Assembly (NCBI GenBank): GCA_003224055.1
Contig: QHYE01000067.1
Location: 1 to 64,000 of the forward strand
Direction of reading: 5' to 3'
DNA from: Acidobacteriota bacterium
Lineage (GTDB): Bacteria > Acidobacteriota > Terriglobia > Acidiferrales > UBA7541
DNA: 64,000 nucleotides
Part shown: in pieces, positions 1 through 64,000 of the stretch
How positions within the stretch are numbered: position 1 is the stretch's first letter
How the letters are laid out: every line of letters starts with the position of its first letter
Notes under the pieces: generated by a model
Databases searched by the model: none
What the model saw: only the letters and a program-made list of their open reading frames with translations
Told to the model about the DNA's origin: nothing
Translations under genes and position numbers: made by a program

Positions 1-2390
1 GAAGAGGTTAGCGCCTGCTGGATATTGACATTCCACGTCAGGACGTAGGGCGTGCGCAGGTTTTGATCCACGCCCAGGATGTCGCAGGGCGTCGCTGAAC
101 AGTCGATGGATGTGTTGAAGACCGGCCCCGCCAGGGACCAGTTCAGGCTGGTGCCGGAAACATTGACCGCACTGGCGGCGATGGTACCGTTGGCACCCGG
201 GATGCCAGTGGAAGCGGCAGTCGGAATGACGTTGATTCCCGCAGTGGACGCGTTGTTGACGCCGTTCTGGCCGAGGAAGACGGCGAGATGCGGGATCTCG
301 TAGGTGACGCCGCCGCCGGCGCGGATCACGGTCTTGCCCCGGCCCCAGGGGTCCCAGGAAAGGCCCAGGCGCGGCGAGAAGTTGTTGTGATCGCCGTGGT
401 AGGGTGCGTCAATGCCCTTGCCTACCTGCTTGATACCGAGCGCAGCGGTGGTGCTGAACTTGCCCTGCGCATCGTAAGGAATGAAGTTAGCCAGGTTGTT
501 GTTGTCTTCGTGGATAACCCTGTTGAGGTCATAGCGCATACCTAGATTGACTGTCAGATGCTGCGAAACGCGCCAGTCGTCCTGGACGAACGCCCCGGAG
601 GAAATCATGGTGACGTGGCGCACCGAATTACCCACGAAGATGCGGCCCCTGCGGGCGCAGCCAGCAATGAAATCCTCCAATGGGCTGCTGCCAGCAAATG
701 CACAGCCCCCTCCACTGAACTGGATGCGGCTCTTCCCATAGCGGTCGCGCTGGTTGTTGGTGCCGCCGCGGCGGAATTCACCGCCGAAGCGGATGTTGTG
801 CTTGCCGTGCGCATAAGAGATGTTGTCCACGAACTGATAGGTTGAATTCGGAGTCGTGAGCAGCGGCCAGCCGTGATTGCCCCCGAGGGAGTTGAAGCCG
901 CTGATAGCAATTTCCGGCATTCCGAAATCTGCGGGATTCGTGACCCCGGTGTTGATGCCATACACAGTGGCCGGATTCGAAGCATGGTCCGCGGTCAGGA
1001 TTGACTGCCAGAAGCGGTTATAGCCGAAGCGCGCTTCATTGACCCAAGCCGTGCTGGGAACCCAAGTGTAGTTGACGCCCACAACCTGCGCGCGTAGCTG
1101 CGACTGCGATTCCCACTGAGGCCGCAGAACCGGAATATCCAGTTCGGTCTGCAAGCTGTCGCCCATGAAGTAGCGCCCCGACAGGCTGTGCCTTTCATTG
1201 ATGTGGTGATCGGCCTTGATGATGAAATTGTCGTTGCGGTTCTTGTTGGGCAAGCTGACGTTGAGCGCGCCATTGGTGTTGGTGTTCGTAGGGAACAGCG
1301 GAACCAGCTTCGCGCTCAGGGGGTTCACTGGCAATCCGTGAGCCACAACGCTGGCCATTGCATCTGGAATGCTTATGGTCGGGTCGCCGCCTGCGGTCAC
1401 CGTCGCCGGGCTGCTCAACTGCTCCGAATTGCCGACCAGCGCGCGGAGGCCCTCGTAGGCCCCGAAGATGAACGTCTTGTTCTTGACGATCGGGCCGCCG
1501 ATGCTACCGCCGAACTGGTGCTGGCGCACCGCCTTCTTCGGCGAAGGCAGTCCAGTATTGGGATCGATCACCGGGTTGAAGTAATTGCGCGCATCAAACG
1601 CGTTGTTGCGCTCGAAGAGATACGCGGTGCCGTGGACGTCGTTGGTCCCGGACTTGAGCCCGAGGTTGACGATCGCGCCCGGTTTCCAGCCATATTCGGC
1701 GGGGGGATTCTCCTGGGCGTTGAACTCCTGAATCGCGTCGATCGGCAGGATCGACCCGGGCGTGCCCTGCACGCCTTCGGCGTTGACGATCGTTCCGCCG
1801 TAGTAAGGATCGTTGTTGTCGACGCCGTCGAAGATGAAATTGTTGTCCTCGGGGCGATTGCCGTTGGAGCTGATGGATAGGAATCCTCCGCCGGTTGTCC
1901 GCTGTACGCCCGGTCTCAAGACCACGAGGTTCTGGAAATCGCGCCCGTTTAGGGGCAGATCGTTGATGGACTTGTTCGCGAACGTTCCGCCGAGTGTGTC
2001 ATTGGTGGTCTCTACGAGCGGCGCCTGCTCGGTCACTTCGACGACTTCCGATACGCTGCCGGGTTGCATCGTAATATCGAGGCGGAGGTCTTTTGCCACT
2101 TCCAGCCGGATGCCGATGCGCTCGACCCTTTTGAATCCTGTCGCTTCAACGACGAGCTTGTACGGGCCGGGAGGCAGACTGGGCGCAACGTAATCGCCGA
2201 CCTCATTGGTCTCGAGCGTTCGTGTTACTCCGGTGTCCACGTTGGTGATGGTCACGCGCGCGCCTTTGACGAGCCCGCCGCTTTGGTCCGTCACCGTGCC
2301 CAGAATGCGGCCCTCCTGAGATTGTCCAGCCGCGATGCCCCAGGCACCAAAGGCAGACAAAAATATAGCGATGGTTCGAAGCAATGTCAT
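1..2390 (-). CDS. TonB-dependent receptor with N-terminal carboxypeptidase-regulatory-like domain (3' end cut by window edge)
   Basis: Outer-membrane receptor of the large acidobacterial type, probably importing an oligosaccharide or other bulky ligand. Reading the minus strand from the ATG at 2390 gives an open frame of 796 codons that runs off the left edge. A signal peptide (about residues 1-22, MTLLRTIAIFLSAFGAWG) is followed by a carboxypeptidase-regulatory-like beta-sandwich (about 25-105, 'GRILGTVTDQSGGLVKGARV', 'APSLPPGPYKLVVEATGFKR'). The plug domain follows, with 'DLPLNGRDFQNLVVLRPGVQ' and 'FDGVDNNDPYYGG', then barrel strands such as 'FVQDDWRVSQHLTVNLGMRYD'. The frame ends at 'RTPYVLTWNVNIQQAL', a typical late barrel segment, so only the last few hundred residues are missing. 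GGGGG lies just upstream of the start. The ligand cannot be read from the sequence. The long plus-strand frames here are antisense. Confidence 0.93.
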   Translation of the reverse strand, partial: MTLLRTIAIFLSAFGAWGIAAGQSQEGRILGTVTDQSGGLVKGARVTITNVDTGVTRTLETNEVGDYVAPSLPPGPYKLVVEATGFKRVERIGIRLEVAKDLRLDITMQPGSVSEVVEVTEQAPLVETTNDTLGGTFANKSINDLPLNGRDFQNLVVLRPGVQRTTGGGFLSISSNGNRPEDNNFIFDGVDNNDPYYGGTIVNAEGVQGTPGSILPIDAIQEFNAQENPPAEYGWKPGAIVNLGLKSGTNDVHGTAYLFERNNAFDARNYFNPVIDPNTGLPSPKKAVRQHQFGGSIGGPIVKNKTFIFGAYEGLRALVGNSEQLSSPATVTAGGDPTISIPDAMASVVAHGLPVNPLSAKLVPLFPTNTNTNGALNVSLPNKNRNDNFIIKADHHINERHSLSGRYFMGDSLQTELDIPVLRPQWESQSQLRAQVVGVNYTWVPSTAWVNEARFGYNRFWQSILTADHASNPATVYGINTGVTNPADFGMPEIAISGFNSLGGNHGWPLLTTPNSTYQFVDNISYAHGKHNIRFGGEFRRGGTNNQRDRYGKSRIQFSGGGCAFAGSSPLEDFIAGCARRGRIFVGNSVRHVTMISSGAFVQDDWRVSQHLTVNLGMRYDLNRVIHEDNNNLANFIPYDAQGKFSTTAALGIKQVGKGIDAPYHGDHNNFSPRLGLSWDPWGRGKTVIRAGGGVTYEIPHLAVFLGQNGVNNASTAGINVIPTAASTGIPGANGTIAASAVNVSGTSLNWSLAGPVFNTSIDCSATPCDILGVDQNLRTPYVLTWNVNIQQALTS

Positions 2391-2475
2391 AGATCCCCCG
2401 TTCCCCAGTGAGGCACAAGGACGTGCTCACAAATAGACGCCACGTCGAAGACCCCTGGCGTCCACGTTGATAACA

Positions 2476-2504
2476 CTTCTACCTTGACAGACGGCATCCG
2501 TCAA
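2476..2504 (-). promoter_or_regulatory. Probable sigma-70 promoter of the left-edge TonB receptor gene
   Basis: On the minus strand TTGACG (2504-2499), a 17-nt spacer and TAGAAG (2481-2476) make a good sigma-70 match, 86 nt upstream of the receptor ATG. The -35 box lies inside an inverted repeat (arms CCTTGAC at 2482-2488 and GTCAAGG at 2500-2506, 11-nt loop), so a regulator binding the repeat would cover the promoter. Seen directly; function inferred. Confidence 0.5.
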
Positions 2505-2643
2505 GGAGAGTAAGCGGGGTGCGTGAAGAAAATTAGAGACAAATGTGATTGATGTACAGCGGGATCGTTGAAGCGCCTCGAAGGAAGGTCTTCAAGGCCC
2601 GACTGGAAGCTTAGCTGAAACGCACGCAGGAGAATTGCCTCAG

Positions 2644-3480
2644 CTAGCCCGCACGCTCGGTGATGCGACCTCCCTCCTTGTGGGCCGGAAAACGACTTCT
2701 GATGCCCCAAAGCAGAACAGCACCCGCGACAATTGACACCAGACTTGCCGTTTGCGCATTCGAAAGGCCGAAAAACGATCGCGGATTGATGCGGATAAAC
2801 TCGATCAAAAAGCGCGCTATGCCTGTCAGAATCAGGTAGGCGCAAAAAACTTCTCCCTTGGGCCCTGCGCCGGTCAACGCCCTCTTCCCTAGTCGCCAGA
2901 GGATTGCTCCGATCACCAGCCAGATGAAAAATTCGTAGAGCGGCGTTGGATGCACGCGTTCTACGGTAGGAACCACGCCATTAGGAAAGCTCATTCCCCA
3001 GGGCAAAGTGGTCGGCCCGCCATAGTCGCCATCGCCTGATAGCAAGCAGCCGATGCGCCCGATGGCATAGCCCACTGCTGCCGCAGGCGAGCACATGTCC
3101 AGGAATTCGAGCAAAGGAATGCGAAAGCGCTTTGCCAGAATCACCAGGGCCACAAAACCGCCAAGGAGACCGCCAAACCACGCAAATCCGAAACGACTGA
3201 TCAATACGGATGGATTGGCAATCAATTCGTGCGGAGTCTCCAGGACATGGTAGAGGCGAGCACCCACCAGGCCAGCCAGGCCGGCGATACCGATGATGAG
3301 GAACCCTTCGTCCTTGGCCCGCTCATCTCTTGCGCTCTTGCTCGACCTGTAGTTCTGCAGTTGCCCACGCCGGCGATTGAAATCTGCTTGCAGAATGTAT
3401 GCCGCGACGAGAAGTCCGGTCGCGACCATGAGGCCAAAAGTTGGAATCGTCAGTGGTCCAAGATGCAAGAAAGGAATCAT
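2644..3480 (-). CDS. lgt: Prolipoprotein diacylglyceryl transferase
   Basis: Inner-membrane enzyme that transfers diacylglycerol from phosphatidylglycerol to the lipobox cysteine of prolipoproteins, the first step of lipoprotein maturation. The 278-residue length is normal. Hallmarks are 'GARLYHVLE' (about 73-81), 'GYAIGRIGCLLSGDGDYG' (137-154, the Lgt signature region), 'HPTPLYEF' (177-184) and the late arginine-rich 'RFLIEFIR' (223-230), with about seven hydrophobic segments. Residues 35-58 form a basic polar insert (RRRGQ...RDERAKDEG), somewhat longer than the usual first cytosolic loop. The gene stands alone, 254 nt upstream of the TonB receptor start on the same strand, and is probably a housekeeping unit with its own promoter. 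Confidence 0.95.
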   Translation of the reverse strand: MIPFLHLGPLTIPTFGLMVATGLLVAAYILQADFNRRRGQLQNYRSSKSARDERAKDEGFLIIGIAGLAGLVGARLYHVLETPHELIANPSVLISRFGFAWFGGLLGGFVALVILAKRFRIPLLEFLDMCSPAAAVGYAIGRIGCLLSGDGDYGGPTTLPWGMSFPNGVVPTVERVHPTPLYEFFIWLVIGAILWRLGKRALTGAGPKGEVFCAYLILTGIARFLIEFIRINPRSFFGLSNAQTASLVSIVAGAVLLWGIRSRFPAHKEGGRITERAG

Positions 3481-3645
3481 CGATGAAGAATAGTTTGGCT
3501 CCCACGTCAGTATACATGACGACGGAGCGCAGGCTGCGTGGGGAGCAAGGAGAGAATGAAGAGCGAATTCTCAAAGCTGCTCCCTCAATGCAAACGAACC
3601 TCGACAATATCGCCGATTTCGAGACCCGATCGACTTAGAAAAGAC

Positions 3646-3915
3646 TCAGGCGTCTCGCGCCGTGCGGTATGCTTTTTCACCAGCTTCCACTGCTCCGGCT
3701 ACTCTGGCTTTCACGTCGTCCACCGTCTCTTGCGCGCGGCGAGTCCACCGCTTCCCCGTCGCTGCCGCACCATCCAAACCCTGTTTCACTGTGCCGGTGA
3801 TGTACTCACGTGTGTCCTCTCCCGAGGAGGGCGCAAAAAGCAATGCAAGAAGCGCGCCTACCCCAATCCCAACCGCAAATGTAGTGAACCTGTCTGACCA
3901 ATTGTTCTGACTCAT
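3646..3915 (-). CDS. YtxH-like small membrane-anchored protein
   Basis: 89-residue protein. One N-terminal transmembrane glycine-rich segment (about 10-30, 'TTFAVGIGVGALLALLFAPS') is followed by the 'APSSGEDTRE' motif typical of YtxH (general-stress) proteins and an Ala/Lys/Arg-rich amphipathic helix. The biochemical role of the family is not established; members are often induced by stress. GAGGA lies about 8 nt before the ATG. It follows a CsbD-type gene on the same strand after about 50 nt, so the two are probably one stress-response unit. Confidence 0.8.
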   Translation of the reverse strand: MSQNNWSDRFTTFAVGIGVGALLALLFAPSSGEDTREYITGTVKQGLDGAAATGKRWTRRAQETVDDVKARVAGAVEAGEKAYRTARDA

Positions 3916-3964
3916 CGCATCCGTCCTCTATGGCTGGTTTTTTAACCGCAACCTGGAAAGGAAT

Positions 3965-4165
3965 CTATTCCCCGAGGGCTTTCTCCACTTGGCCGACTTT
4001 CTTCTGCGCCTTCCCGGCTATCTTTTCTCCAATGTCTTCACCTTCCAAGTCGGGATCGTTCGTCAGTTCGCCCACCTTTTCCTTGATCGTGCCCTTCACT
4101 TCGTGGACTTTGCCCGCGATCTCATTCTCAGTACTTGGCTTCATCTTGTTGTTCCCCCCGAACAC
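3965..4165 (-). CDS. CsbD-family stress protein
   Basis: 66-residue charged, helical, soluble protein. The run 'GKVHEVKGTIKEKVGELTND' and the later 'GKAQKKVGQVEKALGE' match the CsbD fold, a small four-helix family often controlled by general-stress sigma factors; molecular function is unknown. The ATG at 4165 adds seven residues (MFGGNNK). The methionine at residue 8 (position 4144) is the commoner family start and may be the real one. It is followed by the YtxH-like gene, another small stress-type protein. Confidence 0.82.
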   Translation of the reverse strand: MFGGNNKMKPSTENEIAGKVHEVKGTIKEKVGELTNDPDLEGEDIGEKIAGKAQKKVGQVEKALGE

Positions 4166-4317
4166 CCCATGTTATGAAAAACGAGGGCGGATATCTGTCC
4201 ACATCAAGACACATTTGAAGATTGCCTGGTTTTCCTCAGGGCGAACGTTGCTCCTGACAGGTACGCACTGCAGCACTTAAGAATTGGAGTCGGAAGGAGA
4301 CGGACTGAAGCTCGGCT

Positions 4318-5646
4318 CTAAGGCGAGTCAGAACGGGGGCGGCGATGGAGGATGGCGCCGAGCGCAAGCCAGATGCCCAGGGCTATCCATTCCGCGCGCG
4401 AGAAGTGGCCAGGAATGATAGGTAAGACTTTCATAAGAAAGAGCAGCAACGAGACCATGATGCCGAGGCCCGTCACGACGCGCATGGAAATCCGTTTTTC
4501 CACCAGCCAAAACGACACGCAGGCAGCCATCCAGCCCAGCGCAGAGGCCATCGACCCGACTTCCGTGACGGGCACAAGTAGCGCGTCGCCGGGCAGAACG
4601 CCCGCCAACGTCCCCAGGGTAATTCCGACAACTGCCACGGACGGCGTCAGAAATTTCTCGTGTACTTCGCCAAAGCGCGGAGGAATCGTCCCGCGGCGGC
4701 CATAGGCGAATAACAAGCGGCTCGACGCCACGAAGTTGCCGTTGAAGCATTGGAAGAGTCCAAACATGGCCATAAGGAGTATCAAGCGAACGGGCCATCT
4801 CGCTCCGAGCGCTTGTTCGAACGCGATGGCGGTGACGAAGTGCTTGCCAAGCAAACCTTGCCAAGGCGCGACGTAGGCTACGGCGGCAATCGCGAGAACA
4901 TAAAAACCCGCACCGACAAAAAGAGCCATGGCGATCGCGCGCAAGAATCCCGTCGAAGGGAATTCCAAGTGGGCTTCCTCCGCCACTTTGGGCGCCGATT
5001 CGAATCCGGTCATGAAATACGGGACGATCTGAAGCGTCAGCACGATGGAAATCAACGGCGTCGCGTGAAATGCCGGATGAAAATTGGCGGGAGCGCCGTA
5101 CACCGCGCTGATGCCCAGCAGGGCGACGAAGAGAAGAAGCATCGCCGTCGTCGTCCAATTCTGAAAACTGGCGCTCAAGCGAATGCCGCGGTAATTCAGG
5201 ATCGCGAGAAACAGCGTGAGCGCAATTCCCAGCAGCAGACGAGGCAGGAAAACGGGCTGGCCCGCGACTCGATACAATTCGAATGAATTCAGCGACGGGA
5301 AGATATAAGCGGCCAGCTTACCCACCGCCACTGCTTCCCACGGGCAAACGATAAAGTACGCCAGCAGCATCATCCAACCGGTGAAATAGCTGACGATCGG
5401 CGGGAAAACTTGAGCAGTGTAAGCAGCCTCTCCCGCGGCGTCCGGAAGGCGCTGCACCCACTGGCCGTAGACGTAGCCAACAGGCAGCAGCAGAATTCCG
5501 CCCAGAGCAAATCCCAAAATCGCACCAAGCGGCCCACCCCGGCCGAGCCAGTCGTCCATGAGCACTAGCCAACCGACTCCTACCATCGTTCCAAATGCCA
5601 ACGCAAAATAATCAGCAAGGCGGAGTTTGCGCGCGAGGGCAGGCAT
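4318..5646 (-). CDS. APC-superfamily amino acid/polyamine permease
   Basis: 442-residue polytopic membrane protein with about 12 hydrophobic segments. The N-terminus 'LRLADYFALAFGTMVGVGWL' holds the unwound TM1 motif of amino acid-polyamine-organocation transporters, and 'GFESAPKVAEEAHLEFPSTG' (about 218-237) is the characteristic TM6-loop region. Its ATG directly abuts the TAA of the agmatinase gene (TAAATG at 5649-5644), so translation is probably coupled. This makes agmatine, putrescine or a basic amino acid a sensible substrate guess, but specificity cannot be read from the sequence. Confidence 0.88.
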   Translation of the reverse strand: MPALARKLRLADYFALAFGTMVGVGWLVLMDDWLGRGGPLGAILGFALGGILLLPVGYVYGQWVQRLPDAAGEAAYTAQVFPPIVSYFTGWMMLLAYFIVCPWEAVAVGKLAAYIFPSLNSFELYRVAGQPVFLPRLLLGIALTLFLAILNYRGIRLSASFQNWTTTAMLLLFVALLGISAVYGAPANFHPAFHATPLISIVLTLQIVPYFMTGFESAPKVAEEAHLEFPSTGFLRAIAMALFVGAGFYVLAIAAVAYVAPWQGLLGKHFVTAIAFEQALGARWPVRLILLMAMFGLFQCFNGNFVASSRLLFAYGRRGTIPPRFGEVHEKFLTPSVAVVGITLGTLAGVLPGDALLVPVTEVGSMASALGWMAACVSFWLVEKRISMRVVTGLGIMVSLLLFLMKVLPIIPGHFSRAEWIALGIWLALGAILHRRPRSDSP

Positions 5647-6597
5647 TTAGAGGACGCAGAGCAATTCGAAAAGAAGATTGGCGGCAAGCAGCGAAGTGAT
5701 TTCGCCGGTATCAAAAGGCGGTGAGACCTCGACTAGATCGCAGCCGACAATGTTGAGGCCACGCAAGGCGCGAACCAGTTCAATGATCTGGATGCTCGTC
5801 AGACCACCCACCTGTGGAGTTCCGGTTCCGGGAGCGTACGCGGGATCCACGACGTCAATGTCGAGAGTGATGTACACGGGCTTCCCCCGAAACGCCCGCA
5901 GATGGCGTTGAACAATTGCCAGACCCTTCTTGTGAAATTCTTCAGCGGTCACCATCCGAACTTTGTGTGCACGGGCGAAGTCGAAATCGTCTTCGCCGTA
6001 AACTTGGCCGCGAAGGCCAACTTGCAAAACGCCTCCATCCAGCAGGAGACCTTCTTCGAAGGCCCGGCGGAACGGCGTGCCGTGAGAATACTTGCTGCCG
6101 AAATACTCGTCCCATAGATCGTTATGCGCATCGAATTGGATCAGGGAAACCGGTCCGTGCTTTTTGCCCACGGCGCGAAGGATCGGGAGGCTGATGGAAT
6201 GATCTCCTCCCACACAAACGCAGCGCACACCGGCTCGGAGGAGAGGATCGATTCCCTGCTCGATCCGGCGAAAGGTGTCCTCAATGGAAAGCGGATTCAC
6301 GGGAAGGTCTCCGAAGTCCGCGACACGGTACTTGGAAAAAGGGTTCACATTCAGCACGGGATTCCAGGGCCGAATAATTGCCGATTGAACACGGACGTTT
6401 CGTGGGCCGAAGCGTGGCCCAGGGCGGTAGGTGGTGCCACCGTCGAAGGGCACGCCTACCAGCGCGACCTCCAATTCCTCGGGTTGAGCGATGTGCGGGA
6501 GGCGCATGAACGTGGGTATGCCCGTGAAACGGGCGTACTTGAGGGCGTCAACCGGCTGGGGATGCGGCGAACGATACTTCCGGCGGGGCTGAGCCAT
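5647..6597 (-). CDS. speB: Agmatinase / arginase-family ureohydrolase
   Basis: 316-residue binuclear manganese ureohydrolase, most likely splitting agmatine to putrescine and urea in the cytosol. All metal-ligand motifs are present: 'GGDHS' (130-134), 'FDAHND' (155-160), 'SHGTP' (171-175) and 'TLDIDVVDPAYAPGTGTP' (244-261). The N-terminal 'GVPFDGGTTYRPGPRFGPR' (48-66) is typical of agmatinases rather than arginases, but formiminoglutamase or guanidinobutyrase activity is not excluded. It is the first gene of a two-gene unit with the APC permease, with zero spacing, suggesting a combined uptake/degradation or polyamine-synthesis module. Confidence 0.88.
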   Translation of the reverse strand: MAQPRRKYRSPHPQPVDALKYARFTGIPTFMRLPHIAQPEELEVALVGVPFDGGTTYRPGPRFGPRNVRVQSAIIRPWNPVLNVNPFSKYRVADFGDLPVNPLSIEDTFRRIEQGIDPLLRAGVRCVCVGGDHSISLPILRAVGKKHGPVSLIQFDAHNDLWDEYFGSKYSHGTPFRRAFEEGLLLDGGVLQVGLRGQVYGEDDFDFARAHKVRMVTAEEFHKKGLAIVQRHLRAFRGKPVYITLDIDVVDPAYAPGTGTPQVGGLTSIQIIELVRALRGLNIVGCDLVEVSPPFDTGEITSLLAANLLFELLCVL

Positions 6598-6654
6598 GGC
6601 CGGGCATCTTAGTCTCCCGAAACGGCCGGAGTCAACGCGGCCCGTTAACAGTAA

Positions 6655-6683
6655 TTGACCGTGCGTTTACGCACCGCTAACAA
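6655..6683 (+). promoter_or_regulatory. Probable promoter of the PhoX-like gene with an inverted repeat in the spacer
   Basis: TTGACC (6655-6660), 17-nt spacer, TAACAA (6678-6683). The spacer contains the perfect inverted repeat GTGCG-TTTA-CGCAC (6661-6674), which would place a dimeric regulator between the two promoter boxes. It lies 148 nt upstream of the start codon. The -10 match is weak. Confidence 0.4.
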
Positions 6684-6830
6684 ACGCCGCGTAGAACGTG
6701 CCAGACAGTTCGGCTTCCTCGACGTGTCTGCGCCCGGCCTCAACCAGGCGTCTTCCAGCGAAGGACCCCGTGCTCAGTCAAAACAGAACTTCGACCGCTT
6801 TGCGGTCACATTCAAGTCAAGGAGTGTGGA

Positions 6831-8489
6831 ATGATGCATCATCGCTTCAACAGGGCTGTGGCCAGCATGGCCGCACTCGCAATTGGTGTGTTACTAGCCA
6901 GTCCTCTTTTTGCGGGAGATGGTAATAACTCTGGGGTAAAACTCACGGCCGTGCAGTCGGCTAACCCCAAAGCACCCGGCCTCGCATCCCCCAACATACT
7001 CTCTCCGGAACTCACCGAGGTTCTCCTTGCACAGGGCTCCTCCAAACTGGAGAATACTTCGGACCTTACCAATTTCTATGGTTACGACAACGACGGGCCG
7101 ATGCTGCCTGCGCCCGGCGATTTGCCCTCCCTGGTCCACAAAGTGGAAGCCTCCAAGACAGAACCCGACAAAAACACTTATCTAATTCTGCAGAACCAGC
7201 ATGGAGCAGATCCCCATTACGACTACGGGACACATTTCCTTTTTCAAGGCCATGAACTAGGCGCTGGGGGCAAGGGATATATCACGCGCATCAATCTGGA
7301 CGCCGATGGCGCCCATCGCGTCACCCTGCTGGCGACCACGGACGTTAACGGGCAATCGTTGCCCACCATTGATGGCTCAACCTGGTATCCCTTCTCTCAT
7401 AAGCTCTTGTTCACTTCCGAGAGCGGTTCAAACGCCACCGTGGTTCAGGCGACACCAGACTTTCCGTCCACCGTCGAAGATATCTCCGGGATCTTTGGTC
7501 GGGGCGGTTATGAAGGGATTCAGTCTGACAGAGTTGGCCGACTAATCATTGTGGAGGATATCGGAGGCAAGACCGGAACCACGAATCCTCATGCGCGCCA
7601 GCCGAACAGCTTCGTCTACCGATTTGTGCCCTATAATCCGTTCGATCTGAAAATGGGGGGCAAACTGCAGGTTTTGCAAGTGATGTCGCATGCGCATCCT
7701 GGTCCCATCGTGTTCGGGTCGAACGTGGATGCCGACATCACGTCGCAAGACGTCCAGGATCTCCACACCTACGGACTGCAGTTTCAAACCAATTGGGTAA
7801 CCATCCACGACACGGCTACGCAGGGTACCGCACCGTTCAACGCCAACGCCACGGCAAAAACAGCTTTAGGCACGCCCTTCAAGCGCCCGGAGAATGGACA
7901 ATTCCGTCCAGGAACGAGTTTCTCTGAGTTCATCTTCGACACCACTGGCGACACCAACGCGCTGACCGAGGCGGGTTCGAGGTTTGGCGGATTCGGGGCG
8001 TTGTTCCGGCTTCGGTTGTCCGGGGATTCCGGAATACTGTCCCTGTTGTATAACTCCGATGTCGCGCATTCGGGATTTGATAACTGCGCTTTTTGGGATG
8101 CAAACCGCATCGTTTTCGTCGAAGATGCCGGCGACACGCTTCACACGCAGCGCAACGCGCTCGATTCTGCGTTCCTCTTCGACCTGAACGTCGACTACAG
8201 CAACCCAGCCAATCAGCCTATCCGGATCCTTGCCGAAGGGCGCGATCCCTCGGCAACTCTGGATTCGCAGTTTGGTGGGATGCCCGGATTCCAAAACGAC
8301 GGCGACAATGAGATCACCGGCTGGCATCTGTCCGACGGCGATCCGACCGTAAACGGTTTGCTCGGAGCCAAGATTCCCACCCCCTTCCGCAACGGCTGGC
8401 GACTCTTCTACAACCAACAGCACGGCGACAACAACGCTTGGGAAATCCTGAAGGCGAAAACGGGCGACTCCGAACAAGACGACGATTAA
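6831..8489 (+). CDS. PhoX-like (DUF839) secreted phosphatase
   Basis: 552-residue exported protein, probably a calcium/iron-dependent alkaline phosphatase or phosphodiesterase of the PhoX/DUF839 class. A signal peptide covers about residues 1-26 (hydrophobic 'MAALAIGVLLASPLFAG'). Family signatures are 'DGSTWYPFSHKLLFTSE', 'GRGGYEGIQSDRVGRLIIVE', 'PNSFVYRFVPYNP' and the later 'FWDANRIVFVEDAGDTLH', which carry the acidic and arginine ligands typical of the fold. AAGGAG about 7 nt upstream supports the ATG at 6831. A strong terminator follows (8552-8592), so it is probably monocistronic. Some DUF839 proteins have no shown phosphatase activity, so the reaction is inferred. Confidence 0.83.
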   Translation: MMHHRFNRAVASMAALAIGVLLASPLFAGDGNNSGVKLTAVQSANPKAPGLASPNILSPELTEVLLAQGSSKLENTSDLTNFYGYDNDGPMLPAPGDLPSLVHKVEASKTEPDKNTYLILQNQHGADPHYDYGTHFLFQGHELGAGGKGYITRINLDADGAHRVTLLATTDVNGQSLPTIDGSTWYPFSHKLLFTSESGSNATVVQATPDFPSTVEDISGIFGRGGYEGIQSDRVGRLIIVEDIGGKTGTTNPHARQPNSFVYRFVPYNPFDLKMGGKLQVLQVMSHAHPGPIVFGSNVDADITSQDVQDLHTYGLQFQTNWVTIHDTATQGTAPFNANATAKTALGTPFKRPENGQFRPGTSFSEFIFDTTGDTNALTEAGSRFGGFGALFRLRLSGDSGILSLLYNSDVAHSGFDNCAFWDANRIVFVEDAGDTLHTQRNALDSAFLFDLNVDYSNPANQPIRILAEGRDPSATLDSQFGGMPGFQNDGDNEITGWHLSDGDPTVNGLLGAKIPTPFRNGWRLFYNQQHGDNNAWEILKAKTGDSEQDDD

Positions 8490-8551
8490 GCCGCGCGTAA
8501 GCCCGCACGACGCAGAGTGACTGCGTCCGCTTAACAATTCACAGCCACGAA

Positions 8552-8592
8552 CAGGCTCGCCTCGCAACTCGCGCGGCGAGCCTGCCTTTTTT
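8552..8592 (+). terminator. Rho-independent terminator after the PhoX-like gene
   Basis: Perfect 10-bp stem CAGGCTCGCC (8552-8561) / GGCGAGCCTG (8575-8584), 13-nt loop, then CCTTTTTT. It separates the phosphatase from the BamA-like gene. Confidence 0.85.
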
Positions 8593-8607
8593 CTCGAGGA
8601 ACAGACC

Positions 8608-11232
8608 TTGCGTTTTTTCGGAGCAGACAACCCTGTGGAGTCAGACGTCATCCGTTCACTCATCCTCCTGGTGCAAGGAGCGATCCTCGTGCATTGGCTC
8701 ATTTCCGGGTCATTGGGTATCTTGTGTCTTGCGGGCGCAACATCCGCGATGCCGGCCGGTGATAGTTCTCCAGCGCAGGCGGAAAACTCACGTGCGATTC
8801 TGTCCGCCACGCCTCCATTCATCACCGAAATTTCATTCACGGGACTCCGTCACATCTCTCCCAAAGCAGTGGAAGTGCAAATTTTCTCGCGGGCTGGCAG
8901 TCCACTCGACGCACGGAGTGTGGAGACGGATGTTCGAACGCTTGCACGCCTTGGTTGGTTCGAATCGATCCGAGTCGAAGCTCGCAGTTCAAATGAACCT
9001 TCTCTACAGTCCAGCGATAAATCTGAACGGGTTGCACTCATCTTTTACCTAAAAGAAGTGCCATTTCTTTCCAACGTGAAATATTCGGGTTCCCGGCTGA
9101 TTTCGCAAAGGCAGATCGAAAAACTGCTCGACGAGAAAAAACTGGCGCCGGTCCTCGGTAAGCCCGCGGACCCAGCGGCGCTTCAGCGAATTGCTCTCGC
9201 GATTCGATCCGGTTTGAACGAGTTGGGACACCCGGAAGCAAGCGTTCAAATCCAGCGCGAGGAAGCGCAGAACGCAACGGTCTCCGTTCGATTCGAAGTT
9301 AGCGATGGGCCGCAGCTTCGAGTCCGGCGAGTGAGCTTCGAGGGAAATCCGCAATTCTCCACGAAATTATTGCGCGGACAGATGCGCAGCATTACCCCAT
9401 GGAAGCCATTTGCTTCCTGGCGGAGCAAAAACGCGTACACGCAGGACGCTTTCGAAGAAGACCGTCATCGAATTCTCTCTTACTACCAGAACCATGGATA
9501 TCCGGAAGCGCGCATGGGAAATCCGCAAGTAGCGCGGATCCGCGAACTATCGCGGCGTTGGCTGCTGTGGCCGGGTCAGGTAACGCGCGTCGGTTTGTCG
9601 CTGACCATTCCCGTCGAGGCGGGTCCTTTCTATCGATTCGAATCCGTCAAGAGCAGCAGTGCCCTCCAGCAAGTTGCAGCAGAGCGCGGCGGCAAACCGT
9701 TAGAAATTTCCGATGCGTGGGAAGGCAGGGCGTACTCCGCGCGCGTGGTCGAGAATCTGCGGCGCTCATGGCTAACCCGAATACAGCCGCAAAATTCGAA
9801 GGACGACTCAGTTCCCTTTCGCTCCGTTGAGGCGAGATCGGCCTTCGACGCTGACAAGCACACCGCAAACATTACGATTGGTTCGAGCGATTCTCCACCC
9901 TACATCGTGCAGCGGATTGAATTTCAGGGGCTTCACAAGTTTAGCGACCGCTACCTGCGACGCCGAGTCCCTTTGCGCGAAGGCCACCCGGTAAATGACC
10001 GCGCGCTCGAAGCCGGCCTCGCTCGTCTCGCCCGCACCGGTTATTTCAAGCCTATTCGCAAAGAAAACATCCACGTGCAAATGAACGACGCAACGCGCAC
10101 CGCCAACGTCTCAATCCGCGTCGAACAAATTGGCCAGCAGCGCGCCTCCTTGATCGGCGGCAACGGTCAATTCGGAAGCACGCTCGGCATCGCCTACACT
10201 CTCTTCGATCTCTTGAGTTGTGAGGAGCTCCTATCCGCGCAACTCGAAGGGGGACCGGAGAGCCTGCAAATCATGCTCGGACTAGCCAAAGAAGGCGTCT
10301 TCGGCACGCGCGCATCACTCGCGTTTTCCGTTTTCAACAATGTTCTTCGCCCAAGATTTGCCAGCGGTGCACAAGGGCCATTCTTCACCTCGCACAATGC
10401 AGGCATCAACATTCCATGGACTTACGCTGCATCGAACACGAATTCACTCGCTGTGAGCTACACCCTCTCCCGCGCAACCTCAGACTACAAAATCCTTTTC
10501 CCTTCGACCACCGGCGTCACTTCCAGCAATGTCCGAACAAGAATCTCCAGTAGAACACTCGGCGCGGGTTGGACGCATGACACCGGGAATGAACACCTCG
10601 CGTTCTCAAACTCCATCTCCGGAGGAGTTCTGGGCGGCGGCGAAAATATGCTTCGTTCCTCCGGTGAATACAGCCGCCTTGTGCGCGATCCGATTTTCTC
10701 GCACGGCAATGCATGGGCCATTCGAACGACATTCAGCGGCGCGGGAAGCTATCGTGGAGAAATGCCTTTCTTCTCCCGCTTTTTCTCCGGCGATGAAATC
10801 GTGCGAGGGCTTCGCCCTGGAGAACTCAGTCCTTACGCACTGACGTCCAAAACGGCAGGCTCCGGGGCCACCACATATTCCGCTTCGCCAGCTGGCGCGA
10901 ATTTCGTCGTCGCCGCGAATGCCGAATACCGCATCCCACTCAGTAGCGGAACCGAGGCCGCGGGCTTCTTCGACCTGGGTTCCGGCTGGCTGCTCCCGAA
11001 CTGGCTGGGACCTGCAAAGCCGCTGCTTCTGCCCTCAACCAACGGCGTGCTTCACCGCTCCACAGGGATCGAACTCCGCTGGACCGTGCCCGGTCTCAAT
11101 GTTCCGATTCGCGCTTACTACGCTCTGAATCTGCTTCGTCTCGACCGCTCGATCCGTCTCTCGGACAAATCCATCGTTTTCGCCAGAAACCGTTTCTCGG
11201 CTTTCGGCTGGGGCCTGGGCTCGCTGTTCTGA
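8608..11232 (+). CDS. BamA/TamA-type outer membrane protein (POTRA repeats plus 16-strand barrel)
   Basis: 874-residue Omp85-superfamily protein that would insert or export outer-membrane proteins. A leader with a hydrophobic segment (about 16-45) precedes POTRA-like repeats at about 70-145 ('ITEISFTGLRHISPKAVEVQ'), 150-225 ('LSNVKYSGSRLISQRQIEKL'), 230-310 ('RVRRVSFEGNPQFSTKLLRG') and 415-490 ('VQRIEFQGLHKFSDRYLRRR'). The Omp85 barrel begins near 495. The conserved lid-loop type motif 'EIVRGLRPGELSPY' is present and the chain ends in a terminal phenylalanine ('SAFGWGLGSLF'). The start is TTG, chosen because GAGGA sits 7 nt upstream (8596-8600). It is not next to skp or lpx genes, so it is more likely an accessory paralogue than the housekeeping BamA. 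Confidence 0.85.
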   Translation: MRFFGADNPVESDVIRSLILLVQGAILVHWLISGSLGILCLAGATSAMPAGDSSPAQAENSRAILSATPPFITEISFTGLRHISPKAVEVQIFSRAGSPLDARSVETDVRTLARLGWFESIRVEARSSNEPSLQSSDKSERVALIFYLKEVPFLSNVKYSGSRLISQRQIEKLLDEKKLAPVLGKPADPAALQRIALAIRSGLNELGHPEASVQIQREEAQNATVSVRFEVSDGPQLRVRRVSFEGNPQFSTKLLRGQMRSITPWKPFASWRSKNAYTQDAFEEDRHRILSYYQNHGYPEARMGNPQVARIRELSRRWLLWPGQVTRVGLSLTIPVEAGPFYRFESVKSSSALQQVAAERGGKPLEISDAWEGRAYSARVVENLRRSWLTRIQPQNSKDDSVPFRSVEARSAFDADKHTANITIGSSDSPPYIVQRIEFQGLHKFSDRYLRRRVPLREGHPVNDRALEAGLARLARTGYFKPIRKENIHVQMNDATRTANVSIRVEQIGQQRASLIGGNGQFGSTLGIAYTLFDLLSCEELLSAQLEGGPESLQIMLGLAKEGVFGTRASLAFSVFNNVLRPRFASGAQGPFFTSHNAGINIPWTYAASNTNSLAVSYTLSRATSDYKILFPSTTGVTSSNVRTRISSRTLGAGWTHDTGNEHLAFSNSISGGVLGGGENMLRSSGEYSRLVRDPIFSHGNAWAIRTTFSGAGSYRGEMPFFSRFFSGDEIVRGLRPGELSPYALTSKTAGSGATTYSASPAGANFVVAANAEYRIPLSSGTEAAGFFDLGSGWLLPNWLGPAKPLLLPSTNGVLHRSTGIELRWTVPGLNVPIRAYYALNLLRLDRSIRLSDKSIVFARNRFSAFGWGLGSLF

Positions 11233-11262
11233 GCGGCAGGTCTGTACTACACTGCCGAAGCC

Positions 11263-12165
11263 ATGAAACACGACAAGCTCATCAAACAAGCCGCGCGCCT
11301 TGCAGAACCTTTTTGTGTAACCAAGGGCGAAAAGTTTCGTCTGAAGGATTGGGACCCTGCCGACACGACCGGGGTCAAAAACAAGCAACATGCGCAAAGC
11401 ATACTCGATGCACGCGAAGGCGTGCTCAACCACCTCCAGGAGAAACTTTACGCGCAAGACCGCTGGGCGGTCCTGGTCGTTCTCCAGGGTCTGGACGCTG
11501 CCGGTAAGGATGGTGTGATCAAGCACGTCATGTCCGGTGTGAACCCGCAGGGATGCTCCGTTTTCTCCTTCAAGTCCCCCAGCACTGAGGAACTGGACCA
11601 CGACTATCTCTGGCGAGCGCACAAGTGCCTCCCCGAACGGGGCAGGATCGGCATTTTCAATCGCTCCTACTACGAAGAAGTATTGATTGTGCGCGTCCAC
11701 CTCACCCTGTTAAGAGCGGAGAAGTTGCCCGACGAAATGATCACGAAGCATATCTGGGACCAGCGGTGCGAGGACATCAACGCATTCGAACAGTACTTGA
11801 CTCGAAATGGAGTAGTGATTCGAAAATTTTTCTTGCACATTTCGAAGGAAGAGCAAAAGAGGCGGTTCCTCGAGCGGCTGGAAGATCCGAAGAAGAACTG
11901 GAAATTCTCCATGGCAGACGTGAACGAACGCGCGTTCTGGAAGGACTACCAGGAAGCCTACGAGGAGATGATTCAGAATACGGCGATGAAGCACGCTCCG
12001 TGGTTCGTGGTTCCTGCAGATAACAAGTGGTTTACGCGACTGATCGTGGCTTCCGCAATTATCGAGGCGCTCGACGAACTCCATCTCTCATTCCCAGACG
12101 TGGACAAGACAAAGAAGAAAGAGCTGGAAGCTGTCCGGAGATCCCTCATCGCCCGGAAGGACTAA
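11263..12165 (+). CDS. Polyphosphate kinase 2 family polyphosphate:nucleotide phosphotransferase
   Basis: 300-residue cytosolic P-loop kinase using polyphosphate to phosphorylate AMP/ADP (or GDP). Walker A is 'GLDAAGKDG' (76-84). The Walker B/lid region is 'RGRIGIFNRSYYEEVLIVRV' (126-145), and 'FFLHISKEEQKRRF' follows further on. It has one PPK2 domain of normal length. The sequence style ('HDYLWRAHKCLPERG') is that of the roughly 270-300-residue PPK2 group, several members of which phosphorylate both AMP and ADP; the class assignment is tentative. It lies 30 nt after the BamA-like stop on the same strand and may be co-transcribed. Confidence 0.9.
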   Translation: MKHDKLIKQAARLAEPFCVTKGEKFRLKDWDPADTTGVKNKQHAQSILDAREGVLNHLQEKLYAQDRWAVLVVLQGLDAAGKDGVIKHVMSGVNPQGCSVFSFKSPSTEELDHDYLWRAHKCLPERGRIGIFNRSYYEEVLIVRVHLTLLRAEKLPDEMITKHIWDQRCEDINAFEQYLTRNGVVIRKFFLHISKEEQKRRFLERLEDPKKNWKFSMADVNERAFWKDYQEAYEEMIQNTAMKHAPWFVVPADNKWFTRLIVASAIIEALDELHLSFPDVDKTKKKELEAVRRSLIARKD

Positions 12166-12431
12166 CCAGCGAGTCGGCGGTCAAGGCCGGGGACGTTGAC
12201 ACTAGAGCGGGCTGCTTACCCTCTCTCGAGGCTGGGCAACCCGCTCCACCACAGAACTCAAGTACTACGGCAACAAGCGTGCCAAACTTCCATGTTTTGC
12301 GCAGAACCCAAGTTGTTGCTTAGACAGCGATTAGAAAGTGTCGCTCTCCGCGGTCCCCAACTCGTTTTCTCAAATATCGATATCTATGGAGAGTTCATAT
12401 GGAATCGTGGATGGCTTGCAACTCATCCCCG

Positions 12432-14729
12432 TCATTTCCATTCGAAACTCTGGTGAAGGCCGCCCACCAGCACGTCAAAGGTCCCCGGTTCAACCACCCT
12501 TTTGTTTTCCAATCCAATGAATGACAAATCATCCGCCGTCAATGCAAAGCTCAATTTGCGGCTTTCCCCCGACTGCAACGCAACCTTCGCGAATCGCTTC
12601 AGGCGCTTCAGCGGCGGCGTTACGCTCGCAAACCGCTGGCTCAGGTAGACCTGGACGACTTCCTTTCCCGCCCGGTCTCCGGTATTTTTCACGCTCACTT
12701 CAACCTGCACGGTCCGCGCACCTGCTGCGCCCCCCTGCGTTACCAGCAAGTCGGAGTACGCAAAGCTCGTATAACTCAGCCCAGTTCCAAATTCGAATTG
12801 TGGCGCGGCCTGCGCCTTGCCTTCTCCCCAGTCTTCTCCTTCAAACACCTTATGGTCGTACGTGAAGAGACGGTTTGGCCAGCGCGGATACGTAATAGGC
12901 AGCTTGCCGCTGGGATTCACATCGCCAAAGAGAATGTCCGCGATCGCTTGTCCGCCTTCATTGCCGGGGTTGTAAGCCATGAGGATCGCCTTGGCGGGGC
13001 CGGCGATGCGGTTGATGATGCGCGGGCGCCCCTCCGTCAAAACCAGAATCACGGGCTTCTTGGTCTCCTCGATTTTGTGAACGAGCAAGAGCTGCCCTTC
13101 GGGCAGCGTCAGATCGGTGATGTTGCCGGGTGTCTCCGCATAGGCCCATTCTCCGATACAGATCGCCACGGCGTCCGCTTTCGAAGCTGCTTCCACGGCT
13201 TTCGCGACGTCCACTTCATGGTCGATCGTGGTACCAGGTACATAGGTAACGTTGTCGGCGCCGATTTTTTCCTGGATCGCTTTCAGAATCGTTGCGCGAT
13301 CCTTTGGATACGCACGGGCTCGGTCGCCTTGCCACGTATAGGTCCACCCGTTGTTTAGCGGGATGAGCGAGTCGGCATCCGGCCCGGTCACCAACACGTG
13401 CGCCGTTTTCGAAAGCGGCAGCGCATGATTTTCGTTCTTCAGCAAAGTGATGGACTCGCGCGCGGCTTCCAGGCTTACCTGCCGCGACTCCGGCGAGCCA
13501 ACCACCGTCTTCGATTCCATCCCGCGAAGCGGATCGTCGAACAATCCCATCTGGTATTTCACCGTCAGAATCCGCCTCACCGCTTCATCCACGCGGCTCA
13601 CCGGCACTTTTCCTTCCTGCGCCAGTTCGAGCAGCAGATTGCTGAAGCTGTAATCGCTCGGCACCATGCTCATGTCAATCCCGGCGAGCACGGCGATTCG
13701 CGTCGCTTCCTTTTCATTCGCGGCAATATGGTGCACTCCAACGAGCTTCTTGATGTCCATCCAATCGGACACCACGAATCCTTGTAAGCCCATCTCGCTC
13801 CGCAGGACATCCTTCAGCAGATGTCCGTTGGCATGACCAGGAATTCCGTTCAATTCGCTCGAATTCACCATCACCGTGTGCGCGCCAGCTTTCACGGCTG
13901 CAGCGAAATTCGGCAGAAAATATTCGCGCAGCGTGTTTTCGGGAATGAGCGCTGGTGTGCGGTCGGCCCCGGTAGTCGGAAAGCTGTAGCCGACGTAGTG
14001 CTTCAGCGAAGCGGAAACGCTCACCGGACTGGACAGATCGCTCCCCTCATAACCACGAACTGCGGCAACCCCCATGACGGTTGTTAGATAGGTGTCCTCG
14101 CCAAACGTTTCCCACAACCGCGACCACAGCGGCTGTCTCCCCGCGTCCAGGACCGGTGAAAAGGTCCAGGGGATTCCTGCCTTGCGCGTTTCCGCGGCGG
14201 CGATCTGGCTGCCGCGCAGCATCAGTTCCGGATTCCACGTCGCGGCCATCGCCAGCGGCTGCGGGAACAGCGTGCTTCCCGCGATGTAGTTCGCCCCGTG
14301 AATCGTGTCAATGCCGTAGAGCACGGGGATTTTCAGCCGCGACTTCTTCGCTTCCTCCTGAATCGCGCGAATGATTTCGTGCCACTTCTCCAGGGACAGC
14401 GCCTGATCATTTACATTCAGAATCGACCCGACGCCGTATTCTCCGACTGCTTTGCGCAACTTATCCGGATTGATCCGCAGGTCTGGCCCGGTTCCATCCG
14501 TGACCATTCCAATCTCGAGCTGCGTCATCTGCCCGACCTTTTCTTTCAGCGTCATCTGCGCCAGAAGTTTCTTGACGCTGGCAGCGGATGCACTCGCCAG
14601 GGGACCCGCAGGAGTAAAATTCCTTTCCAAAAACGTCTGGCTGTCCACAATCCCCGCACCGGGATTGTCCGCGCCCGACGGCAAGGCCACGGATACGCAA
14701 ATTGCCACTACAATAACGATATGCCTCAT
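12432..14729 (-). CDS. bglX: Glycoside hydrolase family 3 beta-glucosidase (BglX-type)
   Basis: Exported exo-acting beta-glycosidase, probably releasing glucose or xylose from beta-linked oligosaccharides in the periplasm. The first domain carries 'LKEKVGQMTQLEIGM', 'PVLYGIDTIHGANY' and the nucleophile motif 'GFVVSDWMDIKKLVG' (Asp of SDW). The second domain carries 'LLKNENHALPLSKTAHVLVT'. The third is a fibronectin-III-like C-terminal domain ('VSVKNTGDRAGKEVVQVYLS'). The frame is open up to 14903, but that start would run into the divergent oxidoreductase. I chose the ATG at 14729 (765 residues) because it gives a clean signal peptide (MRHIVIVVAICVSVALPSGA); 14771 is an alternative. Confidence 0.92.
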   Translation of the reverse strand: MRHIVIVVAICVSVALPSGADNPGAGIVDSQTFLERNFTPAGPLASASAASVKKLLAQMTLKEKVGQMTQLEIGMVTDGTGPDLRINPDKLRKAVGEYGVGSILNVNDQALSLEKWHEIIRAIQEEAKKSRLKIPVLYGIDTIHGANYIAGSTLFPQPLAMAATWNPELMLRGSQIAAAETRKAGIPWTFSPVLDAGRQPLWSRLWETFGEDTYLTTVMGVAAVRGYEGSDLSSPVSVSASLKHYVGYSFPTTGADRTPALIPENTLREYFLPNFAAAVKAGAHTVMVNSSELNGIPGHANGHLLKDVLRSEMGLQGFVVSDWMDIKKLVGVHHIAANEKEATRIAVLAGIDMSMVPSDYSFSNLLLELAQEGKVPVSRVDEAVRRILTVKYQMGLFDDPLRGMESKTVVGSPESRQVSLEAARESITLLKNENHALPLSKTAHVLVTGPDADSLIPLNNGWTYTWQGDRARAYPKDRATILKAIQEKIGADNVTYVPGTTIDHEVDVAKAVEAASKADAVAICIGEWAYAETPGNITDLTLPEGQLLLVHKIEETKKPVILVLTEGRPRIINRIAGPAKAILMAYNPGNEGGQAIADILFGDVNPSGKLPITYPRWPNRLFTYDHKVFEGEDWGEGKAQAAPQFEFGTGLSYTSFAYSDLLVTQGGAAGARTVQVEVSVKNTGDRAGKEVVQVYLSQRFASVTPPLKRLKRFAKVALQSGESRKLSFALTADDLSFIGLENKRVVEPGTFDVLVGGLHQSFEWK

Positions 14730-14878
14730 TTTTCGAAGTGGGGTGGTCACGGGCTTCTCCTTGAGAAGCATCCTAACCCCAGGGCTGGAAAATGCCAAAT
14801 CCCCACCCGGAATAATTCCGATTGTGGACTCGCCGAAAACTGGTACCTTGCCATCTGCATTGAGATTTAGCTGATGCC

Positions 14879-16051
14879 ATGGTATCGAAAGTGGGTGTCG
14901 CACTAATGAAACAATCCGCAGCGGTCATTGGACTGGGCTTTGTCGGCAGAGCGCATCTTGAGGCTCTGCGAAGAATTGGCGTCCCCGTTCGCGGCATGCT
15001 TGGCAGCGCGCGTGAACGAAGTGAATCCCTTCGCACGGCGCTGGGCCTCGAACGCGCCTACGCTTCACTCGACGAATTGGCAGCCGATCCCTCCGTGACC
15101 GTCGTACATATTTGCACCCCGAATCATGTGCACTTCGAACAGGCCAGCCGTCTGCTCCGCGCAGGAAAGCATGTCCTCTGCGAAAAACCTCTCGCCATGG
15201 ATTCGCGCGAATCGGAAATGCTTGTTAGGTTGGCGAAGGAATCCGGATGCGTCGGAGGTGTGGCCTATAACCTCCGCTACTATCCTCTGTGTCAGGAAGC
15301 CAAATCCGCCGTCGCCAGCGGCGTGATCGGACAACCCCGTCTCGTCCACGGCAGCTTTCTCCAGGATTGGCTGCTCTTTCCCATCGATTGGAACTGGCGT
15401 CTCGATCCCAAGCTTGGCGGCGAGCTCCGCGCGGTCTCCGATATCGGCACGCACTGGCTCGACTTAATGATGTGGATCACCGGGCGCAAGGTCACCGAAG
15501 TCTGCGCGGACCTGGCCACGGTCGTGCCCGTCCGGCAGCGCCCGCGTGGCCGCGCCGAAACATTTCAGAAAGCCGCAAACATAGAATACGACGACGTCCC
15601 GATTACGACCGATGACTACGCCTCAGTCCTCTTGCACTTCGAGGACAACATGCGCGGAGTCATGACCGTCTCGCAAGTCAGCGCCGGCCGTAAAGCCCGG
15701 CTTTGGTTTGAAATTGATGGCAGCAAAGGCTCGCTCGCCTGGAATTCCGAATCCCCAAATACTTTATGGATCGGACGGCGCGACCGCGCCAGTGAAGTGC
15801 TCCCCAAGGATCCGGCGCTCCTGAGCCCTGCGGCACGCGGCTACGCGGCCTATCCCGGCGGCCATCCGGAAGGCTACCCCGACACCTTCGTCCAGCTCTT
15901 CCGCGATTTTTACGGATATCTTGATGCCGGAGACTTCGGCGCCTCCCGCCCGTTTCCGACATTTGCAAACGGGAACCACGAGCTGCTCTTGTGCGAAGCC
16001 ATCGCGAAGAGCGCGCAGGACCGTGCGTGGATCCAAGTGCTCTGGGAGTGA
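14879..16051 (+). CDS. Gfo/Idh/MocA-family NAD(P)-dependent oxidoreductase (cytosolic)
   Basis: 390-residue sugar dehydrogenase-type enzyme. The Rossmann fold begins 'AAVIGLGFVGRAHLEALRRI', and 'TPNHVHFEQASRLLRAGKHV' leads to the catalytic 'CEKPLAM' with the family lysine. The C-terminal Gfo/Idh/MocA alpha/beta domain follows, including 'AVSDIGTHWLDLMMWITGRK' with the GTHWLD histidine. There is no signal peptide, unlike the Tat-exported homologue at 28201-29562. The ATG at 14906 (MKQSAAV) is an equally plausible start. It is divergent from the GH3 gene with about 150 nt between coding starts, so the two may share a control region. The substrate is unknown. Confidence 0.88.
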   Translation: MVSKVGVALMKQSAAVIGLGFVGRAHLEALRRIGVPVRGMLGSARERSESLRTALGLERAYASLDELAADPSVTVVHICTPNHVHFEQASRLLRAGKHVLCEKPLAMDSRESEMLVRLAKESGCVGGVAYNLRYYPLCQEAKSAVASGVIGQPRLVHGSFLQDWLLFPIDWNWRLDPKLGGELRAVSDIGTHWLDLMMWITGRKVTEVCADLATVVPVRQRPRGRAETFQKAANIEYDDVPITTDDYASVLLHFEDNMRGVMTVSQVSAGRKARLWFEIDGSKGSLAWNSESPNTLWIGRRDRASEVLPKDPALLSPAARGYAAYPGGHPEGYPDTFVQLFRDFYGYLDAGDFGASRPFPTFANGNHELLLCEAIAKSAQDRAWIQVLWE

Positions 16052-16061
16052 GACGGCCGCC

Positions 16062-19000
16062 TCACCGCTGCGGCGCGTACTGATAGCGCAAGCTCGGCGG
16101 CAGACGGTCCGACCTCATCCGCGTGTTGTACTCTAGCTGATAGCCGAGATGATTCGCATCGGTAGGATACTCTTGCCCTTCCGGATACGGATACGGCAGC
16201 GTGGAGTGCCGCGGCAGCGGTTCGACCGTAAACGCGTGCGCCGCGTAGAAATCTAGATCCTTCTCGAACCCATCCGCGTAAAAAAAGTAATCGCGAATCC
16301 AGCCGGCCGGAAGCGCTGGCAGTTCCCGCGGATCGAAGTCCAGCTTCAATCCCTCTCCGGAACCAAACACCACGAAGCGGTCGTCGGAATTTTTCAGCAG
16401 GTCATACACGTTGCCGTAACGCGTGTAATTCCCCGCCGCGCGGGCGTACGGACCTGTTTTGCTGCGGTGCGCGTAGGAATAAACCGTGTCGCTCGCCGGG
16501 TGCAGCCGTGTTTCGCGCGGATAACCCACAAAATCCAGCGCCGCCTTGGCCAGCGGCACTTGCGCCACCCGCACATCCTGTGCCTCGGTTGACTGATCGA
16601 TTCGAATGGCGTCCCAATAGATTTTCAGGTTGTTGACGATTCGAATCCGCCGCGTCCCCTTCGGAATTTTCCCCGTCAAGTCCGCCACCATCGTTCGTTC
16701 CAGCCCCGCCGGAAAACCCATGTCCTCCACTACGCGCACCCATTTGCCCTGCGCGTCCTGCGCTTCCACATACGGCGCGATCACTTTGATTCCCGCCTGG
16801 TCCGCCGCATACATGGACATCGCAGTGAAGTAATCCGTGTAGCCGTCAATAATTAATCGCAGCGGCTTCTTTGCATCCCATTCCCCCAGATCGAGCTCGA
16901 CCCAGTGGAGTTTCGCAAAACCCGTAAACGGTAAGTCCTCGAATTTCGTCACGTATTTGCGATCACGCTTCGAAACCAGCCCCAGCACGTTGTTCCCGCG
17001 ATCGTCCCACGCTCCCACCGGCGCGTGCGCGTCGCGGCTTGCGATCACGCGAAACTCCGGAAATGGCGGCGCGCTCGCAAATCTCTCGTTCGGAAAAACC
17101 TCGTACTCCTTCGGATGGTCAATCGCCAGCAGCCGTACTTGGTCCAGATACACCGTTTCTTCCATCGGCTCCATGAAGCGGAAGCTGAGCATTTCGTTAC
17201 GGGGCTTCACGCTTCGCGCAGGAACTTTCAAGTACTCGTCCGGGTCCGGCACGTCGCGTTCCCCCGGTGCGATCCAGTGCCCCACAACGCCTGGCCCGAT
17301 CATGTCCGCGATGAATTCGTACTCCCGCCCATTCCAGGAAAACAGAATCGGGCAAGAGCTGCCGCGCCGGTCCAGTTCTTCGAGGGAGTGCGCTTTGCTC
17401 GCGGCAAGGTTGATTTCGTCCTGAGGCACGCCAGTAGGCCACAAAAGCCGCACGACCTCCGCCTTCTGCTCTGTACCGAGGCCGGCAACAATCGAAGTGG
17501 CATTCTGTCCCAGGTAGCTGGACGCGCCGGCGACTTCCCACTTCTGATAAAGCGTCCCCGCGTAAAGCTCAACCTTTGTGCCAATCCCATTCTTGTTGTC
17601 GTTGAGACCCTTGAGGTCGATGCGCATCCAATTGTGTTTGTTCCCGCCTTCATTCCGAAGAACCACCGGCGCGCCGCCCAGTTGCGTCACCACCAGATCC
17701 GCGTCGCCGTTTCCGCGAAAATCTGCTACCGCGATCGCCCGCGGCTGATTCAACTCCACGGCATCGAGATGCACATCCTTGGTTACGTCCCCCCAACCCT
17801 TGCTCCCCAGATTTCGCAGCAGACGAATTTCTCCTCCACTGCTCGTCTCCCCCGCGGCCACAAGATCGAGCCATCCATCATTGTCGTAATCCAGTGCCGT
17901 GATCCCCCACCCACGCTGCCAGCCAAAATCCGGCAGTCGCACGCGCTCCAGTCGCTTCCCTTCCACATTCCGCCACAAACTGATCCCAGGCGCGCCTGCA
18001 TGCGTGAACGCCAGGTCCATCCAGCCATCCTTGTCAAAGTCCAACGCAACCACACCCACCGCTGCAGGCAAATTTCCTTTCGTGAAATCTATTCCGGGAA
18101 GCGCCGCGAATTTCCCTTCGCGCGGATTAAGATAAATCGCAGCTCCTGCCGCTCCTCCCGCCAGAACGAAATCGATGGCCCGATCGTTATTGAAATCCGT
18201 GGCCACCACGCCCGCGCCCGTCGCTGCGACACCAAGCGCAGTCTGCTCCGAAATATCCGTGAACGTACTGTTCCCATTATTTCGCCAGAGGACATTGTGA
18301 GCGCCAGCGCCCGGCGTCATCGTCACATACAGATCGAGGTCGCCATCGTGGTCGTAATCCACAAAAGTAAGTCCCACGCAGCCCCGCTCACGGCGAATGC
18401 CCACCTTTTCCGTCACGTCCAGGAATTTGCCATTGCCGTTGTTTCGCAGCAGCCACACGCCGTCGCTTAAACAAACCGCCAAGTCCGTATGTCCGTCATT
18501 GTCAAAATCTCCCGCTGCGCAACCGTACCCGCTGCCCTTCAGATCTATCCCCGCCGCCAGCGTCATATCGGAAAACTTGCCGTCGCCCAGATTCCGCAGC
18601 AACCAGCTCGTTCCATTCGCCACACCGCTCACAAGGAAAAGGTCAGGTTCGCCATCACCGTCATAGTCAAACAAGCAGGCGCCGGTGCTCGGCCCGATAG
18701 CAGCGCGTTCACCGCCAGCGGCCTTCGCAACAAACGCATCCGTCTGCGGCATAAATCGCACCGGAATCGCCGCCGGGACATCTATCACCGTGCTGCGCGG
18801 CAACTCCGCCAGCGAATATCTTCCTTGATCCCCATAGCCCGCGCCGAACGGCGCTCCCAGATGTTCGGCCGTGATTTTCTGAAAACGCGCCAGATGTTCT
18901 CTCGCTGAAGCGGAATCTCCTTTTCGCTGGAGCGCCCGCGCCAATCCAAACTCTGACGAAGCGTGATAAGGGTTGAGAGCCAACCCCTTCTGAAACGCCG

Positions 19001-19520
19001 CAATGGCTTCATCGTATTTTTGTTGCTGGGTATTCAGGTACCCGAGAAAATAGTAGGCGTCTGCCTCATTGGTGATTTCCACCACGCGCTGAAAAGCTGC
19101 GATGCCTTTCTCCGTCTCTCCCAAATCTTTGTACACCAGCCCCAGGTTGTACCAGGCATAGGGATCCTTCGGAAGCTCCTGCGCCGCCTCTTCCAGCGTC
19201 GCTCGCGCGGGCTCCAGTTTCTGCTGGCCCATCAGCGAGACGCCCAGATTCAGCCGCGCCACGGCAAATTTTGGGTCCGCTTCCAGCGCTTGCTCAAAAA
19301 ACTTCTGCGCATCCGCCGGCCGCTGCTGGTTCATGTACGCAACCCCCAGCGTATTGAAGCGGTATGCCTCGGCCGGATTCGCCACTGCAGCCGGCTTTTT
19401 CGAAGCCGCGGCCTTTTCCTGCCCCGGCGATGCGCTCGAACGCATCAGCAGCGCGCCGCAACAAATCAAAAATGAAAAAATCGAAACCGCTACCGCGCTA
19501 CGCCAGAGGCCACGTCGCAT
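16062..19520 (-). CDS. Large secreted TPR / FG-GAP-VCBS / ASPIC-UnbV protein
   Basis: 1,152-residue exported multidomain protein. A signal or anchor segment (about 8-28) is followed by about five TPR units (about 45-215, 'YRFNTLGVAYMNQQRPADAQ', 'DPYAWYNLGLVYKDLGETEK'). A run of FG-GAP/VCBS calcium-type repeats (about 260-620) follows, with 'FDYDGDGEPDLFLVSG', 'DYDHDGDLDLYVTM' and 'DFDKDGWMDLAFTH'. An ASPIC/UnbV domain (about 635-715, 'DNKNGIGTKVELYAG') comes next, then about 430 residues of a C-terminal region I do not recognise ('FSWNGREYEFIADMIGPG', 'LRLIIDGYTDYF'). Function is unknown; the repeats suggest a beta-propeller. The start at 19520 has AGGA upstream; a start at 19562 would add 14 unlikely residues. 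Confidence 0.85.
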   Translation of the reverse strand: MRRGLWRSAVAVSIFSFLICCGALLMRSSASPGQEKAAASKKPAAVANPAEAYRFNTLGVAYMNQQRPADAQKFFEQALEADPKFAVARLNLGVSLMGQQKLEPARATLEEAAQELPKDPYAWYNLGLVYKDLGETEKGIAAFQRVVEITNEADAYYFLGYLNTQQQKYDEAIAAFQKGLALNPYHASSEFGLARALQRKGDSASAREHLARFQKITAEHLGAPFGAGYGDQGRYSLAELPRSTVIDVPAAIPVRFMPQTDAFVAKAAGGERAAIGPSTGACLFDYDGDGEPDLFLVSGVANGTSWLLRNLGDGKFSDMTLAAGIDLKGSGYGCAAGDFDNDGHTDLAVCLSDGVWLLRNNGNGKFLDVTEKVGIRRERGCVGLTFVDYDHDGDLDLYVTMTPGAGAHNVLWRNNGNSTFTDISEQTALGVAATGAGVVATDFNNDRAIDFVLAGGAAGAAIYLNPREGKFAALPGIDFTKGNLPAAVGVVALDFDKDGWMDLAFTHAGAPGISLWRNVEGKRLERVRLPDFGWQRGWGITALDYDNDGWLDLVAAGETSSGGEIRLLRNLGSKGWGDVTKDVHLDAVELNQPRAIAVADFRGNGDADLVVTQLGGAPVVLRNEGGNKHNWMRIDLKGLNDNKNGIGTKVELYAGTLYQKWEVAGASSYLGQNATSIVAGLGTEQKAEVVRLLWPTGVPQDEINLAASKAHSLEELDRRGSSCPILFSWNGREYEFIADMIGPGVVGHWIAPGERDVPDPDEYLKVPARSVKPRNEMLSFRFMEPMEETVYLDQVRLLAIDHPKEYEVFPNERFASAPPFPEFRVIASRDAHAPVGAWDDRGNNVLGLVSKRDRKYVTKFEDLPFTGFAKLHWVELDLGEWDAKKPLRLIIDGYTDYFTAMSMYAADQAGIKVIAPYVEAQDAQGKWVRVVEDMGFPAGLERTMVADLTGKIPKGTRRIRIVNNLKIYWDAIRIDQSTEAQDVRVAQVPLAKAALDFVGYPRETRLHPASDTVYSYAHRSKTGPYARAAGNYTRYGNVYDLLKNSDDRFVVFGSGEGLKLDFDPRELPALPAGWIRDYFFYADGFEKDLDFYAAHAFTVEPLPRHSTLPYPYPEGQEYPTDANHLGYQLEYNTRMRSDRLPPSLRYQYAPQR

Positions 19521-19699
19521 GAATTTTCTTTTCCTGTCCGCGCCGGATTCGCCGCAACACATTGCTGCGACGCACCCAGCCGCATTGGAATTCTCCCGGC
19601 TGCCCCACCTATCGTCAACCGTTTTATGAATCTCTAGCGGTGCTTTCTCTTCCCTGCTTGACCTTCCCCAGTCACCCGCATACTCTCACGCATCGGCCC

Positions 19700-21109
19700 A
19701 TGCAAACCTCCAGCTTCCCCACTCTCCAGCAAATCGCCGAAGGCATCCGTTCGAAAGCGCTCTCCCCCGTCGAAATCATCGACGCCCATCTCAAGCGCAT
19801 CGACTCTTACGAGCCAAAGCTCAACGCCTTCGTCCATCTGGACCCGCACGAAGCCCGCATCCAAGCCTCCGTCGCGCAATCCTCTATTTTGCGCGGTGAT
19901 CCAGTCGGGCCGCTTCACGGCGTCCCTCTCACCATCAAAAGCTGCATCGACGTCGCCGGCTGGCCCGTCCCTGCCGGTTCTGTTCTACGCATCGGCTACA
20001 ATCCCAAACGCGACGCCCCTCTCGTTGCGCGATTGAAAGCCGCCGGAGCCATCCTCCTCGGAAACACAAACACTCCCGAATTCCTGATGGCTTACGAAAC
20101 CAACAATCTTCTCAAGGGAAGAACCAGCAATCCGTGGAACGTGGCTTATTCCGCCGGGGGCTCAAGTGGCGGCGAAGCTGCAGCCATCGCATCCGGCTGT
20201 TCCGCAGGCGGTGTCGGCAGCGACGGCGGCGGCTCCATTCGAGTGCCCGCGCATTTCTGCGGCATCTGTGGACTCAAGCCAACTCCCGGCCGCATTCCTG
20301 CCACAGGCCATTTCCCCGCGGGCGCAGGCCCCTTTTCCTGGATCGGCGTGGTCGGCCCCATGGCTCGCACCATTGCCGACGTTCGTTTGCTCTTCGAAGT
20401 CATGGCCGGTCCAGACCCAGGCGACGCCCTTTCTTCACCCGTTCCGCTACGTTCGCAAAACAAAATCGACCGGCGCAGCCTTCGCATCGGAATTCTGGAA
20501 AGCCCCGCACTCGGCGCCGCAACCCCGGAAACGCACGCCGCCGTCCAGCACGCCGCAAAACTTCTCGTCGACCAAGGTTTTACTCTCGAACCTTTTCGCC
20601 TCGACGGCCTCGATCGCGCTCTCGAACTCTGGTGGTTCTTCTTCGGCCCGGTGATTGGCCATCTCCTCAGCAAAGCCGTCGCCGGCAAGGAAAATCAAAT
20701 CAGCCCCATGTTGCGCGAATATCTTTCCTACGCAATATCCGGCGGCCTCACGCTCGATTCCTTCATCGAAGCCTGCGCCGAGCGCGACCTCTTACGCGCA
20801 AGAATCCTGCGCCAGATGCAAGAGGTCCCCATCCTTCTCTCCCCAGTCTCCTCCGCTCCCGCCTTCCTCCATGGCGGCGGAAACTACCGCCCCGCCACGG
20901 GTTATCGGGACACCATGCGCTATTCGCAGTGGCTGAATCTCACAGGTTTTCCCGGCGCCTCCGTCCCAGTCAGCCTTTCGAGCGAGGGCCTCCCCATCGG
21001 CGTCCAAATCATCGGCCGGCCCCATGAGGACGAGCTGGTCTTGGCCGTCGCCGAGCGCCTCGAAGAGGCCCGCGGCCCCTGGCGAGCTCCAGCGCTGAAA
21101 AATCTCTGA
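19700..21109 (+). CDS. Amidase-signature family hydrolase
   Basis: 469-residue amidase (GatA/fatty-acid-amide-hydrolase fold) hydrolysing an unknown amide. The Ser-cisSer-Lys triad is visible: the lysine in 'GVPLTIKSCIDVAG', the first serine in 'YSAGGSSGGEAAAIASG' and the nucleophile region 'GVGSDGGGSIRVPAHFCG', followed by 'GLKPTPGRIP'. The length is normal. The frame is open back to 19562, but family alignment points to the ATG at 19700 (MQTSSFPTLQQIAEGI); no good ribosome-binding site is seen. GatA of the tRNA amidotransferase is unlikely, since no gatB or gatC is adjacent. It converges on the TPR gene at 21130. Confidence 0.88.
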   Translation: MQTSSFPTLQQIAEGIRSKALSPVEIIDAHLKRIDSYEPKLNAFVHLDPHEARIQASVAQSSILRGDPVGPLHGVPLTIKSCIDVAGWPVPAGSVLRIGYNPKRDAPLVARLKAAGAILLGNTNTPEFLMAYETNNLLKGRTSNPWNVAYSAGGSSGGEAAAIASGCSAGGVGSDGGGSIRVPAHFCGICGLKPTPGRIPATGHFPAGAGPFSWIGVVGPMARTIADVRLLFEVMAGPDPGDALSSPVPLRSQNKIDRRSLRIGILESPALGAATPETHAAVQHAAKLLVDQGFTLEPFRLDGLDRALELWWFFFGPVIGHLLSKAVAGKENQISPMLREYLSYAISGGLTLDSFIEACAERDLLRARILRQMQEVPILLSPVSSAPAFLHGGGNYRPATGYRDTMRYSQWLNLTGFPGASVPVSLSSEGLPIGVQIIGRPHEDELVLAVAERLEEARGPWRAPALKNL

Positions 21110-21125
21110 AGCCGCCCGGCTTTTC
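21108..21125. terminator. Weak hairpin between the convergent amidase and TPR genes
   Basis: AAGCC (21109-21113), loop GCCC, GGCTT (21118-21122), then TTCC. The stem begins in the amidase stop codon. It could act as a short terminator for the plus strand; the stem is only 5 bp. Confidence 0.35.
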
Positions 21126-21129
21126 CTGC

Positions 21130-22377
21130 TTACGGTTCCTTTGTGAGCTCCGGGTTAGGTATGCGCTCCTCCTCGCGCGCCTTACGTTCCTTATCCAGCG
21201 GGGAATCCAGCGCCTTTTGCGCCACCGCGAGTTCCACGCGCGCTTCCTTCTCCCGCCCGAGTTGCATCAAAATCCGGCCGCGCAAATAGTGCCCGCCCTT
21301 ATAGTCAGGAGAAATCCGTAGTGTCGCCTCCGCCATCTTTAATGCTGGCTCCAGCTTTTGCTGCTTCTGGTAAAGCTTCGCCAGCCCCGCGTACGCGCTA
21401 GCCATTTTGGAATCCCGCTTCAGCGCTTCTCGAAACGCTCTCTCCGCGTCCTCATCCCTTCCCATGCGTGTGTACAGCACGCCCAGTTGGTCGTAGTTGT
21501 CCGACAAGTCCGGTTCCAGTGCGATATCCCGGCGGAACTCCTCTTCAGCGCGTTCGTAATCTCCGGAACGTCCGTACGCCATCCCTAGATTGAAATGCAG
21601 GAACGGCAAATTGGGATTCAGAGCGGCAGCGCGATCCAGTTCGGTGATTGACAGGCCCGTTTCTTCCCGGTTGAGGTGCGCCTTGCCCAGGATCAAATGA
21701 AATTCTGCAATTCCCTGGCCCACGGTCGCCATGCGGTTCAGGATTTTTTCGTCCAGCTCTTTCTGCCCCGATTCCTGCGCCGCAATGTCCAGCAAGTAGA
21801 GATACAGCACGTCATTGGACTTTTCCGGCCACAGCGGTTCGAGCGCTGTCACCGCCTCCGCATAATGCTTCGTAAAAACCTCGCAGAGTCCCAGAAGGTA
21901 GCGCGCTTGTTGCGAGTCCGGTTGGTCGTGCACGACGGAAGCCAGCGGTGTGATCGCAGCGGCATAATTGCCGCGCCGGTACTCGACGAGTCCAATATTC
22001 AGCCGGATTCCCGCCATCTTTGGCTCGAGTTTCTCGGCCTTTTGCAGCAGCCCGATCGCATGGTCCCAATCCTTGCGACGCATGGCGATGACGCCAAGAT
22101 TGGCATAGGCGGAGCCAGCGCGCGGGTCGGCCTCGAGCACCCGGCGAAAGGCCGCTTCTGCTGTGTCCAGGTCACCGGCTTGCAGCGCCGTCTGCCCTTT
22201 CGCAAACCAGGCCTGGGCATCCATTCGCTGGTTCGCAACGGCTGGCGAAGAGGTAGATTGCTGCTCTGCGGCTCTTTCCGCTTCAGATCTCGCAAGAGCG
22301 GGCCTTGCGGCAGCCGGAAGGAGACCGATCACCAGGACGGCTGCCAGGGAATGGCGGCTCACAAATCGTACACGCAT
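21130..22377 (-). CDS. Secreted tetratricopeptide-repeat protein
   Basis: 415-residue exported TPR protein. The signal peptide is about residues 1-30 (MRVRFVSRHSLAAVLVIGLL). At least eight to nine 34-residue TPR units follow, with the 'A.....P..A' spacing visible in 'AEAAFRRVLEADPRAGSAYA', 'AEEEFRRDIALEPDLSDNYD' and 'AERAFREALKRDSKMASAYA'. The tail is charged ('DKERKAREEERIPNPELTKE'). No catalytic domain is seen, so it is probably a periplasmic or envelope scaffold. It is divergent from the TonB receptor at 22712, with about 330 nt between starts, a common arrangement in this window where TPR proteins sit next to TonB receptors. Confidence 0.85.
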   Translation of the reverse strand: MRVRFVSRHSLAAVLVIGLLPAAARPALARSEAERAAEQQSTSSPAVANQRMDAQAWFAKGQTALQAGDLDTAEAAFRRVLEADPRAGSAYANLGVIAMRRKDWDHAIGLLQKAEKLEPKMAGIRLNIGLVEYRRGNYAAAITPLASVVHDQPDSQQARYLLGLCEVFTKHYAEAVTALEPLWPEKSNDVLYLYLLDIAAQESGQKELDEKILNRMATVGQGIAEFHLILGKAHLNREETGLSITELDRAAALNPNLPFLHFNLGMAYGRSGDYERAEEEFRRDIALEPDLSDNYDQLGVLYTRMGRDEDAERAFREALKRDSKMASAYAGLAKLYQKQQKLEPALKMAEATLRISPDYKGGHYLRGRILMQLGREKEARVELAVAQKALDSPLDKERKAREEERIPNPELTKEP

Positions 22378-22507
22378 CGGGATTTAGTGTCCGGCAGTCC
22401 CACTCAGAATTCAAGAAGCCTCTGCGGTCTGGATCATGGAACACCCCCAGATGCCCCCTGCTCCCGCGCCTGCGTGCTATGGTTCACCTCATTCCTGAAT
22501 TTCCCGC

Positions 22508-22536
22508 TTGACATCGGCATTTAAATGCACTATTAA
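22508..22536 (+). promoter_or_regulatory. Strong sigma-70 promoter with a palindromic operator-like spacer before the TonB receptor gene
   Basis: TTGACA (22508-22513, perfect -35), 17-nt spacer, TATTAA (22531-22536). The spacer contains the perfect 12-bp palindrome GCATTTAAATGC (22517-22528), placed where a bound repressor would block polymerase. The predicted leader is about 170 nt. The gap from 22378 to 22711 holds nothing else I can name. Confidence 0.65.
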
Positions 22537-22711
22537 CTCGTTTTAATAGACAGTTTCAGTGCTGTGCCTTCGGTCGTCGAGTGGTGGAGGCTGTATCCGA
22601 GCAGGGGGCTTTCTTCGCGAGGTGACTTCAGGGGTGATTGCTGTAGACCTCTGTGCCCGACCCCTGCATTCTACGTCTCCCCAAATTCGAATCTTTCCTG
22701 GAGGTCCTAAC

Positions 22712-25700
22712 ATGAAGGAAAACTCTCAACTTTGCAATCGTCGAAAGAATATCTTGGGAGCAGCGTGGTTATGGCTCGGCGTGTTGCTCGTCGCGCTGGC
22801 CCTGCCACTCGCTTCGCCCGCGCAGGACACCGGCTACATCAGCGGCACAATCACCGACAAGTCCGGCGCCGTTGTCGCTGGTGCGGACGTGGTCATCACT
22901 AACACCAGTGGCAGTTTAACTCGAACGACCAACACAAACTCTGACGGCGCTTACGTGGTCGCCGGTCTCCCTGGCGCTACCTACAACATCATTGTTACGG
23001 CAAAGGGCTTTTCCAAATACTCCGCCCGCGGCGTCGTGTTGGATGTCGCCCAGAAATCTCGCATCGACATCCAGCTCACCGTTGGTGCTGTCACCGAGGT
23101 CGTCGAAGTTACCGGTGAATCTGTGGCCCAAGTCGAGACCACGTCCTCCGACCTCACCAACACGATCACTGGCAAGCAAATCGACAACCTCGTGCTCAAC
23201 GGTCGCAATTTCACGCAACTGGTGAATCTAGCCCCCGGCGTGGTGAGCCAGACCGGTCAGGACGACGCCAAAGTCGGCGTGTACGGCAACGTCGCCTACA
23301 GCATGAATGGCGGCCGCACGGAGTACAACAACTGGGAGCTCGACGGCGGCGACAACATGGATAACGGCAGCAACGCCACCCTCAACGTCTACCCCAACCC
23401 GGAAGCCATTGCCGAATTCAAAGTTCTCACCTCTAACTACGGCGCTCAGTACGGCCGCAACGGCTCCGGTACCGTCGAAGTGGAGACAAAGTCCGGCGGG
23501 ACCTCCTTCCACGGCAGCGCCTTCGAATATCTCCGCAATGACTTTTTTAATGCGCGCTCTTGGGAACAAGGTGCCAATCCCGCCGAGCCCAAAGCCCCGT
23601 ACAAAAAGCATGATTTCGGCTACACCATCGGCGGACCGGTTTTCATTCCCAACCATTACAATGCAAATAAGAAGAAGACCTTTTTCTTTTGGTCGGAGGA
23701 ATGGCGCCGCGAAAAGAACCCCCACACGACCGGCGCTGTGAACGTCCCCTCGGATGCCGAGCGCAACGGCAACTTTGGCGATCTTTGCCCGGCTGTCGGT
23801 GCGGGAGCAACTACAACGTTTACTCGTGCTAATTTTCCGGATTGCCCGGCGGCCTCTGGTGGGCCTACAACTTTTACAACCTTCCCTGGCAACACAGCGC
23901 CGATCGATCCGGTGGGGCAAGGACTGCTGCCGCTTATCCCGAAAGCCACTCCCGGTTTGACCAACAATGGGTTCCCGGCGGTTGTACAAACCGTTTCGCT
24001 TCCGGAAACCTGGCGGGAAGAACTAGTCCGCATTGACCACAACATCACCGACAATCATCGCTTGACGTTCCGCTACATCCATGATTCCTGGCAAACCCAG
24101 ACGGAAAATGCCCTCTGGGGCAATGGTTCCAGCTTTCAAGACATCAACACCAACTTCGTCGGCCCCGGAACCAGCTTCGTGGCCCGGCTGAACTCTAATA
24201 TCTCTCCGACATTGCTCAACGAATTCGTTGCCAGCTATACGGCCGATCACATTTTTCTAACAGCGCTCCACAATCCGCCGCTTCCTTCCTCTTTCCCGAT
24301 GGGCGTCCTTTTCCAGAACGGCCAGGGTGGAAAACTCCCGGCAATTTCTCTGGGGAACAACGTCGCGTACGGTGGTGGCTTTACCGCTGATACCGGATAC
24401 TTTCCGTGGAATAACGCCAACCCCGTCTATACCTATCGCGACAACTTGACCAAAATTCAGGGCACCCACACGTTTACGCTCGGTGTCTATACAGCGTTCG
24501 CGCAAAAAAACGAACAGAACTCCCCGTACATTCAGGGCATTCTCACCTTCGATTCCAGCAATAGCTCGATTCCCAGCACAGGAAACGGCTTCGCCGACCT
24601 TCTCACAGGGAGGGTTGCGCAGTTCTCGCAGGTGAATCTCCAAGCCAAATATTACAACCGATATCGCATCGTGGAACCGTACTTTCAGGATGACTGGCGC
24701 ATGACCAAAAGATTTACTCTCAATCTTGGCTTGCGGCTCAGCCTCTACGGCACTTATCGGGAACGCTATAAGCATGCCTTTAACTTCGAGCCAACGGCCT
24801 ACACCAATAACGGTTCGCCTGTCATTGACGATGGCACAGGCCCCACGGGACAAGAAGGAGCGTTCATTCCCGGCCCCGGTAATCCCTTCAACGGCATCGT
24901 TCAATGCGGCGGCTCTGGCGGGGCCTCGCTGATTCCTAGTCTGGTAACTAACTCGTTCTCCGGCGCAACGATAGGCTCCTCTACTGAGGCAGGCTGCCTG
25001 AAAGGGCACTTGTTCAACCCTGCCCCGCGAATTGGTTTTGCTTGGGATCCCAAGGGTGACGGCAAAATGGCCGTTCGCGGCGGCTACGGAGTATTCTTCG
25101 AGCACACCAACGGGAACGAAGGGAACACCGAGTCCCTCGAGGGCTCTCCACCATATTCACTTAATGCTTCCCAATTCAATGTGAACGGCTACAGTAACAT
25201 CGGTGGCGGGGGCCTGTTGTTCCCTCTGGGCGTTAACTCGATCCCAAACAAAGCCATCTGGCCGTATGTGCAGCAGTTCCACCTAGACGTTCAGAAGGAG
25301 CTTCCAAGCCACTTCGTGGCCACCGTATCCTATGTTGGAAGCAAAGGGACGCACCTCACGCAGCAGCGGAACCTGAACCAGCTTCACCCTATCGCTTCAG
25401 GTAATCCATTTGCTGCTGGACAATCCATTACATCGGCCGACTGCGACAGTTTGTCTTCGTCTGGCACGCTAGCCAACGGAACCGCTGTAACTGGCGCAGC
25501 CGCCACCAATCTTGGAATAGCCTGCGGCAACGATCCCAACCCCAACCGTCCTCTTGTAGGGTTCGGTAACATCACCCGCCTGGAGGACCAGGCAAACTCC
25601 ATCTACCATGCCATGCAGGCTACCGTTAAGCGGACTGTTGGCGATTTGACGATGAGCATGGCGTATACCTACAGTCACTCCATTGATAATTCTTCCGACA

Positions 25701-26365
25701 GATATGACAACGCCTTCGTGAACGCCTACAACCTTGCTGCCAACCGAGGCAGTTCCGGTTTCGATGTGCGTCACAATTTGGCCATCAGCTACGTCTATGC
25801 CTTGCCGATCTACAAAGGCTCGGGGCTTGCGCACAACGTTCTCGGCGGCTGGCAGGTCTCTGGCATTACCATCGCTCAGACCGGCACACCCTTCAGCGTC
25901 ACCAATGGCACGGATTTCGGCGATGCGGCCGGTGTGGCGAATGGAGTTGGCACAGGATCCCGCCCCGATCTCGTTGGTAACCCCCACGGATCCGTACAAT
26001 CCAATGTACCCGGCGTCCGTGGCCCGCTCCTCTTCAACCCCGGGGCTTTCACAATCCCGACCGGCCTGACCTTTGGTGACGTGGGCCGCAACACTCTGTA
26101 CGGTCCCGGCCGCATCAACTTCGATTTCGGCCTTTTCAAGCGCTTCTCCTTCACCGAAACGCGGGCTCTCGACTTCCGCTGGGAGAATTTCAATCTTTTC
26201 AACCATACACAATACAACGGCGTTAACGGCGGCATGGATTGCGGCACGATCCCCATTGGCGGCAACGCCGGCGACCCGAGCTGCATTGGTTCTTCAAGCT
26301 TCCTGCATGCCAGCGGTGCGCACCTCCCGCGCCGAATGCAGTTTGGTTTGCGGTTCCAGTTCTAA
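22712..26365 (+). CDS. TonB-dependent receptor with N-terminal carboxypeptidase-regulatory-like domain
   Basis: 1,217-residue outer-membrane receptor. The signal peptide (about 1-38) has a basic start and hydrophobic 'WLWLGVLLVALALPLASPAQ'. The carboxypeptidase-regulatory domain (about 42-125) shows 'ISGTITDKSGAVVAGADVVI'. The plug has 'LVLNGRNFTQLVNLAPGVVS', 'WELDGGDNMDNGSNATLNVY' and 'NYGAQYGRNGSGTVEVETKS'. A very long barrel ends with 'LPRRMQFGLRFQF', giving the terminal aromatic residue of outer-membrane barrels. GGAGG lies 7 nt before the ATG at 22712, and a longer frame from 22559 lacks such support. A terminator follows at once. The isomerase, DUF1080 and Gfo/Idh/MocA genes downstream suggest a sugar or glycoside ligand. 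Confidence 0.94.
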   Translation: MKENSQLCNRRKNILGAAWLWLGVLLVALALPLASPAQDTGYISGTITDKSGAVVAGADVVITNTSGSLTRTTNTNSDGAYVVAGLPGATYNIIVTAKGFSKYSARGVVLDVAQKSRIDIQLTVGAVTEVVEVTGESVAQVETTSSDLTNTITGKQIDNLVLNGRNFTQLVNLAPGVVSQTGQDDAKVGVYGNVAYSMNGGRTEYNNWELDGGDNMDNGSNATLNVYPNPEAIAEFKVLTSNYGAQYGRNGSGTVEVETKSGGTSFHGSAFEYLRNDFFNARSWEQGANPAEPKAPYKKHDFGYTIGGPVFIPNHYNANKKKTFFFWSEEWRREKNPHTTGAVNVPSDAERNGNFGDLCPAVGAGATTTFTRANFPDCPAASGGPTTFTTFPGNTAPIDPVGQGLLPLIPKATPGLTNNGFPAVVQTVSLPETWREELVRIDHNITDNHRLTFRYIHDSWQTQTENALWGNGSSFQDINTNFVGPGTSFVARLNSNISPTLLNEFVASYTADHIFLTALHNPPLPSSFPMGVLFQNGQGGKLPAISLGNNVAYGGGFTADTGYFPWNNANPVYTYRDNLTKIQGTHTFTLGVYTAFAQKNEQNSPYIQGILTFDSSNSSIPSTGNGFADLLTGRVAQFSQVNLQAKYYNRYRIVEPYFQDDWRMTKRFTLNLGLRLSLYGTYRERYKHAFNFEPTAYTNNGSPVIDDGTGPTGQEGAFIPGPGNPFNGIVQCGGSGGASLIPSLVTNSFSGATIGSSTEAGCLKGHLFNPAPRIGFAWDPKGDGKMAVRGGYGVFFEHTNGNEGNTESLEGSPPYSLNASQFNVNGYSNIGGGGLLFPLGVNSIPNKAIWPYVQQFHLDVQKELPSHFVATVSYVGSKGTHLTQQRNLNQLHPIASGNPFAAGQSITSADCDSLSSSGTLANGTAVTGAAATNLGIACGNDPNPNRPLVGFGNITRLEDQANSIYHAMQATVKRTVGDLTMSMAYTYSHSIDNSSDRYDNAFVNAYNLAANRGSSGFDVRHNLAISYVYALPIYKGSGLAHNVLGGWQVSGITIAQTGTPFSVTNGTDFGDAAGVANGVGTGSRPDLVGNPHGSVQSNVPGVRGPLLFNPGAFTIPTGLTFGDVGRNTLYGPGRINFDFGLFKRFSFTETRALDFRWENFNLFNHTQYNGVNGGMDCGTIPIGGNAGDPSCIGSSSFLHASGAHLPRRMQFGLRFQF

Positions 26366-26379
26366 AGACCGTTACTGGG

Positions 26380-26418
26380 GAAGGGCGGTTCGACCTTGTC
26401 GGACCGCCCTTCTTTTTT
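26380..26418 (+). terminator. Rho-independent terminator after the TonB receptor gene
   Basis: GAAGGGCGGT (26380-26389) pairs with ACCGCCCTTC (26403-26412), and the inner bases extend the stem (one G-T pair) to a short CTT loop. TTTTTT follows at 26413-26418. Very strong. Confidence 0.9.
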
Positions 26419-26465
26419 CAGCAAATCTCGATTCCTTTTTGACTCGGAAATAGTAGAATGCGCCC

Positions 26466-27359
26466 ATGAACCGACGCACATTTATCGGCACCTCCGTCGC
26501 AGCAACGCTTGCAACCGCCGCCAGGCCATCCTGGGCCGCAGACTCCGCGCACAAAATCGACCGTATCGGCGTCCAGCTCTACACCGTTCGCAACGCCATG
26601 AAAACCGACTTCGAAGGCACCCTCGCGAAAGTAGCCGCCACCGGCTACAAGGAAGTGGAATTCGCCGGCTACTTCGATCATTCGCCGAAGGATGTCCGCA
26701 CCATCCTCGACAAGAACGCCCTGGCTTCCCCCTCCTGCCATGTCGGTTATGACGTCGTCGAAAAAAAGTGGCCGGAAGCTCTGGAGGCCGCGAAAATCGT
26801 GGGCCATAGTTACATGGTCTGTCCCTGGATTGATGAAAAGCAGCGCGTCGAGCCCGGCGGATGGAAGCGCGCCGTGGATCTCTTCAACAAAGCCGGCGAA
26901 GCCAGCAAGAAGGCCGGCATCCAGTTCGCCTACCACAATCATTCGTTCGAATTCGATCCCGCCGCATTCCTTGGCGGCAAGCTCCCCTACGATTTTTTCC
27001 TCGCCGAGCTGGATCCCAAGTTCGTGGCCATGGAACTGGATCTCTGCTGGATCAGCGTCGCCGGCAAGGATCCCCTCGTCTACTTCGAAAAATATCCCGG
27101 CCGTTTCCCGCTCGTTCACGTCAAGGACTGGATCAAGGACGCATCCACACCGAGTACTTACCAGGGAGCGATGGGCCAGTCCGTTAAGTTCGGCGGCCGC
27201 ATGGCTGACGTCGGTCAGGGCTCCGTGGATTGGAAGCGCATTTTCGCGCAGTCCGGCAAGGCCGGCATCAAACATTATTTCGTCGAGAACGACGAGCCCA
27301 AATCCGCTTTTGACGACATAAAAATCAGTTACGACTATCTGCACGCATTGCGTTTCTAA
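26466..27359 (+). CDS. Tat-exported sugar phosphate isomerase/epimerase-like TIM-barrel protein
   Basis: 297-residue AP-endonuclease-2/xylose-isomerase-like TIM barrel. The N-terminus is a Tat-type signal (MNRRTFIGTSVAATLATAAR, RR at 3-4), so the enzyme acts in the periplasm. Barrel signatures are 'IDRIGVQLYTVRNAMKTDF', 'GYKEVEFAGYF', 'FAYHNHSFEFDP' with the metal-binding histidines, 'LDLCWISVAGKDPL' and 'VHVKDWIKD'. Periplasmic members next to DUF1080 and Gfo/Idh/MocA proteins are candidates for epimerising or dehydrating 3-keto sugars rather than acting on phosphates. It is the first gene of a three-gene set with 27411 and 28201. Confidence 0.88.
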   Translation: MNRRTFIGTSVAATLATAARPSWAADSAHKIDRIGVQLYTVRNAMKTDFEGTLAKVAATGYKEVEFAGYFDHSPKDVRTILDKNALASPSCHVGYDVVEKKWPEALEAAKIVGHSYMVCPWIDEKQRVEPGGWKRAVDLFNKAGEASKKAGIQFAYHNHSFEFDPAAFLGGKLPYDFFLAELDPKFVAMELDLCWISVAGKDPLVYFEKYPGRFPLVHVKDWIKDASTPSTYQGAMGQSVKFGGRMADVGQGSVDWKRIFAQSGKAGIKHYFVENDEPKSAFDDIKISYDYLHALRF

Positions 27360-27360
27360 C

Positions 27361-27393
27361 TGTGGGACAGGCATTCTTGCCTGTTGTCTTTTT
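27361..27393. repeat. Variable-stem intergenic hairpin (GTGGGACAGG type)
   Basis: ACAGGCA (27367-27373), loop TTCT, TGCCTGT (27378-27384), preceded by TGTGGG and followed by TGTCTTTTT. It resembles three other hairpins in the next 2.3 kb in having a T-rich four-base loop between fully complementary arms of unrelated sequence. It may also weaken transcription between the two genes. Confidence 0.55.
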
Positions 27394-27410
27394 CCGGAGG
27401 AATCATCACG

Positions 27411-28079
27411 ATGCGAAAGCCGCTCACGCTCACCGCTCTGTTCGCCATCACGGCTTTTTTCATTATCGCCGCGGCGCGGCCGCAACCCCCCGCCTGGAAG
27501 CCGTTGTTCAACGGCAAAGATCTCACCGGCTGGAAGCACGTCGGCCCCGGCAGCATGACCGTCGAAGACGGCCTCATCCGCACGCACGGCGGCATGGGCC
27601 TCCTCTATTGGACCGGCGGAAAACTCAGCAACTGCCGCCTTCGCGTCGTCTTCAAAATGCGCGACCACAACGACAATTCCGGCATCTTCATCCGCATTCC
27701 GATCGAGCCGCGCGAAGAGTGGATGCCCGTCCACTACGGCTACGAAGTGCAAATCGACAACGAGCCGGAAAAATCCAAGGAGGACGACTACCACATCACC
27801 GGCACGCTCTACTCGCTCACCAAGCCGCTCGCGAAACCCGGCAAACCCGGTCCGGAGTGGAACACCATGGTCATCACGCTGGACGGACCGCACACCATCG
27901 TTGAGGTCAACGGCGTTAAAGTCACGGACTACACCGAAGGCCAGCCCGTCCCCGAGCGCAAATTCGATTTCGAGCCGCAGCACGGCACACGCCCCAACGA
28001 GGGCTACATCGGCCTTCAGAATCACAGCGAAAACGACGTCGTCTTTTTCAAGGAAGTCAGCGTCCAGCCGCTGCATTAG
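27411..28079 (+). CDS. DUF1080 / 3-keto-disaccharide hydrolase-like exported protein
   Basis: 222-residue exported protein of the DUF1080 (3-keto-disaccharide hydrolase, concanavalin-like sandwich) family. The signal peptide (about 1-22, MRKPLTLTALFAITAFFIIA) precedes the family start 'PPAWKPLFNGKDLTGWKHVG'. It continues with 'MTVEDGLIRTHGGMGLLYW', 'VVFKMRDHNDNSGIFIRIP' and 'EGYIGLQNHSENDVVFFKEV'. GGAGG sits upstream of the ATG at 27411; an upstream in-frame ATG at 27384 lies before it. Proteins of this family cleave glycosides oxidised at C3, which fits the Gfo/Idh/MocA and isomerase neighbours; the exact substrate is unknown. Confidence 0.87.
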   Translation: MRKPLTLTALFAITAFFIIAAARPQPPAWKPLFNGKDLTGWKHVGPGSMTVEDGLIRTHGGMGLLYWTGGKLSNCRLRVVFKMRDHNDNSGIFIRIPIEPREEWMPVHYGYEVQIDNEPEKSKEDDYHITGTLYSLTKPLAKPGKPGPEWNTMVITLDGPHTIVEVNGVKVTDYTEGQPVPERKFDFEPQHGTRPNEGYIGLQNHSENDVVFFKEVSVQPLH

Positions 28080-28095
28080 AATTCCGTTGCTGTAG

Positions 28096-28121
28096 CTCGG
28101 GCCTTCAGGCCCGAGGCTTTT
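28096..28121 (+). terminator. TTCA-loop hairpin with T tail (terminator and member of the hairpin family)
   Basis: CTCGGGCC (28096-28103), loop TTCA, GGCCCGAG (28108-28115), then GCTTTTT. It is preceded by TGTAG. It probably terminates or attenuates transcription after the DUF1080 gene. Confidence 0.6.
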
Positions 28122-28200
28122 TCGCAGCAATTGTGATGATCTTCGGTTTCTAGCTGTTGGCACTTGACTTTCGACTATCAACTCTCTTCAGGAGCGCATC

Positions 28201-29562
28201 ATGAAAAAAGATTTTTCCCGCCGCGAATTCCTGCAACGCAGTGCCGGCGCTGCTGGCGCGCTGGCGGCTGTGCCTTCGATTTTTCTGGAACCGGAGCACT
28301 ACTCTCTGCCCGGGCAAATGACGGCTGCGAGCGACCGTATTCGCTTCGGCATCATCGGTATCGGCATGCAAGGCTCCGGCCTGCTCCGCGACGCCATCCA
28401 ATTGCCCGGTGTCGAATGCGTGGCCGCCTGCGATCTCTACGATGGCCGCCACACGCTTGCCCAGGAAATTGTCGGCAAAAAAATCCCCACCACCCGCCGC
28501 TATAAGGATCTCCTCGACAACAAGGAGATCGACTGCCTCATCGCCGCCGTCCCCGATCATTGGCACAAGCAGGTCGTCGTTGACGCGGTCAACGCCGGCA
28601 AAGATATCTACTGTGAAAAGCCCATGTCCCACTCCCCCGCCGACGGCATCGCCATGGTCGCCGCCGCAAAAAAGACCGGGCGCGTGGTAGAGATCGGTTC
28701 GCAGCGCGTCAGCTCCGTCATCTGCGCCAAAGCCAAAGAACTGCTCGCCAACGGCATCATCGGCACTATCACTCTCGTCGAAGGCACGTACGGCCGCAAC
28801 GATCCCACCGGCGCGTGGGAATATCCGCCGCCACCCGATCTCTCTCTCGCCAATTTCGATTGGAACACTTGGCAGGGCGACGCCACCAAGCGGCCGTGGG
28901 ATCCGGACACTTCTCCCAAGTACTTCGCGCGCTGGCGCTGCTGGAAGGAATACGGCACGGGCCTCGCCGGCGACCTGCTCGTGCACCTCGTCAGCGGCAT
29001 GAACTTCATGCTTGGCTGGAACGAGCCGCCCAAGCGCGCCATGGCTCTCGGTGGTATTCTCCGTTTCCCGGACGGCCGCAACATGCCCGACGTCCACCCC
29101 ACGCTCTTCGACTACGGACGCATGCCGATTTATATGCGGCTGAATCTCGGTTGCGATACTCCGGAGACCTACCGCTTCCAGGGCTCCAAGGGAATCCTGG
29201 AAGTCACGGAATTCAACATCAATTACTACCCGCAATCCGGTGAAGACGAATCTCCCAGCTACTACACTTCCGGCTATCCGCAGGCCATGCGCGAGGCCTA
29301 TCTCAAGAAGTGGCACGAGGAGCACGATCCCAAGCCCGGCAAGGAACCCATCCGGGAGGGATTCAGCTATCGCGGCGCTTCCTGGGACGAGGAAAAACCC
29401 CACCTCTGGAGATTTTTCCAGGGCGTGCGAAACCATCAGCAAGTCACCGAAGACACCGTCTTCGGCCACAATGCCGCGCTGGCCTGCCACATGGCCAACG
29501 AATCCTACTTCCGCAACGCCACAGTCACTTGGGACGCCGCCTCAGGTCAAATCAAATCCTGA
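28201..29562 (+). CDS. Tat-exported Gfo/Idh/MocA-family oxidoreductase
   Basis: 453-residue periplasmic sugar oxidoreductase. The Tat signal 'SRREFLQRSAGAAGALAAVP' (about 8-27) precedes the Rossmann domain ('IRFGIIGIGMQGSGLLRDA'). The catalytic stretch 'DIYCEKPMSHSPADG' holds the lysine, and 'EIGSQRVSS' and 'VHPTLFDYGRMPIYMRL' are typical of the exported long-form group. Exported members carry tightly bound NAD(P) and oxidise or reduce sugar C3 without free cofactor; this is family knowledge applied here. It is grouped with the DUF1080 and isomerase genes on the same strand, separated by about 120 nt with a hairpin. Confidence 0.88.
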   Translation: MKKDFSRREFLQRSAGAAGALAAVPSIFLEPEHYSLPGQMTAASDRIRFGIIGIGMQGSGLLRDAIQLPGVECVAACDLYDGRHTLAQEIVGKKIPTTRRYKDLLDNKEIDCLIAAVPDHWHKQVVVDAVNAGKDIYCEKPMSHSPADGIAMVAAAKKTGRVVEIGSQRVSSVICAKAKELLANGIIGTITLVEGTYGRNDPTGAWEYPPPPDLSLANFDWNTWQGDATKRPWDPDTSPKYFARWRCWKEYGTGLAGDLLVHLVSGMNFMLGWNEPPKRAMALGGILRFPDGRNMPDVHPTLFDYGRMPIYMRLNLGCDTPETYRFQGSKGILEVTEFNINYYPQSGEDESPSYYTSGYPQAMREAYLKKWHEEHDPKPGKEPIREGFSYRGASWDEEKPHLWRFFQGVRNHQQVTEDTVFGHNAALACHMANESYFRNATVTWDAASGQIKS

Positions 29563-29576
29563 GGCCGTTGGTTTCT

Positions 29577-29650
29577 TGTAGCGGCGACTTTACGTCGCCA
29601 TCTTTCCTTTCTTCGTAGGGGCGCGATACATCGTGCCCCTCTTTTTTTCC
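29577..29650. repeat. Two adjacent variable-stem intergenic hairpins
   Basis: First: TGTAGC then GGCGAC (29583-29588), loop TTTAC, GTCGCC (29594-29599). Second: GTAGGGG-type, AGGGGCGCGAT (29617-29627), two-base turn AC, ATCGTGCCCCT (29630-29640), followed by CTTTTTTT. The second is probably a terminator for the Gfo/Idh/MocA gene. Both share a (T)GTAG lead with the hairpin at 28096. Confidence 0.6.
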
Positions 29651-29830
29651 TCTGCGGCGGGTGCCCCTATACTCCCCCCACTGTGATTCCGAGCGAAGCA
29701 GGCCGACTTTTTGTTCCCCTCTTGCTCCTGCGAGAGGGTCGGCCTGCGCAGAGAGGAATCTCTCTTCGTCTTTGCATTCGGCCCTCACTTCTGCCCCGAA
29801 GCCTTCAACGCGCTACACTGAATCGCTCCC

Positions 29831-30202
29831 ATGAAACCCGGCGCGCTCTCTACCTTCAACGACATTCTTCACCACCGCTGTCCCCGCTGCCGCGTCGGAA
29901 AGATCTTTCACCACTCCATCTTTCTCGGCTTCCCGAAAATGCATGAACGCTGCTCCATCTGCCATCTCCTTTACGAACGCGAACCCGGCTACTTCCTCGG
30001 CGCCATGTACATCAGCTACGCCCTGGCTCTGCCTGTCGTCGCATTCATAGCCGGCTTTCTCTGGGCCGTCACCGGCTGGTGGATCACCAAAGCCACCGTC
30101 TGGGCCGTGTTCTTGTTCCTGCCGCTCGTCCCAGCGATAACGTTTCTCGCCCGCGTCCTGTGGATCTATCTCGACCAAACCTTCGACCCCGACCGCAGCT
30201 AG
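29831..30202 (+). CDS. DUF983 small membrane protein
   Basis: 123-residue protein with a zinc-ribbon-like N-terminus ('CPRCRVGKIF', 'MHERCSICHLLYEREPG', four cysteines in CxxC pairs) and two C-terminal transmembrane helices ('YALALPVVAFIAGFLWAVTG', 'WAVFLFLPLVPAITFLARVL'). This is the DUF983 layout. No function is established for the family. It ends 6 nt before the convergent Cys/His gene stop at 30209. Confidence 0.85.
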   Translation: MKPGALSTFNDILHHRCPRCRVGKIFHHSIFLGFPKMHERCSICHLLYEREPGYFLGAMYISYALALPVVAFIAGFLWAVTGWWITKATVWAVFLFLPLVPAITFLARVLWIYLDQTFDPDRS

Positions 30203-30208
30203 CAACTC

Positions 30209-30715
30209 TCATAAGGGCTCCTTGGAATTTGGGACGTCGGCGCCGGGGGTGAGCCAATCCATGACGGGGTGGCTTGGAGGAACGGGATCGTCGCGGCGTG
30301 GGCGAGGGAGGTCGATGATGATCTGGCGTTCGTCTTGGTCCTCGGGATGGAGTTCCTTGTCGATGGCGTGGAGGGTGCGGAGGATTAGATTGCAGGTATA
30401 GGCCATGACGGCGGCGCGGCGTGGGGAGATGCGGTCTTCGGCCTCAAGAAGCAGGAGGCGGGAAAGGAACTCGTTGATAGGGACCGCGGACTTGAATTGG
30501 GTGAGACCGGCAGTGAGGGTGGCGGAGAGATCGACGGGTGCGTGCTCATGCTCGGGGAGATGCGCGTGGGTGCGACAAAAGAGAGACTCCGCGTTGGGGA
30601 CAAGCAGGCGGCAGCGGGTGCCGTTGATGAAGCGATGGTGACAGCGACCTTCTGGCGATACATGGGGCAGAGATGAAACGTTGGTGGAATTAGAGTTAGC
30701 GTGTTTTTGGTTCAT
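30209..30715 (-). CDS. Small Cys/His-rich protein of unknown function
   Basis: 168-residue soluble protein. A compact motif near residues 22-50 reads 'GRCHHRFINGTRC' then 'SLFCRTHAH', giving a C-x8-C and C-x2-H pattern suited to one zinc ion. The rest is helical and acidic, with a proline-rich tail. I associate this small-ribbon type with acidobacterial genomes but know no assigned function. The start at 30715 is set by GAGG 8 nt upstream; the frame stays open to 30988, but that part has no coding character. An upstream hairpin (30738-30757) lies in the leader. Tight convergence with DUF983 leaves no terminator. Confidence 0.7.
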   Translation of the reverse strand: MNQKHANSNSTNVSSLPHVSPEGRCHHRFINGTRCRLLVPNAESLFCRTHAHLPEHEHAPVDLSATLTAGLTQFKSAVPINEFLSRLLLLEAEDRISPRRAAVMAYTCNLILRTLHAIDKELHPEDQDERQIIIDLPRPRRDDPVPPSHPVMDWLTPGADVPNSKEPL

Positions 30716-30737
30716 TTCGATCCTCGATGAGAAAGTA

Positions 30738-30757
30738 CGCGGGGGGGTACACCCCCG
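30738..30757 (-). repeat. G/C-run palindrome in the leader of the Cys/His gene
   Basis: GCGGGGGGGTACACCCCCGG, with arms GGGGGT and ACCCCC, just upstream of the ribosome-binding site of the gene starting at 30715 on the minus strand. It could form a leader hairpin or be a repeat element. The stretch 30758-31273 contains no gene I can support. Confidence 0.4.
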
Positions 30758-31273
30758 GGCATTTGTAAGGATGTGCAAAGAAAGGGGTTGCTGGAGGGGG
30801 CGTTTGTAAGGGTATGAAGCAAAAGGAGATAACTGGAAGGCGTTGGAACGTTTGAAGGCTGAACCTCGAAGGTTCAAGAAAACAGAGAAGACAGAAGGCA
30901 GGCGCAGTGGCACGAGATCAGGCCGAGAGGCTGATTCCGAGGGTCGATAGCTCGGCTGTGGCCGCGAATTCACAAGGGATAATAGCACGAGAATGTTAGT
31001 TTGTCAAATAATTTCATCTATAGTACTCCATTCGAATGACTTCGGCACTGCAAGTGGAAGAAAGGAAAGGACTAGCAGCTACAAAGAGCTTTCCATTGCA
31101 AATTGGATCAACGACGGCAGGCTGGAGTTAGCGATCTTTTTCCTTTTTCGTCCTCTTCGAGTTTGTCAAATATCCTAGACTTATTCATTCAAACACATCA
31201 GTGCCGCCAGGCTGGCCCCAACAGGTACGTTCGTACTATTGGGCGACGACGTCCCAGCTGCCAAACTGACAGC

Positions 31274-31346
31274 GCCGCGGTAGCCAAGCGGGAAGGCAAG
31301 GCTTGCAAAACCTTACGCGGCGGTTCGATTCCGCCCCGCGGCTCCA
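31274..31346 (+). tRNA. tRNA-Cys (GCA), structurally aberrant copy
   Basis: Acceptor arms GCCGCGG (31274-31280) and CCGCGGC (31336-31342) pair fully. The T arm GGCGG-TTCGATT-CCGCC is perfect, the discriminator is T and CCA is encoded (31344-31346), as expected for Cys. The anticodon loop TTGCAAA gives GCA. However, there is no base between the D stem (GCC/GGC) and the anticodon stem, and the last pair of the anticodon stem is C-A. A second, regular tRNA-Cys lies at 61284-61360, so this one may be a decaying or element-borne copy. Confidence 0.75.
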
Positions 31347-31413
31347 AATTTCGTGGCTTTCTGAAATGGAATCTCAGACAAAAAGCATAGAGTTTAGACA
31401 AGCCCTTCTGACG

Positions 31414-31431
31414 ATGTCCAATATTGGACAT
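31414..31431. promoter_or_regulatory. Perfect 18-bp palindrome upstream of the FemAB/GNAT-like gene
   Basis: ATGTCCAATATTGGACAT reads identically on both strands, 82 nt before the chosen start at 31513. It looks like a binding site for a dimeric regulator. The binding protein is unknown. Confidence 0.45.
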
Positions 31432-31512
31432 TCCGAGGCGCAAGTAATTTTACCTTCTTGCAACACTACGTTAGACTCCGGCGGGACTCGCGCCCTTGCG
31501 GAGATAGAATCC

Positions 31513-32475
31513 ATGTCGTTACACGTTGCTGAGACGAAGGTAAATGGCAAATGGGTCAAGGTTCCCGCGTTAGACTACAAAGGGAAAAGCATAATCGCCA
31601 AAGGAACCTGGTTGCGGCTGGCACAGGTCCTTGGGGAAGAGTGGTTGGAAACAGAACTTGAGGACGCCGAACTTTGTGCCAAACTATTGAAAAGCCAAAG
31701 GCGAAGAGGGCTGCGCGCCGACATTTTGACCTTTGCGCAGAAACTTCCCGTCACTTCCCCGAAGTATGACTATTACACGGAATGGGACAGCATCGCCGCT
31801 GTCAAAACAACCAGCTTTAGAGAGTGGTGGAAGGGACTGCCGCGGGAAAGTCGTCAGAATGTGAGGAGGTCCCGAAAACGCGGTGTTCAGGTTTTTGTTG
31901 AGCCACTGGATGATCAGCTGATTCAAGAAATTATGGGCGTAAACAATGAGTCCCCAGTCCGACAAGGGAGACCCAACAGCCATTATGGGAAGACGTTTGA
32001 GGAGGTCAAGAAGGACCACTCGTCCTTTCTTGATCGTTGTGACTACATTTGCGCGTACGCGGGTGAGGAATTGATCGGTTTTATTTGGTTAATCTACAGA
32101 GGAGAGATCGCTTCGATCCTGCAAATACTTACCAAAGCGAGCCACCAAGACAAGCGGCCAGCCAATGCTCTGATTGCAAAGGCCGTAGAACTGTGTGAGG
32201 TAAGGGGACTCTTGTACTTGACTTACGGAATGTTCAACTACGGGAACAAGAAACACAACTCGTTGAGAGAATTCAAGGAACGAAATGGGTTTAGCGAGGT
32301 CTCGGTCCCGAGGTTTTATATCCCGCTCACACCGTGGGGGAGTTTTTGCATGAAAGCAAAACTTCACCGGGGTCTGATCGGGATTCTCCCTCACAGGGTG
32401 ATCATGGCAGGCGTATGTGCCCGTTCCCTGTACTACAATTTGTGGCAGTCCAAAGCCGTTTTAGCGCAACGATAG
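31513..32475 (+). CDS. FemAB/GNAT-fold acyltransferase-like protein
   Basis: 320-residue cytosolic protein. The central part 'WWKGLPRESRQNVRRSRKRG', the mid-domain 'YICAYAGEELIGFIWLIYRG' and 'RPANALIAKAVELCEVRGLL' follow the BioF2/FemAB-like acyltransferase layout used for peptidoglycan-bridge or lipid/exopolysaccharide acylation. The acyl donor and acceptor are unknown. The start at 31513 (MSLHVAETK) has GGAG about 9 nt upstream. The frame stays open back into the tRNA-Cys, so 31414 is also possible. Codon use is visibly more A/T-rich than its neighbours, and with the tRNA just upstream this suggests acquisition by transfer. Confidence 0.65.
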   Translation: MSLHVAETKVNGKWVKVPALDYKGKSIIAKGTWLRLAQVLGEEWLETELEDAELCAKLLKSQRRRGLRADILTFAQKLPVTSPKYDYYTEWDSIAAVKTTSFREWWKGLPRESRQNVRRSRKRGVQVFVEPLDDQLIQEIMGVNNESPVRQGRPNSHYGKTFEEVKKDHSSFLDRCDYICAYAGEELIGFIWLIYRGEIASILQILTKASHQDKRPANALIAKAVELCEVRGLLYLTYGMFNYGNKKHNSLREFKERNGFSEVSVPRFYIPLTPWGSFCMKAKLHRGLIGILPHRVIMAGVCARSLYYNLWQSKAVLAQR

Positions 32476-32670
32476 AGCGGCCGAGTCGTATTCGGAAGAT
32501 GGAGCCCTCAAGTTCTCCTGCTGGTTCCAACGTTTTGAAGGGGACTTCCGTCACTCATCGGAAGATAGTCAGCCTTATTAGTTTCCCTGTAGCCCACACA
32601 AACCGAGACATCCGGCCTGGGTCGATAGTTTCGGGATTCGGGGCTTTTGTTTTTTCTGGTATTTGCCGCG

Positions 32671-33270
32671 TCAGGATTCCGGGACGGGCGGGCAGCCGGG
32701 GAATTCGCTCAGGGTGGCGTTCCCTATATATTGCAGGTCGGCGATGCCGATCTTGCTGGTGTAGAAGCCGTCGCAGGTGAGGCGGCGTAGGAAGGCGAAG
32801 AACGCCACGCCCTGGCTGAGCGAGGAATCCAGTTTGGCATTTTTCCGGAAGGCGATCAGGTCCAGAACTTCTTTCTTCTGCTCCGAGGTGCATTCCAGGA
32901 AAACCTTGCCATAGCGGTCGGTGCAAAAGCCATCCAGCCAGAAGAGTCCGCCGCCGAGGCGCAGCTGATACTTTTCGTTTTCGCTGGCCAGCAAATCGAT
33001 GAATTCCGGAGCGCCGGCTTCGACGGCGCCGCCGGATTTTTCGTCCTTGGGAATAATCGCGTCGCAGAGCGCGATGAGCGTGGCGTACTGCGGCGCAGGG
33101 AAAAATTTAGGCGTGTACTTCCCTGCCGGAGCCGCGGCTTTCTCCTTGTGTACCATCTGGTGGACGTACTCGGCGGCGGCCGCTGGAATCACCTGCAGCA
33201 CCGAGCTGCTCGCCGCTCCCACCGCCAGCGTCCTCAAAACATCTCGCCGGCTTATGCCTTCCTTCATCAT
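32671..33270 (-). CDS. Gluconate 2-dehydrogenase subunit 3-family protein (Tat-signal small subunit of a GMC dehydrogenase)
   Basis: 199-residue small subunit. The Tat signal 'SRRDVLRTLAVGAASSSVLQ' precedes the family body with 'ALCDAIIPKDEKSGGAVEAG', 'FIDLLASENEKYQLRLGGGL' and 'FFAFLRRLTCDGFYTSKIGI'. Such subunits bind FAD-dependent GMC dehydrogenases and carry them across the membrane by Tat hitch-hiking. I chose the ATG at 33270 because AAGGAG lies 10 nt upstream; 33279 would be too close to it. It is the last gene of the operon that begins at 39493, following GMC oxidoreductase 33405-35108. Confidence 0.87.
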   Translation of the reverse strand: MMKEGISRRDVLRTLAVGAASSSVLQVIPAAAAEYVHQMVHKEKAAAPAGKYTPKFFPAPQYATLIALCDAIIPKDEKSGGAVEAGAPEFIDLLASENEKYQLRLGGGLFWLDGFCTDRYGKVFLECTSEQKKEVLDLIAFRKNAKLDSSLSQGVAFFAFLRRLTCDGFYTSKIGIADLQYIGNATLSEFPGCPPVPES

Positions 33271-33404
33271 ATTCCGCATGCTCCTTCTCTTTCTTCTTCT
33301 CTTTGGTCCTCAGTGTTCTCCGTACCGAAACCCGTTTTTCCGTTCACCGCTGCGGCCTTCCCCCAGTGCAGGCCCTCCACTTTTGACTTTCAACTTTTAA
33401 CTTC

Positions 33405-35108
33405 TCAAAGATTGCCTTTCTTGGCTTCGTCGAGCAAATAGTCGGAGGCGCGCCAGGAGAGCGCCATAATCGTCAGCGTTGGATTCTTGTCCGGGTTGGT
33501 CACCAGCGACGCGCCATCGGCTACAAAGAGATTTTTCACGTCGTGCGCCTGGCAATATCCGTTCAGCACGGAGGTTTTCGCGTCGGCGCCCATGCGCGCG
33601 GTGCCTACTTCGTGAATGATTTTCCCGCCTTCCTCAATTCCGAAGGGGTACTGGCCATCAATGGAAGTTTTCGTTTTGTACTCGCCTCCCATAGTCTCCA
33701 CAATGCTGCGAAATGTATCCTGCATGTCTTTGGCCTGACGCAGTTCGTATTCCGACCACTTGAAATGGAAGCGCAGCACGGGAATTCCCCACTGGTCGAC
33801 GACGTCGGGATCGATTTCGCAATAGGTATCCGGATTGGGAAGCATTTCGCCGCGGCCGGCAAAGCCGATCGTGGTGCCGTAATACTGGCGTGCGCGCTGC
33901 TTCAACTTTGTGCCGTAGCCCTCCTCCTCGCGACACAGCCCATCGAACATGCCGACCCCAGGCATCTCGTAGCCGCCGTTGAACTCGATGTGATAGCCGC
34001 GTGGAAAATCGTTCTTGCGGTCGAACTTCCACCACGGCATGTACATGTGCATTCCGCCCACGCCGTCGTGGTTGTGCGGCGGCATCTTTTCCAATTGCGG
34101 GAAGTGGCCACGGCCGCTGCTCCCCACGGAATCGGTGAGGTATCTGCCGACCGTGCCGGAGGAGTTAGCGATACCGTTGGGGAAGGCGGAGGACTTGGAG
34201 TTCAGCAAAAGGCGGGCGGATTCGCAGGCGCTGGCGGCAACCACGATGGCGCGCGCGTTGATGCGTTTTTCCGTGCGCGACGCTTTATCGATGTAGGAGA
34301 CGCCTTCGGCCTTGCCCTCTTTGTTGACGATGATTTCGCGCGCCATGGCGCCGGTGATCAGCGTCAGCTTCCCCGTTTTCATCGCGGGAGGGAGCAAGAC
34401 CTGGCTCGAACTGAAATTCGATCCGGTGATGCACCCGCGACCGCACTGGCCGCAATAGTGGCACGGCGTACGGCCGTTCACAGAGCGCGTCAGAATCGCG
34501 AGGCGTGAGGGAATGCAAATGATGCCGAGCTTGTCGCAGACCTTTTTGACCATCAACTCGGTGCAGCGGGGCTTGGGCGGAGGGAGAAAGACGCCGTCCG
34601 GGGCGCTGGAAACATTTTCCTTCGTGCCGAAGACACCGATGTAGGATTCAACTTTGTCGTAATACGGCGCGAGGTCTTTATAGGTGATGGGCCAGTCGTC
34701 GCCGAGGCCGTCGCGCGTCGCAGATTTGAAATCGATGGGAGCAAACCGCAGCGCGATGCGGCCCCAGTGGTTGGTGCGTCCGCCGACGATGCGCGAGCGG
34801 AACCACTGGAAATTGGCGCCGGGGGCGGAGGTGTAGGGCTCGCCATCAATTTGCCAGGCCCCGTTGGGGGCGAGGAATTCGCTAAAATTTTCGCGCGCGT
34901 GGCCGCCGACCCCGGCGCCGCGATGCGGCAATTGGTAGGGCCAGGTCCACATCTTGAAATCTTTTTCGGGATTGACGTTCGGGCCGGCTTCGAGCAGAGC
35001 GCAGCTCAGGCCGCCTTCCGTGAGAATCTTCGCGGCCATGCCGCCGCCGGCGCCGGAGCCGATGATGCAGACGTCATACTGTTTCGGAGAGCGAATTACC
35101 TGGGGCAT
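33405..35108 (-). CDS. GMC-family FAD-dependent sugar oxidoreductase 1
   Basis: 567-residue flavoprotein that probably oxidises a sugar or glycoside hydroxyl in the periplasm. FAD is bound by 'DVCIIGSGAGGGMAAKIL' (12-29) and 'ALLEAG' (37-42). 'RIVGGRTNHWGRIALRF' (106-122) is the GMC signature. The C-terminal 'HEVGTARMG' and 'NPTLTIMALSWRASDYLL' supply the catalytic His and Asn. Cysteines at 216, 219, 222 and 226 ('CHYCGQCGRGC') form a CX2CX2CX3C motif, which could hold an iron-sulfur cluster. It has no signal peptide, so export would depend on the small subunit at 32671. It is 15 nt from GMC 2. Confidence 0.91.
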   Translation of the reverse strand: MPQVIRSPKQYDVCIIGSGAGGGMAAKILTEGGLSCALLEAGPNVNPEKDFKMWTWPYQLPHRGAGVGGHARENFSEFLAPNGAWQIDGEPYTSAPGANFQWFRSRIVGGRTNHWGRIALRFAPIDFKSATRDGLGDDWPITYKDLAPYYDKVESYIGVFGTKENVSSAPDGVFLPPPKPRCTELMVKKVCDKLGIICIPSRLAILTRSVNGRTPCHYCGQCGRGCITGSNFSSSQVLLPPAMKTGKLTLITGAMAREIIVNKEGKAEGVSYIDKASRTEKRINARAIVVAASACESARLLLNSKSSAFPNGIANSSGTVGRYLTDSVGSSGRGHFPQLEKMPPHNHDGVGGMHMYMPWWKFDRKNDFPRGYHIEFNGGYEMPGVGMFDGLCREEEGYGTKLKQRARQYYGTTIGFAGRGEMLPNPDTYCEIDPDVVDQWGIPVLRFHFKWSEYELRQAKDMQDTFRSIVETMGGEYKTKTSIDGQYPFGIEEGGKIIHEVGTARMGADAKTSVLNGYCQAHDVKNLFVADGASLVTNPDKNPTLTIMALSWRASDYLLDEAKKGNL

Positions 35109-35123
35109 GTCGACGATTTCTCC

Positions 35124-36809
35124 CTACAGCTCATTTTTCTTCATTGCGGAAACGGCGAAATCGCATGCGCGCGCCGTCAGCGCCATGTAGGTAAGCGACG
35201 GATTCACGCACGAAGCGGAAACCATGCACGCGCCGTCGGTCATGAAAAGATTTCTGGCATCGTGCGCCTGGTTGTTGGCGTTGAGCACGGAGGTTTTTGG
35301 ATCGCGGCCCATGCGGGCGGTGCCCATTTCGTGAATGGCGAGGCCGGGGGCAGAAATTTTCTGCCAGACGGTGATGTCCTTCGCGCCGCCGGCGGCCAGG
35401 ATTTCCGCGGCCTGGATGGCGATGTCCTTGGACATGGCCCGTTCGTTTTCGCTCCAGTCGCAGTGAATCTTCAGAGTGGGAATGCCCCAGGCGTCGAGTT
35501 TTTCCTTGTCCACTTCGACGAAATTGTTGTGATTGGGGAGGCACTCGCCGAAACCGCCCATGCCCATGTGCCAGGGGCCGGGCATTTTCAGCGCATTCTT
35601 GAATTCCACGCCGAGGCCACTCATGCCCATGCCGCGGGACCAGCCGGCGCGGCTCCCGCCGCCCTGATAGCCGTAGCCGCGGAGGAAATCCTTGTGCTTG
35701 GATTTTACGTTTCGAAAGCGCGGGATGTAAATGCCGTTGGGGCGATTGCCGAAAGGCATTTTGTCTTCGTGGCCGGGCATTCTTCCGCTGGCGCCGGCGC
35801 CCATGTGGTGGTCCATGAGATTGTGGCCGAGTTCGCCGCTGGAGTTTGCGAGGCCGTTGGGAAATTCGGGAGTGGCGGAATTCAGCAAAATGCGCGTGGA
35901 TTCGAGAGTGGAACCGCAGACGAAAAAGATGCGGGCTTTGAATTCGAGGGGATTTTTGGTTTGACCATCGATCACGCGAACGCCGCTGACGCGGCGAGCT
36001 TTCGAATCGAAGGCGAGGCTGTGAACCACGCTGTAGGGACGGATGGTGAGACGGCCGGTTTTTTGCGCGGCGGGGAGCGTCGAACTCAAACTGCTGAAAT
36101 ACGAGCCGGTGATGCAGCCGCGGTGGCACACGCCGCAGTAGTGGCAGGCGGCGCGGCCTTTGTGGACGCGGGTCAAAACAGCGGAACGGCCAATGGTCAA
36201 GATGCGGTCGTCAAAGTTCTTTGCGATGGCGGCGCGGAGATCCTGCTCGACGCAAGTGAGTTCCATGGGCGGGAGAAATTTTCCGTCAGGGAGTTGCGGC
36301 AAACCTTCGGGCTGGCCGCTGATGCCGGCGAATTCTTCAACGTAGTCGTACCAGGGAGCGATGTCCGCATAACGAATCGGCCAGTCGGCGGCGATTCCCT
36401 CTTTCAAATTGGCTTCGAAATCGAGATCGCTCCAGCGGTAACTTTGGCGGCCCCAGGTGAGGGATTTTCCGCCAACCTGGCGGCCACGAATCCAGGAGAA
36501 ATGTTTGCCGGGATCGCTGGAATAGGGATTCTCCTGGTCATTGACAAAAAACTGATGGGAGTATTCATCGCAGGCGTAGTAGACCTCGCGCTGGATGGGC
36601 TGGGTGCGCTGGCGCTCGCTGCGATCGTCCCAGCCACGGTGCTTGAGTTCCCAAACGGGGACGTGCTCGACATAGTCGCGCTCGGGGACGATAGAACGTC
36701 CCGCTTCGAGGACCAAAGTATTGAGGCCCTTTTCGGTGAGCTCTTTCGCAGCCCAGCCGCCGGTGATGCCTGAACCGATAACGATTGCATCGTAATTTGT
36801 CGTTGCCAT
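35124..36809 (-). CDS. GMC-family FAD-dependent sugar oxidoreductase 2
   Basis: 561-residue paralogue of the neighbouring GMC enzyme. FAD binding is by 'YDAIVIGSGITGGWAAKEL' (6-24) and 'LVLEAG' (32-37), with the signature region 'RQVGGKSLTWGRQSYRW' (110-126). The C-terminus carries 'HEMGTARMG' and 'NPSLTYMALTARACDF', with the catalytic His/Asn pair. Cysteines 222, 225, 228 and 232 ('CHYCGVCHRGC') repeat the CX2CX2CX3C motif. There is no signal peptide; the partner is presumably the Tat-signal subunit encoded just upstream at 36825-37424 (15-nt gap). The two GMC enzymes may act on different positions or substrates. A 668-residue plus-strand frame across these genes is antisense. Confidence 0.91.
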   Translation of the reverse strand: MATTNYDAIVIGSGITGGWAAKELTEKGLNTLVLEAGRSIVPERDYVEHVPVWELKHRGWDDRSERQRTQPIQREVYYACDEYSHQFFVNDQENPYSSDPGKHFSWIRGRQVGGKSLTWGRQSYRWSDLDFEANLKEGIAADWPIRYADIAPWYDYVEEFAGISGQPEGLPQLPDGKFLPPMELTCVEQDLRAAIAKNFDDRILTIGRSAVLTRVHKGRAACHYCGVCHRGCITGSYFSSLSSTLPAAQKTGRLTIRPYSVVHSLAFDSKARRVSGVRVIDGQTKNPLEFKARIFFVCGSTLESTRILLNSATPEFPNGLANSSGELGHNLMDHHMGAGASGRMPGHEDKMPFGNRPNGIYIPRFRNVKSKHKDFLRGYGYQGGGSRAGWSRGMGMSGLGVEFKNALKMPGPWHMGMGGFGECLPNHNNFVEVDKEKLDAWGIPTLKIHCDWSENERAMSKDIAIQAAEILAAGGAKDITVWQKISAPGLAIHEMGTARMGRDPKTSVLNANNQAHDARNLFMTDGACMVSASCVNPSLTYMALTARACDFAVSAMKKNEL

Positions 36810-36824
36810 GTTCGCTCCCTTTTT

Positions 36825-37424
36825 TCAGGCGTCTCCGAGACCGGGGCCGCGCGGAACGCAACCGTGCTGGGCACCGGGAATAATTTGAAGTTTGAGTTCC
36901 AGGGTGAAACCAATTTCGGAAGTGTAATACCCGTGAAGGGTGATGTTTTTGAAGACGGAAAAGAAATTGCCTTCGAGCTGCCTGTAGGGGTTTTCCACTT
37001 CGTCGTCGCGGCTAGGCGGGCGGATGGCCGATTCGAACGCAGCGGCTTCGTCCAGGGCGCGGAGAAGCGTGAGCTGTTGCAGAGGCGGAGTGTCCACAAA
37101 ATCTTTAGCGAAGAGTTCGTTGCTTTTCTTGTCGACGCCGGCGAGGCCGTCGAGAAGATTCTTGCGCTCCGTATCGTTGGCCCACTCGGTGAGAATGACG
37201 TCGATAAACTCGTTGACGCGGGCGCCCTTCGCGCCAGGGGTGTCCGTTTCAGGAATGATCTGATCGATCATGGCGACAACGGTGGCGTTCTGGTGCGGAT
37301 TGAGAGTGCGTAGCGCGTAGCCAGCCGCAGGATGTGCGCCGCGAAAGAATGCAAACATGTCCGTGGAAAGCGCCGGCAGCGCGGCTCCCGCGGCAAGCAT
37401 TCGTAACATTTCACGCCGATGCAT
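36825..37424 (-). CDS. Gluconate 2-dehydrogenase subunit 3-family protein (partner of GMC 2)
   Basis: 199-residue small subunit. The N-terminus 'MHRREMLRMLAAGAALPALS' is Tat-like (RRE). The body carries 'VVAMIDQIIPETDTPGAKGA', 'FIDVILTEWANDTERKNLLD' and 'FFSVFKNITLHGYYTSEIGF', matching the subunit at 32671. The start at 37424 has GGGAGG 4 nt upstream; the same frame continues to 38159 but that part is antisense-like shadow. It overlaps the preceding isomerase stop by 14 nt and is 15 nt before GMC 2, so it is tightly co-translated. Confidence 0.88.
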   Translation of the reverse strand: MHRREMLRMLAAGAALPALSTDMFAFFRGAHPAAGYALRTLNPHQNATVVAMIDQIIPETDTPGAKGARVNEFIDVILTEWANDTERKNLLDGLAGVDKKSNELFAKDFVDTPPLQQLTLLRALDEAAAFESAIRPPSRDDEVENPYRQLEGNFFSVFKNITLHGYYTSEIGFTLELKLQIIPGAQHGCVPRGPGLGDA

Positions 37425-38361
37425 AGAACCTCCCTGAGTGAAGCGTGTTGGAAGACTGTTTCTTATCGGGACGGCCGAACTTGATCGCCATTTCGCGGGC
37501 GGCGCGAAGCGCGGGCACCGTTTCGCCCTTGGGCATGAATTCCATCGCGACGTAGCGGCTGTAGCCGAGTTCGCCGAGCTTTCGAAAAATGTTTGGATAA
37601 TAGATTTCGCCGGTTCCGGGATCGTGGCGGCCGGGAACGTCGGCGACGTGGACGAGGCCGATGAGATCGATATTTTTTTCGAGCTTGGCGATGAGGTTGC
37701 CGGCGGCAATTTGTTCGTGAAAAAAATCGTAAAGAAATTTGACATGGGGATTGCCGACGGAGCGCACGATTTCGAAGCCTTCGGCGGAAAGCGTGAGGAA
37801 ATATTTGGGATTTTCTTCGGGATCGATATTTTCGATGAGGAGCTCGATGCTGTTTTCCGCGGCGATTTCGCCGCCGCGTTTGAGGGTTTCGATGCAATTG
37901 GCGTGCATTTCATTTCGCGAGAGACCGGGAACAGCGTCGCCGGTCTGCATGATGAGGCGAGTGCACTCGAGTTCGCGCATGGTGGGAATAAATTCGCGGA
38001 GAGATTTGAGGAAGACTTCGCGAGCGGAGGCGTCGGCCAGGGGCTGCCAGACGCCGGTGGTGCCGTCGAATTCAATGCCGAGTTCACGCTTTTTGCGGCG
38101 GGCGTTGGCAAAATCCTGCTTTTTCCAGTCCTTGAATTCTCCGACCAATTCGACGGCATGGTAGCCCGCTTCGGCTACTTTTTCCAGGCGCTGTTCGAAT
38201 GGAAGATCGCGGTAGATAGTCCAAAGCATTACGGAGAGAGAGAAAGGAACGCCCTCGGGTTCGGAGGCAGCCGACGCGGCGCGCGCCATCGTCGATGGGC
38301 CGGCAGCGGCACCGGCCAAAGCCGCTGCGGCACACGCGCCGACAAATTCGCGTCTTCGCAC
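37411..38361 (-). CDS. Tat-exported hydroxypyruvate isomerase-like sugar isomerase/epimerase
   Basis: 316-residue TIM barrel of the xylose-isomerase-like superfamily. With the GTG start at 38361 the protein opens directly with a Tat signal (V-RRREFVGACAAAALAG). GGGAG lies 7 nt upstream, which makes GTG better than the ATG at 38391 inside the previous gene. Barrel signatures are 'EAGYHAVELVGEFKDW', 'LLIENIDPEENP', 'VKFLYDFFHEQIAAGNL' and 'GLVHVADVPGRHDPGTGEI', which resemble hydroxypyruvate isomerases with Glu/Asp/His metal ligands. Its periplasmic position and GMC neighbours suggest action on an oxidised sugar. The start is one nucleotide after the TAG of the preceding isomerase gene. Confidence 0.87.
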   Translation of the reverse strand: MRRREFVGACAAAALAGAAAGPSTMARAASAASEPEGVPFSLSVMLWTIYRDLPFEQRLEKVAEAGYHAVELVGEFKDWKKQDFANARRKKRELGIEFDGTTGVWQPLADASAREVFLKSLREFIPTMRELECTRLIMQTGDAVPGLSRNEMHANCIETLKRGGEIAAENSIELLIENIDPEENPKYFLTLSAEGFEIVRSVGNPHVKFLYDFFHEQIAAGNLIAKLEKNIDLIGLVHVADVPGRHDPGTGEIYYPNIFRKLGELGYSRYVAMEFMPKGETVPALRAAREMAIKFGRPDKKQSSNTLHSGRFYASA

Positions 38362-38362
38362 G

Positions 38363-39493
38363 CTATTCTCCCAAAAGTTCCCGGCGGACATTCTTTAAGA
38401 CGTAAGCCGCGCGCTCGACGCCCACTTCTCCGGGCAGAATCGGGTCTTCATTTTCGATGCTAAGAATGCCTTCGAATCCGACGTCCATGTAAGCCTTAAT
38501 GACAGACTTCCAGAGGCTGGCGCTGTGACCGTAGCCAACAGCGCGGAAAGTTTCAGACGCGGAGTCGAGATCGGACTTTTCGAAGGCGAAGTTCAGGACG
38601 CCGTACTTGTTGACATTTTCGGGATAGAAAGTGGTGTCCTTCATGTGGGCGTGAAAGAGGGCGCCCTGCTTGCCGAGGAAATGAATGACTTCGACGGGAT
38701 CGCAGCCTTGCCAGAAAAGGTGGCTCAGATCGCAGTTCGCGCCGATTTCTTCGCCGACGGCTTCGCGGAGCTTCATCAGCGTTCGAGGGTTGTAGACGAC
38801 GAAGTTCGGATGCATTTCGAACGCCAGGCGTTTGATGCCGTGATCGCGCGCGTATTTGGCCGCTTCCTTCCAGTAGGGGATGACTTTTTCCTTCCATTGC
38901 CAATCCTGCATCTGGGCGTACTCGGGAGGCCAGCGGTAAGTGATCCAGTTTGGCTGGGTGTCTTGCGGCGTGCCGCCGGGACAACCGGAAAAGCCAACGA
39001 TGACTTTCACGTCGAGCATTTCGGCGAGGAGGACGGTCTTGCGAAAGGTGCCTATGTCTTTCTGGGCATGCTTGGCATCGGGATGAACGGGGTTCCCGTG
39101 GCAACTGAGGGTGGCAACGCGAATCCCCTTGTCTTCAAATTTTTTCTGCCAGGCCTTGGCCTTGCTGCGATCGGCGATGAGCTCGTCGAGGGGACAATGA
39201 CGATTGTTGGGATAGCCGCCGGTCCCGATTTCCATGGCCTCGAGGCCGAGGGCGCTGACCCTATCGAGCATGGCGTCGAGAGAGAGATGTTCGTAGACGG
39301 GGTCAAAGACGCCGATGGGAATCTTGCGGAGGGAACCTGAAGGCTTCGGGACACGAGAATGCGATGACGGAGCGGCGGCTTCCACGACATCGGCGACTTT
39401 TGCCGAACCCGGAATGGCAGCGGCGAGCAGGCCCCCGGTGGCAGCAAGAAACTGTCTCCGGTCGAGAGCGGAGTCCTTGCGCGGTTTCCTCAT
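38363..39493 (-). CDS. Tat-exported sugar isomerase/epimerase, first gene of the GMC operon
   Basis: 376-residue TIM-barrel protein. The Tat signal 'LDRRQFLAATGGLLAAAIPG' begins near residue 10. Barrel features include 'ALGLEAMEIGTGGYPN', 'VATLSCHGNPVHPD', 'RLAFEMHPNFVVYN', 'GANCDLSHLFWQGCDPVEVI' and 'LFHAHMKDTTFYPENV', with the metal-binding Glu/His/Asp set of sugar isomerase/epimerases. GAGGAG lies 6 nt before the ATG. It heads a six-gene minus-strand operon (39493 down to 32671) with spacings of 1, -14, 15, 15 and about 130 nt. A promoter is seen at 39547-39574. Confidence 0.88.
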   Translation of the reverse strand: MRKPRKDSALDRRQFLAATGGLLAAAIPGSAKVADVVEAAAPSSHSRVPKPSGSLRKIPIGVFDPVYEHLSLDAMLDRVSALGLEAMEIGTGGYPNNRHCPLDELIADRSKAKAWQKKFEDKGIRVATLSCHGNPVHPDAKHAQKDIGTFRKTVLLAEMLDVKVIVGFSGCPGGTPQDTQPNWITYRWPPEYAQMQDWQWKEKVIPYWKEAAKYARDHGIKRLAFEMHPNFVVYNPRTLMKLREAVGEEIGANCDLSHLFWQGCDPVEVIHFLGKQGALFHAHMKDTTFYPENVNKYGVLNFAFEKSDLDSASETFRAVGYGHSASLWKSVIKAYMDVGFEGILSIENEDPILPGEVGVERAAYVLKNVRRELLGE

Positions 39494-39546
39494 GCGCGTC
39501 TCCTCGGCGAACGCAGCAATGGAGTAAGCAGCAATGTTTCCGACGC

Positions 39547-39574
39547 ATTATACGTCAGTGTGACGGCTAAACAA
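39547..39574 (-). promoter_or_regulatory. Probable promoter of the isomerase/GMC operon
   Basis: On the minus strand, TTGTTT (39574-39569), 16-nt spacer and a perfect TATAAT (39552-39547), 54 nt upstream of the ATG at 39493. The rest of the divergent gap 39575-39821 holds only the ECF promoter of the plus-strand gene. Confidence 0.55.
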
Positions 39575-39754
39575 GCGGCGAAAATCGTTTTTCTAATGGA
39601 TTCCTGTGGATTGCGAGGGGCAGCAGGCTCATGCACAGGTGAGGCGCGCTGCGAAGGGTGCGCGCCGCAGCGCGCAGGGGTGGCGAAAGTGCAGGATGCG
39701 GGAGGTCGCCGGAAATAGTGGGTAAGAAAATCAGCGGTAAGAGGACACAGCGAA

Positions 39755-39781
39755 TGTCGATTTTGCGGCCTCCCGTTCGAC
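39755..39781 (+). promoter_or_regulatory. ECF42-type promoter of the small membrane-protein gene
   Basis: TGTCGA (39755-39760), 17-nt spacer, CGAC (39778-39781), followed by ATGTAG. The -35 element extends to TGTCGATTTTGC and the -10 flank reads CGTTCGAC, almost identical to the promoters at 40184 and 40874. It lies 44 nt before the ATG at 39822. Confidence 0.7.
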
Positions 39782-39821
39782 ATGTAGGTAGAGCCAGGGA
39801 AGGTGCCCTGGGGAGGCCGTT

Positions 39822-40109
39822 ATGGAAAGGAAGCACACACGCACTCCGAGACTTAGAACGATTGGCGTAACTGTCCTCGGCGGGCTCGGGATTTATTTTC
39901 TGTTGGAGAACTTGGGATGCGCCGCAGGCCAGTTAAGGGAACTTTTCTGCGGCGTGGCGGGGGGTAGGCTGGGGGTGCTCCCTTCCATCGTCGTGGCGGC
40001 CTGGCAAATCATGCAGGCGAATGGGCTTGAACACCGGCTTTTGGAGTGTTTGTTCCAGTTGTTGCTATCCCTTTGGCCGCTACTCCTTGCTGTGGCCGGG
40101 GCGAGCTAG
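39822..40109 (+). CDS. Small two-helix membrane protein in the ECF42 locus, unknown function
   Basis: 95-residue protein. A basic N-terminus (MERKHTRTPRLRT) leads into a hydrophobic helix ('IGVTVLGGLGIYFLLENLG') and a second C-terminal hydrophobic helix ('LLECLFQLLLSLWPLLLAVA'), with three cysteines in between or at the helix edges. It matches no family I know. Support for a real gene comes from GGGGAGG 6 nt before the ATG and from an ECF42-type promoter 44 nt upstream identical in layout to those before the YCII genes. It would be made together with the YCII proteins when the sigma factor at 41968 is active. Confidence 0.55.
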   Translation: MERKHTRTPRLRTIGVTVLGGLGIYFLLENLGCAAGQLRELFCGVAGGRLGVLPSIVVAAWQIMQANGLEHRLLECLFQLLLSLWPLLLAVAGAS

Positions 40110-40183
40110 CGGGTGGAAGCTTCGAGCGATAAGGTCAAGCCGTGCCAACACTTAACAAATTCTCTCAAAAAAGCTACCGTATT

Positions 40184-40210
40184 TGTCGATTTCACCGTTG
40201 CTCGTTCGAC
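40184..40210 (+). promoter_or_regulatory. ECF42-type promoter of YCII gene 1
   Basis: TGTCGA (40184-40189), 17-nt spacer, CGAC (40207-40210) in the context CTCGTTCGACGTGTAG. It lies 93 nt before the start at 40300. Confidence 0.75.
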
Positions 40211-40299
40211 GTGTAGATGGAGGCCGAGTTCAGCCTATCGAGGCTGTCAGGAAGCCCGGCGCCAAACGAGGAACTATAAACCAACAGGAGATATTGACG

Positions 40300-40731
40300 A
40301 TGCGATTCATGGTAATAGTGAAAGCGGACAAGAATTCGGAAGCAGGAGTTCTGCCGAGCAAGGAAATCTTAACTGCGATGGGGAAATATAACGAGGAGTT
40401 GGTAAAGGCCGGCGTGATGCTCGCCGGCGAGGGGCTGCAAGCGAGCTCGAAGGGCAAGCGTATCAGGTTTTCGGGACAGCAGCGCACGGTGATCGACGGA
40501 CCTTTCGCCGAATCCAAGGAACTCATCGCCGGCTTCTGGCTGTGGCAGGTGAAGTCCATGGAAGAAGCGGTCGAATGGCTCAAGCGGGCTCCGTTCGACG
40601 GAGGAACTGAGATCGAGATCCGCCAGGTGTTCGAGGCTTCAGACTTCCCGTCCGACATCTTCCCCGCCGAGGAAGCGGCGCGGGAGCAAGCGCTGCGCGA
40701 CGGGCTGCAGAAGAAAGCTGCGAAACGGTAG
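40300..40731 (+). CDS. YCII-related (DGPF-domain) protein 1
   Basis: 143-residue ferredoxin-like-fold protein. The family starts 'MRFMVIVKADKNSEAG' and carries the hallmark 'VIDGPFAESKELIAGFWLWQ' (the D-G-P-F motif). A C-terminal tail of about 30 charged residues ('PAEEAAREQALRDGLQKKAA') is longer than in its two neighbours. Biochemical activity is unknown; DGPF proteins are the typical partners and targets of ECF42 sigma factors. The start at 40300 has AGGAG 9 nt upstream. It is the first of three paralogues ahead of the sigma gene. Confidence 0.88.
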   Translation: MRFMVIVKADKNSEAGVLPSKEILTAMGKYNEELVKAGVMLAGEGLQASSKGKRIRFSGQQRTVIDGPFAESKELIAGFWLWQVKSMEEAVEWLKRAPFDGGTEIEIRQVFEASDFPSDIFPAEEAAREQALRDGLQKKAAKR

Positions 40732-40753
40732 GTCCCATTCATTACGGACCTCA

Positions 40754-40806
40754 GGGGCTAAAGCCCGCGAATTTCCAGTATTTTTCGGCACGGCTGAAGC
40801 CGTGCC
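40754..40806. repeat. Two intergenic hairpins with TAAA and TGAA loops
   Basis: GGGC-TAAA-GCCC (40755-40766) and the perfect GGCACGGC-TGAA-GCCGTGCC (40787-40806). The TGAA loop is the complement of the TTCA loop at 28104, so these belong to the same variable-stem hairpin family in the opposite orientation. Confidence 0.6.
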
Positions 40807-40873
40807 CTGACGGAACTCATTTATGAGATGGTTTAGACAGTCTCAAGCGAGCGCTCAAAGAAATTGGAGGGCT

Positions 40874-40900
40874 TGTCGATTTTGCTGACTCTCGTTCGAC
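40874..40900 (+). promoter_or_regulatory. ECF42-type promoter of YCII gene 2
   Basis: TGTCGA (40874-40879), 17-nt spacer, CGAC (40897-40900) in the context CTCGTTCGACGTGTAA. It lies 85 nt before the start at 40982. Confidence 0.75.
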
Positions 40901-40981
40901 GTGTAAAGGGAGGCTGGGTTCCGCCGGTTGAAACTTCCGAACGACCCAGCTCCCAACCCGAAACCACAAGGAGAAATGAAA

Positions 40982-41356
40982 ATGCGATTCATGATGATTG
41001 TTAAGTCCGCCGAGAAATGGGGCTTCCCGCCCAAGCAGTTGATGGAGGCCATCGGCAGGCTCAGCGAAGAGGCGGTCCAATCTGGCGCGATGGTCGGCAG
41101 CGGGGGGCTCCGCCCAACTGCTCAGGGCGCTTGCGTCCGGCTCAAGGGAGGGCAAGTCACCGTTATTGACGGGCCTTTCACGGAGGCCAAGGAGGTCGTC
41201 GGCGGGTATGCGCAGTTTGACTTGAAGTCGAAAGAAGAAGCGATTAAATCGGCGACGCGCTTCATGGAACTTCACAAGCAACACTGGCCGGGATGGGAAG
41301 GCGAGACTGAGATTCGCGAGATGTTCAATCCGGAGGACCTCGTTCCCAAAGTATAG
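40982..41356 (+). CDS. YCII-related (DGPF-domain) protein 2
   Basis: 124-residue paralogue of the adjacent YCII proteins: 'MRFMMIVKSAEKWGFPPKQL' at the start and 'VIDGPFTEAKEVVGGYAQFD' with the DGPF motif in the middle, ending near the family boundary ('EIREMFNPEDLVPKV'). The ATG at 40982 is 8 nt after AAGGAG and so preferred to the ATG at 40976. It has its own ECF42-type promoter, so the paralogues are probably separately transcribed targets of the same sigma factor. Confidence 0.88.
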   Translation: MRFMMIVKSAEKWGFPPKQLMEAIGRLSEEAVQSGAMVGSGGLRPTAQGACVRLKGGQVTVIDGPFTEAKEVVGGYAQFDLKSKEEAIKSATRFMELHKQHWPGWEGETEIREMFNPEDLVPKV

Positions 41357-41457
41357 GCGATCTTGCGCATACGGATGGCCGCGAACCGATAGATGTTTAC
41401 TCAAACAGACATTCGACGGTTCCCTATCCGCCGCAGAAAGAAATAATGGATTGCTCT

Positions 41458-41485
41458 CGTCGACTCCGAATTTGCGTCATTCGTC
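41458..41485 (+). promoter_or_regulatory. ECF42-type promoter variant of YCII gene 3 and the sigma gene
   Basis: CGTCGA (41458-41463, one mismatch to TGTCGA), 18-nt spacer, CGTC (41482-41485) in the context CATTCGTCGCATAG. The first-base mismatch and one extra spacer base suggest weaker activity. It lies 85 nt before the start at 41567, the same distance as in YCII gene 2. Confidence 0.55.
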
Positions 41486-41566
41486 GCATAGTAGAGCAGG
41501 AATTGGCACTCGTTCCCGAGCTCCGGCAATGCAGCGCCGAACACAAACTTACAAGGAGAGATCGTC

Positions 41567-41929
41567 ATGAAATTTCTGAGCATCTATAAGTCTGTGGAAA
41601 CAGGCGTTCCCCCCACACAGGAGGAAATGGACAAGATGGGCAAGTTGATCGAGCAGGAGATGAAGGCCGGCACGCTGCTCGCCACCGAGGGCTGCCTGCC
41701 AAGCGCCCTCGGAGCGCGGGTGCGCATCTCTGGCGGGAAGCTGACGGTGACCGACGGACCTTTCACCGAGGCCAAGGAGGTAGTCGGCGGCTTCGCCATC
41801 CTCCAGGCAAACTCAAAGGCAGAGGCCATCGAAATGGTCAAGAATTTCCTCGAGGTTGCCGGTGAGGGTGAGTGCGAGCTTCGCCAGGTATTCGAGGCGC
41901 CGCAAGCACACTGCGCCGCGAAGTTCTAG
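41567..41929 (+). CDS. YCII-related (DGPF-domain) protein 3
   Basis: 120-residue paralogue: 'MKFLSIYKSVETGVPPTQEE', then 'GKLTVTDGPFTEAKEVVGGF' with the DGPF motif and a short C-terminus. AAGGAGAG lies just upstream of the ATG. Only 38 nt separate its stop from the GTG of the sigma factor gene, so the two are probably one transcript. Its promoter would then also make the sigma factor, giving positive feedback. Confidence 0.88.
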   Translation: MKFLSIYKSVETGVPPTQEEMDKMGKLIEQEMKAGTLLATEGCLPSALGARVRISGGKLTVTDGPFTEAKEVVGGFAILQANSKAEAIEMVKNFLEVAGEGECELRQVFEAPQAHCAAKF

Positions 41930-41967
41930 CCGGGGTGCGCCGGTAGCCTTGCACTGGCGGCCTGAAG

Positions 41968-43281
41968 GTGGTGTTATCGGTGGCTGTGACTGCCACCGAT
42001 ATACATCGAGCGATTGACGCCGTCTGGAGAATCGAGTCGCCCAGGCTCATCGGCGGTCTCGTGCGGATCGTGCGCGATGTAAGTCTTGCCGAGGATCTCG
42101 CCCAGGATGCGCTCGTTGCCGCGCTCCAGCAGTGGCAGGAGTCGGGCATCCCGGAGAACCCGGGTGCCTGGCTCATGGCCGCCGCCAAGCATCGTGCGAT
42201 TGATCTCTTTCGGCGCAGCAAGCTCCTCGAGCGCAAACACGAGGAGCTTGGCCGCGAGCTCGATGCCCGGCAGGAGGCGCTGGTGCCGGATTTCGAAACC
42301 GCGCTCGACGATGACATCGGCGACGACCTACTGCGCCTTGTGTTCATCTCCTGTCATCCGGTTCTCTCGCCTGAGGCGCGCGTTGCGCTCACACTACGCT
42401 TACTGGGCGGACTGACTACCGAAGAGATCGCGCGTGCGTTCCTGATGCCGGAGCCAACGGTGGCCCAGCGAATCGTTCGTGCCAAGCGAACCCTCGCCGA
42501 GAAGCACGTCCCCTTCGAGGTTCCGCGCGGAGACGAGCGCGCTGCTCGTCTGTCGTCGGTGTTGGAGGTCCTCTACCTGATTTTCAATGAAGGCTACTCG
42601 GCAACCGCCGGGGAAGACTGGATGCGGGCTGGGCTCTGCGAGGAGGCGCTGCGTCTTGGCCGCATCCTGGCGGAGCTGGCGCCGCAGGAGCCGGAAGTCC
42701 ACGGACTGGTAGCGCTGATGGAGATCCAGGCGTCGCGCTCACACGCGCGTATTGGCCCGTCGGGAGAGCCCATCCTGCTGCTCGAACAAAACCGCGCGCT
42801 CTGGGATCAGCTCCTCATCCATCGCGGTCTGGCCGCGCTCGAGCGTGCGGGGAAGATCGGAGGCAGCCGGGGGCCGTATGCACTCCAGGCTGCGATTGCA
42901 GCCTGCCATGCCCGCGCGCGCACCCCGGAGGAAACAGACTGGGCGCGCATCGTGGCACTCTACGGGGAGCTCGCTAAGCTCGCGCCATCTCCGGTTGTGG
43001 AGCTGAATCGGGCGGTGGCAGTCGCAATGGCATCTGGTCCGGCAGCGGGGGTGGAGCTGGTTGACGCGCTGACCGCCGAGCCGTCGCTCCAGGCGTATCA
43101 CTTACTGCCGAGCGTGCGCGGCGACCTGCTGGCAAAAATCGGCCGCACGGATGAGGCTCGAGCGGAGTTCGAGCGCGCGGCTACGTTGACGCGCAACACA
43201 CGCGAGCGGGAGCTGTTGCTGAATCGCGCGCGGACCTGCGCAGAGGGTTCCCATGGCGAAGGCGACAAAAGCGGCGCGTGA
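41968..43281 (+). CDS. ECF42-type RNA polymerase sigma factor with C-terminal TPR-like extension
   Basis: 437-residue sigma factor. Region 2 is about 10-75 ('LVRIVRDVSLAEDLAQDALV', 'NPGAWLMAAAKHRAIDLFRR') and region 4 about 110-165 ('FISCHPVLSPEARVALTLRL', 'GGLTTEEIARAFLMPEPTVA'). About 260 further residues of helical repeats ('LLPSVRGDLLAKIGRTDEAR') replace an anti-sigma partner. This long form next to YCII/DGPF genes defines the ECF42 group, in which the extension is needed for activity; the triggering signal is unknown. Possible starts are GTG at 41968, 41971 and 41980. No anti-sigma gene is adjacent; the next gene converges 3 nt away. Confidence 0.92.
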   Translation: MVLSVAVTATDIHRAIDAVWRIESPRLIGGLVRIVRDVSLAEDLAQDALVAALQQWQESGIPENPGAWLMAAAKHRAIDLFRRSKLLERKHEELGRELDARQEALVPDFETALDDDIGDDLLRLVFISCHPVLSPEARVALTLRLLGGLTTEEIARAFLMPEPTVAQRIVRAKRTLAEKHVPFEVPRGDERAARLSSVLEVLYLIFNEGYSATAGEDWMRAGLCEEALRLGRILAELAPQEPEVHGLVALMEIQASRSHARIGPSGEPILLLEQNRALWDQLLIHRGLAALERAGKIGGSRGPYALQAAIAACHARARTPEETDWARIVALYGELAKLAPSPVVELNRAVAVAMASGPAAGVELVDALTAEPSLQAYHLLPSVRGDLLAKIGRTDEARAEFERAATLTRNTRERELLLNRARTCAEGSHGEGDKSGA

Positions 43282-43284
43282 TGA

Positions 43285-44184
43285 TCAGGGAGACTTCAAT
43301 TCTTGAAGGGAAGGGATGGAAACGGCGGTGGTGAGGGCGCGCTCGGGCAGGGACTTTCTCTGTTGCAAGGCCTGGACAAGCATCTCGATGGCCTGGCCGG
43401 AGTTGGGAGGTACGAAAATGGTGGCAGCGAGAAGGCCGCTGCGCACCCAAGACTGGCCGGTCTTGGGCAAACCGTCGCAACCGGTGAACGGCAGCTTGAG
43501 CCAGCGTTCTTGTTCCGACTCGTTGAGTTCCTGAAAGGCTTTGCGCGCTCCAATGGCCATGGAATCATCCTGGGCGCCGATGACATCGATGGCTGCCTTC
43601 TGGGAGGTGGTGAGCTTGAGCCAGGAGCGGACCGAGCGCTGCGCGCTTTCTTCGGTCCACTGCCCTTTCAGGAGAGTTACATGGATATTGGAAGGTTTGG
43701 TTTCCTGCATGCCGAGGGTGCGTTCCTTGGCCGCCGAATTCTCCGTGGGTCCCTGAATATAAAGAAGGCCGCCGCCTTTGGGAAGCAGCGCAGCAAACTG
43801 GCGGCCCTGAATGCGGCCGATCTCGACATGATCCGAGGTAACCACGAAGACCGCGGTGGACGAGAGCTTGCGGAGTTCAGGAATGTAACTGGCGTCGCGG
43901 TTGAGAACGGCCCAGCCGATGCCCGCCGAAACAGCGGCGCGGGCGACCTGGGGCAGCGCCGTGCCGCCGACGGGCTCGAAGATAATGGCGTCGGGGCGTA
44001 GATTTTCGGCGGCCTGGACAGCTTTCAAGATCTGCGTGCTCTGGGTGATCGCGTCATTATTCGCGTAGAGGATCTGAGCCTCCACGCCGAGATTCCGGGC
44101 CGCTTGCTCGGCGGACTGCGCCTGTTCGATCTGATAATCGTTGTCGCCCGTGGTGAGCGCGATGAGGAAACGAAGTTTTTTCAT
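43285..44184 (-). CDS. Periplasmic-sugar-binding-type (Peripla_BP_4) protein without a signal peptide
   Basis: 299-residue two-lobed ligand-binding protein of the ribose/galactose-binding kind: 'MKKLRFLIALTTGDNDYQIE', 'DAIIFEPVGGTALPQVARAA', 'VVTSDHVEIGRIQGRQFAAL' and 'IDVIGAQDDSMAIGARKAFQ'. It starts directly with the first beta strand, so no export signal is visible. No ABC permease, ATPase or DNA-binding domain is attached or adjacent. It could be a cytosolic sensor or a decayed LacI-type relative lacking its helix-turn-helix. It converges with the sigma factor gene. The gap 44185-44436 contains nothing I can name. Confidence 0.75.
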   Translation of the reverse strand: MKKLRFLIALTTGDNDYQIEQAQSAEQAARNLGVEAQILYANNDAITQSTQILKAVQAAENLRPDAIIFEPVGGTALPQVARAAVSAGIGWAVLNRDASYIPELRKLSSTAVFVVTSDHVEIGRIQGRQFAALLPKGGGLLYIQGPTENSAAKERTLGMQETKPSNIHVTLLKGQWTEESAQRSVRSWLKLTTSQKAAIDVIGAQDDSMAIGARKAFQELNESEQERWLKLPFTGCDGLPKTGQSWVRSGLLAATIFVPPNSGQAIEMLVQALQQRKSLPERALTTAVSIPSLQELKSP

Positions 44185-44436
44185 GGCAGGTCGAAGGCTC
44201 CGCCTATGTTAGTCCCTACCATACAATCTAGCTGCAGGCATTTCCACGGGGAATCGCGCCGGACGTGTCATCAGAGAAATATCCATATTCTGAGCACGTA
44301 GCGAGAATGGAACAAGTAACTTCACGCCAAGCCTGATTCAGCGAAGCGCGAGTCATGTCCATGGGTCAGAAGCGGCCGGGCGGATGAACATCGAAGCGCG
44401 ATAATTCCCAGTGATGTCTGAACTCCATGAAGCGAA

Positions 44437-46179
44437 TCAACGAGAGCCCCCTGGTGCAGCGATAGCGGGAGGTGGGAGCGGCTTCGTGTCCCGAATTCCG
44501 TTCCCTTCCACGATCGTATAGACCGCGTCGGGGGCGATATTATCAAGCATCTCCACTTTGCCATTGGGCCAACGAATCTCCACAGAATCGATCTTCGCGG
44601 TGGCACCGAGGCCAAAATGCTGACGGAGGTCGTTTTGCGAGAGATAACTTCCACCGGCCCGAACCTCGCTGAACTGGCGGACGCCGCCGGCAAGAATCGT
44701 GACACGCGCACCGATCGCGGCGCGATTGCTCTTGGTGCCGATCAGCTTGAAGAGCACGCGATGATTGGCGTTCCGAGCGCGATTGATCAACAACGTAGGC
44801 GGTTCACCCACATTGAGGATGGCTATGTCCATGTTGCCGTCATTATTGACATCGCCAAAAGCAGCGCCCCGGCGGCAGGCAAGAGGGATCTGCGCCAGAC
44901 CGGACGAGGCGGATATGTCCTCGAACGTGCCGTCGCGCAGGTTGCGCAGCAGTTGCATCGGCTGGCGGTACTTCACACCACCGGGGATGGCGTCCACCTG
45001 CGGGTACACGTGCCCATTTGCGACGAAGATGTCCAACCAGCCGCTGTTGTTGAAGTCTACGAATCCGGTTCCCCACTTTACGTAGGGATAGCTGGGTTGC
45101 GAAGTTTTGGAGGCCCATCCCACGTCTGTAAAGCCTTGCGGGCCCAGGTTGCGAAACAGGTTATTGGGCTGATCGGTGAAATTAGTGACGTAGATACTGA
45201 GGCGCCCGTCGTGACTGTAGTCGCCGAAGTCAACGCCCATTGAGCCCAATTCCTGTCCATCAACACTGAGCGCTGTCCCGGTCAGAAGGCCGACTTCCTC
45301 GAACGTCCCGTCGTGCTTGTTGTGGTAGAGAAAATTGGGCCCTGCATCGTTGGCCACGTACAAATCAGGCCAGCCGTCGTTATCATAATCGCCCCACACG
45401 ACGCCGAGTCCGTACCGGTGCCGGGGATCGTCAACGCCTGCCTTCTTGGAAACCTCCTCGAAGGTGCCATCGCCGCGGTTGTGGAAAAGCAGGTCACTGT
45501 CGCCTTCCATCCCCCAAGGACCGCATTGCACCAGAATTCCCTTATAGCGACAGAATTTTTCATTGCTACCGAATTCCGGGAGCTTGTTCATATCCAGATG
45601 GACGTAGCGCGCCACAAAGAGGTCCACGTACCCGTCGCGATCGTAGTCGGCCCAGGCCGCCCCGGTCATGAAGCCGCTCCCCCGCACTCCGGCTTTCTCG
45701 GTCACATCTTCGAATTTGCAATTTCCGAGGCCGCGGTAAAGTGCGCTGCCGCCGAAGCCGGTGACAAAGATGTCCAGTTTGCCGTCATTATCGAAGTCGG
45801 CGACGGCAATTCCCATGCCCCAGCCTTTGCGGGTCAGCCCGGCCGCTTGCGTGATGTTACTGAACTTAAGATTTTCATCTTGATGGTAGAGAGTAATAAG
45901 AGGATCGCCACCATCGCGATAATGTTCAACGGTGGAGCCGTTGACGGTGGCAATGTCCAGTTTGCCGTCGTCGTCGCAGTCAAAGAGGGCAATACCACCG
46001 CTCATGGACTCGATGATATAGTGCTGCTCTGCAGTGGAGATATGCGAGACGGTCAAGCCCGCCTGGTGGGAGAGGTCCTCGAATTGAGCAACTCCGGCGG
46101 GCGGTGGAGTTTTAGTTTGGGCCATCGCAAGACCGAGGGAAAACAAGAGAAAGAGGGCCCGGAAAGTAACGATGAGCAT
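44437..46179 (-). CDS. Secreted FG-GAP/VCBS repeat protein with C-terminal ASPIC/UnbV domain (CRTAC1-like)
   Basis: 580-residue exported protein. The signal peptide is about 1-20 (MLIVTFRALFLLFSLGLAMA). FG-GAP/VCBS repeats follow ('ALFDCDDDGKLDIATVNG', 'DFDNDGKLDIFVTGFGG', 'DYSHDGRLSIYVTNF', 'DFNNSGWLDIFVANGH'), each with a DxDxDG calcium loop, and then an ASPIC/UnbV domain ('GSYLSQNDLRQHFGLG'). This is the CRTAC1-like beta-propeller layout, with unknown function. The frame is open to 46479 but would cross the divergent gene, so the start at 46179 with its signal peptide is preferred. It is divergent from the VWFA gene (127 nt). Confidence 0.87.
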   Translation of the reverse strand: MLIVTFRALFLLFSLGLAMAQTKTPPPAGVAQFEDLSHQAGLTVSHISTAEQHYIIESMSGGIALFDCDDDGKLDIATVNGSTVEHYRDGGDPLITLYHQDENLKFSNITQAAGLTRKGWGMGIAVADFDNDGKLDIFVTGFGGSALYRGLGNCKFEDVTEKAGVRGSGFMTGAAWADYDRDGYVDLFVARYVHLDMNKLPEFGSNEKFCRYKGILVQCGPWGMEGDSDLLFHNRGDGTFEEVSKKAGVDDPRHRYGLGVVWGDYDNDGWPDLYVANDAGPNFLYHNKHDGTFEEVGLLTGTALSVDGQELGSMGVDFGDYSHDGRLSIYVTNFTDQPNNLFRNLGPQGFTDVGWASKTSQPSYPYVKWGTGFVDFNNSGWLDIFVANGHVYPQVDAIPGGVKYRQPMQLLRNLRDGTFEDISASSGLAQIPLACRRGAAFGDVNNDGNMDIAILNVGEPPTLLINRARNANHRVLFKLIGTKSNRAAIGARVTILAGGVRQFSEVRAGGSYLSQNDLRQHFGLGATAKIDSVEIRWPNGKVEMLDNIAPDAVYTIVEGNGIRDTKPLPPPAIAAPGGSR

Positions 46180-46306
46180 CGATCCGGGGAAAGGATCAGG
46201 TTTGTAATGTCGCACGAGTCCCCATCCGGTCACCCTGAGTTCCGAGCAATGAATGATTGCTCGTTTAAGTAATACAGAATAATATCTGGAACGGACTGTT
46301 TCGCAT

Positions 46307-48061
46307 ATGGGCAAAATCATCAGAGCGGGGCTACTTGTACTCATCGTTTGCGCGAGCGCGGCGCCCGTTCGCGCCCAAGTCCAACAAAGCACGTCTGACT
46401 CCTCCACGGTGATCCGCGCGACGACGCGCCTGGTGCAGGTGGACGTGGTCGTTACCGACTCTTCCGGACGGCCAGCCAAAGATCGTCTCAGCGCGAAGGA
46501 CTTTACGATCCTGGAAGACGGAAAGCCGCAAAAGGTTTCGTTCTTCTCTTTTCAGCAGCTTGAGGGACAAGAAAAGCGACAAATTCCTCAACTTCCACCC
46601 CATGTGGCCACGAACCGCCCAGAGTACCAACACAGCGTGGGGCCGCCGATCATCCTGCTGCTCGATGGCATCAACACGCCGGTGGAAAACCAGATGGTTG
46701 TCCGTCAGCAGATGCTCAAGTTCCTTGCGGAGCATTTCGATCCCCGGATGCGCATTGCGGTGTTCCTCTTGGGCAACGAGCTCACGGTATTACAGGATTT
46801 CACGTCCGATCCGGCGCTGCTGACCGCAGCCATGCAGAAGTACCGTTCGCAGAGTTCAGCCGCGGGGCGACTGGGAGGCACGGACGTACAGTTGCAGGCA
46901 CCGTCTGGTGGACCCAATCTTCCGCCGCAAGCACCGGCCCAGAGCGGGGGCGGAGGAGATGCCGCCGGCTCGCGCTCGCTAATGAACATCGCCTATGCGC
47001 TGGCCCGGTTTGAGAAAGAGAGCAACGCAAATACCATGGAGATGCGGGTCGCTCACACGGCGGACGCGCTCTCCGCGATTGCACACTACCTGGCGGGATT
47101 CCCCGGACGCAAGGTGGTCATCTGGTTCTCCGCATCCTTTCCCCTGAATCTCTCCATTGTCGATCCAGAAGATTTTGATGTTTATCGCTCTTATGCCGAC
47201 CGAATCCGGACCACCACAAATCTGCTGTCGGACGCCCAGGTGGCGATTTACACTGTGGATGCCCGAGGGCTGACGGGAAACGTGATTTCAGATCCGGGCG
47301 ACACCGGCCGCGATGCAAACGGCAGGATGGCGCTGACGGTCGACGCGCACATGAATGCAAACAGCAAGGAGATATTCGAGCGGTTCAACAAAGAGGAAAG
47401 TTTGACCAAGGTCGCGCAAGAAACCGGCGGGCGCGTTTTCCTGAACACGAATGACCTCGATCGCGCCATCGTCGAAAGCGTGCGGGACAGCAGCACTTTC
47501 TACCAGGTTGGCTATTATCCCAGTCACAAGCAATGGGACGGGAAGTTTCATACGATCAAGGTGAAGGTAGCGGGCGATGGGTTGGCGGTGCGGCATCGCC
47601 GCGGGTACTACGCCACCGATCCCGAGAAATGGCGTAAGGACGGCGCAGGTGATATGAAGGCGGCCATGGAAAAGAATACCATCGCGGCCACTGGCGTGCT
47701 GTTCTACGCGCGGGCTATGCCGCCGTCCGCCAATGCAGATGTGAAAGTCGAGTTCCTGGTGGACCCTCACACCATCACATTCGAGACGCAATCGGAGAAC
47801 TTACGCTACTGCAACCTGGAATTTCAGGTGCAAGCCTTCACGCCGGAAGGAAAGATGGTGAAGGCCCAAGTGCAGCAAGCCGAGGCTCCGCTCAAGCAGG
47901 AAACTTTCGACCGGATCCAAAAGAACGGGCTTCCCATGCCCGTGTCCATAAAGCTCGCGCCGGGTCAGTACATGCTGCACCTCGGCGTCCGGGATAATCG
48001 AACGGGGCAGTTCGGGACATCTGAACTGACGCTCACCATCGGTGAGGCTCCGGCCCACTAA
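46307..48061 (+). CDS. VWFA-related acidobacterial domain protein, exported
   Basis: 584-residue exported protein. The signal peptide (about 1-24) is followed by the hallmark N-terminal stretch 'VDVVVTDSSGRPAKDRLSAK' and 'DFTILEDGKPQKVSFFSF', then a von Willebrand A-like domain ('IILLLDGINTPVENQMVVRQ', 'FPGRKVVIWFSASFPLNL', 'VAIYTVDARGLTGN'). The MIDAS motif DxSxS is not preserved (DGINT). The C-terminus is beta-rich ('HTIKVKVAGDGLAVRHRRGY'). This protein family is strongly expanded in Acidobacteriota and uncharacterised. It lies between the UnbV protein and the TPR genes. Confidence 0.88.
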   Translation: MGKIIRAGLLVLIVCASAAPVRAQVQQSTSDSSTVIRATTRLVQVDVVVTDSSGRPAKDRLSAKDFTILEDGKPQKVSFFSFQQLEGQEKRQIPQLPPHVATNRPEYQHSVGPPIILLLDGINTPVENQMVVRQQMLKFLAEHFDPRMRIAVFLLGNELTVLQDFTSDPALLTAAMQKYRSQSSAAGRLGGTDVQLQAPSGGPNLPPQAPAQSGGGGDAAGSRSLMNIAYALARFEKESNANTMEMRVAHTADALSAIAHYLAGFPGRKVVIWFSASFPLNLSIVDPEDFDVYRSYADRIRTTTNLLSDAQVAIYTVDARGLTGNVISDPGDTGRDANGRMALTVDAHMNANSKEIFERFNKEESLTKVAQETGGRVFLNTNDLDRAIVESVRDSSTFYQVGYYPSHKQWDGKFHTIKVKVAGDGLAVRHRRGYYATDPEKWRKDGAGDMKAAMEKNTIAATGVLFYARAMPPSANADVKVEFLVDPHTITFETQSENLRYCNLEFQVQAFTPEGKMVKAQVQQAEAPLKQETFDRIQKNGLPMPVSIKLAPGQYMLHLGVRDNRTGQFGTSELTLTIGEAPAH

Positions 48062-48073
48062 AAACATTCCCGA

Positions 48074-50344
48074 TTACTTCGAAGGGCCGTCGCTAGGACT
48101 TTTCCGCGAATTCTTCTCCTTAAGTTCCTGATAGGTGCGGAGAGCTTTATTCGCTTCCTCGACTCGGCCGATGCGACGATAAGCGAGACTCAGTTGGTAA
48201 TAGTCGTAGGATTGTGCGGGTTGCAGTTGAGTGGCCGTCTCAAGGTGCTGAATCGCACCGTTTGCATCGCCCTTGTCCAGCAGCGCCTTTCCGAGTTGAT
48301 AATGCGCATCCCCGTACGCAGGCTTCGCAGCGAGTACGGTGTCGAGCAGCCGGATGGCCTCTTCCGTTTGGCGCTGCTCCAGACGGACATAGGCGAGCTG
48401 ATACATGGCCGGGACGGATCGCGGATTCAGCGACAGTTCTGCGTTCAATTCCTCCACGGCCTGATCGAGCTTGCCTTGCTTGAAATAAACCATGCCGATG
48501 AAGTAGTGCGTCTCAGGCAGGTTCGAATTCAGCTCGAGGACGCGCTGGAACTCGAGAATCGCCTCGGGGTATTGCGACTGCCCGTAGTGCGCCTGCCCCA
48601 CCATGAGATGGACTTCGGGAGTGTTAGCGCCGTGCTCCAGCATTCGCGAAAAGAGGCGGCCGCCGGCGTCTGAATCGCCGCTGCGCACCAAAGCGACTCC
48701 AGCGGCGTAGAGCAACCCCGGATTGTCGGGCAACTCATTCAGAATTGGGCGGAAGGTCTCCGCACTTTTCGTGAACTGGTCCGTCATATAGTAGCTAAGA
48801 CCGAGCATCTGGCGGACGTTGACATCCTTGGGCGTCTGGCGAAGCAGACGGTCGAGCGGGCCGATCGCGTGCTCGTAGCGTTCCGCGCGGAATGCGGCCA
48901 GGCCCCAATTGCGGTCCAGACTCTCAATCCTGGGATTCCAGCGTGCGGCTTCCGCGAACTCGTCCTCCGCGTTGGGGTAGCGAGAGGCGCGCGCGTCAAT
49001 AACGCCGAGATTGTGATAGGCCTCTCCCAGCAACGCTGAAACTCGCTTTACGAATTCGGCTTCCCGGCCGCCAGAGAGCTCAGATGCGTGTGGCGCGCGC
49101 AGCAGCAGGGAGCGCAGCTCTTGCTGTCCGGAACGGGTCATCGGGGCAGCTTCGCCGGCTGCGGAAGAAGTTTCCGGCAGCTGCCGCGAATCGGGGCCTG
49201 CGTGCTGGCTGCGAAGTTGTTTGGCCAGGACGAATTCGGAATCCGCCTCCTTGTGCCGACCCAGCTTTTCCAGCGCCTTACCGACTAACTCGTGAGCGTC
49301 CGCTACGTCCGGGTGGTCCCCCTCACGCGCGGCTAGTGCGAGTGCTTTCTGCAGCGCGGCCACCGCTTTCTCCAGGTGCCCAGCATCGAAACTGGCCTGG
49401 CCCAATCGAAAGTAGGCGTCGGGATCTTCGGGGCGAGCGGCGACAACCTGTTCGAACCACTTCTCCGATTCAGTTGACTTCTGTTCTTTTGCCGCGATCA
49501 TCCCCAGATAGTAGCGGCTGGTAAAGTCATCGGGGGTTATCGAAAGTTCGGCCATCAACTGTTCCCGGGCCTTCGCATAGCTTTGGGGGCCTTGGAGAAA
49601 AAAGGTGAGTCCGAGGGATGAGTGGACGCGAGATTTCTGAGGTTCAAGTTGAATCGCTTTGGCAAAATGAATGGCGGCTTGATCCAGATAGCCGGTTTCC
49701 CGATAGGCGAGACCGATCAGGACGTGCATGCTGGCGCTGGGCGGAGAGGAGGCTTGCATCTCGTCGAAGATGACGCCCGCAGGAACCGGGTTCTTCAGCT
49801 CCAGATCAGCCAGAGCCAGCAGGTAGCCGGTGTCGAAATCCGGTTGCTGCCGCAGCGCCGATTCCAAGTGCTTGGCTGCGGCTGAGAAATCGCCCTTCAT
49901 AAAATGGATCTTGCCTGCAAGGTTCAACGCGCGCAGATTTTCAGGATCCCGCTGAAGCGCGGCTTCAATCGCCGACTTTGCCTTATCGAAATCACGGTTC
50001 TCAAAGTGGGCAATAGCCAGGTCAACGCGCGCCGCCACGCGGGTTGGCGCGATCTGCACGGCTCGGGCAAGCAGCTCGATTCCTTCAGTGTATTCCTTGT
50101 GGGAAACGCGCAGGTTCCCTAACTGCCGCAAGGCCCCGGAGACGGCTTCACGATACGCCTCAGCTGCTCTTTCGTAATCTCCAGCGATCTGAAAGGTCTG
50201 TGCGGATTGAAAAGCCTGCTCCGGGGAGTTTGCCTCGGTGGCAACCTTGGCCTTGGCCCTGTCCTGAGCCTGGGTTCCAGATGCTGAAAGCAGGCAGCAC
50301 GCAATCCACAAACCGGGCTGCATGAAAATCCGCGTTCGAAACAT
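48074..50344 (-). CDS. Large secreted TPR protein
   Basis: 756-residue exported protein made almost entirely of TPR units (about 15 or more). The signal peptide is about 1-26 ('LWIACCLLSASGTQAQ'). Repeats are clear in 'GIELLARAVQIAPTRVAARV', 'AAIHFAKAIQLEPQKSRVHS' and 'AVEELNAELSLNPRSVPAMY'. There is a low-complexity linker near the middle ('LPETSSAAGEAAPMTRSGQQ') and a lysine-rich tail. It is 42 nt downstream of another TPR gene (50387-52030) and converges on the VWFA gene (12 nt). The role is probably scaffolding; no enzyme domain is seen. Confidence 0.85.
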   Translation of the reverse strand: MFRTRIFMQPGLWIACCLLSASGTQAQDRAKAKVATEANSPEQAFQSAQTFQIAGDYERAAEAYREAVSGALRQLGNLRVSHKEYTEGIELLARAVQIAPTRVAARVDLAIAHFENRDFDKAKSAIEAALQRDPENLRALNLAGKIHFMKGDFSAAAKHLESALRQQPDFDTGYLLALADLELKNPVPAGVIFDEMQASSPPSASMHVLIGLAYRETGYLDQAAIHFAKAIQLEPQKSRVHSSLGLTFFLQGPQSYAKAREQLMAELSITPDDFTSRYYLGMIAAKEQKSTESEKWFEQVVAARPEDPDAYFRLGQASFDAGHLEKAVAALQKALALAAREGDHPDVADAHELVGKALEKLGRHKEADSEFVLAKQLRSQHAGPDSRQLPETSSAAGEAAPMTRSGQQELRSLLLRAPHASELSGGREAEFVKRVSALLGEAYHNLGVIDARASRYPNAEDEFAEAARWNPRIESLDRNWGLAAFRAERYEHAIGPLDRLLRQTPKDVNVRQMLGLSYYMTDQFTKSAETFRPILNELPDNPGLLYAAGVALVRSGDSDAGGRLFSRMLEHGANTPEVHLMVGQAHYGQSQYPEAILEFQRVLELNSNLPETHYFIGMVYFKQGKLDQAVEELNAELSLNPRSVPAMYQLAYVRLEQRQTEEAIRLLDTVLAAKPAYGDAHYQLGKALLDKGDANGAIQHLETATQLQPAQSYDYYQLSLAYRRIGRVEEANKALRTYQELKEKNSRKSPSDGPSK

Positions 50345-50386
50345 CGGGTCCTTTCAAAATGTGCTTGGTGAAACCATTCGCTGCAT

Positions 50387-52030
50387 TTAGGGCTGCGGGA
50401 TCGTCGCCGGAGGTTGAGAGGCAGCGTCTTTGCTTTTACGCCCCTCATCTTCCGCTTGCCGGAGCCGGTTGTAGGTGTCCAACTCGGTCCGGGCCGGTTC
50501 CTGCATCCCCAGTCGTGAGTAGGCCAAGCCTAAATGATAATGGTACTGGGGAACGGCGGGCGCAAGCTTTATAGCTTTCTCGAGTGCGGTCCGAGCCTGG
50601 TCAGGGTTTCCAATTTGCAGATACAAAGTCCCTAATTCCACTTCCGCCGAGACATGATCCGGGTTTGTCCGGACCGCCTCTTCCAGTTCTACACGTGCCG
50701 CGTCGATGTTCCCTTCCCGCCGGGCCATCAAGCCCAAATAGTAATGGGCATCGGGGGCATGGGGATCCATCGTCAGGCAGCGCTGAAGGTCGCGCTTGGC
50801 CCCCGAAGTGTCGCCGGTCTTGAATTCCGCGATCCCCAGCATCAATTGGCTATTGGCATCGTCAGGACGGGCCGCCGCCAGCTTGCGAGCAATGGGCTCG
50901 GCCTCCTCCGGCGAATTGGCTTCGAGCAGAGTAAAGGCCAGAACGTACTCGTTGTCCGGATTATCCGGTTGAATGGCATTCAGCCTCCGCGCCACCGCGA
51001 CCGCCGGGGCACGATGATCGGTTTTCAATAACGCCAGACTCAGTTTCTGCAGCACCTCGGGACGATTTGGCTGCACCTCATCTGCGCGGCGGAGGAACCC
51101 GATCATTTCGTCCAAGTGATTTTCCTGCGCGGCGAGGCCCGCCGCTTCGTAGAGCAGATCGAAAGACTTCGGCTGCAATTTCAGTGCTTGCGAGAGCAAC
51201 GCCTGGGCGTCCTGAGGCTTTCCCTGCGCCGCCCGCAAGCGCGCAAAGGTGTGCAGGTAATCGGCCGATACTTTTACCGGTTTTACGTTGTCCATGAGAT
51301 GTCCCGCATCATCCACATAGCCGTTGCGGAGAAGCACGGTCACAAAGTCTCGCAGCACTTCCGGCTGCGAGTTCGCATAACGCAGCAAAGACGGTATCAA
51401 TGAGGGGACTTTGGCAGGTTCCCCGGTCGCAAAGTAGTCCGCTGCCAGGACGGGCAGAATTCGCGGAGGACGTGAGACCGCCGGGACGCGCTGCGCGGCG
51501 GCCACGGATTCCTTGTACTGGCCCGCCCCCTGATACAGAACAGCAAGCTCAACGTTGGCCGCCACGTCGGCTGGCGTGATGGCCACCACATGCGAGTAGG
51601 AATCAATGGCCTGAGGGATGTTCCCCAGGGAACTGTACAACTTACCCAAGCCACGGTGGGCCTGCAAATCCTTGGGATCAAGAGTCAGCGCTCTGCGTAA
51701 TAGCGCTTCTGCTTCCGGCGCGCGTTTCTGGCGCATGCGAATTTCCGCCATGAGGTCGAGGGCCCACACCTGATCGGGTCGCTGGGACAGGACGCTCCAG
51801 AGCTGCTTTTCAGCATCGTCGAGCTGATTCTGAGCGATTAGCCTGGAAATGGAGCTGCGCGACGCAGACTGCGCCCGCAGAGTCTGCGGAGAAACGGTGA
51901 AGGAGATTACAAGCCCGGCCAGCATCAGACGGCAAGCGCGAGGGCAGCGTCTTAGGGGTGCAATGGCGCTCTGGCCCATGTGTCCCGTGTTCCAACAACT
52001 CGTCCGCATCTCGCTCTCTCTGTGCTGCAC
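50387..52030 (-). CDS. Secreted TPR protein
   Basis: 547-residue exported protein with about 12 TPR units ('AEALLRRALTLDPKDLQAHR', 'AIDSYSHVVAITPADVAANV', 'ARTALEKAIKLAPAVPQYHY'). The N-terminal hydrophobic segment lies at about 35-53 ('LMLAGLVISFTVSPQTLRAQ'), so the methionine at residue 18 (51979, MGQSAIAPLRR) is a likely alternative start. It forms a pair with the TPR gene at 48074. It lies downstream of the TonB receptor gene on the same strand but behind that gene's terminator, so a separate promoter in 52031-52130 is expected. Confidence 0.83.
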   Translation of the reverse strand: MQHRESEMRTSCWNTGHMGQSAIAPLRRCPRACRLMLAGLVISFTVSPQTLRAQSASRSSISRLIAQNQLDDAEKQLWSVLSQRPDQVWALDLMAEIRMRQKRAPEAEALLRRALTLDPKDLQAHRGLGKLYSSLGNIPQAIDSYSHVVAITPADVAANVELAVLYQGAGQYKESVAAAQRVPAVSRPPRILPVLAADYFATGEPAKVPSLIPSLLRYANSQPEVLRDFVTVLLRNGYVDDAGHLMDNVKPVKVSADYLHTFARLRAAQGKPQDAQALLSQALKLQPKSFDLLYEAAGLAAQENHLDEMIGFLRRADEVQPNRPEVLQKLSLALLKTDHRAPAVAVARRLNAIQPDNPDNEYVLAFTLLEANSPEEAEPIARKLAAARPDDANSQLMLGIAEFKTGDTSGAKRDLQRCLTMDPHAPDAHYYLGLMARREGNIDAARVELEEAVRTNPDHVSAEVELGTLYLQIGNPDQARTALEKAIKLAPAVPQYHYHLGLAYSRLGMQEPARTELDTYNRLRQAEDEGRKSKDAASQPPATIPQP

Positions 52031-52092
52031 TGGAAACGAGCTTTGCCCGCGAAATTTTGCGCTAATAAACCTAATGATATCGCAATCCAGCT

Positions 52093-52122
52093 GGAGCAGG
52101 ACGGATTCCGCAATCCTGCTCC
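52093..52122. repeat. Perfect 9-bp inverted repeat between the TonB terminator and the TPR operon
   Basis: GGAGCAGGA (52093-52101) and TCCTGCTCC (52114-52122), 12-nt loop. No T tail; it may be an operator or leader hairpin of the TPR operon. Confidence 0.4.
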
Positions 52123-52137
52123 CAACTCGATGGCATG

Positions 52138-52171
52138 AAAAAAGCCGGGCCTGACGAAAGTCAGGCCCGGC
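52138..52171 (-). terminator. Rho-independent terminator after the TonB receptor gene
   Basis: On the minus strand, a perfect 12-bp stem GCCGGGCCTGAC / GTCAGGCCCGGC (52144-52171) with a four-base loop, followed by TTTTTT. It is 29 nt after the receptor stop. Confidence 0.92.
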
Positions 52172-52199
52172 TCAGCAATTGTGTACCGTTCAAAAGAAG

Positions 52200-55100
52200 C
52201 TAGAAGATGAACTTCAGTGCGTACTGAATCTCCCTGTTGCCGCTTTGGCTCAAGAATTCAGTTTGCCCAAAGCGGTCGCCCGCAGCAAGTGTGCCGCCCT
52301 TAAGGGCCACACACGTATCCGGAGTAGTCTTGCAATTTGCCCCCGAGGCGTCCACAGGAATGACTCCTGTCACGTTGTACCCCAGGTTCGAGCCATTGAA
52401 CCGGAACTGGGGGTGATTGAACACGTTAAACATTTCCAGGCGAAGCTGCAGTTTAAACCTCTCGGTCATCTTCCAGTTCTTGACGATGGAGAAGTCTACG
52501 TTGTCCACGGGAGGACCCGGGCAAGCTCCAGGGCCGGAGTTGCCGAAGGTGCCCAGCTTGTAGCCGTCCCAAGTGAAAGCTTTGGGATCGAGCCATTGAT
52601 TCCTAGGGGAACTACTGAGATGGCAGGGCTGACTGTAGTCTCGCAACGGCCTGCCTGTGAAGGATCCACTGGTCGCTGTGCCGGATGCGTCTCCCAGGCT
52701 ATTGCTGCCTTGGATGGTCAACGCGTTGCCGCTGGCGTAGTTCACGATAGTATTGGATTCCCAACCACCCGCGACCTGCCGAACAAAGGTGTTGGAGTTC
52801 TTCAGCGCTGGCAAATTATAGATCAGTGTAGCGCTGAGAACGTGCCTACGGTCGAAGTCCACGGGGCCGCGATTTGCCCTGTGGTTGGTATTGTCGGCAA
52901 AAACAGTTCCCGTGCCCACGTAGCCGAACGTGGTGTCGCCCAGATTCTTAGAGAACGTGTAAGCGACCTGGAGCATCGAGTTGTTCTGGAATTTATTGCT
53001 GAACATGGCCTGCAGGGAATGATAAATGGAATCGCCGGTGTGGGCCCAGATTGTCATTTGGCCGGACGTGTTATAGGGGTAGGGCTTGAGAGTCTCTGGC
53101 TTGCCTCCCGTCACCGCCAGTTGTGCTGCGTGCAGGCGATCCGCCACGGGAATCTGGTTGGCATCATAGGCGTTCTGCAAATGAATGCCACGGTTTGCCA
53201 CCCAGCCAACTTCCAGCTTGCTGTTCCTCCACAGGGCCGTTTCCGTGGTCAGATTCCACTGCCAACTATTGGCCTGCTTGGGACTTGGATCGAGTCCTTG
53301 GTGCGGAGAACCACCCAGAGAAACGTCAAACGCGCAGCCCTGTGTAACGCAAATGTCAGCGTTCCCGGCATGCAACGGATTAGGAGTTCCGTCAGGGTTT
53401 TTGGCGTTGATAACAGTTAAGGCGCCGTCCAAGGTTCTGACCGAGCCGGTGCTTACACCGAACGGAGTGTTGTTCGAGCGCATGCTGATGGCCAGCAGGC
53501 GGTCACGGGAGAAGAACTGGCCTACACCGGCGCGGAGGGCAAAGCGCCCGGTGCCAAATACATCCCAGGCAACGCCGACACGCGGCGCGATCATGTGATT
53601 GTTGTTGTGCACCAGCGAGCGGTTCTCAAAAAACGGCGGCACAATGCTGGAACCGATGGTAGAGCAAAGATTCGTGGCCCCTTTGGCCAAGACCATGCCA
53701 CGGCAGGAATCGCTAGTTGAAAAAGCGGTTTCCGCTGCATAGACCGCTGGCGAGAAACTGGCAAGCTTGTTGTCATCCAGGTAAGGCGCCCGGATGATGG
53801 ACCAGCGGGCCCCGTAGTTCAGTGTCACGCGGCGACCGACCTTATATGTGTCGCCACCATAGAATTCATAGTCCCGCCACCGTACCAGGGCGGTGTTGTC
53901 ATGTTGGGCTTCGTCGTAACCGAAGGTCTCGCCTCTAAGCAGATGGTCGGCATAAAAATTGGTCGTGCCAATGGCCGCTGTACATGTCGACCCCGACCAT
54001 CCGCCTGCAGAACAACCGTTGAAATTCGGGTTAGCCCACCCCGGCCCCTTGTAATCCACTGCGGCGCTCTGGGCGTCTCCTCCGCCCCAGATCTCACCGC
54101 CTTCCGCGCCGACCTCCTCATCCTTGGCGTTGCGGCTGTAGAGGAACCCAACCTTGAAGGTGTGCTTCCCGGAAACCTTAGAAAAATCGTCTTTCCAGAC
54201 AAAGAGATCCTGGCGGTTCTTCCAAGGCGAGATGATCCCGAGTAATCCGGAGGGAGTCGTGCCAGCCCAGAAAACCGGCTCTGCCGCCTGGTCCCCATGA
54301 ATTTTGTCGCTGAAGGGGAACAGTCGCGGGATCGCCGCGTTGATCTTGTCGTTCAGTGTGGGATCGTCGCCGGCGCGGCTGACGGTGATGCGGTTTCCCG
54401 ACCAGGAAAACTGAAAGTCATTGACCGCGGTGTTGCTTATGGTGGTGGTAATTTTTGCCACGGACATTTTGCCCGGCTGGTTCCAGGTGTCGGAAAGTGC
54501 GGGGTAGTCGCTGTCGCCCCACAGCCCAGCGGCCTCATCTGCGTGAAGCGAGTTGACCCAGGCGTCCTGCGTATACCTGAGCATCAGGCTGGTCTTCTTG
54601 GTGATGTTCCAGTCACCGCGGATGTTCTCTTCGCGCCAGTCAACGGGGATTCTTACCTGGTCGATCCAATTGTTCTGAGCGCAGAGATCCGCCCTATTCG
54701 GGAGCGGCAAGGTTGCAAGATACGCCTGTCCCCCCGGGCTGAGGCGGTTTGCAGGGATTTTGTCGTTCGTCACGCCGGTCACAGGATCGACAAAGCGGTT
54801 ACCCGTCTCGGGGTCAAGGGGAATGGCCGGACCCAAGCAGGCTGTGCCACTAGCTGTGGCTGCGGCATGGGCTGCTGCCAAGTCACTGAAGTCTCCGCCG
54901 AACTCCGACGCTGTCGGTATCCAGTGGCTATGAACCCTGCCGCGGCGCTCGCGGTTCCATTCTTCAGACCAAAAGAAAAACAACTTGTCCTTCTTGATGG
55001 GACCACCGACGGTGTAACCAAAATCGTTGCGGCGCAGTAATTGCTTTTTGCAACTGGTGTCGCTTGGCAAGGTGCAGCCGCTCTGGAGGAAGTAATTCTT

Positions 55101-55970
55101 CGCATTCAGCGCGTTGTTCCTGCCGAAGTAGTAGACGTCGCCATGGTATTGGTTGGCTCCGCCCTTGGTTACAACGTTGATCTGGGCGCCTCCTGCGCCG
55201 CCAAATTCGGGCCCGTAGCTGTTGCGCTGAATCTTGAACTCCTCAATGCCGTCAATGGAAGGGTAGACAAGAATGGTGCGCTGCGAGCCGATATCGTTGT
55301 TGCCCGCGCCGTCCACGGTCCACTGATTGTTCACAGAGGGCGAACCGCTGAAGGAAATATCCACACCCGCGAACAAACCCTTGTTCTTGTTGTCGAAGCT
55401 CTCGCCAACCGCGGCACCCGGAACCAGCGTAGTTAACTGCACGAAGTTCCGGCCATTCATGGGCAGCTCGCGAACCTGCTCGCCCAGCATAATGTTCGAA
55501 ACATCGCCCGTCGAAGTATTTACGATGACGGGAGCGGCTTCCACCATCACGGTTTCCGAGGCCGCGCCCATATCTATTTTCAAGTTCAGGCTGGTGACGT
55601 CAGCGACGTGCAGCTCAACATTCCTCAGCGCCAGTTTCTTGAAACCGGGCTTATTCACAGTGATGCTATACGTACCCGCCTGGAGCTCGGGGAAGGAGAA
55701 GCTGCCTTGCTCGTTGGTCACTGTCTCGCGAGCAGCTCCGGTACGCTCGCTGACCACGCTGACCGTCGCGCTTGGAACGACGGCGCCGCTTGGATCGGTC
55801 ACCGTCCCGGTGATCGTACCCGAAGTCTTCTGCGCCGAGGCAGAAGGAGCCAAAACCAACAGGCCTGCAAAAGAAATTATGCCGATCACAAGCGCCAGGA
55901 CGGCAAACAGAGAGCCGATCGAGCGCAATTTGCCAAATGCATTATTAAAATTCGAACGATGAATCTTCAT
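52200..55970 (-). CDS. TonB-dependent receptor with N-terminal carboxypeptidase-regulatory-like domain
   Basis: 1,256-residue outer-membrane receptor. The signal region is about 15-46 ('FAVLALVIGIISFAGLLVLA'). The carboxypeptidase-regulatory domain (about 50-130) shows 'GTITGTVTDPSGAVVPSATV' and 'ELQAGTYSITVNKPGFKKLA'. The plug has 'LPMNGRNFVQLTTLVPGAAV' and 'WTVDGAGNNDIGSQRTILVY', and 'EFGGAGGAQINVVTKGGANQ' precedes the barrel. The chain ends 'SGNREIQYALKFIF' with a terminal phenylalanine. It is the best candidate target of the adjacent divergent LacI regulator and is followed by two TPR genes. The ligand is probably a carbohydrate, inferred from the regulator type only. Confidence 0.94.
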   Translation of the reverse strand: MKIHRSNFNNAFGKLRSIGSLFAVLALVIGIISFAGLLVLAPSASAQKTSGTITGTVTDPSGAVVPSATVSVVSERTGAARETVTNEQGSFSFPELQAGTYSITVNKPGFKKLALRNVELHVADVTSLNLKIDMGAASETVMVEAAPVIVNTSTGDVSNIMLGEQVRELPMNGRNFVQLTTLVPGAAVGESFDNKNKGLFAGVDISFSGSPSVNNQWTVDGAGNNDIGSQRTILVYPSIDGIEEFKIQRNSYGPEFGGAGGAQINVVTKGGANQYHGDVYYFGRNNALNAKNYFLQSGCTLPSDTSCKKQLLRRNDFGYTVGGPIKKDKLFFFWSEEWNRERRGRVHSHWIPTASEFGGDFSDLAAAHAAATASGTACLGPAIPLDPETGNRFVDPVTGVTNDKIPANRLSPGGQAYLATLPLPNRADLCAQNNWIDQVRIPVDWREENIRGDWNITKKTSLMLRYTQDAWVNSLHADEAAGLWGDSDYPALSDTWNQPGKMSVAKITTTISNTAVNDFQFSWSGNRITVSRAGDDPTLNDKINAAIPRLFPFSDKIHGDQAAEPVFWAGTTPSGLLGIISPWKNRQDLFVWKDDFSKVSGKHTFKVGFLYSRNAKDEEVGAEGGEIWGGGDAQSAAVDYKGPGWANPNFNGCSAGGWSGSTCTAAIGTTNFYADHLLRGETFGYDEAQHDNTALVRWRDYEFYGGDTYKVGRRVTLNYGARWSIIRAPYLDDNKLASFSPAVYAAETAFSTSDSCRGMVLAKGATNLCSTIGSSIVPPFFENRSLVHNNNHMIAPRVGVAWDVFGTGRFALRAGVGQFFSRDRLLAISMRSNNTPFGVSTGSVRTLDGALTVINAKNPDGTPNPLHAGNADICVTQGCAFDVSLGGSPHQGLDPSPKQANSWQWNLTTETALWRNSKLEVGWVANRGIHLQNAYDANQIPVADRLHAAQLAVTGGKPETLKPYPYNTSGQMTIWAHTGDSIYHSLQAMFSNKFQNNSMLQVAYTFSKNLGDTTFGYVGTGTVFADNTNHRANRGPVDFDRRHVLSATLIYNLPALKNSNTFVRQVAGGWESNTIVNYASGNALTIQGSNSLGDASGTATSGSFTGRPLRDYSQPCHLSSSPRNQWLDPKAFTWDGYKLGTFGNSGPGACPGPPVDNVDFSIVKNWKMTERFKLQLRLEMFNVFNHPQFRFNGSNLGYNVTGVIPVDASGANCKTTPDTCVALKGGTLAAGDRFGQTEFLSQSGNREIQYALKFIF

Positions 55971-56096
55971 TCGTGTACCCTCGAGGAAGTTTTTTCACGA
56001 GAAACAAATACGAAATCCACGCTTCGCATAAGCTGGCCACGGATTCATATTTGCACTAACCCACCGCAGTTTCGCGAAAGGACCCTGACCCCTAAA

Positions 56097-56153
56097 GCAC
56101 TACGGGACGTAGTGCCTTTGTACTAGCGGCGTATTTAGAACGATTCGAGGAAG
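56097..56153 (-). promoter_or_regulatory. Probable promoter and inverted repeat upstream of the TonB receptor gene
   Basis: On the minus strand TTGACA is followed after 18 nt by TAAATA, within about 56129-56160. Just downstream lies the inverted repeat GCACTACG-GGA-CGTAGTGC (56097-56115, 8-bp arms), a good operator or leader hairpin position. The rest of the divergent region (55971-56468) shows nothing else I can name. Confidence 0.5.
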
Positions 56154-56468
56154 CTTGTCAAGCAAAAATATGGATATTCTAAAGAAAAATAATGTTATTC
56201 TACGGCCCGGCAAAATGGGGGTTAGGAAGCCTCGGGATTCTGGGAACGAGCGGCTGGCAGGAGTATCGTCACTCCAAAGGGATGGCCGCGGGGGTTACCG
56301 GCCGAAGTCTGAGGTGGCCAGGCAGGTCGAAAATTGGACTGGTTTCGCCCAAGTTAAGCTAGTATCAAGGTTTATTGGAGGCTGAGTGGACTTGAAAGGC
56401 TGCGTCTTGGTACCTGGGCACACTGAACTCAAGATCCCAATTTTGGTAGATGCTCAGAGGAATTGCAG

Positions 56469-57575
56469 ATGACGCAGTCACCGAGGAAGAAGGTTGGCCC
56501 GCGCCACGAAGCAAAGGTTACCCTCAAGACTATTGCGGAACACCTGGGGCTGACCCCCGGCACGGTCTCCGCCGCTCTGAATGATTCTCCTGCAGCGCGC
56601 TCCATCCCATCACACACCAAGAATCGCATCATCGAAGCTGCGCAGGCTTTGAATTACCGTCCCAACTTTTTCGCACGCACTTTGCGCTTGCGGCGGACTT
56701 ATACGATTGGCGTAATCGCGGAAGAGATCGGCGATGCTTACGGCGCGATGGTCATCAGCGGCATTGAAGAATACCTGCGAAAGAATGACTATTTCTTCCT
56801 GACAGTGATCCACCGGCATGATCCGAAGCTGCTGCAAACCTATGCGCAGATGCTCTTGACGCGCGGCGTGGAGGGCTTCATTACGACAGACACGTCCATC
56901 GTGGAGAAGCTGGCGCTGCCGACGGTGGCGGTCGCCGGGCATGAGCGCGTCGAAGGCGTGACCAATATTGTGCTGGATCACAAGCGAGCAGCAAGACTGG
57001 CACTCGAGCATTTGAAAAAATTGGGGCACGAAGAGATCGCCTTCATCAAGGGGCAGACGGTCAGTTCGGACTCCGCCGTGCGCTGGAGCGCGATTTGTGA
57101 GGTCGCCGAGGAACTGGACATTCTCATACGGCCCGAGTTGACCATACAACTGGAAGGAACCGATTCGACGCCAGGGATTGGATATCCATTCGCGAAACAA
57201 CTGTTGGCGCGCAAGCAGCCGTTCACCGCGCTTTTTGCTTACAACGATATTTCCGCCATCGGTTCGATCTGGGCGATCAAGGAAGCAGGCTTGCGTGTGC
57301 CGGAAGACATCTCCGTGGTTGGATTCGATGACATTCCCGGAGCGGCCTACGCCAACCCGGGCCTTACCACGGTTCGACAGCCGCTGATAAGGATGGGGCA
57401 GATTGCGGCGCAGACGGTCGTCGATCAAATCGAAGGGCGAGGGGAATACGTCCCGGAGATTGCCATCGAGCCGGAGTTTGTCGTTCGCGAATCCACGGGG
57501 CCAGTCGCGGCGCGACAATTGCGGAGTGTGGCGGGCGGTACGCGACCTCTGTCGGAAACTCAATCGGCCAATTAG
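56469..57575 (+). CDS. LacI-family transcriptional regulator
   Basis: 368-residue repressor-type regulator. The N-terminal helix-turn-helix and hinge read '[20 protein letters not shown]' then '[14 protein letters not shown]', and the sugar-binding periplasmic-type core carries '[20 protein letters not shown]', '[19 protein letters not shown]' and '[20 protein letters not shown]'. About 15 extra basic residues ([16 protein letters not shown]) precede the helix-turn-helix. GAGGA 7 nt upstream selects the ATG at 56469 over the TTG at 56463. It is divergent from the TonB receptor gene, its likely target, and faces tRNA-Arg. Confidence 0.92.
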
Positions 57576-57617
57576 GCAGAAATCCTTCTTGGGAAAGATG
57601 GCTTCTAGTTGGGGTTA

Positions 57618-57693
57618 TGGCGGACCCGGTGAGACTCGAACTCACAACCTTCAGCTCCGGAGGCTGACGCGCTATCCATTACGCTACGGGTCC
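57618..57693 (-). tRNA. tRNA-Arg (CCG)
   Basis: Full cloverleaf on the minus strand: acceptor GGACCCG/CGGGTCC, anticodon stem TCAGC/GCTGA with loop CTCCGGA (anticodon CCG), T arm with GTTCGAGTC, and encoded CCA at 57620-57618. It is flanked upstream by a 26-bp tandem repeat. Confidence 0.95.
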
Positions 57694-57709
57694 AAATTTG
57701 TCCGACGGA

Positions 57710-57760
57710 CAGATCAGTTTTCATTCTATCCGTTTCAGATCAGTTTTCATTCTATCCGTT
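57710..57760. repeat. Tandem 26-bp duplication upstream of tRNA-Arg
   Basis: CAGATCAGTTTTCATTCTAT followed by CCGTTT (57710-57735) is repeated at 57736-57760 with only the last base changed. On the minus strand each copy contains TAGAAT, a near-consensus -10 box; the nearer one (57728-57723) is 30 nt before the tRNA 5' end, so the duplication copies the promoter region. Confidence 0.8.
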
Positions 57761-57811
57761 ATGGATGGCTGGCGCTAGCGCGCATTCGTGGGGGCAGACG
57801 CGCGAAATCGT

Positions 57812-58156
57812 TCATCCTTTGGCGCGGGATCGAATGTCTTTCGCGAGCTTTTCAATCTCTTCGGTCTTTTTCAGCAGAGCCAGGGAGAGCACCAGGACGG
57901 AATCCGTCTTTTCCACTTCGGTTTTCAATTCGCTGGCCAATTGGAAGAGACGCTCGACATTCTTTTTGATGTCCTTCTGGTTGGCCTCGAGGATCGCCTT
58001 GGTGTCGATTTTGGGCGAATTGGGGTCATCCTCTTTGTCCTTCAAGGGAGGGAGACGCGGTGGCGGGGCTTGGGCGGCCAACGTGCGTGCCAGGATGCCA
58101 AACGGGACGCCAAGTGCCCAAAGAGCGATCACGAATCTGCGTCTAGAATTCCTCAT
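57812..58156 (-). CDS. Exported coiled-coil protein of unknown function
   Basis: 114-residue protein. The signal peptide is about 1-28 (basic MRNSRRRF, then 'VIALWALGVPFGILARTLAA'), followed by a proline-rich linker ('PPPRLPPLKDKEDD') and a charged helical region ('ILEANQKDIKKNVERLFQLA', 'LLKKTEEIEKLAKDIRSRAK') likely to form a coiled coil. No named family is recognised. It is divergent from the MscS gene, with under 100 nt between starts. Confidence 0.65.
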   Translation of the reverse strand: MRNSRRRFVIALWALGVPFGILARTLAAQAPPPRLPPLKDKEDDPNSPKIDTKAILEANQKDIKKNVERLFQLASELKTEVEKTDSVLVLSLALLKKTEEIEKLAKDIRSRAKG

Positions 58157-58248
58157 GGAAACCCCCGGATCCGCGCCATCCCAACCCGGCGCTCGACAAC
58201 AGTTTGTCGAACCTCTTCCAATGTTATACTCCCTCTCTCGTAAAGAAT

Positions 58249-59127
58249 ATGCCGAGCCTCTTCACGCATTGGTCTGAGTTCGCGCCCCGCAACGCTCTCC
58301 ACCTCCTCGGAATTTTTGTCATTGCCCTGCTGGTGAACCGGCTGCTGCGAGCAGTGACGAACCTGCTGATCAAGCACGCCGCGACGCCGGCGCGAGCGGC
58401 GCAAATCCGGGAAGAACAGACGCGCACGATGGCTGAGGTCCTTTATGGGGCAGCCAGTAAAGTCACCTGGGGAATCGCGCTGTTAACCGCATTACCGGAA
58501 TTCGGCATCAACGTGACGCCCGTCGCGGCGGTTGCCGGTCTGGCCAGCGTTGCGGTGGGATTCGGTGCGCAGAATTTGATACGCGATGTGATCACTGGAT
58601 TTTACATTGTAATCGAGGATCAATTCGCTGTCGGTGACACGATCCAAGTAGCAGACACGGTTGGGAGGGTGGAACACCTCACGCTACGGCGGACGGTGGT
58701 GCGCGATGCACGCGGCGCATTGGTGACGATTGCCAATGGCGAAATCCGAACGGTGAGCAACCTCAGCCGGGACTGGTCGCAGGCCTTCGTGGATGTATCG
58801 ATAGCGCCGGAAATTCCTCTCGAGAAAATATTGCAGACGCTCGAAGCCGCGGCGTCTGAACTGCGCGGTGACCCGGCCTGGTCGCAGGCCCTGGTGGACG
58901 GGCCGCGTCTCCTCGGAGTGCAAAACCTCGATCACAACGCTTCGACGGTGCGCCTGCAAGTGCGGACCGCGCCAACACGCCAGGATGAAGTTGCACGAGA
59001 GCTGCGGCGCCGCATCCAAATAGAGTTCCAACGACAGGGGATTCCCCTGTCGAGTGTCCAGCGCATTGAACTGGCCAACGCTTCTCCGTCTCTGCAGGAA
59101 GCGGTCCGGCCGGGTTCGGCGAACTAG
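58249..59127 (+). CDS. MscS-family mechanosensitive ion channel
   Basis: 292-residue inner-membrane channel. An N-terminal helix ('LLGIFVIALLVNRLLRAVTN') and a second one ('VTWGIALLTALPEFGI') are followed by the pore-lining TM3 motif 'VAGLASVAVGFGAQNLIRDV'. The beta domain ('ALVTIANGEIRTVSNLSRDW') and a C-terminal alpha/beta domain follow. It is a small three-helix MscS type that would open on hypo-osmotic shock. The frame extends to a TTG at 58204; the ATG at 58249 is preferred by sequence but has no good ribosome-binding site. Confidence 0.9.
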   Translation: MPSLFTHWSEFAPRNALHLLGIFVIALLVNRLLRAVTNLLIKHAATPARAAQIREEQTRTMAEVLYGAASKVTWGIALLTALPEFGINVTPVAAVAGLASVAVGFGAQNLIRDVITGFYIVIEDQFAVGDTIQVADTVGRVEHLTLRRTVVRDARGALVTIANGEIRTVSNLSRDWSQAFVDVSIAPEIPLEKILQTLEAAASELRGDPAWSQALVDGPRLLGVQNLDHNASTVRLQVRTAPTRQDEVARELRRRIQIEFQRQGIPLSSVQRIELANASPSLQEAVRPGSAN

Positions 59128-59144
59128 GGCAAGGAGGATTCAAG

Positions 59145-59600
59145 ATGTCCCAGATTACCTACGATGAAGTGAACTTGATGCTGCGACTGTACGACATGCG
59201 GCGCGAGTCGCGGCTCCGGCAGGCACGAGCCTGGTTCACCGAGAACTTTCATCCCGAATCGCCGGAAGAAATGATGCAAAGGTATCCGCAAGGCAGCGAG
59301 GAAAACACCTACATCCGCATGGTCATCAGCTACTGGGACATGGTGGCCGGGATCGTGAACCGCGGCCTGATCAATGACGAATTATTTTTCGACAGCAACG
59401 GCGAAATCTGGGTGGTGTGGGACCGCATGCGGTCGATCGTCCCGACGTGGCGCGCCGCTTTCAAGAACCCTCACCTCTTCGAAAACATAGAAAATACTTG
59501 CAAGCGGCTCGAGGTCTGGCGCGAGAAGCGCGCGCCAGGATCATCGGCGGCGATGCGGCAAATGATGGGGCAGGCAAAACCGAAAACGAAGGCCCCCTAG
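59145..59600 (+). CDS. Conserved-looking soluble protein of unknown function
   Basis: 151-residue protein, mostly helical, rich in Arg, Glu and Trp: 'MRRESRLRQARAWFTENFH', 'VISYWDMVAGIVNRGLIND' and 'RMRSIVPTWRAAFKNPHLFE'. The layout loosely recalls DUF4760-type proteins, but I cannot confirm this. AAGGAGG lies 8 nt before the ATG, 17 nt after the MscS stop, so it is probably co-transcribed with the channel. It has no signal peptide or membrane segment. Confidence 0.7.
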   Translation: MSQITYDEVNLMLRLYDMRRESRLRQARAWFTENFHPESPEEMMQRYPQGSEENTYIRMVISYWDMVAGIVNRGLINDELFFDSNGEIWVVWDRMRSIVPTWRAAFKNPHLFENIENTCKRLEVWREKRAPGSSAAMRQMMGQAKPKTKAP

Positions 59601-59647
59601 TTTTAGGGAGCCGGAGAGTCTGCAGACGGACGCCGCGCGTAACGTGA

Positions 59648-60064
59648 TCACCTTTGCCTGGCAGGCTCCTTGATCCGCGAGTCCGGAACTCCAAGGGCCG
59701 GAGTTGGACTTGCGAGCTTCACGCAATTGCGGCCGGCCTCCTTTGCTGCGTAGAGAGCAATGTCCGCTTCACGAAGAAGTTCCTCGACCGACCGTGTGCC
59801 CCATTGATGACTGAGCAGCAGCCCCAGGCTCATCGTGACGGGAACCGGACCGGTGGAAGTTTGCACGGGGCGCTGGGCGATGGTATTCCGGATTTCTTCC
59901 GTGCGTGCAACGGCGAAGGCTGGGGCGCAATTATTCAGGACAATGAGAAACTCCTCGCCGCCGTAGCGCCCGACAAAATCGTAGGAACGCACGGAGGCCA
60001 GCAAGCGTTTTGAGGTTTCCCGCAAGAGCTCATCCCCAATGAGGTGGCCGAAGGTATCGTTCAC
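59648..60064 (-). pseudogene. 3' half of an interrupted REC-GGDEF diguanylate cyclase
   Basis: 138 codons continuing, in the same frame, the response-regulator gene at 60068-60619 after an in-frame TAA (60070-60068). It contains 'VNDTFGHLIGDELLRE', the signature 'RYGGEEFLIVL' (GGEEF active site) and 'ADIALYAAKEAGRNCVK', the end of a GGDEF domain. Together the two halves would form a normal REC-GGDEF protein that makes cyclic di-GMP. On its own this half lacks the first metal-binding Asp (DIDHF) and the fold start. A GTG at 60064 could restart translation, but a working cyclase is unlikely. Confidence 0.8.
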
Positions 60065-60067
60065 ATC

Positions 60068-60619
60068 TTAGAAATGATCAATGTCGCAGAGAATGATGAC
60101 GGTAGTGGCATTCTCGCGATGGGAACGGGAAAGCTCACGTTCCAGCAACTCCAGGATCACGGCACGGTTCCAAAGTGTTGTAAGCGCGTCATGCGACGCC
60201 TTGAATCGCATCTCTTCCCGCGCTTCGACCAGCCGGTTTTCGAGACCGAGAATCCGCAATCCCGTGCGCAAGCGCGTTTTCAGTTCCTCGGGGTCGAAGG
60301 GCTTCGTTAAGTAGTCATCGGCCCCAGACTCCAGACCAGCAATGACATCTTCTTTTGCTTCCTTCGATGTGATCAGCACCATGTAGACGTAGGATTGTTC
60401 CTTGCGTTTACGGACTTCGCGGCAAACTCCCGGCCCATCGAGTTCGGGCATGAGCCAGTCCAGCAACGCCAGCCTGGGTCCATCTGGGGTGCAAATCTGG
60501 TCCGCCGCCTGGCGGCCATTTTCGACGGCGATCACCTCATAGCCTGCGCGCTCCCGCGTGCTTTGGAGGAGCCGCCGCGACATTGCTTCGTCATCAGCAA
60601 TCAGGATTTTCACTTGCAC
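60068..60619 (-). CDS. Response regulator receiver protein (5' part of an interrupted REC-GGDEF protein)
   Basis: 183-residue product. The receiver domain (about 1-125) has the acidic pocket 'LIADDE' (D9, D10), phospho-acceptor D54 in 'ALLDWLMPELDG', T84 in 'LITSKE' and K106 in 'YLTKPFD'. From about 138 a GGDEF domain begins ('HDALTTLWNRAVILELLERE') but ends at 'CDIDHF' in TAA, where a Lys codon is expected. The receiver could still take phosphate. It overlaps the stop of the HPt gene upstream by 10 nt, so the two are co-translated and probably a phosphorelay pair. Confidence 0.85.
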   Translation of the reverse strand: MQVKILIADDEAMSRRLLQSTRERAGYEVIAVENGRQAADQICTPDGPRLALLDWLMPELDGPGVCREVRKRKEQSYVYMVLITSKEAKEDVIAGLESGADDYLTKPFDPEELKTRLRTGLRILGLENRLVEAREEMRFKASHDALTTLWNRAVILELLERELSRSHRENATTVIILCDIDHF

Positions 60620-61008
60620 ACCTCTGCCATGCAGACGTCCAATTGCGGCAGAAGCTTGTCGACATCGTTCTGGAACACGACAAAGGCTTCTTGAAAACCC
60701 AATGTTTCGTTCTTGCGGCCCATCTGCTCGAGGCGAGCGGCTGTGGCGGCTGCCTGGGAAGCCGCGAGATTGGAGAGCATGCCCCTCAAGGTGTGTGCAG
60801 CTGTAGCGACGAGGTCTCCATCTTTCGCTTCTACTGCTTCGCGCAAGGTAAGAAGTTGGCGCGGAAAATCCTCTTTGAAGATCGTAAGAAGGTCGCGGAG
60901 CAGCTCACGATCGTTCTCGACGCGTGCGAGCAGTTCCTGATGATCAAAAATGAGAGGGGTCAATTTTTTTCGCTTTCTTCGCGGTCTGCTCCATTCTGGG
61001 CCCCGCAT
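60610..61008 (-). CDS. Histidine phosphotransfer (HPt) domain protein
   Basis: 132-residue four-helix HPt protein. The phospho-accepting histidine is H72 in 'ATAAHTLRGMLSNLAA'. The domain starts at about residue 16 ('LTPLIFDHQELLARVENDRE') in a style seen at the ends of hybrid histidine kinases, but no kinase is attached. The start (MRGPEWSRPRRKRKK) is doubtful: an ATG 10 nt further in reads MEQTAKKAKK in another frame into a run of seven A, so a one-base indel may have shifted the true start. It donates phosphate presumably to the receiver at 60068-60619. The gap 61009-61283 holds nothing I can name. Confidence 0.8.
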   Translation of the reverse strand: MRGPEWSRPRRKRKKLTPLIFDHQELLARVENDRELLRDLLTIFKEDFPRQLLTLREAVEAKDGDLVATAAHTLRGMLSNLAASQAAATAARLEQMGRKNETLGFQEAFVVFQNDVDKLLPQLDVCMAEVCK

Positions 61009-61283
61009 TCTTTGTCAGCCTCGGCCAACTGCCTCGTTGCCGAGAATGATTTCCTTTGTTGTCGGCGAAGACAGAACACAAGAGTTCCCCGAGGGACAAG
61101 GGCACGCCTGTGCCCACCTACACGGCCAATTATCCTTCTAGGTGATTGATTAGAAGCGAGTTCAACGCGAGGTTCTTAGGAAGCGAAACAGCAGAAGTAC
61201 CCGTACTGGAACAATTCTTCAAAAACGGTTCAATTTGAAACGATTCGTTGATTCGGCATCCGGGCACATGAGAACAAAGAATC

Positions 61284-61360
61284 TGGAGGCGCGGGTGGGA
61301 TTCGAACCCACGAATGGAGGTTTTGCAGACCTCTCCCTTGGGCCACTTGGGTACCGCGCC
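61284..61360 (-). tRNA. tRNA-Cys (GCA)
   Basis: Regular cloverleaf on the minus strand: acceptor GGCGCGG/CCGCGCC, anticodon stem GAGGT/ACCTC with loop CTGCAAA (anticodon GCA), T arm GTGGG-TTCGAAT-CCCAC, discriminator T and encoded CCA. Unlike the copy at 31274 it has a complete anticodon arm. Confidence 0.95.
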
Positions 61361-61429
61361 GAATCTTTAAGTATAGCAAATCTCCCAGGACTCACCGGGT
61401 AAGGCAACCGGCGGCAACATTTTCCATTT

Positions 61430-62464
61430 CTACTTTTTCTCAGCGGGCGCAGGAGGGGCAATTTTCGCTTCGCGCAGGAAGCGTGCAGCTTCTTCCGGCG
61501 GCGTGGGATTGATGTAAAAGCCGGTGCCCCACTCAAAGCCCGCCACTTTGGTCAGCTTCGGGATGATTTCGATATGCCAGTGGTAGTGATCGTTGATCTC
61601 TTCGCCGATCGGCGAAGTATGGATCATAAAGTTGTATGCCGGACGATCCAGAACGACATCCAGGCGCATGAGCGTGTCCTTCAGCATGCGCGCCAAGCTG
61701 GCGTACATCGAGCTCTGGTTGTTTTCGTAGGAGGACCCATGCGCCTTGGGCAGCAGCCACATCTCAAACGGGAACCGCGAGGCGTACGGGGCCAGCGTGA
61801 TGAAATGTTCGTTTTCACCTACTATGCGCTCGCCGGTATCGCGTTCCTGGCGGATGATGTCGCAGAAAATACAGCGCTCTTTCTCATCGTAATAGTGCCA
61901 ACTGCTATCCACTTCTTCGCGCACGCGCCGCGGAACGATGGGAAGCGCAATCAGCTGAGAATGCGGGTGCTCCAGGGAGGCGCCGGCGGCTTCCCCGTGA
62001 TTCTTGAAAATCAGAACGTAGCGGAAGCGCTTGTCGTTTTTCAGGTCCAGCATGCGGTCGCGGTACCCCCACAGCACATCTTCCACCGCGCGTTCCGGCA
62101 GCGTGGCAAGCGAAGCGGCGTGCTCCGGAGATTCGATGATCACTTCGTGCGCGCCAATTCCGTTCATTTTGTCGAACAGCCCTTCGCCTTCGCGGTCCAG
62201 TTCACCCTCGATGCCTAGTGCCGGAAATTTGTTGGGGACCACGCGAATACTCCAACCCGGTGTGTTGGCGCCGCCACCGTTGCGTCCATAGACAAGAATC
62301 TCCGGGGGCGTCTTGGATTCATTCCCAACGCAGAACGGACAATTCTTTGCATCCGTGGCGACCACGCTTTCGCGCAGAAATTCGTTCGGCCGTTTTCCGC
62401 GTTCCGTCGAAATGATTACCCACCGGCCCGTGATCGGGTCTTTCCGCAACTCTGGCAATTCCAT
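61430..62464 (-). CDS. galT: Galactose-1-phosphate uridylyltransferase
   Basis: 344-residue HIT-superfamily enzyme of the Leloir pathway that exchanges UMP between UDP-glucose and galactose-1-phosphate. 'ELRKDPITGRWVIISTERGK' opens the fold, zinc-type cysteines are C42 and C45 ('NCPFC'), and the active site is 'SLEHPHSQL' (HPHSQ 166-170, nucleophile H168). 'NDHYHWHIEIIPKLT' is the second histidine triad. The length is normal. No galK or galE is in the window. Some close relatives act on other sugar phosphates, so the substrate is probable rather than certain. Confidence 0.9.
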   Translation of the reverse strand: MELPELRKDPITGRWVIISTERGKRPNEFLRESVVATDAKNCPFCVGNESKTPPEILVYGRNGGGANTPGWSIRVVPNKFPALGIEGELDREGEGLFDKMNGIGAHEVIIESPEHAASLATLPERAVEDVLWGYRDRMLDLKNDKRFRYVLIFKNHGEAAGASLEHPHSQLIALPIVPRRVREEVDSSWHYYDEKERCIFCDIIRQERDTGERIVGENEHFITLAPYASRFPFEMWLLPKAHGSSYENNQSSMYASLARMLKDTLMRLDVVLDRPAYNFMIHTSPIGEEINDHYHWHIEIIPKLTKVAGFEWGTGFYINPTPPEEAARFLREAKIAPPAPAEKK

Positions 62465-62564
62465 CCTCCTCGAACGTGTTCCTGGCAGCTCCGCAGGGAC
62501 CGCTAATAGGCTTCAAATTGTACCGCGTCTAGCGTTGCTGTGAAGGTGTTCCTGCGATACCTTC

Positions 62565-63038
62565 CTATATTTGCGGGCTGAACGCGCCCTTGTGCAGCCG
62601 TACTTCCGGCGGCTGCCCTGGTTTGTTGTCGATCGCCACAACGTCGAACCGGCAAGGACTTTCCGGCGTGCGACGCTCGGCAAGAAATCGCTGCGCCGTG
62701 CGAATGACGATGCGTTGCTTTTCCCTGGTTACACTAAGTTCCGGCAACGCCGGCGACTCCTCTCGCACTGTACGGGTTCGAACTTCCACAAAGGCAAGTG
62801 TATCGCCATCGAAACCGACCAAATCGAGTTCGCCCTTTATGCCTCGCGGGGTGTAATTTCTCGCTACGAACACATACCCGTTCCGCCGCAAATACCAATA
62901 CGCATAAGTCTCCCCGCGCACTCCGGTGCGCCGGGCTTCCAACTTTTTCGCATCGCTGGAAAGACCTTCTTCTTCGCGCAAGCCGCGACGCGCCGCCCAG
63001 CGCACCGCCCGAAACATCAAACTTGAAAAGATCGGCAT
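62565..63038 (-). CDS. yraN: YraN/UPF0102-family endonuclease-like protein
   Basis: 157-residue protein with the PD-(D/E)XK-like core 'GETYAYWYLRRNGYVFVARN', 'GIKGELDLVGFDGDTLAFVE' and 'VRTR', i.e. the E-xn-D-xn-E-x-R pattern (usually K) of the family. Members are linked to DNA processing or repair without a firm reaction. Here the usual KTR/KAR reads VRTR, a small departure. It is single, between galT and the aminotransferase on the same strand. Confidence 0.87.
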   Translation of the reverse strand: MPIFSSLMFRAVRWAARRGLREEEGLSSDAKKLEARRTGVRGETYAYWYLRRNGYVFVARNYTPRGIKGELDLVGFDGDTLAFVEVRTRTVREESPALPELSVTREKQRIVIRTAQRFLAERRTPESPCRFDVVAIDNKPGQPPEVRLHKGAFSPQI

Positions 63039-63079
63039 GCTTCCTTCACCGGCAATTCACATTTTCCGCGCAGTATAAA

Positions 63080-63122
63080 CAAAAATCCCGCGGCTGCCAT
63101 CATTCTTCTTTGCAGCCGCGGG
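63080..63122 (-). terminator. Rho-independent terminator after the aminotransferase gene
   Basis: 11-bp perfect stem CCCGCGGCTGC (63087-63097) / GCAGCCGCGGG (63112-63122), 14-nt loop; on the minus strand it is followed by ATTTTTGTTT. Confidence 0.88.
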
Positions 63123-63144
63123 AATTCCTTCATACGATGCTGGT

Positions 63145-64000
63145 TCAGATCTTCTTTTCAGCCTCGCGGAAGCAATCTTCGAGTGTTTGAATCGCGAAGT
63201 CGGCCTGTTCCTGATCGATCAAGAGGGGCGGCGACATGCGAATGGAGTTCTCGCCCGAACTGAGCACCAATACTCCCTTGTGGAACGCCTTGCTGATCAC
63301 CGCGTCCCGCAAATCGGCTGCCTTTTCCTTGGTCTTCTGATCGCGCACGATTTCAATGCCGATCATCAGTCCCTTGCCGCGCACATCGCCGACAACCTTG
63401 AAGCGGCTTGGCCAATCGTTGATGCGCCCGAAAATGTAGCCGCCCATCTTGCGAGCGTTCTCCATGTATCCGCCTTCGATCAGGTCCATCGTGGCCATCG
63501 CCGAAGCGATGCATACCGGGTTGCCGCCATATGTGCTGCCATGCGATCCCGGCTTCCACCGCATCACGCTTTCCTTTGCGATGAACGCGCTCAACGGCAT
63601 GCCGCTGGCAATGCCCTTCGCCGTGCACAGGATGTCCGGCTCGATGCCCGCGTGTTCATAGGACCACCACTTTCCGGTGCGTCCCATGCCCGATTGCACC
63701 TCGTCTACGATGAGCATAATCCCGTGGCGGTTGCAGATGCGCTGCAATTCCTGCAGAAAAAATGCCGGCGCGGGAACGAACCCGCCTTCGCCTTGAATCG
63801 GCTCGATGATGATGGCGGCGATTTCCTCGGGCGCGAACAGCCGCTTGAACATCTGCTGTTCGAGGAGTTCGAGAATTTCCGTGCCGCAAGTTTCCGGCGT
63901 GTGGCCGTGCGCGCAGCGGTACGCATAAGGAAATGGAATATGTTCCACGCCGCCGAGCAGCGCGCCGAAATGCTTGCGCTGGGTATTCTTGGAAGCCGTC
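63145..64000 (-). CDS. Class-III PLP-dependent aminotransferase (acetylornithine/GABA type), 5' end cut by window edge
   Basis: At least 285 residues of a fold-type I aminotransferase. The reading frame continues upstream past 63948 to the window edge ('KNTQRKHFGALLGG' at the entry), so the start is outside. Hallmarks are 'IIEPIQGEGGF', 'IVDEVQSGMGRTGKWWSYEH' with the PLP-binding Asp, 'DILCTAKGIASGMPLSAFI' with the Schiff-base lysine, and 'GSHGSTYGGNPVCIASAMAT'. This pattern fits acetylornithine/4-aminobutyrate aminotransferases. The substrate cannot be fixed without the N-terminus. A strong terminator follows. Confidence 0.92.
   Translation of the reverse strand, partial: TASKNTQRKHFGALLGGVEHIPFPYAYRCAHGHTPETCGTEILELLEQQMFKRLFAPEEIAAIIIEPIQGEGGFVPAPAFFLQELQRICNRHGIMLIVDEVQSGMGRTGKWWSYEHAGIEPDILCTAKGIASGMPLSAFIAKESVMRWKPGSHGSTYGGNPVCIASAMATMDLIEGGYMENARKMGGYIFGRINDWPSRFKVVGDVRGKGLMIGIEIVRDQKTKEKAADLRDAVISKAFHKGVLVLSSGENSIRMSPPLLIDQEQADFAIQTLEDCFREAEKKI

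Follow-up and report, generated by a model that had tools for sequence, protein, structure and literature searches.

A probable LiaI/LiaF-like membrane protein as a candidate member of an acidobacterial ECF42 regulon

The window analyzed here, a 64,000-nt stretch of DNA from a genus of soil Acidobacteria, contains a cluster in which the gene for a small membrane-type protein, called P95 (the protein of the ORF at positions 39822–40109), precedes three YCII genes and the gene of an ECF42 sigma factor. P95 is a genuine, fast-evolving protein-coding gene, and its promoter and position mark it as a putative direct member of an autoregulated ECF42 regulon, with ECF42 presumably binding at its promoter. 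We consider it probable, if not firmly established, that P95 is a membrane effector or anchor induced by ECF42 rather than a sensor, by analogy with the LiaI/LiaF-like proteins, of which it appears to represent a lineage-specific family. The ECF42 group is found in many phyla. As the sole convincing target in the genome outside the YCII genes under a strict promoter pattern, P95 narrows the search for the signal and the protein partner of ECF42 to the cell envelope and makes, together with ECF42, a defined pair whose interaction can be examined. Moreover, a sigma-factor regulon and a two-component envelope-stress operon here have a component type in common.

Features of the ECF42 cluster

39755..39786, + strand: ECF42-type promoter of P95, TGTCGA-N16-TCGAC with A after CGAC (0 expected by chance)
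39785..39795, + strand: leader box TAGGTAGAGCC immediately following the -10 element, common to the YCII leaders (column counts over 20 P95 and 31 YCII sites)
39810..39816, + strand: ribosome-binding site (RBS) of P95, GGGGAGG, 5 nt before the ATG (from the sequence; usual in orthologues)
39822..40109, + strand: P95 gene, 95 codons, ATG start, putative LiaI/LiaF-like membrane protein
40184..40215, + strand: ECF42-type promoter of the first YCII gene (pattern search)
40300..40731, + strand: YCII/DGPF-type gene a (PF03795, 65.2 bits)
40874..40905, + strand: ECF42-type promoter of the second YCII gene (pattern search)
40982..41356, + strand: YCII gene b (PF03795, 35.2 bits)
41567..41929, + strand: YCII gene c, without a site of its own (PF03795, 52.4 bits)
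41968..43281, + strand: ECF42 sigma factor gene, without a site of its own (sigma2, sigma4, DUF6596 (PF20239), weak C-terminal TPR matches)

Coding status and conservation of P95

In a protein search of 101 relatives, P95 homologues turned up in numerous genomes of its own genus, and a 14-member profile gave 44 matches in 26 of the 36 genomes of the genus, most of the genomes compared being drafts. Among 250 genomes of the class, the family was present in 2 of 94 genera. Gene neighborhoods divided it into two groups: P95 proper, with 26 members including that of the window, each with an ECF42 site before its ATG, and a paralogous group, LP, which lacks ECF42 sites and carries a C-terminal tail.

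At the 26 P95 loci, every frame was open, the protein length was 92–108 amino acids, and a GGAGG-like RBS was usually present. Only sense frame 0 was open, the shifted and antisense frames being broken by stops. The median dN/dS was 0.47, with values below 1 in all 259 measurable pairs, and the corresponding ratios in the shifted and antisense frames were 0.57–1.24. In a set of 120 locus pairs used for all proteins alike, P95 had a median identity of 33%, against 60% and 69% in two of the YCII proteins and 82% in ECF42; P95 showed the lowest conservation in the cluster. This fast divergence, together with searches in which P95 matched nothing above the Pfam cut-off and nothing at all in NCBIfam, would fit a spurious ORF, with the site at 39755–39786 driving the YCII genes only. 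However, the start, RBS, frame, and length are kept at 26 loci, dN/dS stays below 1 throughout, and the YCII genes possess separate ECF42 sites; because of the conservation and the dN/dS values, this explanation is rejected and has practically no chance of being correct. The original prediction of a 95-codon ORF with an ATG start and a good RBS is confirmed. Rather than a lack of homologues or an unconserved frame, which it had named as the outcomes that would count against it, the proposed search beside ECF42 genes found homologues at 26 loci with both site and frame conserved, and the proposed Ka/Ks analysis gave a ratio below 1 in every measurable pair.

ECF42-type promoter sites

The pattern TGTCGATTT-N10-CGTTCGAC-N-TGTA is common to all three sites of the window, with equal internal spacing, and a search allowing up to three mismatches found these 3 sites against 0.00 expected from 100 shuffles, which confirms the ECF42-type promoter-like site that had been predicted before P95. 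The accompanying claim that its spacing was exactly that of the YCII sites holds between the promoter boxes but not for the leader, because the distance from site to ATG is 67 nt for P95 (62–69 nt across the 26 P95 loci) and 116 and 108 nt for the YCII genes. Across the 4.5-Mb draft genome, matches to the strict pattern TGTCGA-N16-TCGAC were rare, with 4 forward and 3 reverse, and the reversed control pattern had none. Three of these matches are those of the window and one lies 48 nt before a YCII gene at a second ECF42 locus (contig C60); one reverse match arises from the palindromic nature of the P95 site, and neither of the two remaining matches is followed by a convincing gene where one would be expected. 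P95 is the only convincing non-YCII target under this pattern.

The P95 and YCII sites differ in the base after CGAC, which was A in 15 of 20 P95 sites and G in all 31 YCII sites of these clusters (Fisher p 5e-9, an optimistic value since related loci are not independent). The A turns the P95 site into a perfect palindrome, TGTCGA-N16-TCGACA, as seen at 39755–39786 and at most of the P95 sites of loci L029, L030, L046, L047, and L076–L087, and it may give the P95 promoter a different strength. In both classes of sites, a leader box, GTAGAG, occurs shortly past the -10 element. A divergent promoter role for the palindromic site was considered and rejected, since conservation of the flanks upstream is confined to near relatives and no divergent gene is conserved there.

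The cluster across the genus

The usual gene order is P95, one to three YCII genes, and ECF42, with P95 first at nearly all loci, so that P95 is linked both to YCII neighbors and to a sigma factor with sigma2, sigma4, and a DUF6596/TPR extension. P95 was present at 23 of the 26 assessable loci of the genus with an ECF42 of the window's type and missing at L099, L101, and L102; a further locus, L100, was left out of this count because a contig end cuts the cluster. P95 distances track ECF42 distances (r 0.51, p 0.0005, 22 loci), whereas the flanks upstream of P95 are unrelated between loci, near relatives excepted, indicating that P95 marks the edge of the cluster unit. A single genome from another genus of the family (G047, locus L098) carries the whole cluster, and its P95 falls within the diversity of the genus, suggesting that the cluster may have been transferred as a unit. 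The ECF42 tree was poorly resolved; the P95-less locus L099 was weakly placed among P95-bearing loci, which weakly points to a loss of P95 there. With an ECF42-type promoter at a fixed distance and the frame kept at 26 loci, the view of P95 as a conserved, membrane-type candidate ECF42 target was borne out.

Several other arrangements were observed in these regions. In one of the two P95 clusters of the draft genome G029, YCII gene a is split by a frameshift (L034:767-1101, contig C232). A solitary P95-like ORF without an ECF42 site (L036:7116-7505) adjoins msrP/msrQ-like genes (methionine sulfoxide repair) in a genome, G017, that additionally has a regular P95 locus. Upstream of P95, the window (32671–39493, - strand) holds what seem to be GMC oxidoreductase genes in tandem, along with genes for small partner subunits and for sugar isomerase-like proteins, a set resembling a sugar or glycoside oxidation cluster.

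ECF42 loci beyond the genus

ECF42 proteins of the window's type occur across phyla at 65–85% identity. At 80 named ECF42 loci, a YCII gene followed 42 of the 56 sites with a downstream ORF, and relatives of P95 followed a site in only four acidobacterial-type records, one of which (L139) is labelled Betaproteobacteria. P95 was therefore rejected as a general ECF42 partner, ECF42 being present without it in other phyla and families; since ECF42 elsewhere mostly lacks P95, P95 is an accessory part of an old regulon, specific to its lineage. In other phyla, ECF42-type sites also preceded genes for an MFS transporter, alpha/beta hydrolases, a DHFR-like protein, and a small conserved protein (L165:662, L212:7804, L213:3687, L191:4805, and L199:3241; gene names assigned by eye), which are candidate ECF42 targets beyond YCII.

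Membrane segments, family, and origin of P95

Hydropathy analysis placed hydrophobic stretches of P95 at about residues 12–34, 41–66, and 73–94, behind a basic N-terminus. The protein, predicted to have two helices, is not strictly of this form: a third, weaker stretch, which could alter the topology, lies between the two candidate membrane helices, and a low-confidence AlphaFold model (pLDDT 56, five sequences used) has three helices. The two membrane segments are only moderately hydrophobic, with median Kyte–Doolittle values of 1.90 and 1.52 in P95 against 2.08 and 2.34 in LP. By the same hydropathy profile, the putative cytoplasmic end comprises about 12 residues before the first stretch and none after the last. 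A search of solved structures with P95 gave weak matches only, read as chance. A phage holin or other phage origin was tried and rejected, the evidence being one weak holin match in one orthologue and no PHROGs match for P95.

P95 had been described as having no recognizable family, which no longer holds: it matched PF18917 (LiaI-LiaF-like TM1) in two separate stretches with 22.3 bits (E 1.4e-4), below the cut-off of 27, and has a paralogue heading a lia-like operon, and is probably a divergent LiaI/LiaF-like transmembrane protein. This paralogue is located as follows.

Contig C22, 19471-19755: LP in the genome of the window, at the head of the lia-like operon

The operon is syntenic, with LP first, followed by a 279-aa protein, a kinase, and a regulator. 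On the basis of Pfam, the 279-aa protein is LiaF-like (PF18917 with 62.8 bits, PF22570, and PF09922), the kinase is a LytS-type histidine kinase (PF06580), and the regulator is a LytTR response regulator. In other families of the class, the slot upstream of the liaF-like gene is occupied by true PF18917 proteins (43.2 and 45.1 bits) or by near-members (24.9 bits); the equivalence of LP to these slot proteins of distant relatives is positional, with the 24.9-bit protein as an intermediate. The LP operons (L037–L044, L085, and L093–L095) also have a conserved leader in common, whose motifs resemble GCCGGTAAAT...GCCGAATCTTGGATGC and CTATTCTCGC; this may be where the regulator encoded in these operons binds.

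The alignment of P95 with LP spans everything from residue 1 through the last helix, and a phylogenetic tree separated the two groups at 98/99 support. In this lineage, the ECF42 regulon thus probably gained a LiaI-like membrane protein by recruitment; the wider spread of the lia-like slot suggests that this went from the LP side to P95 and not the reverse. A tailed, ECF42-linked, and site-preceded long form from another acidobacterium (L152:4940-5394) grouped with LP (86/86), and recruitment to ECF42 may therefore have happened twice, the second time independently.

Possible roles of P95

In the model that we favor, active ECF42 would drive the transcription of P95 and the YCII genes and, by read-through, of ECF42 itself. 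P95 would form a helical hairpin in the inner membrane, its basic N-terminus on the inside, and once induced would act at the membrane as an effector or anchor, much as LiaI is the anchor induced in the Lia response. Of the two branches of the family, LP has stayed at the head of the lia-like operon, whereas P95 lacks the C-terminal tail and would have come under ECF42. Conceivably, P95 acts by recruiting YCII proteins, by shielding the membrane, or through feedback on the LiaF-like protein. The strongest element of this model is the induction of P95 by active ECF42 within an autoregulated cluster; the effector role is argued mainly by analogy and from the lack of support for a sensor role.

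The original prediction had suggested that P95 senses or transmits a signal for ECF42. In such a scheme, a membrane sensor or anti-sigma-like regulator would bind the ECF42 C-terminal extension or a YCII protein and release it upon an envelope signal, which would fit the nearly constant position of P95 beside ECF42, its apparent autoregulation, the correlated divergence of the two proteins, and a review in which the partner of the distal C-terminal extension is unidentified (PMC8999054). The same review, however, names YCII proteins as the likely ECF42 partners. ECF42 is conserved (68–85%) without P95 across many phyla and occurs without it at the three P95-less loci of the genus, and P95, which is conserved less than any other protein of its cluster, evolves far faster than ECF42 (33% vs. 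82% identity over the 120 locus pairs). A putative cytoplasmic part of about 12 residues is too small for a typical anti-sigma domain. Neither Pfam nor NCBIfam gave an anti-sigma family match for P95, and a membrane anti-sigma reading is disfavored by hydropathy, which indicates no cytoplasmic sigma-binding domain beside the helix. That P95 is required as a sensor or anti-sigma factor is unlikely, because ECF42 mostly occurs without P95, P95 diverges rapidly, and it has almost no cytoplasmic mass; the signaling role originally proposed is thus unsupported. In a narrower version, P95 would supply ECF42 with a membrane input in this lineage: a LiaI-type hairpin, captured from an envelope-stress operon, would gate the C-terminal extension of a sigma factor that is not known to have a membrane partner elsewhere. 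This version is distinctly unlikely. We regard as very doubtful a link to the lia-like operon in which P95 and LP would vie for the LiaF-like protein, with ECF42 activation thereby tuning the LytS–LytTR pathway. P95 and LP are indeed full-length paralogues, and LP heads the LiaF–kinase–regulator operon, but seven P95-bearing genomes (G002, G005, G008, G017, G025, G026, and G029) have no detectable LiaF homologue of this type, which also weakens feedback of P95 on this protein. Two of these, G008 and G017, are 95–96% complete; drafts might hide a few homologues, but hardly all seven. An induced anchor or effector remains the most plausible role for P95, given its relationship to the LiaI-type slot.

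Comparison with known systems

In Bacillus subtilis, LiaI is induced and anchors LiaH, which it recruits, at the membrane (PMC9239133). Like LiaI, P95 is a small hydrophobic protein of predicted hairpin type, and its paralogue LP belongs to an envelope-stress-type operon with LiaF-like, kinase, and regulator genes. Unlike LiaI, it appears to answer to ECF42 and not to a two-component system, and it adjoins YCII and ECF42 genes, with no PspA/LiaH-type partner noticed beside it. Its halves, 'LG..FL..NL' and 'FWPLLL..G', match the two halves of PF18917, although about 40 extra residues lie between them and the score is under the cut-off. LP is homologous to P95 end to end, with the same N-terminal pattern and the same two halves, but differs in its C-terminal tail of about 25 residues, its more hydrophobic membrane segments, and its lack of an ECF42 site.

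ECF42 genes cluster with YCII/DGPF genes in Streptomyces venezuelae (Sven_0747) and Pseudomonas putida (ECF-10) (PMC8999054). The window resembles these clusters in that its ECF42 consists of sigma2 and sigma4 with a C-terminal extension bearing DUF6596 and a TPR signal, its YCII genes adjoin ECF42, and TGTCGA...CGAC-type sites precede YCII genes; unlike them, it is headed by a membrane-protein gene with its own site.
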